This document shows positions 1 to 34,401 of a stretch of 34,401 nucleotides of DNA, one piece after another; position 1 is the stretch's first letter; each line of letters opens with the position of its first letter. Origin of the DNA: Planctomycetaceae bacterium (GTDB lineage: Bacteria; Planctomycetota; Planctomycetia; Pirellulales; Pirellulaceae); the NCBI GenBank assembly GCA_007694185.1, contig RECD01000169.1:1-34401 (forward strand), read 5' to 3'. A model generated the notes under the pieces. That model saw nothing but the letters and a program-made list of their open reading frames with translations. It was not told the DNA's origin and made no database searches. The position numbers were made by a program, and so were the translations under genes.

Positions 1-290
1 TTCCGGGGTGGCGCCCTCCGGCGTGGGGCTTGCTGGCGTGTCCTGGCGGTTGCGGGATCAGTTCAGCCCCGCCCGGCTACCGGTGGAGGGGTGATGACCT
101 GCAAGGGAGCGGTCTGTTCCTCGACACGGCGCCGTGGCAGGTCGTCGTTGAATCGCTGGTCAGGCAAATCGGGTCCGAATCGGTGACTTGTACTCAGCCA
201 GGAAGCGAACGCCGGCTGCCCACCAGATCGCGAACCGTCGCCACCAACGCCGATGTGCCAGCACGTTGCCAGCGGTGGCGGGTTACCGAT

Positions 291-331
291 TCGAAAAAAA
301 TCGAAAAAAAGTCTTTGGGGGCTTGAAAAAA
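291..331. repeat. Phased A-tracts upstream of the GntR gene
   Basis: The 10-mer tcgaaaaaaa occurs twice in perfect tandem at 291-300 and 301-310. A third A-run lies at 326-331, roughly two helical turns further on. A-tracts repeated at about one helical turn usually give intrinsically curved DNA. This is the most A-rich stretch before the regulator gene, so a promoter-architecture role is plausible but inferred. Confidence 0.5.
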
Positions 332-357
332 TAGCATTATATTCGATTTCGCATCGT

Positions 358-370
358 GAACGACACGTTC
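358..370. promoter_or_regulatory. Candidate operator palindrome (GAACG-ACA-CGTTC)
   Basis: A perfect inverted repeat with 5-base arms (358-362 and 366-370) and a 3-base spacer lies about 130 bases upstream of the GntR start. GntR-family dimers bind short interrupted palindromes and often regulate their own promoters. Assignment as an operator is inference; the arms are short enough to occur by chance. Confidence 0.25.
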
Positions 371-446
371 GCCAATCCGACGTTTGTTTAGCCAAAACCG
401 CGACGATAGCTTTCCCATTTAAAAAAGCATGCCGATCGGGCGGCAA

Positions 447-475
447 ACGAACGACTCGCCCGCCACTTCGTTCGT
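447..475. promoter_or_regulatory. Inverted repeat just upstream of the GntR gene
   Basis: Two perfect 8-base arms, acgaacga at 447-454 and tcgttcgt at 468-475, flank a 13-base spacer. The right arm ends 24 bases before the start codon at 499. It could be an operator for the adjacent regulator or a hairpin in its 5' leader. The sequence does not decide between these. Confidence 0.35.
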
Positions 476-498
476 CTTCGTTTAAGTAGTGTTTTTTG

Positions 499-1227
499 AT
501 GGCCGTCCAATCTCGCAAAAGTCAGTCGCAGCACCTTGCCGAGCGTCTCCGCGCGCGGATCGAGCAGCAGCAATTGCCCGATGGCGAGCTATTCATGACG
601 GAAGCCGAGGTGGCCGAAAAATACGACGTCTCGCGGACCGTCGCCCGCGAAGCGGTCGGGCAGCTGCGTGCGATCGGGTTGCTTGAGGGGCGGCAGCGAA
701 AGGGGTTGATCGTCCGCCATCCCGATCCGATCGGCTTGTTCTCGGCCAGCCTACCGTCGTTCGCCAGATCGGAGCACGATTTGGCGGAGCTATCTCGGCT
801 CCGTTATGTCCTGGAAGTGGGGGCGATCGAGCTGGCCGTTAAGAATGCGACCGACGAACAGATCGCCCGCTTGTCGAGCATCGCCGCGCGCTTTCGAGAC
901 ATCGCCAATAATGGGACTTGTCTGGAAGAGGAAAAGCGACTTGATCTCGCGTTCCACTCGTTGCTGCTCGAAATGACCGGCTCGAAGTTGGTAGCCGGTA
1001 TGCAACGCGTGCTGGTCGACTTTTTCCATTCGCTGGTCGAGACCTCCCCACTGGACGCGGTCAACCTCGATCGCATCGCCTGGGAACACACGGAATTGGC
1101 GTCAGCCATCGGTGACCGAGACGTCGAACGGGCGCGGGCGATGCTCCGCATCCAGATCCGCAGATACCTGCCGGAAACCGATACCGATCGCGGCCCTGCG
1201 ACCCGACCGAACGAGCCGCGTCCATGA
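499..1227 (+). CDS. GntR-family transcriptional regulator, FadR/FCD type
   Basis: A predicted DNA-binding repressor or activator of 242 residues, the usual size for FadR-subfamily GntR proteins. Residues about 10-75 form a winged helix-turn-helix, with the recognition region around EVAEKYDVSRTVAREAV and the wing near LLEGRQRKGLIV. Residues about 90-220 form an all-helical FCD ligand-binding domain rich in Asp, His and Arg, as in members binding small organic acids or sugar acids, often with a metal. I chose the ATG at 499; a TTG codon immediately before it extends the same frame. The gene lies 74 bases upstream of the DUF1559/DUF1501/glycosidase genes on the same strand and is their likely local regulator, though the effector cannot be read from sequence. 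Confidence 0.9.
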   Translation: MAVQSRKSQSQHLAERLRARIEQQQLPDGELFMTEAEVAEKYDVSRTVAREAVGQLRAIGLLEGRQRKGLIVRHPDPIGLFSASLPSFARSEHDLAELSRLRYVLEVGAIELAVKNATDEQIARLSSIAARFRDIANNGTCLEEEKRLDLAFHSLLLEMTGSKLVAGMQRVLVDFFHSLVETSPLDAVNLDRIAWEHTELASAIGDRDVERARAMLRIQIRRYLPETDTDRGPATRPNEPRP

Positions 1228-1301
1228 AACTCAAGCAGGCCCTACCGAATTGGTGGAAAGTGTAGTTTTTGTTGAATTGACTTTTTTCTCGGGAGCATCG
1301 G

Positions 1302-2258
1302 ATGAAACGCACGAATAGGAAGCAACTCGGATTCACGCTGGTCGAGTTGCTGGTGGTCATCGCGATCATCGGGGTGATGGTGGGTTTGCTGCTGCCGGCT
1401 GTCCAATCGGCTCGGGAAGCCGCCCGGCGGATGCAGTGCTCCAACAACCTAAAGCAAATCGGGTTGGCGTTGCACAATTACCACGACACGTTTTTGTCGT
1501 TTCCTAAAAACCAGGCTTGGGCCACCCACGGCGGCAACAATTTCGGCCCCGCGGCAACCAACAGCGGGATCAGTTGGCGAGCGCTGATCTTGCCGTTCCT
1601 CGAACAGACGCCTTTCTACGACCAGATCAATTTCGGCCTGCCGGTGACCAGCAACGTGGGGGCGCCATCGAACTTGGCGCTTGCCCGGATGCCGATGTCG
1701 GCTTATCTCTGCCCGAGTGACCCGTCGGGTGACGTGACGAGACCGGGCCCCCAATACCTGTGGTCCAACTGGTGCTTTCCCCACACGGGCTGCCCGCGCG
1801 ACGTGCCCGTCGGGGTGACGACCTACAAGGGGTTCAACGGACACGGCTACGACATCCCACTGGCGACGTCGACTTACCCTCATGCCATGTTCGATCGCCG
1901 CCAAGGCCCGCCGCTGAAGATGCGGGATGTGCTTGACGGCACGACCAACGTGATTTTCGTCGGTGAGATCTCGCCCGAATGGTACGCTTGGTCCAGTTGG
2001 ATGTCCTGGCACTCGCCGATGTCCAGCCACCGCGGTCCCAATCATGTCCACCGGGTTTACACTCGGATCGGTCAGCGGACGGCGGCCCAGCACGGATGGC
2101 TCGACGGGTTCACGGCCAACAGTTTTCACCCCGGCGGTTGCCAATTCTTGATGGTCGATGGTAGCACCCATTTCGTTTCCGAATCGGTCAACTTCGCGCA
2201 CTACCAACAATTGGTTCACCCGCAAGATTCGCTGCCATTGGGCGGTCTCGAGAAATGA
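1302..2258 (+). CDS. DUF1559 domain protein with type IV prepilin-like N-terminus
   Basis: A 318-residue member of the large planctomycete DUF1559 (SBP_bac_10-like) family. Its N-terminus is a prepilin-type leader: a short basic stretch, then GFTLVELLVVIAIIG and a hydrophobic helix, with predicted prepilin-peptidase cleavage between G10 and F11. This runs into the family signature of LLPAVQSAREAARRMQCSNNL followed by QIGLALHNYHD. The C-terminal part carries the typical FLMVDGSTHFVSESV motif. The protein should be anchored in the cell envelope as a pseudopilin-like protein; no enzymatic activity is known for the family. A gggag sequence precedes the ATG by about 8 bases. Planctomycete genomes carry many copies, often beside DUF1501 or carboxypeptidase-regulatory-like lipoproteins, as here. 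Confidence 0.95.
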   Translation: MKRTNRKQLGFTLVELLVVIAIIGVMVGLLLPAVQSAREAARRMQCSNNLKQIGLALHNYHDTFLSFPKNQAWATHGGNNFGPAATNSGISWRALILPFLEQTPFYDQINFGLPVTSNVGAPSNLALARMPMSAYLCPSDPSGDVTRPGPQYLWSNWCFPHTGCPRDVPVGVTTYKGFNGHGYDIPLATSTYPHAMFDRRQGPPLKMRDVLDGTTNVIFVGEISPEWYAWSSWMSWHSPMSSHRGPNHVHRVYTRIGQRTAAQHGWLDGFTANSFHPGGCQFLMVDGSTHFVSESVNFAHYQQLVHPQDSLPLGGLEK

Positions 2259-2307
2259 TGCGAGCGGGATCACCAAGCCAGTTTTTACCAATCGGAGATT
2301 TTTCAGC

Positions 2308-2829
2308 ATGACCGAAGTTTTCGGATTTGATTTCGCCCGGGCGCGGGACCTTGCGAGGGCATCTGCTCCTGCGTCTGCGTGGGCACCGATTGGGGCATCG
2401 GCGTCCCGACTCAGACGAGCGTGCGTCGCCGCACTTTGTGGGACGGTCTGCTTGCTCGCCGTCGGCTGTGGCCCGAAACGTGACCCGAACCTGCCGCCGA
2501 CGGCCCCGGCCAGCGGCCAGGTGATGTACAACGGAAAGCCGATCGACCACGGGGCGGTGACGCTGCATCCGGTCGGCGAGGGAAACCCAGCCGTCGGCGC
2601 CCTTGATGAGAACGGGAAATTCACACTTTCTACCTACTCACGAGGCGATGGCGCCGTGCTCGGGCCGCACAAAGTGACGATCGACATACCGCCGCCGTTG
2701 GACGGGATCGCCGCCGGGGAGGTCCTGCGGGTTCCGCGGGCCTACACCGATCCGGCAACGTCACCGCTGAGCGTCGAAATCACGGCCGATGGGCGAAATG
2801 ACTTGCAGCTCGTCGTCGAAGATCCTTAA
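2308..2829 (+). CDS. Small secreted lipoprotein, carboxypeptidase-regulatory-like fold
   Basis: A 173-residue predicted lipoprotein. The open frame extends upstream into the DUF1559 gene, but the ATG at 2308 is preferred because ggag lies at 2294-2297 and the extension overlaps its neighbour. Residues about 35-57 form a basic then hydrophobic signal ending in a lipobox (LLAVGC), with the lipidated Cys just before GPKRDPN. The mature part begins PASGQVMYNGKPIDHGAVTLHP and continues through AVGALDENGKFTLSTY. This is the pattern of the small beta-sandwich proteins that commonly accompany DUF1559 and DUF1501 genes in planctomycetes. No enzyme residues are seen; a structural or binding role in the envelope is likely. 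The N-terminal region before the hydrophobic segment is unusually long (about 30 residues), so a later start is possible. Confidence 0.8.
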   Translation: MTEVFGFDFARARDLARASAPASAWAPIGASASRLRRACVAALCGTVCLLAVGCGPKRDPNLPPTAPASGQVMYNGKPIDHGAVTLHPVGEGNPAVGALDENGKFTLSTYSRGDGAVLGPHKVTIDIPPPLDGIAAGEVLRVPRAYTDPATSPLSVEITADGRNDLQLVVEDP

Positions 2830-2847
2830 GACTCGAGGAATAGCCTG

Positions 2848-4296
2848 ATGCCATCTCAATCTCGGTATCGCGCGGCGGACCGCCGCGCGTTTTTGCTGGC
2901 TTCGGCCAGTGGGTTTGCCGGTCTGCAGTTCGGCCGTCCCGGTCCGGCTTGGGGCGAAACGGCCGGCGGTACCGGCGACGCGCAGGCGGGCGAGCGCGAT
3001 GGCATCGGCAAAGCCAAATCGGTGATCCTCTTCTTCCTCTGCGGCGGCGCGTCGCATGTCGATACGTGGGACATGAAGCCGGCGGCGCCGAGCGAATACC
3101 GTGGGCCGTTCTCAGCGATCGGCACTTCCGCGCCCGACATTCGGCTCTGTGAACACCTGCCGCTGCTCGCCAAACAGGCTCATCACCTGGCGGTGATTCG
3201 CTCGGTCAACGGCACCGTCAGCACCAACGATCACCATGCCGGTTACTACTACAACCTGACCGGGCATGTTCCGGACGCGACCTTTTTATCTCAGGGAAAT
3301 AATCGCCGTCCTTATCCGGACGATTGGCCGTACATGGGATCGGTCGTCGTCTCGCGGCGGGCCCCAACCGGCACCCTGCCCGGGTTGCTGTCTTTGCCTC
3401 ACATGCCGAGTCCTGCCCCCTACACTCGGCCCGGGCAGTTTGCGGCGAGGCTTGGAGTCGAGTTCGATCCGCTGTTCATCCTCGGGTCGCGGGACGAGCC
3501 GCTGCGTTTCCAAGCTCCCGCGTTGACGCTCAGCGGCGATGTGACACGCGAGCAACTTCAAAGCCGTCAGGAGCTGTTATCCAGGCTCGATGTGGCTAGG
3601 CGTGATTTCGAAACTTTCCCAGCCGAACGACTTTGGAAACAGCACCAGCAGCGGGCTCTGAACCTGTTGCTGTCAGCCGACGCGACGGCCGCCTTTGACG
3701 TCAGCCAAGAGCCGGTCGCGATCCGCAACCGTTATGGCGATTCGATCAACGCGACGAGCCTGTTGTTGGCCCGGCGGTTGGTCGAGGCGGAGGTCCCATT
3801 CGTGACCGTCTTCTGGCAAGGGGACGACTCGCTCCGCAAAAAGTGTAAAAGCGCCGGCAGTTGGGATACACACGGCAACAATTTCAATTGTCTCAAGGAT
3901 GATCTGTTGCCGGAGTTCGATCAGGCCTTTTCGGCTCTGGTGGAAGATTTGGCTCAAAGCGGCCTGCTGGAGCAAACCTTGTTGGTCGTGACCAGCGAAA
4001 TGGGGCGGACCCCGAAGATCGGTGACCCGCGTTCCGGTGGTCCCAGCGGTGCCGGACGCGACCACTGGACTCATTGTCAAAGCGTGTTGATGGCCGGTGG
4101 CGGAATCCGTGGCGGCCAGGTTTTCGGCTCGAGCGATCGACTCGGCGAATACCCGAACGAACACCCGCTGACCCCCGCGGACATCGCGAAAACGGTTTAT
4201 GCCGCGACCAAAACGGAAGACCTGATGGCCTACGATTCCGAAGGCCGTCCCTACAACCTGCTCGAAGAAGGCCAGCCGATTCATCAGCTCTTTTGA
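2848..4296 (+). CDS. DUF1501 domain protein with twin-arginine leader
   Basis: A complete 482-residue DUF1501 protein, a family related to the alkaline phosphatase/sulfatase fold and abundant in planctomycetes. The N-terminus has a Tat-type motif (DRRAFLLAS) and a hydrophobic stretch, so export in folded form is expected. Family landmarks follow in order: VILFFLCGGASHVDTWD, an Asn-Asp-His-His segment (TNDHHAGYYY), SWDTHGNNF, and SEMGRTPKIGDPRSGG followed by GRDHWTHCQSVLMAGGG. The Asp and His positions suggest a metal site, but no substrate has been established for most members. gagga at 2835-2839 is well spaced from the ATG. It is 18 bases after the lipoprotein gene and 56 bases before the glycosidase gene, consistent with one transcript. 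Confidence 0.95.
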   Translation: MPSQSRYRAADRRAFLLASASGFAGLQFGRPGPAWGETAGGTGDAQAGERDGIGKAKSVILFFLCGGASHVDTWDMKPAAPSEYRGPFSAIGTSAPDIRLCEHLPLLAKQAHHLAVIRSVNGTVSTNDHHAGYYYNLTGHVPDATFLSQGNNRRPYPDDWPYMGSVVVSRRAPTGTLPGLLSLPHMPSPAPYTRPGQFAARLGVEFDPLFILGSRDEPLRFQAPALTLSGDVTREQLQSRQELLSRLDVARRDFETFPAERLWKQHQQRALNLLLSADATAAFDVSQEPVAIRNRYGDSINATSLLLARRLVEAEVPFVTVFWQGDDSLRKKCKSAGSWDTHGNNFNCLKDDLLPEFDQAFSALVEDLAQSGLLEQTLLVVTSEMGRTPKIGDPRSGGPSGAGRDHWTHCQSVLMAGGGIRGGQVFGSSDRLGEYPNEHPLTPADIAKTVYAATKTEDLMAYDSEGRPYNLLEEGQPIHQLF

Positions 4297-4352
4297 ACTC
4301 GCCACCCGCCGTCGGTACCCGCTCCGCTCGCTTTTCCCCAAGAGAACTCACC

Positions 4353-6782
4353 ATGCTTCGACACTTCCTACTCACGCCGGTTGCGATCCTCGCGTTTTTC
4401 GGGGCCGCCTTTGCTCTGCCGGCCAAGGCCGCCGAATCACAATCGTCGCAACTCGAATTGCTGAGCGTCGAGAAAATTTGGGATGCCGCCCCACACAACG
4501 CCTTCACCGATTTGGTCCGTTACAAGGACCGCTGGGTCTGCGGTTTTCGCGAAGCGCCCTCGCACGCCGGCGGGGTCAAGGATTCTCGCATCCGCATCAT
4601 CACCTCCGACGATGGTAGCGAGTGGGAATCCGTCGCGGCCTTGGAAGATCAACGGGGCGACATCCGCGACGCCAAGTTCGGCATTCTTCCCGACGGGCGG
4701 TTGATGCTGCTCACCGCCCTGCAACTTTTCGACACCACGCAGCAGAAACACCAATCGCTGGCCTGGTACACCGACGACCTGAAGAGTTGGGACGGACCGC
4801 ATGACCTCGGCGATCCGGATCTCTGGGCCTGGGGAATCAACTTTCACGACGGCGTGGGATACAGCATCGGCTATCGGACCGTCGAACCACGATTCGCCCG
4901 CCTGTATACGATCGGGGCCGACAACAAGTTCGTCACCCATGTCGAGAACCTGGGGGTCAAAAGCGATTATCCCAACGAGAGCTCGATCGTGTTCGACGAC
5001 AGCGACACGGCGTATTGCCTGCTCCGTTGCAGCGGCCCGGCACAGTTCGGCACGGCCAAACCGCCCTACACCGACTGGACCTGGAAGGTCATGAACGCCC
5101 CTGTCGGTGGGCCGGAATTGATCCGGTTGCCCGACGGTCGTTTGCTCGGCGGCGGACGCCTGTACGATGGCGGCCAACGCACTTCGCTCTTTTGGATCGA
5201 CCCCGACACCGCCGAACTGACCGAGGCATTGCGACTGCCCTCCGGCGGCGACACCTCCTACCCGGGCTTCGTGCTGCAAGATGACCTCTTGCACGTCAGC
5301 TACTACGCTTCCCACGAAGGCAAGTCGAGCATCTATCTGGCGAAGGTGCGGATCAGCGATTTGCTCGCCGCGGCCGATCCGATCGAGATCGGCGATCGGC
5401 TCGAACCGTTCGTCGACGATCAGCTGATCGATTCGTTCGGCGGCAGCGCGACGCTGATGCTGCACAAGCCGACCGACCGCGAAGTCGTGATCAGCCACGA
5501 CGAACCGTGGGAAGGGAACACGTCAACCTACCACACCGTATTTTACGATGGCCTAAAGTATCGGATGTATTACCGCGGGCATCACGTGGAAGCCCATGGC
5601 AGCGGGAAGACCAAAAACCATCCCGAATTCATCTGCTATGCCGAGAGCGATGATGGCGTGCAGTGGACCAAGCCGAGTCTCGGTTTGTTCGAATTCGAGG
5701 GTTCGAAGGACAACAACATCGTCTGGGCCAACGGCCCCGGCGTGCATAATTTCGCGCCGTTCCATGACACCAATCCGGATGCGACGGAGGATGCGAAATA
5801 CAAAGCCGTCGGGTCGAAGGGCAAAGGGCTGTACGTTTTTAAATCCCCAGACGCCATCCACTGGGAACTGATGCATGACGCCCCGGTGATCACGGACGGT
5901 GCTTTCGATTCTTTGAACCTGGCGTTTTATGATACCCATCGCCGGCAATACGTCGATTTCCATCGTCACTTTCGCGACGGCGTTCGCGAGATCAAGACGG
6001 CGGTGTCGAAAGATTTCATCCGTTGGTCCGAACCGCAATGGTTGGATTTCACCGGCTCCCCACGCGAACACCTCTACACGAACGGCATCGTGGCCTATCA
6101 CCGGGCCCCTCACCTCTTCATCGGTTTGCCCAAGCGGTTCATCCCCGGCCGCAATCCGACCGGGCATCCGGCCAAAGGCGTGTCCGATGCGGTCTTCATG
6201 TCGAGTCGCGACGGCCAAACCTTTCATCGCTGGCCCGAGGCGATCGTTCGGCCGGGATTGCAAGCATCACGCTGGATCAATCGCAACAACCTGCCCGCGT
6301 GGGGGATCGTGGAAACGGCATCCGACATTCCCGGGGCGCCCAACGAACTCTCGATCTACACCACCGAGGATTACTACGAAGGCGACGGCGTGAAACTTCG
6401 CCGACACACCTGGCGGCTCGACGGTTTCGTGTCGATCCACTCGCCCTTTGCCGGCGGCGAGGCGTTGACCAAACCGTTGCGGTTCGCCAGCGGGAGCGCC
6501 GATGACGAACCGCCGGCGACCCGGTTGCTGCTGAACGTCTCCACTTCTGCCGCCGGATCGGTGCGAGTGGAATTGCTCGAGTCGGGCGAACCGATTCCCG
6601 GCTTCACGCTCAAAGATTGTGACACGATGTTCGGCGACGGCATCGCCATGCCGGTCTCCTGGAAAGGCAACTCGGACGTATCGACCTTGGCGGGCAGAGC
6701 TGTACAAGTGCGACTGGTACTCCAGGATGCGGACGTCTACGCCCTGCGGTTCGCCGGCGCCGCCGAAAACGACGTCGACTGA
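4353..6782 (+). CDS. Secreted two-propeller protein: sialidase-like domain fused to GH32-like domain
   Basis: An 809-residue exported protein with a signal peptide ending near ALPAKAAE. The frame is open well upstream, but agaga before the ATG at 4353 and the signal peptide fix the start. Residues about 30-340 resemble exo-alpha-sialidase-like beta-propellers, including an Asp-box (T84 to W91, TSDDGSEW) and a later GGPELIRLPDGRLLGGGR strand pair. Residues about 346-809 form a second module beginning IGDRLEPFVDDQLIDS and then PWEGNTSTYHTVFYDG, the start seen in stand-alone planctomycete proteins usually labelled GH32/GH43-like. The two modules are normally separate proteins. Substrate is unknown; a role in trimming an acidic or host-derived glycan is inferred from the families and from the neighbouring regulator. 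Catalytic residues could not be assigned with confidence. Confidence 0.8.
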   Translation: MLRHFLLTPVAILAFFGAAFALPAKAAESQSSQLELLSVEKIWDAAPHNAFTDLVRYKDRWVCGFREAPSHAGGVKDSRIRIITSDDGSEWESVAALEDQRGDIRDAKFGILPDGRLMLLTALQLFDTTQQKHQSLAWYTDDLKSWDGPHDLGDPDLWAWGINFHDGVGYSIGYRTVEPRFARLYTIGADNKFVTHVENLGVKSDYPNESSIVFDDSDTAYCLLRCSGPAQFGTAKPPYTDWTWKVMNAPVGGPELIRLPDGRLLGGGRLYDGGQRTSLFWIDPDTAELTEALRLPSGGDTSYPGFVLQDDLLHVSYYASHEGKSSIYLAKVRISDLLAAADPIEIGDRLEPFVDDQLIDSFGGSATLMLHKPTDREVVISHDEPWEGNTSTYHTVFYDGLKYRMYYRGHHVEAHGSGKTKNHPEFICYAESDDGVQWTKPSLGLFEFEGSKDNNIVWANGPGVHNFAPFHDTNPDATEDAKYKAVGSKGKGLYVFKSPDAIHWELMHDAPVITDGAFDSLNLAFYDTHRRQYVDFHRHFRDGVREIKTAVSKDFIRWSEPQWLDFTGSPREHLYTNGIVAYHRAPHLFIGLPKRFIPGRNPTGHPAKGVSDAVFMSSRDGQTFHRWPEAIVRPGLQASRWINRNNLPAWGIVETASDIPGAPNELSIYTTEDYYEGDGVKLRRHTWRLDGFVSIHSPFAGGEALTKPLRFASGSADDEPPATRLLLNVSTSAAGSVRVELLESGEPIPGFTLKDCDTMFGDGIAMPVSWKGNSDVSTLAGRAVQVRLVLQDADVYALRFAGAAENDVD

Positions 6783-6788
6783 ACGTCA

Positions 6789-6811
6789 CCGGCCCAAAGG
6801 GCTGGCTTTCA
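6789..6811 (+). terminator. Candidate intrinsic terminator after the glycosidase gene
   Basis: Six bases after the stop codon a hairpin can form between ccggccc (6789-6795) and gggctgg (6799-6805), with one G-T pair and an aaa loop. The short T-rich stretch ctttcattt follows. A second 5-bp hairpin lies at 6817-6833. The T-run is weak, so confidence is moderate. Confidence 0.4.
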
Positions 6812-6848
6812 TTTGCGGGACTTTCACGGTCCCCAACAAGGCATGTTC

Positions 6849-6873
6849 GGTCCTTAGGATCGGACGTTAGTCA
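6849..6873. repeat. Short dispersed motif, copy 1 (CCTTAggATCGGACGTTA)
   Basis: The sequence ccttaggatcggacgtta resembles two other stretches in this window, at 10805-10824 (cctaaaagcggacgtta) and 10885-10907 (cccttaaaatcggacga). All three lie in the non-coding parts of the repeat-rich pocket. The motif is short, so it may be a fragment of a longer decayed element. Confidence 0.35.
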
Positions 6874-6979
6874 CGCGAAGTAAATCGCCTTCTTAAGGCG
6901 TAGCAGCAGCATTCTCGGGCAATCACCCGCCAATGGCCTTACCCTTCACCGTCCGTCGATCCGGCGGGGCGAGAACACC

Positions 6980-7345
6980 ATGGCGAAGAAAGCGACCACA
7001 TCGAACCCCTTCATCGGACGCTGGCGCATCGTTTCGATGGACCAGTGGGACCGAGAGTACATTGACGAGGAAGAAGAGGGCTTCGTTGAATTCCGCGATC
7101 AAGCCTCGGGTGGGTTTCATTTCGGCTACGTCTATGGCGAAATGGACTGCGACTTCATCAAGCGGGGAGACGAGCCGGCCGCCGACTGGACATGGGAAGT
7201 CAACGACGAGTCGGAAACCGTCTTCGGTCGGGGCTGGGCCGTGATAGTGGAAGGCGAACTGCATGGCATGGTCTTCTTTCACGAAGGAGAAAGGTCCGGT
7301 TTTACGGCGAAAAGAAAAGACGTCAGCAAGGGAAAGCGGAAATGA
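6980..7345 (+). CDS. Conserved hypothetical protein, lipocalin-like size
   Basis: A 121-residue soluble, acidic protein with no signal peptide. It starts MAKKATTSNPFIGRWRIVSM and continues with an EYIDEEEEGFVEF segment, FGYVYGEMDC, and TWEVNDESETVFGRGWA. This strand-rich pattern (GRWRI, GEMDC, GRGWA, MVFFHEGE) matches a small conserved family found in diverse bacteria whose function is unknown; I recall no experimentally studied member. The last ten residues are Lys/Arg-rich. It is the first gene after the candidate terminator and begins a run of three small same-strand genes that share no evident pathway. The ATG gives an N-terminus that looks complete. Confidence 0.7.
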   Translation: MAKKATTSNPFIGRWRIVSMDQWDREYIDEEEEGFVEFRDQASGGFHFGYVYGEMDCDFIKRGDEPAADWTWEVNDESETVFGRGWAVIVEGELHGMVFFHEGERSGFTAKRKDVSKGKRK

Positions 7346-7453
7346 TCGTCCAGAAGTCGCCGGGAGACATCCTTGCCGAACCGCCTTGCGATCGAACTGG
7401 TTTTGTCATTTGGAACATGGGACACATAGCTCCTTTCGAAAAGGCGGGATGAG

Positions 7454-7684
7454 ATGAGCGACAACTTGATTGCCATAGCGGTCTACGAATCGACGACCCA
7501 GGATGATTGCGATTTGGAGTACGACGGCAGATTCTGGATGCTGGTCGATGGTGACGACGAAACCGACGAACTTGCCGAAGGATTCATCCGTTCAACCGGC
7601 GAGGCCAACATCGATGCGCCGGTGCATTTTGTCTCGGAGCCATATCTGTTTGTGATCGAACGAATGAGTGATGAAGAAGAGTGA
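7454..7684 (+). CDS. Small acidic hypothetical protein
   Basis: A 76-residue, strongly acidic protein (clusters such as DGDDETDE and MSDEEE at the C-terminus), with no membrane segment or Cys motif. It starts at the ATG after gggatgag. I do not recognise a family. Its regular alternating hydrophobic segments (LIAIAVYES, FWMLVDGDD, YLFVIERM) look like real beta strands rather than a chance frame. It sits between the 121-residue protein and the DUF6868-like membrane protein, all on one strand. Possible roles, such as an antitoxin- or immunity-like acidic partner, are speculation only. Confidence 0.5.
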   Translation: MSDNLIAIAVYESTTQDDCDLEYDGRFWMLVDGDDETDELAEGFIRSTGEANIDAPVHFVSEPYLFVIERMSDEEE

Positions 7685-7766
7685 GGGAGCTGTACATCAA
7701 CAGCTGAACCGAATCGCCGATGGCCGAGCGGTCATGGGCTATCGAGTGTTTCAGGAGGAATGACCG

Positions 7767-8033
7767 ATGACCGATGCCAACGTTGAACTGTTCGAAGTGT
7801 TCTCCAACGCCCTATTCTATTGTTGGATTTTCGGATTCCTTTTGATTTTGGCTTGGGTCGGCATTTTCAAGTTTTCCCGCAGTTTCATTCAACGGTTCCA
7901 CGGTGGCATGTTCAGCCTTTCCGATCACGAATTGGATGTGATCTCGTATTGCGGGATGGGCTTGCTTAAACTCGCCGTGATCCTGTTCTTCTTTTTTCCG
8001 TGGTTGGCAATTCGCATCATGCTAAGCACTTAA
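7767..8033 (+). CDS. Small two-helix membrane protein, DUF6868-like
   Basis: An 88-residue integral membrane protein. One hydrophobic helix covers about residues 17-35 (CWIFGFLLILAWVGIFKF) and a second covers about 64-84 (LLKLAVILFFFFPWLAIRI). Between them is a short loop with the pattern FHGGMFSLSDHELDVISYCGMGLLK. The spacing of a His-Gly pair, a Phe-x-Leu-Ser element, and a Tyr-x-Gly-Met before the second helix matches the DUF6868 family as I know it; function is unknown. The ribosome binding site aggagg (7753-7758) selects the ATG at 7767 over the one at 7760, which is too close and leads to a stop after eight codons. Confidence 0.75.
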   Translation: MTDANVELFEVFSNALFYCWIFGFLLILAWVGIFKFSRSFIQRFHGGMFSLSDHELDVISYCGMGLLKLAVILFFFFPWLAIRIMLST

Positions 8034-8042
8034 GCAGGGATG

Positions 8043-8125
8043 TTTCGGCATAGTCAGCGAAGGAGGCCAACGGCGCTGTCGGCCTGCGCGTTCAAGTTGT
8101 GCAAGATGAGGCCTGTCGAAGTGTT
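8043..8125. repeat. Dispersed repeat copy A (~83 bp)
   Basis: This stretch aligns by eye with 11082-11164 over its whole length, sharing blocks tttcggcat, cgaag, ggccaacgg, cgcgttcaagttgtgc and cctgtcgaagtg with one or two single-base gaps. The 3' core (from ttcaagttgtg) also matches 8371-8406. A further fragment, gttcaagttgtg, follows at 8122-8133. No open reading frame or terminal inverted repeat marks it as a known element. Confidence 0.6.
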
Positions 8126-8167
8126 CAAGTTGTGTAAATACCAAGCTTCATTGGCGCTGCTACGAAG

Positions 8168-8300
8168 ATGTGTCGCCCTCCGGGCTTTGTGATTATATTT
8201 TTTCTGGTTCCGGTGGCTTACGCCACCGGCAAGTATGTGTCGCCCTCCGGGCTAAGAAATCAGGAGGTCATGCTCGGTTCCGGGTTTACGCCACTGACGG
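8168..8300. repeat. Two-unit tandem intergenic repeat (~67-70 bp)
   Basis: A 19-base block, atgtgtcgccctccgggct, occurs identically at 8168-8186 and 8235-8253. Each is followed about 38-41 bases later by ggttccgg (8206-8213 and 8276-8283) and then a hairpin sequence. The first hairpin is perfect and the second is degenerate (gggtttacgccactgac). The layout suggests a short intergenic unit duplicated in tandem, with the right copy decaying. Confidence 0.6.
8210..8229. repeat. Perfect 8-bp hairpin with TTAC loop
   Basis: ccggtggc (8210-8217) and gccaccgg (8222-8229) are perfect complements around the loop ttac, which reads GTAA on the other strand. It lies inside the first unit of the tandem repeat and shares its design with other intergenic hairpins at 11001, 11042, 20819, 32542 and 32562. 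Confidence 0.65.
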
Positions 8301-8318
8301 GTGATCGGCTGCATGGAA

Positions 8319-9578
8319 CTATTTGGGGGAAATTCTGAGCGCACGGTGAGCGACGGTGTCGAACGATGTGTTCAGGTTATGCGGAATAAGACCTGTTGAA
8401 GTGCTTTTGATGCCCGAATTTTGCCCGCGCGTCGTCCCGAGGCACACTGACTCATCGCGGCGGGGATAAATGACTCGAAGGAACCAATGATTGACGCGGG
8501 TGATCATCCATGTCGAGCCCATGCCGCCTTTCTGTGCGAAGTGCCCAAACTCGTGGGCTAAGACACCGGAGAGTTGCCGGGAGGACAGCCCGGCGATCAG
8601 CGGGACACCGATCGTCAACACCAATTTGCCCGATGCCACACTGAGCAACCCTCCGGCAGGACTGGCTGACGCGTTGACCTGGTAATCGACGTCGATCCGA
8701 GCCGGCATCGGCGCGCCGACCGATTGGCTGATCGCATCGACCAACTCGAACAGTCTCGGTTCGCCTTTGCGAGTCAAAGAACGACGGCGAGTGTCCGAAA
8801 CGATGCGAAAGAAGAGCGGCTTGAGCATGAATACGACCAAAATCACGCCGGCCACCGGCGGCGTCGCGATCAGCAGCAGGTAGAGCACCCCGGCGCGACC
8901 CGCAGGGGGACGCACCGTGAGGCTGGGAATGACCTGCGTGACATAAAATACGACGCCTGCCGCGGCGACGGCGATCAGTGCGACATAGACGCACGGCAAC
9001 GTCATCACCGTGGCTGCGACCAGCAACATCCGCAGGCGGTAGGCGAACGAGACGCGGTGCTTTGGCAGCGTCTCGGGGATCGCGCGGCGGATGTCCTCCG
9101 ACGTGACACGCATCCGCAACTGCTGTTTAACTTGGGTCAGCACCTGAGCGCGGCCTTCGGCTGCGGCAGCGTCGAGCAGACTGGAAAAATCCACCTCCGG
9201 GATCGGCGTCGCCGAAGGTTCCAATTCCTGGGATTGGCGGGTCGGCGCCGAGGGAGCTGGGGCAGCCGCTGTCGTTTGGGTTGCACTTCGGGGGGCCACC
9301 GCTTTAGGGGCCACCGCTTGGGGAGCAGGCGCCGCGGCAGGCCGAGCGGCGCGCGACATGCCGGCACGGTTGGGATCGGCAGGATATTCGGCAGGTTGCG
9401 ACGCCTTAGCCGGTGCAGTCGGTACGGACGGTTGCGGCCGCGGGCTGGACGCGTGGTTTGCGGACGGGGCCTGAATCCGAAGCACCGCGGCACAGCCGCC
9501 ACACTTGGCCCGTTTGCCGATCGAATCCGCGGGTGCGCTCAGACGCTTGCCGCACTTCGGACACGTTAACCGGATCAT
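8319..9578 (-). CDS. Zinc-ribbon M48-family metalloprotease, C-terminally truncated
   Basis: A 419-residue protein. It begins with a zinc ribbon (C6, C9, C26, C29), then an Ala/Pro-rich linker to about residue 120 and two hydrophobic segments (about 185-215 and 227-252). A peptidase region follows with a complete HEFGH zinc motif at residues 342-346 (LAHEFGHFAQKGGM). Family members with this layout normally continue for about 300 more residues, including the downstream Glu zinc ligand. Here family resemblance stops near RVIYPRRDE at about residue 375. The last ~45 residues are not protein-like and are partly encoded by a copy of a dispersed repeat (8371-8406). The third zinc ligand is therefore missing and the product is probably inactive. 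Gene decay by deletion or recombination at the repeat is the likely cause; the exact junction is inferred. Confidence 0.8.
   Translation of the reverse strand: MIRLTCPKCGKRLSAPADSIGKRAKCGGCAAVLRIQAPSANHASSPRPQPSVPTAPAKASQPAEYPADPNRAGMSRAARPAAAPAPQAVAPKAVAPRSATQTTAAAPAPSAPTRQSQELEPSATPIPEVDFSSLLDAAAAEGRAQVLTQVKQQLRMRVTSEDIRRAIPETLPKHRVSFAYRLRMLLVAATVMTLPCVYVALIAVAAAGVVFYVTQVIPSLTVRPPAGRAGVLYLLLIATPPVAGVILVVFMLKPLFFRIVSDTRRRSLTRKGEPRLFELVDAISQSVGAPMPARIDVDYQVNASASPAGGLLSVASGKLVLTIGVPLIAGLSSRQLSGVLAHEFGHFAQKGGMGSTWMITRVNHWFLRVIYPRRDESVCLGTTRGQNSGIKSTSTGLIPHNLNTSFDTVAHRALRISPK
8371..8406. repeat. Dispersed repeat copy B (36-bp core)
   Basis: This core, beginning ttcaggttatgcggaata, matches 11129-11164 at 31 of 36 positions by my count. 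All five differences are transitions. It lies inside the last codons of the truncated M48 gene on the opposite strand. Upstream similarity to the longer copies is weak (acggtgtcgaacgatgtg). Confidence 0.65.
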
Positions 9579-9863
9579 GGCGATCAGTCCCTGACGGGAA
9601 AGCGACGGGTGGTCAAGACGAGAGTCTTCCGATCATCGGGAAAATCCAATCGACGTCTCGCGAAGGTTAGGACCGGCTCACCGCAATTCTGTTCCTCGGC
9701 GGCAACCGACGGGGAGACCGACGTGAACGAGATTAGCCTTTGGCAATCGTCGGAGCAAGTTTCCGCATCCCAGACGTCGAAATTTTTTCGTGACTTCAAG
9801 CAGAAGCACGTCCGTGAAACGCGCCACGTCGCCCGTTGGTCGCGTAGCTACAGGTTGTCATTC

Positions 9864-10793
9864 TTACTCCTCGTCCTTGCCCCCCTTTGCCTGTTTGGCT
9901 GCGGGCGACTGGAAATAGAGTCGGACGGTGGAGACGACGGAAATCTCGGGATGCATCGGCAAGTCACGGGGCTGGACGTCGCCGTCGGAGTTGAGGCCGC
10001 GGTAGTAAGTGTTGCGTGGCCGATAGGCGCGAACGAATGGGATGTCGCGTCGCCAACCGCTTTGAACTTCTGCGTCGTGAGTGTTCACGAACGAGTGGTA
10101 CAGTGAATCAGGGAAGCGGATCGTCGTTTGCTCCTGTATGTTGATGACCGGCGGGACCGAGTCCAACAACGCCGTGAACAGCAAGTCAGCCTTGCTACGG
10201 GCCGCCTTGACCGCTTGTTCCCGTGCCTTGAGTTTGAATTCGTCCAACTCCCGGCTCCAATAGTCGAAAGCGATGACGTCGGTGACGTCCTGTTCTAATG
10301 CCACCGCCAACGCCTGGGCCGCTTTGCCATCGTTGGTTACAGCCACGTGAACGTTGGTCTGCATACGGAAACCGGCTTTGGCTTCGACGCCGATTTCGTT
10401 GTCACCCCGTTTCTCGAGGTTCCATTCATAAAGTGGCAACACCGCGATGAAATCCTCGACGATGCTTTCGGCGGGAATCCCCAACCCCAACCATGCCGTC
10501 TTCAGTTTGCTAACGGATTCTTCCAGAGACGCCTGGCAATCCTGTGCCGTCGGGCCTTCGCTGGTTACGGCAAGCACGATTCGGATCTCGGTAGGTCGCA
10601 CGCGAATTTCTGCGCGTCCGTCGATCACGATGAAGCCTTCAGCCACTTCGCGATCCAGCATCGGCAGGTCCGCCACCACATCCGCGTTCGCCTCGACGCC
10701 CGCGCGAGAGCCTCCGAATTGAGCCCACGCCGCGGATTCCGGCAGGCATGGCAACAGAGACACTAAAACAATGGGCATCATCAATTTGGACAT
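9864..10793 (-). CDS. Secreted SIMPL-domain (DUF541) protein
   Basis: A 309-residue protein with a signal peptide (MSKLMMPIVLVSLLPCLPESAAWAQ, shown by its basic start, hydrophobic core and AWA site). Residues about 50-295 form a SIMPL/DUF541 domain. The recognisable parts are GRAEIRVRPTEIRIVLAVTSEG, the helix with DCQASLEESVSKLKTAWLGLGI, VQTNVHVAV-like strands, and a second helix DEFKLKAREQAVKAARSKADLL. Members are periplasmic or exported and some are linked to oxidative or antimicrobial stress, but no biochemical activity is settled. A Lys/Asp/Glu tail (AKGGKDEE) ends it. It is transcribed toward the truncated M48 gene with a 285-base gap in which I see no convincing gene, so the two need not share a transcript. 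Confidence 0.85.
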   Translation of the reverse strand: MSKLMMPIVLVSLLPCLPESAAWAQFGGSRAGVEANADVVADLPMLDREVAEGFIVIDGRAEIRVRPTEIRIVLAVTSEGPTAQDCQASLEESVSKLKTAWLGLGIPAESIVEDFIAVLPLYEWNLEKRGDNEIGVEAKAGFRMQTNVHVAVTNDGKAAQALAVALEQDVTDVIAFDYWSRELDEFKLKAREQAVKAARSKADLLFTALLDSVPPVINIQEQTTIRFPDSLYHSFVNTHDAEVQSGWRRDIPFVRAYRPRNTYYRGLNSDGDVQPRDLPMHPEISVVSTVRLYFQSPAAKQAKGGKDEE

Positions 10794-10804
10794 GTTTTCA
10801 ACCC

Positions 10805-10907
10805 GATCCTAAAAGCGGACGTTACGCAGAAAACTCCCGCGGCGAACAAATACGATGACGCGAGGCCGGATGTATGAACTGGGTGGCCCTTAAAATCGGA
10901 CGATCAA
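10805..10907. repeat. Short dispersed motif, copies 2 and 3
   Basis: cctaaaagcggacgtta ends at 10824 and cccttaaaatcggacga spans about 10887-10903. Both resemble the stretch at 6849-6873. They lie in the promoter-proximal region upstream of the SIMPL gene. Confidence 0.3.
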
Positions 10908-11000
10908 TCATTGACGCAGAATTTGCGTTTTCCGCTCCGGCGGAAGAGCCCAAAAGTGCGAAAAATCGCACCGGCAAAAGATCGGCCGTTCCTAAGTGGA

Positions 11001-11055
11001 AGGGCGCAAGCCCTCCGGTATTGCCGCCGCCGACGTACCGGACGGCTTGCGCCGT
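11001..11055. repeat. Pair of short hairpins with GCAA / TTGC loops
   Basis: agggc-gcaa-gccct (11001-11014) and acggc-ttgc-gccgt (11042-11055) are perfect 5-bp stems with tetraloops. The second reads GCAA on the minus strand. They belong by design with the other intergenic hairpins in this window. Confidence 0.5.
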
Positions 11056-11081
11056 GCCGCTATGTGCCGCAATAGGATCAA

Positions 11082-11164
11082 TTTCGGCATGATCCACGAA
11101 GTTGGCCAACGGGGTTTCGATTTACGCGTTCAAGTTGTGCGGAATGAAACCTGTCGAAGTGCTT
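11082..11164. repeat. Dispersed repeat copy C (~83 bp)
   Basis: This is the best-preserved copy: it aligns with 8043-8125 along its whole length and its last 36 bases (11129-11164) align with 8371-8406. It lies about 100 bases downstream of the giant DUF1549/DUF1553 gene. No coding frame or transposase is associated with it. Confidence 0.6.
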
Positions 11165-11262
11165 AACTTTTCTGAAATGATGCTCCGCGTCGGTCGCACC
11201 CTTTGCGGGAGGCTGGTGGCCGACGGGCGCGCATTGAGCTTCGGGGATGCGACCGCTGGTGG

Positions 11263-14200
11263 TTAGCGGTTGAAGAGGAACGCGGGGCTGTTGATTAGCG
11301 CCCAGGTCAGGTCTTCGGCGGCGGTCAGGCGTACCTGCTGCTGTTGCTGAGCACTCTGTTCGACGTCTGTCCTCAATCGTTCCAGCAGCGGATCGGTCGG
11401 GGTGACGACACTCAGCTTTGCGATCCGTTGCTCGATCGCGACGATGGCAGGATCTTTGGGTACCGCCGCTTTGGCCGCCGCGACGGCGGTGACGTCCGCT
11501 TTGATGGCCTCATCGGTCGAATCGATGTAGCTGTGCAGGTAGGCCAAGTCCGCTTCGGTCCGTTGTTCTGCGGGGGTCCGCAGGATGGTGGCGAGCGGTT
11601 CGGCCAATCCCAGCGGGATGGTTTCTTGCGGGTCAACGCAGAGGCTGATTCGGAACCGCCCCAACCGGTGTTCGACGGCATTGTGAACCTGGTGCAAGCG
11701 GATGGTGATCCGTTGGTCACGTCCGCCCGCGATCGGTTCTTTGGCTTGCACGACCAACCAATGGGGTTGGCCGAGCGAGCCGGCAGCGGCCCAGCCTTGT
11801 TGGTCGGTTCGGTTGCCGTTGATCGCCTGTTCGGGTGCGAAGCCGCTTTGGGAAAAGTCGGCGACGGCGCGGGAAAAGGCGATCGGTTGCTGGACGTCAG
11901 GGGTGGCTGCTGCCGCGGTCACCGCCTCGAGCTCGGTCACCACGAAATTACCGTTCTCGGACAGGCCGGGGCCTTGCGACTTGAGCGATTCGTGGGTCAA
12001 CGCTTCGAGACGGATTCCGGTGATCTGGGTCAGCGGCGTTTCGAAGGTGAGTTCGTAGAAGCCTTTTTCGGCCTTGCCGCTGACGAGGATCGAGCGATCT
12101 TCCAAGATGCGGAATGTATCCCCGTTCGAGGTTTTCATTTCCGTGGGGCTGATTGGGAACCAAGCGACACCCCCTTCGTCGGGTGAGCGGCCATACCAAG
12201 CTTCTCGTTGGGCTTGTCGGGTCGCTTCCAATTTCGCTTCGGCGTCGGCGATCCGCTGGTTGCGAGCGGCTTCCTGCTGTTCGCGGGCCGGGCGAAGTTC
12301 CTCGGTCTTGGACTCGAGTTCCGCGCGGGCTGCGGCGAGCGATTCCTCGCGAACCGCCTCGCGTTTGGCGAACTCTTCGTCCCACCAAGCTTGCCGTTCG
12401 GCGAGCGAGCGGCTGAGTTCTTCGTGGTCCCGGGCGATCGCTTCGCGGAAATCGGCGAAGGTCGCGACTTCTCCCGGCGTCGGCGATCTGCCCAGGATTC
12501 GCAGGTAGAGTTCCTCGACCAAATTCGGGTCATCCGGCAGGTCGGCGACGAGTTTCGCCAGCGCGTTTTTGTCATCCGAAATGGCATGGCCGACGGTGGG
12601 GCCGCTGACCAACGCCATGATCGGTCCGAGTTGCAGGTCACTGCTCCGTTCGCACTCGCAGGCGCTTTCGCGAACGGGTTGTCCGAGGTTTTGCAGGAAG
12701 CCGTCCGCGGTCGCCAGTCCGACGTCCGGGAGGGCGGCGGCGCGGGTGCCGCGGGGGACGCCCGGGATTTCGGTCACGGAGCCGGTGACGAAGTGGATCG
12801 TGTCGTACAGCACTTCGGCGGGCAAACGGCGAGGCGTGGCGCGGGCGAAGTTTTGGGTGTCGTCCGCATTCCAGTCGTTCGGGACTACCGAAAGCTGGTA
12901 GGTGCGGCTGTTGCAGATCGACCGCATGACCTGACGGATGTCGAAACCGCTGTCGACAAATTCGCTCGTCAGGTGGTCCAACAATTCGGGATTGGTCGGG
13001 GGGTTTCCGGCGCGGATGTCGTCGATCGGTTCGATCAGTCCGACGCCCATCATGTAGGCCCACAACCGGTTCACATAACTCTTGGCAAAGTACGGGTTGT
13101 CCGGGTGGGTCAACCAGGTTGCCAATTGCTCACGGCGGCTACCGGATTCCGGTGCGGTGTGTTCGATCGCGAACGGAAACTCCGGCTGGACTTTTTGGCC
13201 GGTCCGTTCGTGCGTGATTTCGCCGTCGCCTGCGTCGAAGACCTCTTCGTAAAGCGGCTTGGCACCTTCGACGGCCGTCCCGCCGATCTTGGCTTCACCG
13301 CTGGCGGGATCAGCTCGAAGTCGGGTGCGGGCAAAGAAGGCCGCTGTTTCGTAGTATTGATCCTGGGTCCAACGCTCGAACGGGTGGTCGTGGCACTTGT
13401 TGCAATTGAATCGAATGCCCAAGAACAGGTGCGTCGTGTTTTCCATGATCTCGTCCGGATCGCGAAGCACCTTATAATAAGACGCGGCCGGATTGTCCTT
13501 GTTGGATCCCGACGCGGTCAGGATCTCGTGAACGAACTGGTCGTACGGTTTGTTCTCGGCCACGGAGGCACGGATCCATTCCCGGTAGGCCGCGCTACCC
13601 TCTGCGCCGAGGAACTTGCGGTTTACCTGTAGCAGGTCGGCCCATTTGTTGGTCCAAAATTCGATGAACGCTTCGCCGGCCAGCAGTTGATCGACCACGG
13701 CGGCCCGTTTTTGGCGGGTCGGCGTCTCGTCAGCCAAGAAGGCGCGAACCTGATCGGCGGTCGGTGGCAACCCCGTCAGGTCGAGGTGGACGCGACGCAG
13801 GAATTCGGCATCGTTAGCCAGATCGCTCGGCAAGACCTTCATGCGTTGCCACTTGGACGCAACCAACTCATCGATCGGCCCCCAAGCGGCCGGTTCGACC
13901 CATTGGAATTCGCTTCGTTCGCCCATTACCGTCAGGGTGGAGGCGGCGTAGGCCCCTTCGTAGCGAGCCAAGATCGGAGCTTCGCCACGCCGGATCGCCG
14001 TCAGCGCCGCCAGGTTATCGACTTCGGCGACTTCGGTATTGCCGCTGGTCACGAAGGCTTCGCGGGTCACGTCACGTGAGTATCCGTCGGCGTAGTAGGC
14101 GACGACACGAACCTGTTGGCGGGAGCCGATCGCGGAGACGACGGGATCGGTCGGGGTGATTTCGATTCGGGTCACCCGTGGCGTCGTCAGATCGAGCTTT

Positions 14201-16398
14201 GAACCGTTCGCGATCCATTCCCGCAGGGCGGTGTGGTAGGGATCGGCGTGGGTCATCACGGCGCCGCCTTGGTGCGGCGTCAAGCCGAGCGGTTTGCGGA
14301 GCATCAACGAATCGTCCGGGGCGGCCGGGTTGATCCGGCGGGCGGCGTGATCGTCGGTGAGGGCACGGATATCAAAAATCGGGTCGTAGCCGCGCAGCGA
14401 CAATTTGAAGCCGTTCTTGCCGGCTTGGGCGCCGTGGCAGGTGCCTTGGTTGCATCCCAATCGGCTCAGCACCGGGTTGACGTCACGAATGAAGTCGACG
14501 GCGCCGGGCGAGTCGAGGCCGGTGACGATCAGCGGCAACGTTTGTGACTGGTCGCCCAAGCGGACTGTCAGCGTCGCTTGGCCATCGGCCAAGGGGCGAA
14601 TCACTCGCCTGGAGTCGGCGGTCACGAGTGCCGGCAAATCGAGATCGACACGGCGGGTGACGTCGACGGTAGACCCATCGACGAGTTCGGCGGTGACGAT
14701 CAATTGGTTGTAGGCCAGCGGGTGATCGAGCGAGATCGCTTTGGGCAGAACCGCGATCGACACGACCTGTTCGGGTGCGAGCGTCGGCTCGACAGCTTGT
14801 CCGTCGGCTGATTGGGACACGACCTGCGACCAAGCCACGGCGTCGAACTCGGCGGCGGCAGCTCGCTCCTCCTCGGGGACGAGGGCCGGCGCGACTGCCC
14901 ATTCGGCAACCGGTTCACCGGCGGGATCGAATCGGCGGAGCAGCCCGTCGGTACCGGATGCGACCAAGCCGTTGTCGGGCGAGAAACGGATGGCGTAGAT
15001 CGCGGCCGAATCGATCGACGACCGCCAGACCTCACTCCCCTCGATCTGTCGGTAGGCGTTCAGAACTTCCTTTTCCTCGGGGGTCAGTTCCGCGGGCGGC
15101 TTGGCGGCAAGCGGGCCGATCTCGGGCGGCGTGGCGCCACCGAAGTTGTAATTCCAGACCCGAATTTCGCTCTTGCCTTCGATCGTCGCGGCGGCGGCCA
15201 ATTTTGACCCATCGGGGCTGACGGAAACCGAGAAAATCCGTCCGGGCAAAGCGGGGAGGGCGCGGATCAGGTTGGCGTCATCGCCGATCTTGCGGGCGGT
15301 TTCGCGGAAGACGCGATAGACCTTGGCCACGCCATCGGCGCCGCCGACCAAGATTTCGTTCCGTTCGGGGTGGCTATCGATGCTGTTCAGGCCACCTGAC
15401 AGGGCACCTGGGGTGATCGAAGTCACGTTGTCGATGAACCGCTGGGTCGCGACCTCGGTCAACTTGCACGTCATGTCACGCGCGACCGAAACGAGGTGTT
15501 TGCCGTCGGGGGTGTAAGCGACGTCCATCACCCAGTCTTCGTGGGCGCCTTGAAACAGGACTTCCTCGCCGGTTTGCGAATCGACGGCGCGGACAATGTT
15601 GACCGAACCGAAGGCGATTTGTGAGCCGTCCGGCGACCAGCAGACGCCCGACAGCGAGTCGCTCGACACGGGCAGCGAGAGGGCGAGTTCTCCGGCAGCG
15701 ACGTCCCAAACCTGCAGTTCACCTGATTCGGACGGTGTTCCCGCGGCGACCGCTAGGCGGGTCGAATCGGGAGCAAATCGGACGGTATTGATTCGGGGGC
15801 TGAGGCCCACCAGGCGGGCGACCTGTTGACCGGTCGCCGCATCGAGCAAGATCACCTCGTGGTGTCCGGCGATGGCGATCCGGCTGCCGTCGGCGGAGAC
15901 GTCGACCGACGTGACGCTCGGGGCGTTCACGTAAACCGGCGGGTTGTCCGCGTCGAAGCGGGGGCCGGACTCGGTCGGCGAGTCGTTCACGGCGCCCTGG
16001 GCGATCCAATCTCGAACTTTTGCGACTTCGACGGGAGACAGAGCCGGCCAAGGGGCTTGGGGCATCTCGGCGACGCCGTCCACCGGCGTGATCTGGGCCA
16101 GCAGGTAGCTGGCGTCGGGGTCGCCGGGGACGATCGCCGGTTGGCCCGTTTCGCCGCCGGAGAGTAGTGCCGCGAAATCGGTCATCAGATAGTCACCTTG
16201 GCGTTTGCCGCTTTGGTGACACCCGTAACAGGCCTTTCGAAACATCGGCGCGATGTCCGAATGGAAGCTGATTTTCTGCTCGGCGTCGGCGGGTTCGGAC
16301 TTCGGCTCTTCCGCAGCAACTGCCGTGGAGAAAAAGGCGAACAGCACCGCAAGCGAGGTGAGTTGCTGGACGACAGATCGTTTAACGAAAATAGGCAC
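11263..16398 (-). CDS. Giant secreted PSCyt1-WD40-DUF1549-DUF1553 protein
   Basis: A 1711-residue exported protein using the GTG at 16398, which has ggag upstream and places a signal peptide (VVQQLTSLAVLFAFFSTAVAA) at the N-terminus; the frame stays open to a TTG at 16509. A planctomycete cytochrome domain has C57-YG-C60-H61. A WD40-type propeller (about 120-440) includes VTSVDVSADGSRIAIAGHH and further blades. A Big-like domain spans about 545-625. A second Cys-His site is C649-NQGT-C654-H655, followed by DUF1549 (about 830-1060) with C999-NK-C1002-H1003. DUF1553 starts near 1085. Its usual C-terminal end (DLTWALINSPAFLFNR) is separated from the rest by a charged coiled coil (about 1320-1403) and a discoidin-like region. 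It is probably an envelope redox or binding protein; no reaction has been established for these families. Confidence 0.92.
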   Translation of the reverse strand: MPIFVKRSVVQQLTSLAVLFAFFSTAVAAEEPKSEPADAEQKISFHSDIAPMFRKACYGCHQSGKRQGDYLMTDFAALLSGGETGQPAIVPGDPDASYLLAQITPVDGVAEMPQAPWPALSPVEVAKVRDWIAQGAVNDSPTESGPRFDADNPPVYVNAPSVTSVDVSADGSRIAIAGHHEVILLDAATGQQVARLVGLSPRINTVRFAPDSTRLAVAAGTPSESGELQVWDVAAGELALSLPVSSDSLSGVCWSPDGSQIAFGSVNIVRAVDSQTGEEVLFQGAHEDWVMDVAYTPDGKHLVSVARDMTCKLTEVATQRFIDNVTSITPGALSGGLNSIDSHPERNEILVGGADGVAKVYRVFRETARKIGDDANLIRALPALPGRIFSVSVSPDGSKLAAAATIEGKSEIRVWNYNFGGATPPEIGPLAAKPPAELTPEEKEVLNAYRQIEGSEVWRSSIDSAAIYAIRFSPDNGLVASGTDGLLRRFDPAGEPVAEWAVAPALVPEEERAAAAEFDAVAWSQVVSQSADGQAVEPTLAPEQVVSIAVLPKAISLDHPLAYNQLIVTAELVDGSTVDVTRRVDLDLPALVTADSRRVIRPLADGQATLTVRLGDQSQTLPLIVTGLDSPGAVDFIRDVNPVLSRLGCNQGTCHGAQAGKNGFKLSLRGYDPIFDIRALTDDHAARRINPAAPDDSLMLRKPLGLTPHQGGAVMTHADPYHTALREWIANGSKLDLTTPRVTRIEITPTDPVVSAIGSRQQVRVVAYYADGYSRDVTREAFVTSGNTEVAEVDNLAALTAIRRGEAPILARYEGAYAASTLTVMGERSEFQWVEPAAWGPIDELVASKWQRMKVLPSDLANDAEFLRRVHLDLTGLPPTADQVRAFLADETPTRQKRAAVVDQLLAGEAFIEFWTNKWADLLQVNRKFLGAEGSAAYREWIRASVAENKPYDQFVHEILTASGSNKDNPAASYYKVLRDPDEIMENTTHLFLGIRFNCNKCHDHPFERWTQDQYYETAAFFARTRLRADPASGEAKIGGTAVEGAKPLYEEVFDAGDGEITHERTGQKVQPEFPFAIEHTAPESGSRREQLATWLTHPDNPYFAKSYVNRLWAYMMGVGLIEPIDDIRAGNPPTNPELLDHLTSEFVDSGFDIRQVMRSICNSRTYQLSVVPNDWNADDTQNFARATPRRLPAEVLYDTIHFVTGSVTEIPGVPRGTRAAALPDVGLATADGFLQNLGQPVRESACECERSSDLQLGPIMALVSGPTVGHAISDDKNALAKLVADLPDDPNLVEELYLRILGRSPTPGEVATFADFREAIARDHEELSRSLAERQAWWDEEFAKREAVREESLAAARAELESKTEELRPAREQQEAARNQRIADAEAKLEATRQAQREAWYGRSPDEGGVAWFPISPTEMKTSNGDTFRILEDRSILVSGKAEKGFYELTFETPLTQITGIRLEALTHESLKSQGPGLSENGNFVVTELEAVTAAAATPDVQQPIAFSRAVADFSQSGFAPEQAINGNRTDQQGWAAAGSLGQPHWLVVQAKEPIAGGRDQRITIRLHQVHNAVEHRLGRFRISLCVDPQETIPLGLAEPLATILRTPAEQRTEADLAYLHSYIDSTDEAIKADVTAVAAAKAAVPKDPAIVAIEQRIAKLSVVTPTDPLLERLRTDVEQSAQQQQQVRLTAAEDLTWALINSPAFLFNR

Positions 16399-16837
16399 GA
16401 TTCCGAACTCCGGTCGATTCGTGGTCAACAAATCTAAGGGCCGCGAAACGGGCTCCGGCGCCACAGGTGACGGGAGGGAAACGCGGCGGGTTGAGTACGG
16501 CACCACCAATCCGACCGGATCGCGAGGTGGCTCGGATCCGACCCGGCGGTAGCCCAGCGGGGGCAGGCGGGCGGCGGGAAGGGATTTCCCGCTGGCTTTA
16601 GCCTAACGTCTGTAAACCCGCCGTCAATCGTTTGCCGGCTGGCGCGCGGTCGTTTGCCGGTTGGCGGGCGGTGCGTTATGAAACCGTCGCGTTTGGCGGG
16701 ACGGTTCCGCAGCGGGGCGATGCGGTTTAGAATCACGCCGCATCGGGTCGCTGGGGGGATGCCGGCCAGATTCCCCGGCCCCGAAACTCGCTCCATTTTC
16801 CTACCCGTATTGCTCGGACTGATTGTCCAGATATCTC
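16399..16837. other. Divergent intergenic region, giant protein / serC
   Basis: This stretch separates two divergently transcribed genes and should contain both promoters. No gene is supported. It includes an in-frame but non-protein-like extension of the giant gene up to a TTG at 16509 and a 22-bp tandem duplication at 16629-16672. I could not identify convincing -35/-10 elements. Confidence 0.55.
16629..16672. repeat. 22-bp tandem duplication
   Basis: cgtttgccggctggcgcgcggt at 16629-16650 is followed directly by a second copy differing at two positions (16651-16672). It lies between the divergent starts of the giant protein and serC, about 165 bases before serC. It could be a pair of protein-binding sites or a chance slippage duplication. 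Confidence 0.6.
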
Positions 16838-17959
16838 ATGACCACGACGATTTCCGCAGTTTCGCAGCGTAAGTTCAATTTTTCCCCCGGTCCGGCGGTG
16901 TTGCCGGTTCCGGTGTTGGAGGAACTGCGGGACGAGTTGCTCTGTTACCCCGGCGCGGGCTGCTCGCTGTTGGAGATGTCGCACCGGGACAAGCAGTTTT
17001 TGGAGATCCTGCATGGCGCCGAGGCCTCGTTGAGGTCGTTGTTGGGCGTGGGCGACGATCACGCGGTGCTGTTTCTGCAGGGCGGTGCGAGGCTGCAGTT
17101 TTCGATGATCCCCGCGAATCTGTTGCGGGGCACCGGCAAGACCGCCGAATACCTGATCACCGGTTCGTGGGGCAAGTACGCGTTGGCCGAAGCGATCAAG
17201 GAAGGTTCGGCCAAGGCGATTTACGATGCGAAATCGACTCAGCACGATCGGGTTCCCGTGGCGGGAGACTACCAGGCCTCGTCCGATGCGGCGTACCTGT
17301 ACTACTGCAGCAACGAGACGATCCAGGGGGTTCAATTCCCGACAGAACCGGATTGCCCAAGTGGGGTACCGTTGGTCTGCGACGCTTCGAGCGACTTCCT
17401 CTGCCGGCCGGTCGACATGTCGAGATACGGGCTGTTGTATGCCTGTGCTCAGAAGAACGCCGGGCCGGCCGGTGTGACCGTGGTGATCATCCGCCGCGAC
17501 TTGTTACCGCTGGGTTCCGCAGACCTGCCTGGTTATTTGCAGTATCGGAATCATGCCGAGAACGATTCCGAGTGGAACACGCCGCCGACGTTCGCGATTT
17601 ACGCGTTGGGCAAGGTCGCCAATTGGCTCAGTCGCGACATCGGCGGGTTGGCCGCGATGCGTCGCTTGAACGAGCAGAAGGCGGCGTTGTTGTACGACGT
17701 CGTCGATGCTTTCCCGGGGTTCTATCAAGGGCACGCGCAAGCCGCTTGTCGTTCGTTGATGAACGTCACCTTCCGATTGCCCAGCGATGACTTGCAGGCC
17801 GCGTTCCTGAGCGAAGCTAAAGCGTTGGACCTGAACAACTTGGCCGGCCACCGCAGCGTCGGGGGGATCCGGGCTAGCATTTACAACGCGATGCCGATCG
17901 AGGGGGCGGAGACCCTGAGCCAATTCATGACCGATTTCGCTAATCGGCACGCTTCGTGA
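16838..17959 (+). CDS. serC: Phosphoserine aminotransferase
   Basis: Makes 3-phosphoserine from 3-phosphohydroxypyruvate and glutamate, the second step of serine synthesis, using pyridoxal phosphate. At 373 residues it has the usual length. Landmarks are the start NFSPGPAVLPVPVLEE, the HRDKQF substrate loop, the LFLQGGARLQF segment, and the PLP Lys (K206) in CAQKNAGPAG preceded by DASSDFLCRPVD. The ending region HRSVGGIRASIYNAMP is the conserved C-terminal SerC signature. I chose the ATG at 16838 rather than the TTG at 16823 because NFSPGP normally lies close to the N-terminus. No clear Shine-Dalgarno is visible. serA follows 179 bases downstream on the same strand, so two consecutive serine-pathway genes are adjacent. 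Confidence 0.96.
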   Translation: MTTTISAVSQRKFNFSPGPAVLPVPVLEELRDELLCYPGAGCSLLEMSHRDKQFLEILHGAEASLRSLLGVGDDHAVLFLQGGARLQFSMIPANLLRGTGKTAEYLITGSWGKYALAEAIKEGSAKAIYDAKSTQHDRVPVAGDYQASSDAAYLYYCSNETIQGVQFPTEPDCPSGVPLVCDASSDFLCRPVDMSRYGLLYACAQKNAGPAGVTVVIIRRDLLPLGSADLPGYLQYRNHAENDSEWNTPPTFAIYALGKVANWLSRDIGGLAAMRRLNEQKAALLYDVVDAFPGFYQGHAQAACRSLMNVTFRLPSDDLQAAFLSEAKALDLNNLAGHRSVGGIRASIYNAMPIEGAETLSQFMTDFANRHAS

Positions 17960-18020
17960 GACGCGGCCGAGGCCCTGAGAGCCCCTGCGGTTCCGGTCTC
18001 GGCATTTCGTCGCACGGTTT

Positions 18021-18095
18021 GCCGATTTCGATCGGCCAGCGGTGCTCGTGACCTGTCGTTCGGTCGATTGACCGACGGCCCGGCGCGGCGCCGCG
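18021..18095. promoter_or_regulatory. Cluster of three palindromes in the serC-serA spacer
   Basis: gccgat-ttcg-atcggc (18021-18036) and tcggtc-gatt-gaccga (18060-18075) are perfect 6-bp stems with tetraloops. cgcggcgccgcg (18084-18095) is a perfect 12-base palindrome. All three fall inside the 179-base spacer, and the last ends 43 bases before serA. They could be a serC terminator, a structured serA leader, or operator sites. There is no T-run after any of them. Confidence 0.45.
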
Positions 18096-18138
18096 ATCAC
18101 ACTTTTCACTGACCCGACCTTCATCCCGAAATCGAACG

Positions 18139-19764
18139 ATGCACCGCATACTTGTTTTGGACCCGATCGCCCAAGAGGGCCTCGATCTGCTCGACGAAGC
18201 CCAGGACGTTCAGTACGAGATCCGTACCGGATTGAAAGGCGAGGAGCTCCGCAAATCGCTCGACGAGTTCGACGGGGCGATCTTGAGGTCGGGTGTCAAA
18301 ATCACCGCCGATTCGCTGGTCGGAAACACCCGGATGCGGGCGTTGGTCCGGGCCGGTGTGGGGACGGACAACATCGACAAATCGGCGGCGACGCGTCGCG
18401 GGATTGTCGTGATGAACACGCCGGCCGGCAACACGTTGTCGACGGCCGAACACACTTTTGCGTTGATGCTGGCACTCAGCCGCAACGTGCCGGCCGCGAA
18501 CCAAAGCCTGATCGAAGGCCGCTGGGACCGGAAGTCCTACATGGGTTGCCAATTGGCCGGCAAGACGTTGGGGATCGTCGGGATGGGGCGGATCGGGCGT
18601 GAAGTCGCCTCGCGGGCGCTAGCGTTCGAGATGAACGTGATCGCCTTTGATCCGTTCTTGACCGAAGAGCAGGCCACGGCCTTGGGCTTGCGGTTGTGTC
18701 CCAAGTTTGAAGACATGCTGTCGCAACTCGATTACCTCACGGTCCACACCCCCCTGACGGCGGAAACGAAGGGGCTTTTGAGCGTCGAGAGGTTGGATCG
18801 TTGCAAGCCCGGGTTGCGGGTGATCAATGCGGCTCGTGGGGGAATCTACGACACCGAAGCGTTGGTCGAGGGATTGAAGTCGGGACAACTCGGCGGGGTG
18901 GCGTTGGACGTATTTGAAGAGGAGCCCTGCACCGACAGCCCGTTGTTTGGGATGCCGAACGTCGTTTGCACGCCGCACCTGGGGGCGAGCACGGAGGAGG
19001 CCCAGACTCAGGTCGCGGTCGAGGGCATTCACCTGTTGTTGAATTACCTCCGCACCGGCGAAATCCGCCACGCGGTCAACGTCGCCGCGTTGGACCCCAA
19101 GACGCTGGACGAGCTTCGGCCGTTCCTCGACATCTCGTACCGCTTGGGTTTGTTGTTGTCCCAGTGGCATGGTGGCGGGATCAATCGGGTGGCGTTGCAC
19201 TATCGCGGTGAAGTTTCGGGGCGTGACACGCGGATGTTGAACAACGCCTTCTGTGCCGGTCTGTTACACCGTGCGATCGGCGACGAGGTCAACGTGATCA
19301 ACGCCGAGATGCTCGCTCGGGAGCGGGGGATCGAGTTGACGGAACAGAAAAACCGAGAGATGACGGCGTTCGCGTCGAGCATCGTGGCGGAGGTCAGTGG
19401 TGACGGGTTGACCGCGCGGGCCGGTGGCGCCCCGCTGGGGTTGAAGATGCCTCGCCTGATCATGATCGACGGACACCGATTGGAAGCCTTCCTCGACGGC
19501 ACGCTGGTCGCCTTCGGCCACAACGACGTGCCGGGCATCATCGGTCAGATCGGCAACGTGTTCGGCAAGCACCGCATCAACATCGCCCAGATGGCGGTCG
19601 GTCGGGACAGCGATTCTCCGAACGGTACGGCGATCGGGGTGTTGAACCTCGACACGCCCCCGTCGCCGGAGGCGCTCGCCGAATTGTTATCGATCGACGG
19701 CGTTCACACGGCCAAACGGATCGACCTGCCGGCGGCCGGGCAATTGCCGTACTGGTTGCAGTGA
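18139..19764 (+). CDS. serA: D-3-phosphoglycerate dehydrogenase, long form with ACT domain
   Basis: Oxidises 3-phosphoglycerate with NAD+, the committed step of serine synthesis. The 541-residue length fits the long bacterial type with an intervening (ASB) domain and a C-terminal ACT domain. The NAD-binding motif is GIVGMGRIGREVASRAL. Catalytic landmarks are the Arg in NAARGGIYDTEAL, the Glu in DVFEEEPC, and the His in CTPHLGASTEEAQ. Residues about 315-450 form the ASB region, and 460-541 the ACT domain (DVPGIIGQIGNVFGKHRINIAQM), which in other species senses serine. The ATG at 18139 gives the normal N-terminus MHRILVLDPIAQEGLDLL. It follows serC on the same strand, so co-regulation is likely, though the spacer is long enough for its own promoter. 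Confidence 0.97.
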   Translation: MHRILVLDPIAQEGLDLLDEAQDVQYEIRTGLKGEELRKSLDEFDGAILRSGVKITADSLVGNTRMRALVRAGVGTDNIDKSAATRRGIVVMNTPAGNTLSTAEHTFALMLALSRNVPAANQSLIEGRWDRKSYMGCQLAGKTLGIVGMGRIGREVASRALAFEMNVIAFDPFLTEEQATALGLRLCPKFEDMLSQLDYLTVHTPLTAETKGLLSVERLDRCKPGLRVINAARGGIYDTEALVEGLKSGQLGGVALDVFEEEPCTDSPLFGMPNVVCTPHLGASTEEAQTQVAVEGIHLLLNYLRTGEIRHAVNVAALDPKTLDELRPFLDISYRLGLLLSQWHGGGINRVALHYRGEVSGRDTRMLNNAFCAGLLHRAIGDEVNVINAEMLARERGIELTEQKNREMTAFASSIVAEVSGDGLTARAGGAPLGLKMPRLIMIDGHRLEAFLDGTLVAFGHNDVPGIIGQIGNVFGKHRINIAQMAVGRDSDSPNGTAIGVLNLDTPPSPEALAELLSIDGVHTAKRIDLPAAGQLPYWLQ

Positions 19765-19917
19765 TCGCGATGGCATCCGGGGCGGCCGTCGCGTATCCTG
19801 ACGTGACGCCGCTCGCCGGCCCATGACCACAGCCGACCGGGTGATTTTGCCACCGAACGGACGCGATCGAACCCGACGACTTTCCTCGACCGAATCCTCA
19901 GGGAATCTTTCACCCGC

Positions 19918-20742
19918 ATGGCCTCGATGCTGAAGCAGAACAAGACGATCCTCCTCAATCACGCGCAACGCGACCTGATGCGGGCCGCCGGTCGTGCCAA
20001 CGCCGAGTTGCTCGATTATGTACGGCCGCACGTGGTAGCCGGAACGACGACGGAGCAGATCGATCGGCTGGTCCATCAATGGACCCTCGATCGCGGTTAT
20101 CGGCCCGCGACGCTCGGGTATCAGGGCTACACAAAGAGCTGCTGCACGAGCGTGAACGATGTGATCTGCCACGGGATCCCCGACAAATACGAATTGCGGG
20201 ATGGCGACATCGTCAACATCGACGTGACGACCATCGTGCAGGGTTGGCACGGGGATCAGAGCGAAACGTTTCTGGTCGGTGAGGTCGATGAGGAAAAGTT
20301 GGCCGTCACGCAGTGTGCTTTCGATTGCCTGTACATGGCGATCGAAGCGATCACGCCCGGGTGTCCGGTCAGCGTGATCGGCGACACGATCACGGCCGAG
20401 GCCCATCGGCGCGGCTTCAGTGTCGTGCGGGAATACGTCGGCCACGGCTTGGGACGATCGTTCCACCAAGACCCATCGATCCCGCACTTCCCGAACCGAC
20501 AGAGCAAGGTCGATCGCCTGTTTCCCGGCGTGACCTTCACAATCGAACCGATGATCAACGCCGGGTCGCGATTCACACAACTCGATCGTACCGACGGTTG
20601 GACCGTGAGGACCAAGGACGGCAAGCCGAGTGCGCAGTTCGAACACTCGATCCTGATGACCGAAGACGGCCCTGAAATCCTGACCCAAACCAGTTTGGGG
20701 CCCGCACGCGGGCACCGGTTCACGAACTCGTCGGACGACTGA
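19918..20742 (+). CDS. map: Methionine aminopeptidase, type I
   Basis: Removes the initiator methionine from nascent proteins. At 274 residues it is close to the typical type I enzyme. All five metal ligands are visible: D102 in NIDVT, D113 in HGDQSETF, H176 in YVGHGLGR, E210 in FTIEPM and E242 in QFEHSI. The 11-residue spacing between the first two matches the E. coli enzyme. The conserved His in the CHGIPD segment is also present. aggga at 19900-19904 is followed by the ATG at 19918. There is no N-terminal zinc-finger extension. The gene stands alone, 153 bases after serA, with no secretion or translation partner beside it, so co-transcription with serA is possible but not shown. Confidence 0.96.
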   Translation: MASMLKQNKTILLNHAQRDLMRAAGRANAELLDYVRPHVVAGTTTEQIDRLVHQWTLDRGYRPATLGYQGYTKSCCTSVNDVICHGIPDKYELRDGDIVNIDVTTIVQGWHGDQSETFLVGEVDEEKLAVTQCAFDCLYMAIEAITPGCPVSVIGDTITAEAHRRGFSVVREYVGHGLGRSFHQDPSIPHFPNRQSKVDRLFPGVTFTIEPMINAGSRFTQLDRTDGWTVRTKDGKPSAQFEHSILMTEDGPEILTQTSLGPARGHRFTNSSDD

Positions 20743-20750
20743 TCCGCTAC

Positions 20751-20787
20751 CGAACGCGACTCGCTTGTCGAGCTTTCGGCGCGTTCG
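20751..20787. terminator. Candidate bidirectional terminator between map and the minus-strand giant gene
   Basis: cgaacgcg (20751-20758) and cgcgttcg (20780-20787) are perfect 8-base arms around a 21-base spacer that itself can pair ctcg with cgag. It lies 8 bases after the map stop and 79 bases beyond the stop of the convergent gene. There is no strong T-run on either side, so termination might need Rho. Confidence 0.35.
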
Positions 20788-20818
20788 CAGAACCCGTTTC
20801 GCGATCGGTTGACGGGGG

Positions 20819-20835
20819 CGAAGCGTGAGGCTTCG
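20819..20835. repeat. Intergenic hairpin with GTGAG loop
   Basis: cgaagc (20819-20824) and gcttcg (20830-20835) form a perfect 6-bp stem around gtgag. It lies between the convergent map and giant-gene ends, close to the stop of the latter, and shares the short-stem, G-initial-loop design of the other intergenic hairpins. Confidence 0.45.
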
Positions 20836-20866
20836 GCGGGAATCAGTCAGGCGGTTCTCGCCCGGT

Positions 20867-23800
20867 TCACGGTGATCCTTCGACGATCAGTTCGCCGTTC
20901 ATCACCGACCAGTGGCCGGGAAAGGTGCAGAGGTAGGGATAGCGTCCGGCGGTTTCGGGAGCGCGAAAGTAGATGCTGAATTCTTGCCGCGGGTTCACCA
21001 GATCGGTGTAAGCCAAGACTTCGGGGGTGTCGGGGACGTAGTGTCGAAGCGGCGCTTCGGGGTCGGCGATGTAGCGATTCGTCAGGTCGCCGACTTTTTC
21101 TAGCGATCCCGGAGTGAGCAACGCCCAGTTGTGCGGGACGACGTCGGGATTGACCAAAGACAAGCGGAGCGTTTCCCCCGGTTTCGCACGGAACGAAGTG
21201 GTGCCGAACGTCAAGTTGCTGGTGCATTCGATCCGGACTTCGCGAGCCCCTTCGATCGGTTTCCGCCACGGGTTGGGGATCGAGCGGGTGGCGAGTTGGA
21301 AGTCGGCCAGGATCGGATGAGGACGGGTCTCCTTTCGAACGGCGACATAACCGGGGAAATCGGTGAACGGTTCTCCCAACCGATTGACGGTCACGAACAG
21401 TTCCGCAGGTTGCGTCGGGCCAACTTGCAAGTAGAGGTGCAATTGGTTGACAGGTTGCAGTTCCGGGAGTTCGATGAAGAGCGATCGGCCGTCCGAACCG
21501 ACGTGGGCGGCGGTGATGGTGAGTGTGTCGTGTCCCGGGGTATTCGGGTGCGACGGCGAGTATTCGGGTGAACCGTATCCCGGGCCGTAGCGATAGTTCC
21601 AGACTTGCGCGAAGTGGTTGGCCGGATCGGCAGCGACCGCCGCGTCGAGCGGTTCGCTGAAGCTGACCAGCACGCCGTTTTGGTGAACTCGGACGGCGAT
21701 TGGCAGTTGGACTTTGCGACCGGTGTAGCGAACCCGCTGGAGCGCCCCGTCCTCGACCGCGTAATTGCCCCAACCCTTCGCGCCGGCGACGTAGAGTTGG
21801 CCGTCTTCGGGGCGGAATCGGCCGCGATGGGCACCTGACAAAAAATCGCCTGGCAGCGGGACGACCGCACCTTGGGGCACGCCGTCGACCTCGTCACGCA
21901 GGATCAGGAAATGGGACGCCCCGCCGTAGGAAAAGTGGATCATCTGATCGCGTAACGGGCCCCACCGATCATCGGCCACCCAAGCCTGGCCGCCGGACGA
22001 GTTGTCGAGTGCTCGCGGGAGGTAGACCATCGGCAGGTCGGGAGGGGTGTCATCCCGCGGCCCCGGGTAGCCGAAGTGGGGCTGAACGCCTGGCTTGACC
22101 AACCCGATCATCGAAGCGGAAACCCAGTTCCCTTCGGAATTGGGGACGGTGATGGCGCCGTCCGGATAGAGCCCCAAGCCGTCGGGATTGCGAAGCCCCG
22201 TGGCGATCACTTCCGCGGACGTGCCGTCAGAAGAAATTTTGACCAACCCCTGATTGCCGGACGCGATGTAAAAGTTGCCGGCTGGGTCACGTTGCAACCC
22301 GCAAATGTAGTCGTGACCGGCCGGGGACGTTTCGTAAGCCGCGGAGAAACGTTCGTAAAAGTCCGCTTCGCCGTTTTCGTTCAGGTCATGCAAGCGGGTG
22401 ATTTGGTCTCGTCCGAGCACAAAAATCCCGTCGTCGTCGATGACCATCCCGAGGGGTTGATGCAGGCCGGCCGCGAACCGTTTCCAGGTCGCTTGGCGGG
22501 ACGGGTAATCGAGCCCCGTCACTCGCCAGACGTCGCCTTGGAGGGTGCAAACGTACGCCGAACCGTCGGGGTGAAAGGCGAGGTCGCCGAGGTACAGTAT
22601 CGATTTCCAGGGGTTGTCAAAGGGGAGCCGGATCGTGTCGATCGCGTACGGGGCGTTCTCATCACCCAGTTCGATCGGGGTGACAAACACTTGTGGCCAG
22701 GCCGCTGGGCCACCCTTCAGCATGTCGCGTCGCGGGTGTTCAGAGACCGGGGCACGGAGCGGCCGAAATCCGTTGTCGTCGGTGGCCGGGACATCGAGGT
22801 ATTCGGTTTCGCCGATCCGATAAACGAAGCCGACCTGGTCGCCGTGACGGTAGAAGCCACGATAGCCAAACGCTTTGTTCGGCGGGGTGCCTCCGTCGAT
22901 CGCAACCGGTTCACCCGCCGGCATCAGGCCGTGCATCAACCCGCTGCGAATGGCGGAAAACCGCAGAAAGTCGCCTGTCCAAGCGAAGTCATAAGTCAGC
23001 GTTTCGGGGTTGAAGCAGACGGCTCGGACCGCAGGCGATGAAGCGGCGTCGGAGGCGATGTCGGCATTCGGCTCGGGCAATTGGACACAAACGCCTCGGG
23101 GAACCGTCACCTTCTCCCCGCGGAACACGCCGGCTTGCCAGGCTGCCAATTTGGTTTGGTTCCAGCGACCGTCCTCCCAAGTCGGTTCGGCTTGGTTTCC
23201 CCAATGGCCATGTTCCGGTCCGTCCAATCCGGGAAACTCGGCCAACAATGGCGGCAGGTAAGCTTGGTCACGAAAATAGACGGCCTGTTTCGCATAAAAG
23301 TCGTAGATTCGATCTCGGTTGATGTGAGCCCCGGCGTTAGGCCAAGCGGCCGGGTTCAGCGGCTCGCGGTCCAGCGGAAAGGTGGCTGGTCCATGCAGGT
23401 AGGCGCGAGCCCGAGCGAGTGTTTCGTCGAGCCGTTCGGCGGGCCAGATGTCGTCGCGTCCGAGTTCCAACAGGAATCGGATCAAGTCGGCTCGTTCGGT
23501 CGGGGTCATCGCGTCGACCAAGCCGTCGGGCATCAACGACCCGATTTCGCGTTCCTCCTCGATATCATCTTGGGGAATTCGGTGGAGGGTTTCGCCGGCG
23601 GGATCGAGCAGCACGAGCGTTTCCGAATCGCTGCTGACCCGATAGCCCCGCAGCACCTGACCGCCGGACTGGAGCACCGCGATGGAACGGTACTCCGGGG
23701 GCACGGTCCGCTGGGGCCAGTAAACCGCTTCGACGATCTGATCGGCCGTTCGACGGGTGGACAGGATCGTCAACTCGGGGCCGGCGGCGCCGCCGTGCCG

Positions 23801-24946
23801 ACCGATCCGGTGGCAATTCATGCAGGCGAACTTGGCGGACGCGAAGACCGCTGCGCCACGAACCGAATCGCCGTGTTGGCGGGCCTCCGCCAAAACTTCG
23901 CGGATTTTTTCCGGCGAATACTCCGACGAATCGGCCGGGTCGGGGGCCGGCGGTGGGGCCAACCGCTCGACCAGCGAGTCGAGCCCGGCGAGGTTTTGCC
24001 GGAGCCTGCGTTCGGCATTTTCCTGGGTGTGATTGAGGATCCCGATCGGCCCTCGGTAGCCGCTGCGAGCGATCGTGTCGAGCAGTTTCTGGTCCAGATC
24101 GCCGTCACCAATTGGCAGGATTTTTTTGTCGATGCGATCCCCTTGCGCGACCATCCCGTTCAGGTTCAAGCAATCGAGGTGGGGCAGCATCTTCTCCAAC
24201 AGCTCGGCGAAGCGATCGAGGTGATCGTGGCCGTGGTGAAGGTTGTAGACGATCCCGACGTTGTCGCGTCCGAGTTCCCGGATGATCTCGATCTGGTTCT
24301 CCGGTTCGCCGAACCAGCCGCCGTGGTTGTAGAGGGAAACTCGGCAACCGATCGCGGCCGCGGCGTCGGCGATCGGCGCCAAACGTGCGGCTTCGGCCAC
24401 CACCCGTTCCCGATGTTCCTCGGGGGAGTTGGTCGCGGTGCCCCCGCCGGTAACCCACAATTGCGTCTTGATATCGTGTCGCTTCAAGACGTCCAGAATC
24501 AGCCGCGCTTCGTCATTCAGCACGGTGGGAAACCACCAGGCCGTCAGTTCGATCCCGGCCGCCCGGATCGCTTCCATCTCGGCATCGAACGTGGGGATGT
24601 GATGAGCTCGGTAGTCGTACGCGTACTTGCTCAAACCGAGCCGTCCCAACATTTCGGCGCGCTCCACCGGAGTTCGCTCGCGATCGTCGAACGGCACGAT
24701 GCACCAGGCTACCAAGTTGTCGCGTCGAAACAGATCCGCCGGGTTGCTGAGTTGGGCGGCTGCCGAATCGCCAGGCGGTTTGTCGGCTGGTTTGTCGGCT
24801 GGTGATTCGGATTCGGTCGGCGGGACAATCGCCGGTTGGGCCATCACGACGCCGGTTCCGCCGCCGGCCCAGGAGCAGGCGAAAAGCAAAACTAGCGTCG
24901 CGGTGCTGGGGGGGATGCCGGCGATTGACGTGCGGAGTTGGGACAT
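20867..24946 (-). CDS. Giant secreted protein: TIM barrel, cytochrome c, propeller, cupredoxin
   Basis: A 1359-residue exported protein with an N-terminal signal (TATLVLLFACSWAGG, cleavage near VVMAQ). Residues about 70-330 resemble sugar phosphate isomerase/epimerase TIM barrels (LVAWCIVPFDDRERTPVER and AYDYRAHHIPTFDAEM). A cytochrome c module has C375-MN-C378-H379 and a likely Met ligand in SLMPDGLVDAMTP near 475. Residues about 505-1130 hold a DUF6797-like lead-in (YDFYAKQAVYFRDQ, HGHWGNQAEPTWEDGRWN) and an SMP-30/PQQ-like propeller typical of planctomycete haem proteins. The last ~110 residues look like an azurin-type cupredoxin with H1272 (VVPHNW), C1340, H1345 and M1349 (YLCTFPGHWSVMNG), the four type-1 copper ligands. 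A periplasmic dehydrogenase or oxidoreductase passing electrons haem-to-copper is a reasonable inference; the substrate is unknown. It lies downstream of floA. Confidence 0.9.
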   Translation of the reverse strand: MSQLRTSIAGIPPSTATLVLLFACSWAGGGTGVVMAQPAIVPPTESESPADKPADKPPGDSAAAQLSNPADLFRRDNLVAWCIVPFDDRERTPVERAEMLGRLGLSKYAYDYRAHHIPTFDAEMEAIRAAGIELTAWWFPTVLNDEARLILDVLKRHDIKTQLWVTGGGTATNSPEEHRERVVAEAARLAPIADAAAAIGCRVSLYNHGGWFGEPENQIEIIRELGRDNVGIVYNLHHGHDHLDRFAELLEKMLPHLDCLNLNGMVAQGDRIDKKILPIGDGDLDQKLLDTIARSGYRGPIGILNHTQENAERRLRQNLAGLDSLVERLAPPPAPDPADSSEYSPEKIREVLAEARQHGDSVRGAAVFASAKFACMNCHRIGRHGGAAGPELTILSTRRTADQIVEAVYWPQRTVPPEYRSIAVLQSGGQVLRGYRVSSDSETLVLLDPAGETLHRIPQDDIEEEREIGSLMPDGLVDAMTPTERADLIRFLLELGRDDIWPAERLDETLARARAYLHGPATFPLDREPLNPAAWPNAGAHINRDRIYDFYAKQAVYFRDQAYLPPLLAEFPGLDGPEHGHWGNQAEPTWEDGRWNQTKLAAWQAGVFRGEKVTVPRGVCVQLPEPNADIASDAASSPAVRAVCFNPETLTYDFAWTGDFLRFSAIRSGLMHGLMPAGEPVAIDGGTPPNKAFGYRGFYRHGDQVGFVYRIGETEYLDVPATDDNGFRPLRAPVSEHPRRDMLKGGPAAWPQVFVTPIELGDENAPYAIDTIRLPFDNPWKSILYLGDLAFHPDGSAYVCTLQGDVWRVTGLDYPSRQATWKRFAAGLHQPLGMVIDDDGIFVLGRDQITRLHDLNENGEADFYERFSAAYETSPAGHDYICGLQRDPAGNFYIASGNQGLVKISSDGTSAEVIATGLRNPDGLGLYPDGAITVPNSEGNWVSASMIGLVKPGVQPHFGYPGPRDDTPPDLPMVYLPRALDNSSGGQAWVADDRWGPLRDQMIHFSYGGASHFLILRDEVDGVPQGAVVPLPGDFLSGAHRGRFRPEDGQLYVAGAKGWGNYAVEDGALQRVRYTGRKVQLPIAVRVHQNGVLVSFSEPLDAAVAADPANHFAQVWNYRYGPGYGSPEYSPSHPNTPGHDTLTITAAHVGSDGRSLFIELPELQPVNQLHLYLQVGPTQPAELFVTVNRLGEPFTDFPGYVAVRKETRPHPILADFQLATRSIPNPWRKPIEGAREVRIECTSNLTFGTTSFRAKPGETLRLSLVNPDVVPHNWALLTPGSLEKVGDLTNRYIADPEAPLRHYVPDTPEVLAYTDLVNPRQEFSIYFRAPETAGRYPYLCTFPGHWSVMNGELIVEGSP

Positions 24947-25095
24947 GGGCGTTCCCGAACGGGCAGAGGAGAAGGCGAGCGAATCCGAAATGGGCGTGCT
25001 AGGGCCTCGAGACCGAATCGAGTTCGGCGACGCGGAGCTAATGGGATGGGCGTGCGGGACGGCGATCGGCCCGGGGGAGGCAGCGGGAATCGGCG

Positions 25096-26223
25096 TCAGT
25101 TCAGCCGCTGTTTGGCTGGGGTGCTGGCGGCCGCGGAGCCTTTCGCCAATGCGTTTCGCATTTCGGTGTCGGCGTTGATGTTTCGCATCTTGAAATAGTC
25201 GAGGATGCCCAGATTTCCGCTGCGGAACGCGTCCGCCATCGCTTGGGGCACCGCCGCTTCCGCTTCAACCAACTTCGCGCGGCTCTCTTCGATCTTGGCA
25301 AACATTTCCTGTTCTTGAGCGGCTGCGTTGGCCCGCTTGCCTTCCGCCGCGGCGCGAGCGACTTGGGTATCGGCTTCGGCCTGATCCGCTTGCAGTCGGG
25401 CGCCGATGTTGGCGCCGACGTCGATATCGGCGATGTCGATCGACACGATTTCGAAAGCCGTCTGCGAATCGAGTCTTCTGCCGAGCACCGTTTCGCTGAT
25501 CACGTTCGGGTTTTCCAGCACCATTTTGTGGCTGCCGGAACTGCCGATCGCGCTGACGATCCCTTCGCCGACGCGGGCCACGATCGTGTCCTCCGTCGCA
25601 CCGCCGATGAGCTGCTGCAGGTTCGCCCGAACGGTGACTCGGGCCTTCACCTTCAATTGGATGCCGTCCTTGGCGACGGCGTCGAGGGTCGCTTTGGCGG
25701 CGCCTCGGGGGGGACAATCGATGACCTTGGGATAGACGCTGGTCTGGACCGATTCCAGCACGTCACGGCCGGCCAAGTCGATCGCGGTCGCCTCGCGGAA
25801 GGTCAGCGAAATCGTTTTGGCTTTCTTCGCGGCGATCAACGCGCGGATCACCTGCTGGACGTTGCCGCCCGCCAAATCGTGGGCTTCCAACGCGCGGCTC
25901 GTCAGCTCCGGATCGATCAGGCCGGCCTGGGTCGCCATGATCTTGCTGCGAACGATCGAGCGGGCGTTCACTTTTCGGAAAGTCATCCCGATCAGATCGA
26001 ACAGCGTGATGTTCGCGCCGGTCAGTTGGGATTGCACCCACAACCCGAAGTAGTTGGTGAAGATCAACCCGACCACCAGGATGAACACCAGCACCGCGAC
26101 AACGGCCAGCATCAACATCGGCGATGGCAGGCCTTCGGGTAGTTGCGCCAACAGGCCGTTGGGCCCGATCGCCAAAATCGTCGTGTTCGTCATCGGTGAA
26201 ATAGCAGGAAGGATGAGGCTCAT
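25096..26223 (-). CDS. floA: Flotillin-like membrane protein FloA
   Basis: A 375-residue scaffold protein of membrane microdomains. It has a single transmembrane segment at about residues 36-57 ([20 protein letters not shown]), then the FloA-specific region with [18 protein letters not shown], a SPFH-like domain ([18 protein letters not shown] at its end) and an Ala/Glu-rich coiled-coil tail (about 275-345). The closing segment [24 protein letters not shown] is strongly conserved in FloA. Bacterial FloA proteins are about 330 residues; the extra length is in the first 30 residues, so the internal Met at residue 11 could be the true start. It precedes the giant haem-copper gene by 149 bases on the same strand and diverges from the rluB-like gene. 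Confidence 0.95.
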
Positions 26224-26339
26224 GTTGGACTGCGGCTCGCTAGCGGTCTCAAGATTGGGTCAGGCATGCATCTGGAGGCCCAGTTTAACCGAAGCGAGCG
26301 TATCTGTGGGAAGAACCAGACGAGGATTGGTCCGGAGCG

Positions 26340-26380
26340 GGGTCGCCGCAGGTGGGTCGCTGTTGGGTCGCCGCAGGTGG
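26340..26380. repeat. 16-bp direct repeat in the floA / rluB divergent region
   Basis: gggtcgccgcaggtgg occurs identically at 26340-26355 and 26365-26380, a period of 25 bases. The stretch lies between the divergent starts of floA (26223) and the rluB-like gene (26486). Two evenly spaced copies could be binding sites of one regulator or a slippage product. Confidence 0.5.
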
Positions 26381-26485
26381 TCCGCCGGGGCGTCGCTGTC
26401 CGGCGGCCGTTTTGGTAGCGTATCGCTTGTGGCAAATTTTTTGCCGCGTTGCCGTTTGCCATCTCATCGCCAGCCACCGTGGACC

Positions 26486-28099
26486 ATGCCAACCCGACCG
26501 AAACCCCCAGCCACCGACCCATCTCGCCCCCAGTCGGTCCGCTTGCAGCGAGCCTTGGCCGCGGCCGGATATGGCAGTCGCCGGCAATGCGAAGACTTGA
26601 TCGTCGAGGGCCGGGTCGAAGTCGACGGGAAGATCGTCGATCAGTTGGGGGCAAATGTCGACCCGCAGGTTTCAAAGATTTTCGTCGACGGCACGTCGCT
26701 GAAGCCCCAGCGGCTCGTTTATTTCGCCGTCAACAAGCCGACGGGCGTCGTGACGACCAACGCCGACCCCGAAGGCCGGGCGCGGGTCGTCGACTTGGTA
26801 CCGCCCGACGAACGCGTCTTTCCGGTCGGCAGGCTGGACCGTGCCAGCGAAGGGTTGATCCTGCTGACCAACGACGGCGAATTGGCCCAACGTTTGGCGC
26901 ATCCGCGGTTCGAGGTCGCGAAAGTTTATCGCGTCGTGGTCGCCGGGAGCGTGAACACCGAAGCGATGCGTGAAATGCGCAAAGGGATCTACATCGCCGA
27001 AGGCTTAGTCCGCGTCGAAGGGGCCAAAGTCATCAAGGCCAGGGCGAAGGCGACCGAAATGGAGATCACGCTCAAGGAAGGAAAGAATCGCGAGATCCGG
27101 CGGATTCTGGCCCGCTTGGGACACAAGGTCCAAACTTTGAAGCGGATCGCGATCGGGCCGCTGCGGCTCGGTGAGATGCCGACGGGTGCCTACCGCAGGC
27201 TGACCGCGGAAGAACTGAAGCGGCTGAAACAGATCGGCGATCCCGCCGCGGCTTCCGAGGAGACGGATGACGGTGGTGTCGGCGGAACCGGGAAGAAGCC
27301 ACGGGCCGGCAAATCGCCCGCGCCACGACCCGCAGGCACCGGCAGATCGGGTGCTGGCAAATCGGGCGATCGCCAACCGGCGAGTCGCTCAACGGGAGAG
27401 CGAACTTCCACCGCGCGGGGCCCTGCGGGGCGTGCTGGTGAACGAAAGCCGTCCCGAAGGGGTGACGCGTCGACCAGCGAAAAGTCTACTGCTCGGCCCA
27501 CACGCGGCGATGGCACGCGCGGCAAGGCCCGGTCCTCAGCGCCCAAGGGTGCTGGCAACGTGCTGCCTCTCACCGAAGTGGGCAGCCGGATCGGGGCCGT
27601 CATCGGAGCGGACACGCCGCCGAAACGTCGCGCCAAACGACGCGACGAATCCCAACAGGATGATGAATCGAATCGGATCATCAGCCCCCGAACCAAGGGA
27701 AAAGCGGCCCAGCGGACGGAACAGGAACCCACCGAGCGATCGACGATCGTTAGCGAACCACGCCGCAAGGCCGCCGGAAGATCGGGACGGACTGGCGGAA
27801 AGCCGGTTCGAACGGGGGCCGGCAAGCCTGGACGCGCGGGGGCCAAGCCGACTCGCGCCGCGGGCGCTGCACGTGGCGGAAAACCGGCTCGCGGCGCCAA
27901 GCCGGGCCGAAGCGAACGCACGACTCGCGATTCAAGACCGACCAACGCAGGCAAGCCTGCCGGAACGAGCCGGCCAAATCGGTCGGGCAAGCCTTCACGA
28001 GCGGGAGGCTCACCACGGCCGGGCGGCGCGCCACGCCCGGGCAAACGGCCGCCGGGAGGCAATCCACGCCGACGTCCGAAATCGGGTGAGGAGTCCTAA
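26486..28099 (+). CDS. Pseudouridine synthase, RluB/RsuA family, with long basic tail
   Basis: Predicted to convert a uridine in ribosomal RNA (RluB type, 23S rRNA) to pseudouridine. It is 537 residues from the ATG at 26486; the frame is open upstream but that part is not protein-like. Residues about 18-65 are an S4 RNA-binding domain (VRLQRALAAAGYGSRRQCEDLI). Residues about 75-240 are the catalytic domain with D118 in PVGRLDRASEGLILLTNDGE and the ending KEGKNREIRRILARLGHKVQTLKR. From about 250 to the end is a roughly 285-residue low-complexity tail rich in Arg, Gly, Lys, Pro and Ala, with repeats around GKP and GR. The tail is probably disordered and RNA-binding. Such tails occur on planctomycete members but are long here. 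pyrK starts two bases after the stop. Confidence 0.93.
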   Translation: MPTRPKPPATDPSRPQSVRLQRALAAAGYGSRRQCEDLIVEGRVEVDGKIVDQLGANVDPQVSKIFVDGTSLKPQRLVYFAVNKPTGVVTTNADPEGRARVVDLVPPDERVFPVGRLDRASEGLILLTNDGELAQRLAHPRFEVAKVYRVVVAGSVNTEAMREMRKGIYIAEGLVRVEGAKVIKARAKATEMEITLKEGKNREIRRILARLGHKVQTLKRIAIGPLRLGEMPTGAYRRLTAEELKRLKQIGDPAAASEETDDGGVGGTGKKPRAGKSPAPRPAGTGRSGAGKSGDRQPASRSTGERTSTARGPAGRAGERKPSRRGDASTSEKSTARPTRGDGTRGKARSSAPKGAGNVLPLTEVGSRIGAVIGADTPPKRRAKRRDESQQDDESNRIISPRTKGKAAQRTEQEPTERSTIVSEPRRKAAGRSGRTGGKPVRTGAGKPGRAGAKPTRAAGAARGGKPARGAKPGRSERTTRDSRPTNAGKPAGTSRPNRSGKPSRAGGSPRPGGAPRPGKRPPGGNPRRRPKSGEES

Positions 28100-28101
28100 T
28101 C

Positions 28102-29007
28102 GTGAGCCCTGGGCAGACCCACTACGCCGATCAGATCGAGTGCGTCGATAGCGAGTTGGAACAGGTGGTCGAGGTGGCCAAGGACACCTTTCGCATCCGT
28201 GTCCCGGCACCGGGGATCGCCGCTCGCACGCTCCCCGGCCAGTTCGTCATGATCCGGTTGAGCGGTCGTGACGCGCCGCTGATCGGCCGAGCTTTGGCGG
28301 TGTGGGACATCATCGAGGATGCGGACGGAAAGCCGCATGCGATCGACCTGGTTTTTGTCCGCAAAGGAGCGCTAACGACGCCGCTGTCACAAGCCTCGGT
28401 CGGCACTGGCGTGTCGTTGTGGGGGCCGCTGGGTAACGGGTTTTCCGCCGAACCTTGCGACCTGTTGATGATCGCGGCCGGCGGTGTCGGCCAGACGCCG
28501 ATGTTGCTGCTGGGACAGGACGCCTTGGGCCTGCGGGCTTTCGGGCCAGCCGCCGGCGGACCGACCACAGGCTGCCGAGCGAGCGGTTGGGCTGGCTCTG
28601 TCCGGTTGATTTACGGCGCTCGCACGGCGGCGTTGCTGGCCGGGGTCGATCAGTTTTCTGCTGCCGGCATGGACGTTCGGTTGTGTACAGACGACGGTTC
28701 CGCCGGGCGTCCCGGCTACGTGCCGGACCATCTGTTCGCCGACCTCGATGAAGAGCGACGCGAGCACCCCAGCAGTCGAATTCGGGTCGTCACCTGCGGC
28801 CCCGAGATCATGATGCGGAAAGTCGCCGAGGGCTGCGCGGAGCGGGGGATTCCCTGTGAAGTCTCGATGGAAACGCCGATGGCTTGCGGCATCGGCATCT
28901 GCTTTTCCTGCGTCGCCATGGTTCGCGACGGCGAAGGAACGCCCTGGGATTACAAGCGGACCTGTGTCGAAGGCCCGATCTTCGAAGGCTCTCGGATCGT
29001 TTGGTAG
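28102..29007 (+). CDS. pyrK: Dihydroorotate dehydrogenase electron transfer subunit (PyrK-like)
   Basis: Iron-sulfur flavoprotein that passes electrons from dihydroorotate dehydrogenase type 1B to NAD+ in pyrimidine synthesis. It is 301 residues, slightly longer than usual. The N-terminal FAD domain has PGQFVMIRL and RALAVWD; the NAD-binding part starts IAAGGVGQTPMLLL. The C-terminal [2Fe-2S] site has C262, C267, C270 and C288 in ACGIGICFSC and YKRTCVEGP. An extra ~25-residue Gly/Ala-rich stretch follows the GVGQTP motif (LGLRAFGPAAGGPTTG), unlike standard PyrK. The GTG start is preceded by gtgagga inside the end of the upstream gene and lies two bases after that gene's stop, so translational coupling is likely. 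No pyrD is in this window, so the catalytic subunit must be encoded elsewhere. Confidence 0.9.
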   Translation: MSPGQTHYADQIECVDSELEQVVEVAKDTFRIRVPAPGIAARTLPGQFVMIRLSGRDAPLIGRALAVWDIIEDADGKPHAIDLVFVRKGALTTPLSQASVGTGVSLWGPLGNGFSAEPCDLLMIAAGGVGQTPMLLLGQDALGLRAFGPAAGGPTTGCRASGWAGSVRLIYGARTAALLAGVDQFSAAGMDVRLCTDDGSAGRPGYVPDHLFADLDEERREHPSSRIRVVTCGPEIMMRKVAEGCAERGIPCEVSMETPMACGIGICFSCVAMVRDGEGTPWDYKRTCVEGPIFEGSRIVW

Positions 29008-29083
29008 TCCGCTCGCGCGGTTCGCGAACAATCGATCGTGGCGCCCTGCACCACCGGCCGGAACCGCACCTTGAGAGCCCGAT

Positions 29084-29635
29084 TCAATCCGTATGCGGAT
29101 CGCCAGTGGGGCCGTGATCAGAGCCAATCGGGCCGGGATCGATGCCGGTCGGGCCGATTTCGGGCGGGGCCTGCGGAGCATCCTTCGTCGGCGGCCGGTT
29201 CGCCACGTCATCGGCGGAGACCGCCGGAGGTTTGGTCGATGTCTCCTCCCGCCAAGTCGGTCGCTTGCGACGGGCTTTGGGGTGGTGGGCGATGATCAGG
29301 TGAGGAGCGTCCCGCGCGGTCAACTTTTTGCCCATCGGGCGATCGGTCAGCCGCACGACGGTGGCCCGCAGTTTGTTTTCTCGCGTCCGATATTCTTCGT
29401 CGATTTCGAATTCGACGAACGCGCCGATCAGCGGTTGGCGGGGGATTCCGCGAACCTCACCCTGCCAAACCGTGTTGTGAAAAAAGACGTCCTCACGGAA
29501 GTCCTCGGCGTCGATGAATCCGAACTCGCCTTCCCCTTTGACGTATTTGACCACCCCCAAGCGTTTGCGTTGGATGTGGAACGGTTTGGAGGGCTCGCGA
29601 TGGTCGGACTTCACGTGGCTTTCGGCAGGGTTCAA
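29084..29635 (-). CDS. Cold-shock-domain protein with long disordered C-terminus
   Basis: A 183-residue predicted RNA/single-stranded DNA binding protein. Residues about 25-95 form a cold-shock-like OB fold: LGVVKYVKGEGEFGFIDAED is an RNP1-type strand and DVFFHNTVW the RNP2-type strand, followed by GAFVEFEIDEEYRTRENKLRATVVRL. The remaining ~80 residues are Pro-, Asp-, Arg- and Gly-rich (EIGPTGIDPGPIG) and likely disordered, unlike the 65-75 residue classic Csp. The open frame contains no ATG upstream of the domain; TTG at 29635 or GTG at 29614 could start it, so the N-terminus is uncertain. It lies 31 bases after the YqgE gene on the same strand and converges with pyrK. Confidence 0.8.
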   Translation of the reverse strand: MNPAESHVKSDHREPSKPFHIQRKRLGVVKYVKGEGEFGFIDAEDFREDVFFHNTVWQGEVRGIPRQPLIGAFVEFEIDEEYRTRENKLRATVVRLTDRPMGKKLTARDAPHLIIAHHPKARRKRPTWREETSTKPPAVSADDVANRPPTKDAPQAPPEIGPTGIDPGPIGSDHGPTGDPHTD

Positions 29636-29666
29636 GACAGCAGCGGGACGGTTAACGATCCGGCGG

Positions 29667-30482
29667 TCAATTTAGCTCGTTTCGTCCCAGATTGTCAGCC
29701 ACTCCCAACCAATTCGCCAGCGAAGCTCCCATGCCGCGACGCATCAACCGCGGCCAGGGGTCCACTTGAGTCGGCAAAACCGTTTCTGGGGTCGCCGGCA
29801 GGACATGCCACAGCCCGGCAGCGAACTCATTCTCCAACTGGGCGTTCGTCCAGGCGGCATGCCCGATCACCAACCGCATTTCCCCGCCGGGCTGTTTGAT
29901 CAATTGTTCAAGGATCTGACGTTGGGTCGCGACATAGATGCCAGCTCCCGCTTCTGCTTCTGCGAAATCGCGCAAACCGTGAATCGCCACGACAGGGCCC
30001 GACAGCGGGCCGCCGAAATGGACCACGTTGGTACCGACTGCGGCGTAATCCGCAGGGGTGGTCGATGGGACGCTGCCAAGTTGCGGATTCGGCAACTTTT
30101 CAGGTGTTTTGCCTGGCCCGCTGTCATCGCCCCCCGGTTCGCCGGACGGATCGGTTGGCGAACCACCGGGCATGAGGCCGTAGGAAGCCGGTTTTGCGAG
30201 TCGCGAGCCGCTCGATTTGGCTGTGCCGGAAACGCCCGTCGGCGACGGGTCGGCATCCGCCGAGTCGTCCTCGGCCGCTTCGACGCCGACGGAGTCACCC
30301 GGGTCCGTCTCGGCCAACCACTGCACCAATCCGTTCGGCGGCGAGACGACCGGCCGGTTCAGCAGCATCCCGATCGCGCCGTTCTCGTCATGATGGACCA
30401 TCAGACAGACCGATCGGCAGAAGACGGATTCGGGGACCAGGGTGGAGGCAATCAGCAGTTTTCCAACCAGAGTTTCGCTCAT
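29667..30482 (-). CDS. YqgE/AlgH family protein (DUF179) with an internal insertion
   Basis: A 271-residue cytoplasmic protein, against about 190 for the family. The N-terminal half (LVGKLLIASTLVPESVFCRSVCLMV, then HHDENGAIGMLLNRP) and the C-terminal half (HFGGPLSGPVVAIHGL and VIGHAAWTNAQLENEFAAGLWHVLPA) are both well conserved. Between about residues 60 and 145 lies an acidic, Pro/Gly/Ser-rich insertion (PGDSVGVEAAEDDSAD and PGGSPTDPSGEPGGDD) that looks disordered. The family is linked to alginate regulation in Pseudomonas under the name AlgH, but its molecular role is unsettled. gagga lies upstream of the ATG at about 14 bases. It is divergent from pdxH and probably co-transcribed with the cold-shock-domain gene. 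Confidence 0.88.
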   Translation of the reverse strand: MSETLVGKLLIASTLVPESVFCRSVCLMVHHDENGAIGMLLNRPVVSPPNGLVQWLAETDPGDSVGVEAAEDDSADADPSPTGVSGTAKSSGSRLAKPASYGLMPGGSPTDPSGEPGGDDSGPGKTPEKLPNPQLGSVPSTTPADYAAVGTNVVHFGGPLSGPVVAIHGLRDFAEAEAGAGIYVATQRQILEQLIKQPGGEMRLVIGHAAWTNAQLENEFAAGLWHVLPATPETVLPTQVDPWPRLMRRGMGASLANWLGVADNLGRNELN

Positions 30483-30683
30483 CGCGTCGCTTGGATTCCT
30501 CGCGAAATGAGATAATGGAACCGCTAGCCGGCTGTCACCTTGACAGCCAACCGATGAAGGTGACCTTCAGTAAGGCAACTTTCGCGCCAACCGGTACCGC
30601 GATCTACCCGCATTACGCCAACAACCGGTCTGCGGTTTGCTTTTTAACGACTTTTTCCATTCCCCCCACCTTTCGAGGAATCG

Positions 30684-31331
30684 ATGACGATCGACCAAAT
30701 GCGTCTTTCTTACACCCTGGCGGGTTTGTCCGAGGCGGACCTAGCCGCCGACCCGTTCACGCAATTCCTGCGGTGGTTTGCCGATGCCGGCGCAGACGAC
30801 AAGCCGGAATGGCTCGAAATCAACGCGATGACTTTGGCGACGTCCGACCCGAGCGGCCGGGTGACCAGCCGGATAGTGCTGTTGAAGGGGATCGAAGCGG
30901 AACGCTTCGTCTTCTTCACGAACTATCTTTCGGAGAAGGGGCGGCAAATGGAAGCCAACCCACAGGTCTCGCTCTGCTTCCTGTGGCCGCACTTGCAGCG
31001 TCAGGTTCGCATCGTCGGCACCGTAACCAAGACCTCGCGGGAGGCATCCGTCAGCTATTTCGCCTCCCGGCCGCGCGGCAGTCGGCTGAGTGCGAACGTC
31101 AGCAGCCAATCGGACGTGGTGCCTGACCGAGCCGTGTTGGAACGTTCCTTGGCCGATTGGGACACCCGCTACGAGGGCCGGGACGACATCCCCTGCCCGG
31201 AGCACTGGGGCGGGTACGCGGTCGACCCGAGCGAAATCGAATTCTGGCAAGGGCGAGAAAGCCGACTGCACGACCGGATGGTCTATCGCCGGGCAGCCAG
31301 CACGTGGAACCTCGTTCGCCTGGCCCCGTGA
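30684..31331 (+). CDS. pdxH: Pyridoxamine 5'-phosphate oxidase
   Basis: FMN enzyme that oxidises pyridoxine or pyridoxamine phosphate to pyridoxal phosphate, the cofactor used by SerC among others. It is 215 residues, the standard length. Landmarks are NAMTLATSDPSGRVTSRIVLLKG, FVFFTNYLSEKGRQMEANP, the FLWPHLQRQVRIVGTV strand, SRPRGSRLSANVSSQS, and the closing EHWGGYAVDPSEIEFWQGRESRLHDR plus the R-L-A-P C-terminus. FMN and PLP contacts in these segments appear intact. gagga at 30675-30679 precedes the ATG at 30684. It is a single gene with its own 201-base upstream region, divergent from yqgE; no PLP-pathway partner is next to it. Confidence 0.96.
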   Translation: MTIDQMRLSYTLAGLSEADLAADPFTQFLRWFADAGADDKPEWLEINAMTLATSDPSGRVTSRIVLLKGIEAERFVFFTNYLSEKGRQMEANPQVSLCFLWPHLQRQVRIVGTVTKTSREASVSYFASRPRGSRLSANVSSQSDVVPDRAVLERSLADWDTRYEGRDDIPCPEHWGGYAVDPSEIEFWQGRESRLHDRMVYRRAASTWNLVRLAP

Positions 31332-31510
31332 ATGAACGGATTATGCCGAACCCGCGAAACCTGGTGCGGCGCTAGCACGGCGGCGAAGGTGAAAATGGGC
31401 CGCTGCGAAGTTTCGTTTCCAAGAAATAAGCCAGGTGACGGGAGCATTCGGTAAGGGCGAGTGGTGCCAGCTACCCGTGCCACTGAATTCTCACAGGAGA
31501 AATTTGAAAA

Positions 31511-32509
31511 ATGGGACTCGATGACCGTGTGCGACAAAATCGCGAGGACTACGTACAGAGCGGACAGCAACCCGTCCCGTCAGAACTGTCGGGCGTCACC
31601 AAAGAAAAGGTAGCGGAGACGCTTGCACTGATCGATCGTGCAACCCCCGAAATGATCGACGTCGTTTACGCACTGCTGGATGATCGCTATCAAAATCTCT
31701 TCTCCCGGGCTCCGGCCACTGCGAGGTTTCGTGACGGCGCGACGGTAGCTCACATCGCGACGCATGTCGGCATCCTCCAACGCAACGCCGGGAGACTCGA
31801 TCGCGAAGGACGAGACTATTGGCTCAAGCCACTTTGGGAAATCGGCGCGGTTGAAAAGGTCTACTTCGATCCCAAAACTAAATCCTTCGTCCCAGGACAT
31901 CCCGTTGCGAAATCACCGAACAACGCCTACCGGTTGTCAGCCCGATTCGCCGCGATTTTGGCGATGAAGACCGGCAGGGAAGACGCTTTGCGAGATTGGA
32001 TCTCAGACGATCAAACGCGAATCCGCCTTAGCTTGCAAGCAAAAATGGCGAAGAAGGCAGCCTCACGAGTCGGGTCGAGGCATAAAAGCTTAATCGAAGA
32101 CTGTGTTTCAATATTCGCTACGCATTTCTTACCGAACTATCGCGTTCTCTACGTCGACGATTCCGACGGCGACCGAATCGCGGAAAAAGAATCGCAGATA
32201 CTCGCGGCGGTTGGAATCGAACTTGGTATCGCCGATGCGATGCCGGACGTGCTCTTGTGCGACGAGGCGTCGAAGTCGTTGTGGGTCATTGAAGCCGTCA
32301 CGAGCGACGGCGAAGTCGATTTACACAAAGTTGAGCAACTCACCGCTTTGGCCAAACGCTCCGGCTACGAGAGCATCTCATTCACAACGGCTTATCCGAC
32401 GTGGAGGGTCGCCGCGGCGCGACAAGGAAAGTACAAGAACATCGCACTTGGTACGTACATTTGGATCGCGGAGGATCCGTCAAAGCATCTTGAGTTGCAT
32501 AGCAACTAA
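31511..32509 (+). CDS. Type II restriction endonuclease, BsuBI/PstI family
   Basis: Predicted site-specific endonuclease of 332 residues, about the size of PstI and BsuBI, which cut CTGCAG. The N-terminal ~170 residues are helical (ETLALIDRATPEMIDVVYALL, then YRLSARFAAILAM), like the family's helix-turn-helix region. The C-terminal half contains the nuclease part: SLIEDCVSIFATHFLPNYRVLYV, then MPDVLLCDEASKSLWVIEAVTSDGEV with D246 and E261, and ITFTTAYP-like SFTTAYPTWRVAA and YIWIAEDP at the end. The usual Lys of PD-(D/E)xK is replaced by Val in E261-A-V263. aggaga at 31495-31500 precedes the ATG at 31511. The codons are less GC-rich than the neighbours, suggesting transfer. It converges with the methyltransferase gene 118 bases away. 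Confidence 0.88.
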   Translation: MGLDDRVRQNREDYVQSGQQPVPSELSGVTKEKVAETLALIDRATPEMIDVVYALLDDRYQNLFSRAPATARFRDGATVAHIATHVGILQRNAGRLDREGRDYWLKPLWEIGAVEKVYFDPKTKSFVPGHPVAKSPNNAYRLSARFAAILAMKTGREDALRDWISDDQTRIRLSLQAKMAKKAASRVGSRHKSLIEDCVSIFATHFLPNYRVLYVDDSDGDRIAEKESQILAAVGIELGIADAMPDVLLCDEASKSLWVIEAVTSDGEVDLHKVEQLTALAKRSGYESISFTTAYPTWRVAAARQGKYKNIALGTYIWIAEDPSKHLELHSN

Positions 32510-32541
32510 GCATCGTGCGGTAAATATCTGTCGCCACATCC

Positions 32542-32577
32542 ACGCTCTGGCGAGCGTAGCTACCGTCGCCAGACGGT
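32542..32577. terminator. Back-to-back hairpins between the convergent restriction-modification genes
   Basis: acgctc-tggc-gagcgt (32542-32557) and accgtc-gcca-gacggt (32562-32577) are two perfect 6-bp stems four bases apart. They occupy the 118-base gap between the endonuclease and methyltransferase stops, so a bidirectional terminator is possible. The loops are complements in design (TGGC and GCCA), and both match the wider class of intergenic hairpins in this window. There is no T-run. Confidence 0.5.
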
Positions 32578-32627
32578 GGCCGTACCCAACGGATTGGAAA
32601 AAACAGACACTTTTTTACCGCTCATTG

Positions 32628-34181
32628 CTAATCCCAGCCGACTTCGTTGGCGACGATTTTGTCAACGTCCGCCTGATCGAGTTTCTTGTTCCGCAACAGC
32701 TTCTTTCCGATCGAAATCAACTGATCCCGAGTTGGGTATTTCAGTTTCCGAAGGTCCGATGCGTTTACTTGCGTATGGCCGTTGAATTGGCGAAAAAAGC
32801 CGTCGACGGTAGACGTGTTCAGATATGCCCCTAGGCCGAAGGCAATATTTCTTCCCAGCGAACTCCCGCCGGTATGAAAAAAATTCAAATGATTCTCAAA
32901 GCCGACACGCTCACAGCCAACTGAATCGGAATCGAAAACCGCCGCGACGACTCGTCTGGCCTCCTCTTTCGTCGAAAACCTTTTGACCAAAACGTAGATG
33001 CCGGCATCTACCATTTGCTTGGCAGTCTCTTCACAGTCGATGATCGCTTGCGATTTCTTGGTTTTTTCTTTCGGCCAATTGATGCCGCCTGCGCACAGGT
33101 TGCACGGGTAAATCAAAGGAACGGAATCGGGTCCTTTTTGGGCTCGCAGATGTTTGCGAACACGAAAGTCGACCACACGGCCGGTTGATACCGCAATACC
33201 GATGTCCGGTAAACTGGCCGGCATGCGGGCAATGCGGGCCGCAATCGCATCCGCGTTGTCGTCCATCGCCAAATGGATGAACTGGTCTGGGTCGCTGGGC
33301 GACACGACCGCATCGTACGGTACGATGCGATTGGATGATGGCGTTTCACACGGCTTGGCCGAACTCGATATCGCGACGCGGTCTCGCGATCGCTCATCAC
33401 TTCGTGTCGCCGAGACGATTATGTTTTCTTGCAGCACGTTGTCATCGCTGAACGCATCCCGCCGGGATTCAAAAAGGTGCAAGCGATCAAGATGCATCGC
33501 ATTCAGAAAAGCCTTGCGAAAACTTTTAAAGTAGGGGCCGTTGCAAAAGCTTCGTGGGGTAATCGAAACGAAATGACCGCCGATCTTCATTGCGTCCACG
33601 GCCAGTGCCATGAATGCCGTGTATAGGTTGCTGGTTTCGATGCCGGAATGACTGAGCAGTTTTCGCGATATCGAATTGCTGCGAATCTTCCTGTAAGGCG
33701 GGTTCATGATCACATGCGTGAAAGCCGGCATGGGCTCTTCAAACAATTGAAGCGTCGCTTTCGTTGCCATCGTCTCAATGAAATCGCCGATAATGATCGT
33801 GCCGGTGAATCGGACACCGACCCCCTGGCATCGCTTCGCGCAATCTGACAGGGTGCGATTCAAGCCGCTTTCCATTCTTGGGTCGACTTCATAAGCCGAC
33901 ACATCGATGGAAACCGGTTTTCGTTTGCGCCCGCAGGCCTCTTCGACAAACGCGGCCGTCAAGGATCCGATCCCGGCGCCGGGATCGAGCAACCGAACGT
34001 TGCCCTCGATCGTCGGAAACAGCGACGCCATGAACTCGGCGATCGGCAAGGGTGACAAGAATTGGCCCAATTGCGATTGATGCTCGGCAACCGAGTCTTC
34101 GCCCAACGCTTGACGCAAGGCCTCGGCATTTATCAACGGATTGATTTCCGCGGTCTTTCGTTTTGCAGTTGTGGTAGCCAT
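32628..34181 (-). CDS. Adenine-N6 DNA methyltransferase, PstI/BsuBI-type
   Basis: Predicted to protect the host by methylating the adenine of the same site cut by the neighbouring endonuclease. It is 517 residues from the ATG at 34181; the frame extends to a TTG at 34253, but MATTTAKRKTAEINP looks like a real start. M.PstI and M.BsuBI are about 500 residues. Motif order is gamma-type: GQFLSPLPIAEFMASLF (motif X), then LLDPGAGIGSLTAAF (motif I, from about residue 64), YEVDP (motif II), and NPPY at 160-163 (motif IV). The later region (SNLYTAFMALAVDAMKIGGHFVSITPRSF) resembles motifs V to VIII. The C-terminal ~230 residues should be the target recognition domain (YLNTSTVDGFFRQFNGHTQVNASDLRKLKYP). 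No controller gene is visible. Confidence 0.9.
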   Translation of the reverse strand: MATTTAKRKTAEINPLINAEALRQALGEDSVAEHQSQLGQFLSPLPIAEFMASLFPTIEGNVRLLDPGAGIGSLTAAFVEEACGRKRKPVSIDVSAYEVDPRMESGLNRTLSDCAKRCQGVGVRFTGTIIIGDFIETMATKATLQLFEEPMPAFTHVIMNPPYRKIRSNSISRKLLSHSGIETSNLYTAFMALAVDAMKIGGHFVSITPRSFCNGPYFKSFRKAFLNAMHLDRLHLFESRRDAFSDDNVLQENIIVSATRSDERSRDRVAISSSAKPCETPSSNRIVPYDAVVSPSDPDQFIHLAMDDNADAIAARIARMPASLPDIGIAVSTGRVVDFRVRKHLRAQKGPDSVPLIYPCNLCAGGINWPKEKTKKSQAIIDCEETAKQMVDAGIYVLVKRFSTKEEARRVVAAVFDSDSVGCERVGFENHLNFFHTGGSSLGRNIAFGLGAYLNTSTVDGFFRQFNGHTQVNASDLRKLKYPTRDQLISIGKKLLRNKKLDQADVDKIVANEVGWD

Positions 34182-34231
34182 CGGTTTGACGCCAAGCCCC
34201 TCGAAACGGCCATTTTGTCGCGGGCCGTAGT

Positions 34232-34401
34232 CTACCCTGAGCCCGTTTCCCAAGCGACCCGTCCGATCCGATGGCCGAGCCGCCTACCGGTTAAACGGCT
34301 TGCACCGTTTCTGGGTCGCTTGACGTCGGAATCACGGTGGGCTTGAGGCGAGTCGATCGTGTTGACGATCCTCAGCAAGCCCTCGGGGGTCAAACCGAGC
34401 C
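34232..34401 (-). CDS. Possible 3' end of a further minus-strand gene (partial)
   Basis: From the right edge a minus-strand frame reads about 55 residues before a TAG at 34232-34234. It starts LGLTPEGLLRIVNTIDSPQ, which has helical protein character, and becomes Arg/Gly-rich later. It lies 50 bases upstream of the methyltransferase start. It is too short to place in a family, and the Arg-rich end could be chance GC-rich frame, so this is a weak call. Confidence 0.25.
   Translation of the reverse strand, partial: LGLTPEGLLRIVNTIDSPQAHRDSDVKRPRNGASRLTGRRLGHRIGRVAWETGSG

Follow-up and report, generated by a model that had tools for sequence, protein, structure and literature searches.

We found that a single open reading frame from a planctomycete joins a TIM barrel, a c-type haem domain, a propeller, and a putative type-1 copper domain, and this fusion looks like a real, uncharacterised, apparently exported redox enzyme. 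Judging from its relatives, the part that is conserved runs from haem c through DUF6797 and the six-bladed propeller to type-1 copper. We tentatively favour the reading that this is an exported modular oxidoreductase, in which the DUF6797/propeller core would be the redox catalyst, probably acting on carbohydrate, and the haem and the copper would be relays.

Layout of the fusion protein

An earlier note on this DNA had described the reading frame as one exported polypeptide. The frame is real and encodes one chain, without internal stops; the note had not given the strand, which is the minus strand of the window (the whole stretch of 34,401 nucleotides that was analysed). Reading of the frame, profile matches, and predicted folds together confirm that all of the parts named in the note lie in this chain. 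The chain begins with a signal-like segment and a TIM barrel of the xylose-isomerase-like type; these are followed by the c-type haem domain (TIGR02603), by DUF6797 (the part that the note had left unnamed), by a propeller of six blades, and, at the C terminus, by a type-1 copper domain resembling auracyanin. Residue i corresponds to bases 24946-3i+1 to 24946-3(i-1).

20867..24946, minus strand: whole ORF, 1359 amino acids plus stop
24839..24946, minus strand: putative export signal, residues ~1-36 (by eye; N-termini of relatives were also viewed)
23957..24733, minus strand: xylose-isomerase-like TIM barrel, residues ~72-330 (PF01261 and fold matches)
23873..23956, minus strand: linker, residues 331-358
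23471..23872, minus strand: c-type haem domain TIGR02603, residues 359-492 (profile match)
23810..23824, minus strand: haem attachment motif CMNCH, residues 375-379
23531..23533, minus strand: axial Met M472 (aligned with M292 of Kustd1711)
22793..23020, minus strand: DUF6797, residues 643-718 (profile match)
21722..22651, minus strand: six-bladed propeller, sugar-dehydrogenase-like, residues ~766-1075 (predicted fold and profile)
20879..21220, minus strand: auracyanin/azurin-like type-1 copper domain, residues 1243-1356 (sequence match and predicted fold)
21131..21133, minus strand: copper ligand H1272
20900..20929, minus strand: copper ligand loop C1340...H1345...M1349

Identical ligand sets reappear in proteins that are about 50% identical, so the layout goes beyond chance. 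At the level of sequence comparison and predicted structure, we consider it established how the domains are arranged, which ligands and folds they have, and that the barrel is optional. The note's author knew of no characterised protein with this layout, and we agree: there is none among the matches listed when an open-access library was searched for it, and the available passages of PMC8567305 and PMC11495043 name none. We considered and rejected the hydrazine-synthase-type haem-propeller proteins, as the architectures in the accessible part of PMC12758564 differ.

The neighbouring genes in the window (FloA, PGDH, an M24 peptidase, and an aminotransferase) show no visible pathway link. Two types of neighbouring gene turn up repeatedly among 77 loci, one in 22 and the other in 15 (raw counts without a chance control); by eye, we take them for DUF1501 and PSCyt/DUF1549 genes, and we base no conclusion on them.

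The haem and copper domains

The haem domain scores 74.6 bits against TIGR02603 (cut-off 68.15). Its attachment motif, C375-MN-C378-H379, is as the earlier note read it and is the only CxxCH in the protein. The note had also placed a candidate Met ligand near residue 475; there is a Met ligand close by, but residue 475 is Gly and the ligand is M472. Its counterpart in the alignment is M292, the axial Met of the C-terminal haem domain of Kustd1711 (PDB 7zs0; sequence match at E = 5.8e-11). Kustd1711 is a diheme cytochrome c that shares the haem domain with a Met axial ligand but is a stand-alone protein with two haems; in the available part of its description, it is given as ~+350 mV with bound Ca. 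All 78 relatives with >85% of the haem columns filled keep the haem ligands (CCHM). The genome that contains the window has 26 places with TIGR02603 over the cut-off, including the fusion, along with cytochrome c assembly genes and three COX1-type oxidase genes.

At the C terminus, H1272, C1340, H1345, and M1349 are all where the note had put them. The copper domain is similar in sequence to auracyanins A and B (E = 1.3e-13 and 2.3e-13), which are stand-alone blue copper proteins with the same His/Cys/His/Met set. In the fold comparison, identity to them is 30 and 34% across aligned residues. The predicted fold matches auracyanin A with Z 19.1 over 118 residues (1.4 A), and at the fold level it keeps the ligands together, where the note would have taken their separation as evidence against its proposal. 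Conservation of the set among homologues also mattered to that proposal: HCHM is intact in 74 of the 79 rows that align over the copper region, and the other five (L080-L084) are multi-haem proteins with several CxxCH motifs. Against the equivalog family for azurin proper (TIGR02695), the domain scores 27.9 bits, below the cut-off of 105.1. With its predicted cupredoxin fold and its His/Cys/His/Met ligands, it qualifies as a putative auracyanin-like type-1 (blue) copper protein. A survey of azurin genes reported, in the portion of PMC8779525 available, one planctomycete match, which was judged to be contamination or wrong annotation. The present family shows that auracyanin/azurin-type copper domains are common in planctomycetes within fusions.

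Variation among relatives

Our survey set comprised 125 propeller ORFs, including the window and some duplicates between collections. The full layout (TIM-HEME-DUF6797-PROP-CU) was present in 70 of these, and another 17 had HEME-DUF6797-PROP-CU without the barrel; L097 and L132 are TIM-less examples. Nine rows had TIM-HEME-DUF6797-PROP without a copper match, of which 7 run off the contig and 2 are frame-shifted. One clade holds 86 core sequences, and the haem and the copper occur together in 84 of them; the exceptions are L047, which is cut before the copper domain, and L145, which has copper without haem. Copper with no haem in the chain is also found in L048, L055 (a verrucomicrobial protein), L056, L063, L060, and L146 (in L145 and L146, the frame continues past the 5' end of the locus). 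Relatives that lack copper have 3-5 CxxCH motifs in a C-terminal tail, and there is a paralogue with haem but no copper. The order can vary as well: in L074 the haem follows the copper, and the genome with the window encodes a second protein, L006, in which copper likewise precedes haem. Relatives that lack haem or copper nearly always have another redox domain. A DUF6797-propeller ORF with neither CxxCH nor copper (L152) has an internal stop within the match.

The barrel is an optional add-on

The earlier note's epimerase-like barrel at the front of the protein is borne out by a PF01261 score of 45.7 bits (cut-off 31.1). The top fold matches include YcjR, a 3-keto-D-glucoside 4-epimerase, at ranks 2-3. 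Y206, N207, H208, E214, H237, H238, H240, N261, N263, and H306 are kept in all 88 rows, one of which is the window's own protein. In an alignment to MJ1311, the positions that we take to be the metal-ligand positions of epimerases read Y206, N235, N263, and L304; across the 88 rows, Y206 and N263 are invariant, N235 is found in 87, and position 304 is Leu (71) or Ile (17). The Glu/Asp/His/Glu metal ligands of epimerases are absent from the barrel in this alignment and in these rows. The fusion's barrel thus shares its fold with xylose-isomerase-like epimerases such as YcjR and UlaE, but it has Tyr/Asn/Asn/Leu-Ile at the metal positions and sits in an apparently exported fusion.

In 12 of the 17 TIM-less rows, we saw (by eye) a signal-like segment immediately before the haem domain. 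Because at least 12 relatives begin this way, the barrel is, on sequence grounds, an add-on that is optional to the core. In L060, a SASA esterase-type domain takes the barrel's place. The linker site is also variable: it exceeds 150 residues in 16 of the 66 relatives that have both ligand sets, and the sole insert that was scanned (in L039) is a laminin-G domain. The orientation of the barrel relative to the haem domain looks unfixed in the predicted structure of the two (pTM 0.58).

The propeller is distantly related to sugar dehydrogenases

The long propeller that the note described in mid-protein holds up, as its predicted fold matches six-bladed propellers. R919-N920 is invariant in the 50 rows of alignment A3, and H878, E938, and W941 are conserved. 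Fold matches include the PQQ sugar dehydrogenases 3a9g (Z 18.4, rmsd 3.1, 289 aligned) and 2ism (Z 18.2), but non-enzyme propellers match equally well or better (PknD, Z 20.0), and the PDB matches at E <0.001 by sequence profile are PknD-type and designed Pizza propellers. Comparison by hhalign to a single GSDH sequence gave a probability of only 8.7%, so we used 19 GSDH-type proteins: the probability was then 90.7% over 275 columns (66.7% in the reverse direction), versus at most 1.9% for 8 controls. R919-N920 aligns with an Arg-Asn pair that is present in 19 of 19 GSDH proteins and that we take to be PQQ-pocket residues. The GSDH catalytic His falls on D879, beside H878, in the 8.7% match to one GSDH sequence, and this stretch is gapped in the alignment with 19 sequences. 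Genes for pqqE were over the cut-off in 0 of 20 genomes, but also in 0 of 14 control genomes, so this search had no positive control.

By profile and predicted fold, the propeller is remotely related to the PQQ sugar dehydrogenases, and it, rather than the barrel, is the better candidate for the oxidising part. It shares the six-bladed fold, the Arg-Asn motif, and profile similarity with GSDH and the soluble PQQ aldose dehydrogenases, but it lacks their acidic motif (an acidic pair), its catalytic His is ambiguous, and it has no match to Pfam GSDH (PF07995) at E up to 1. The AA8-AA12 pyranose dehydrogenase CcPDH of Coprinopsis cinerea also combines an sGDH-type propeller with a fused cytochrome domain. 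Passages of PMC6881789 describe electron transfer between these two domains and also include one conserved Arg of the PQQ pocket. Unlike the fusion, which keeps the PQQ-pocket residues only partly, CcPDH has PQQ and haem b and lacks type-1 copper, the barrel, and DUF6797.

Alternative explanations

The earlier note suggested that sugar oxidation might supply the haem and then the copper, which would make the barrel the oxidising part. The electron path from haem to copper within the chain, which the note also proposed, is a possibility, set against the relatives that have copper but no haem in the chain. The barrel does adjoin the haem domain and has a sugar epimerase fold, but its superfamily is generally non-redox, and it is absent where a signal-like segment precedes the haem and swapped for an esterase-type domain in L060. 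As the barrel is an add-on whose canonical metal ligands are replaced, we consider sugar oxidation by the barrel very unlikely. The barrel might instead act on the propeller's product, such as by epimerising or eliminating a 3-keto sugar, which would give two consecutive sugar steps per chain and would be compatible with an oxidising propeller. We think this improbable, although YcjR is among the barrel's best fold matches and H208 lies two residues past the metal position Y206. By our own matching of positions, this spacing recalls the metal ligand His132 and the catalytic His134 of AtOGE, a 3-keto-glucoside eliminase (available text of PMC10628242). However, according to the same text, AtOGE needs Mn held by His/Asp/His and a weak Glu, and these positions are Tyr/Asn/Asn/Leu-Ile here.

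Another view is that the domains are loosely shuffled: the haem and the copper would be tethered shuttles or sensors that act on their own and exchange no electrons, and the barrel and propeller would only bind carbohydrate. TIGR02603 is indeed attached to many planctomycete proteins, haem and copper can each occur without the other, and the barrel's orientation to the haem domain looks unfixed. But the main clade has both sites with intact ligands in all but two rows, and the core is predicted with pTM 0.81, above the maximum of ~0.69 that would be expected (by our rough estimate) if both redox domains floated; we judge loose shuffling to be rather unlikely. Electrons could also run inward: the haem and the copper would receive them from the respiratory side and deliver them to a propeller/DUF6797 site that is reductive or depends on oxygen or peroxide, as in propeller-cupredoxin reductases. 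The top multi-domain matches from Foldseek are nitrous oxide reductases, which likewise have a propeller and then a C-terminal cupredoxin, but the alignments listed have rmsd >20 A, so the likeness is domain by domain. A CuA site requires two Cys, and the copper loop of the fusion (CTFPGHWSVM) has one, so it is not CuA; with these differences, we rejected nitrous oxide reductase as the family. Three-domain haem c-copper nitrite reductases of the Ralstonia pickettii type have type-2 copper as their nitrite reduction site. As far as their available description goes, they also tether a cytochrome c to cupredoxin domains in one chain, but they reduce nitrite at the copper site and lack the propeller and the barrel. 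Since the propeller's profile also lies near dehydrogenases, we give the inward direction little credence.

Proposed function

Under our preferred reading, with the propeller core as an oxidising catalyst, the active site would lie on the top face of the propeller and would include R919, N920, H878/D879, and their neighbours, perhaps with DUF6797. Such a site would have diverged from the sugar-dehydrogenase type, and its cofactor would probably be something other than PQQ. The substrate would be carbohydrate-like, as suggested by the carbohydrate-related company of the core (YcjR among the barrel folds, laminin-G in L039, and the SASA esterase in L060). The copper and the haem may be one-electron relays, passing electrons outward along the chain and on to a soluble partner or an oxidase. 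The TIM barrel would be a tethered partner that binds or acts on carbohydrate, and elsewhere it would be joined by laminin-G or replaced by the esterase-type domain.

A broader proposal, which we consider unlikely as a whole but worth stating, is that these proteins are PVC-specific exported carbohydrate dehydrogenases, in which the propeller oxidises the substrate (using a non-PQQ cofactor or a metal site), haem c and blue copper form a wire within the chain, and the head that processes sugars can be exchanged (barrel, laminin-G, or esterase). If so, no enzyme described so far would correspond to this class, and it would be common in planctomycetes. Planctomycetes have many uncharacterised exported haem fusions, and this family is a tractable case: its metal ligands are fixed, natural variants differ in the barrel, the haem, and the copper, and there is a candidate active site, so its function is testable.

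Domains of the fusion protein and neighboring genes

The fusion protein is encoded by a single open frame of 1359 codons on the minus strand of the window, from 24946 down to 20867. Its parts, all on the minus strand, are:

N-terminus: signal-like segment (by eye)
Residues 150-322 (best stretch): TIM barrel, PF01261 (45.7 bits, cut-off 31.1)
Residues 359-492: haem domain, TIGR02603 (74.6 bits, cut-off 68.15)
Residues 643-718: DUF6797 (46.8 bits, cut-off 24.9)
Residues ~821-912: propeller stretch, DUF7133/TIGR02604 (below cut-off)
C-terminus: azurin match (27.9 bits, below the family cut-off of 105.1)

Domain searches and ligand positions bear out the parts described in the earlier note (an epimerase-like barrel, a c-type haem, a propeller, and type-1 copper). 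The copper ligands H1272, C1340, H1345, and M1349 lie exactly where that note put them, and the only CxxCH is at residues 375-379. A candidate haem Met had been placed near residue 475; the Met ligand is present, but it is M472, and residue 475 is Gly.

Within the signal segment, C24 (24875-24877, minus strand) lies in a lipobox-like LFAC, and from this motif the protein may be a lipoprotein. By eye, residues 854-862 (22361-22387, minus strand) resemble a calcium-binding loop of the form DxNxDGxAD (DLNENGEAD in this protein and DLNGDGEAD in the family consensus). Directly upstream on the same strand, with a gap of ~150 bp, is a FloA flotillin-like gene (25096-26223, minus strand). A 1748-aa ORF a few kb away (11263-16509, minus strand) is a second cytochrome-propeller fusion, with PSCyt1, a WD40 propeller, PSCyt2, and PSD1. 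The window also encodes a BsuBI/PstI-type restriction endonuclease domain (31511-32509, plus strand).

Distribution and conservation of the ligands

We scanned genome contigs for relatives, and the best 80 of the 249 found have planctomycete, verrucomicrobial, or unplaced titles. A single match that begins ahead of the haem motif and extends beyond the last copper ligand is present in 52 of 119 genomes of the family (including the window's own) and in 17 of 244 genomes from across the phylum, 5 of which are among the 52. (These counts are from match spans, with the ligands unchecked and few candidates scored per genome.) Four loci titled Candidatus Kuenenia or Akkermansia (L032, L033, L067, and L048) encode proteins that nest with Planctomycetaceae or Verrucomicrobiales; these MAG titles may be mislabelled.

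Of the 98 relatives aligned, 86 span the propeller, and in 81 of these 86 the alignment extends to the copper-ligand columns. Both full ligand sets are present in 66 of the 81, neither in 7, and copper without a preceding haem in 7 (one of which, L074, has a haem after the copper); one is frame-shifted. The earlier note had proposed a survey of homologues for the copper ligands and the CxxCH, and both are conserved: the haem set (CxxCH and Met) is complete in all 78 rows with more than 85% of the haem columns filled, and the copper set in 74 of 79 rows over that region. The five rows that lack the copper set (L080-L084) each have five CxxCH in the tail. L060, which is below 85% filling, reads QYHT at the haem ligands and has an esterase domain instead.

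Architectures of 125 propeller ORFs, typed with profiles from the aligned rows (the window protein, its paralogue L002, and some between-collection duplicates are included)
TIM-HEME-DUF6797-PROP-CU: 70
HEME-DUF6797-PROP-CU: 17
DUF6797-PROP: 10
TIM-HEME-DUF6797-PROP: 9
TIM-DUF6797-PROP: 9
TIM-DUF6797-PROP-CU: 5
DUF6797-PROP-CU: 3
HEME-DUF6797-PROP: 1 (L002)
TIM-DUF6797-PROP-CU-HEME: 1 (L074)

Seven of the nine copper-less rows with both barrel and haem run off the contig. In the other two, L013 and L090, a frame shift puts the copper domain into an overlapping frame; they are probably one organism (a near relative at 71-80% identity, shifted close to the end). Nine of the ten DUF6797-PROP rows are cut at both ends and have 3-4 CxxCH past the propeller in the part present; L152 is uncut and has no CxxCH. 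Among TIM-DUF6797-PROP rows, seven of nine have five CxxCH and two are cut. A signal-like segment precedes the haem domain, by eye, in 12 of the 17 rows that lack only the barrel. L009 and L089 are 5'-cut, L137 is 3'-cut, an overlapping TIM ORF lies upstream of L042, and L098 was left out of this inspection. Of the 66 rows that have both ligand sets, 16 have a barrel-to-haem gap that exceeds 150 residues. In L039, the single row scanned with Pfam, this gap contains a laminin-G domain. L002 (contig C285 of the window genome) has two CxxCH, DUF6797, and a propeller; no copper-domain match was found in it. L006, on contig C181 of that genome (319-2727, minus strand), has a copper domain and then a C-terminal TIGR02603 haem.

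In a FastTree of 112 core sequences (midpoint root, local support only, long branches for L002 and L056), the 94 copper-bearing rows separate from the 18 copper-less rows, 16 of which are multi-haem. On the copper side, haem-less verrucomicrobial forms take a low position. Both haem and copper are present in 84 rows of an 86-row clade; the exceptions are L047, which is cut before the copper, and L145, which has no haem. The fewest state changes are 4 for haem, 2 for copper, and 17 for the barrel, the last being inflated because contigs are cut. We infer that a propeller-copper protein acquired its haem early in the planctomycete clade and then retained it, and that the barrel was gained and lost repeatedly.

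Relatives of known structure

The haem domain has a sequence match to Kustd1711 (7zs0; E = 5.8e-11), in that protein's C-terminal haem domain. M472 aligns with M292, which is Cys in 7zs1. According to PMC11791136, this Kustd1711 haem is at +355 mV in the calcium-bound form. By sequence, the copper domain matches auracyanin A (E = 1.3e-13) and auracyanin B (E = 2.3e-13), and the alignment keeps the Cys...His...Met loop in register; the predicted domain superimposes on auracyanin A (VIA-align Z = 19.1, 118 residues, 1.4 Å).

The barrel matches UlaE and YcjR (Foldseek) and, in a second fold comparison, many isomerase-like barrels (Z near 20-21). In a HMMER alignment with MJ1311, the usual Glu/Asp/His/Glu metal positions are Y206, N235, N263, and L304. 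Across 88 rows (window included), Y206, N207, H208, E214, H237, H238, H240, N261, N263, and H306 are invariant, N235 varies in one, and residue 304 is L in 71 and I in 17. As judged from these alignments, the site is conserved but differs from the canonical metal site. A barrel-plus-haem model has pLDDT 90.8 and pTM 0.58, which would be near the value expected if the barrel alone were placed.

The core model (residues 338-1359; pLDDT 88.8, pTM 0.81) matches PknD (Z = 20.0), designed Pizza propellers, and the PQQ sugar dehydrogenases 3a9g (Z = 18.4) and 2ism (Z = 18.2) by VIA-align. With the propeller sequence profile, PknD-type and Pizza propellers account for all PDB matches with E < 0.001. 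A profile of 50 propellers against 19 PQQ sugar dehydrogenase-type (GSDH) proteins from related genomes gave a probability of 90.7% over 275 columns; the reverse comparison gave 66.7% and a lone GSDH sequence 8.7%, versus at most 1.9% for eight controls (the TIM profile, the propeller profile reversed, five column shuffles, and the GSDH profile reversed). R919-N920 aligns with an Arg-Asn pair found in all 19 GSDH proteins, but their acidic pair is lost, and their His aligns to D879, beside H878, in one alignment and to a gapped stretch in the other. GSDH genes occur in 19 of 20 genomes. pqqE exceeded its cut-off in none of the 20, nor in any of 14 control genomes, so this search had no positive control. 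One planctomycete GSDH protein (L108) has, by eye, its own CxxCH segment ahead of the propeller.

Which part handles electrons?

The earlier note suggested that sugar oxidation might feed the haem and then the copper. We did not find support for a mechanism centered on the barrel, as the barrel is optional, whereas the core is almost always linked to a redox domain (copper, haem, or several haems; the exception is L152). This points to DUF6797 and the propeller as the part that would produce or consume electrons, and a mechanism centered on the propeller is more likely, but unproven. Because the domain partners are an epimerase-type barrel, laminin-G, a carbohydrate esterase, and a dehydrogenase-like propeller, the substrate side may be a carbohydrate. 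Two cytochrome c assembly matches exceed their cut-offs in the window genome, as do three genes for COX1-type oxidases. No description of such a fusion was found among the literature matches listed; the closest system in working principle appears to be the fungal AA8-AA12 pyranose dehydrogenase. The fusion is a real, widespread, and well-conserved multi-domain redox protein.
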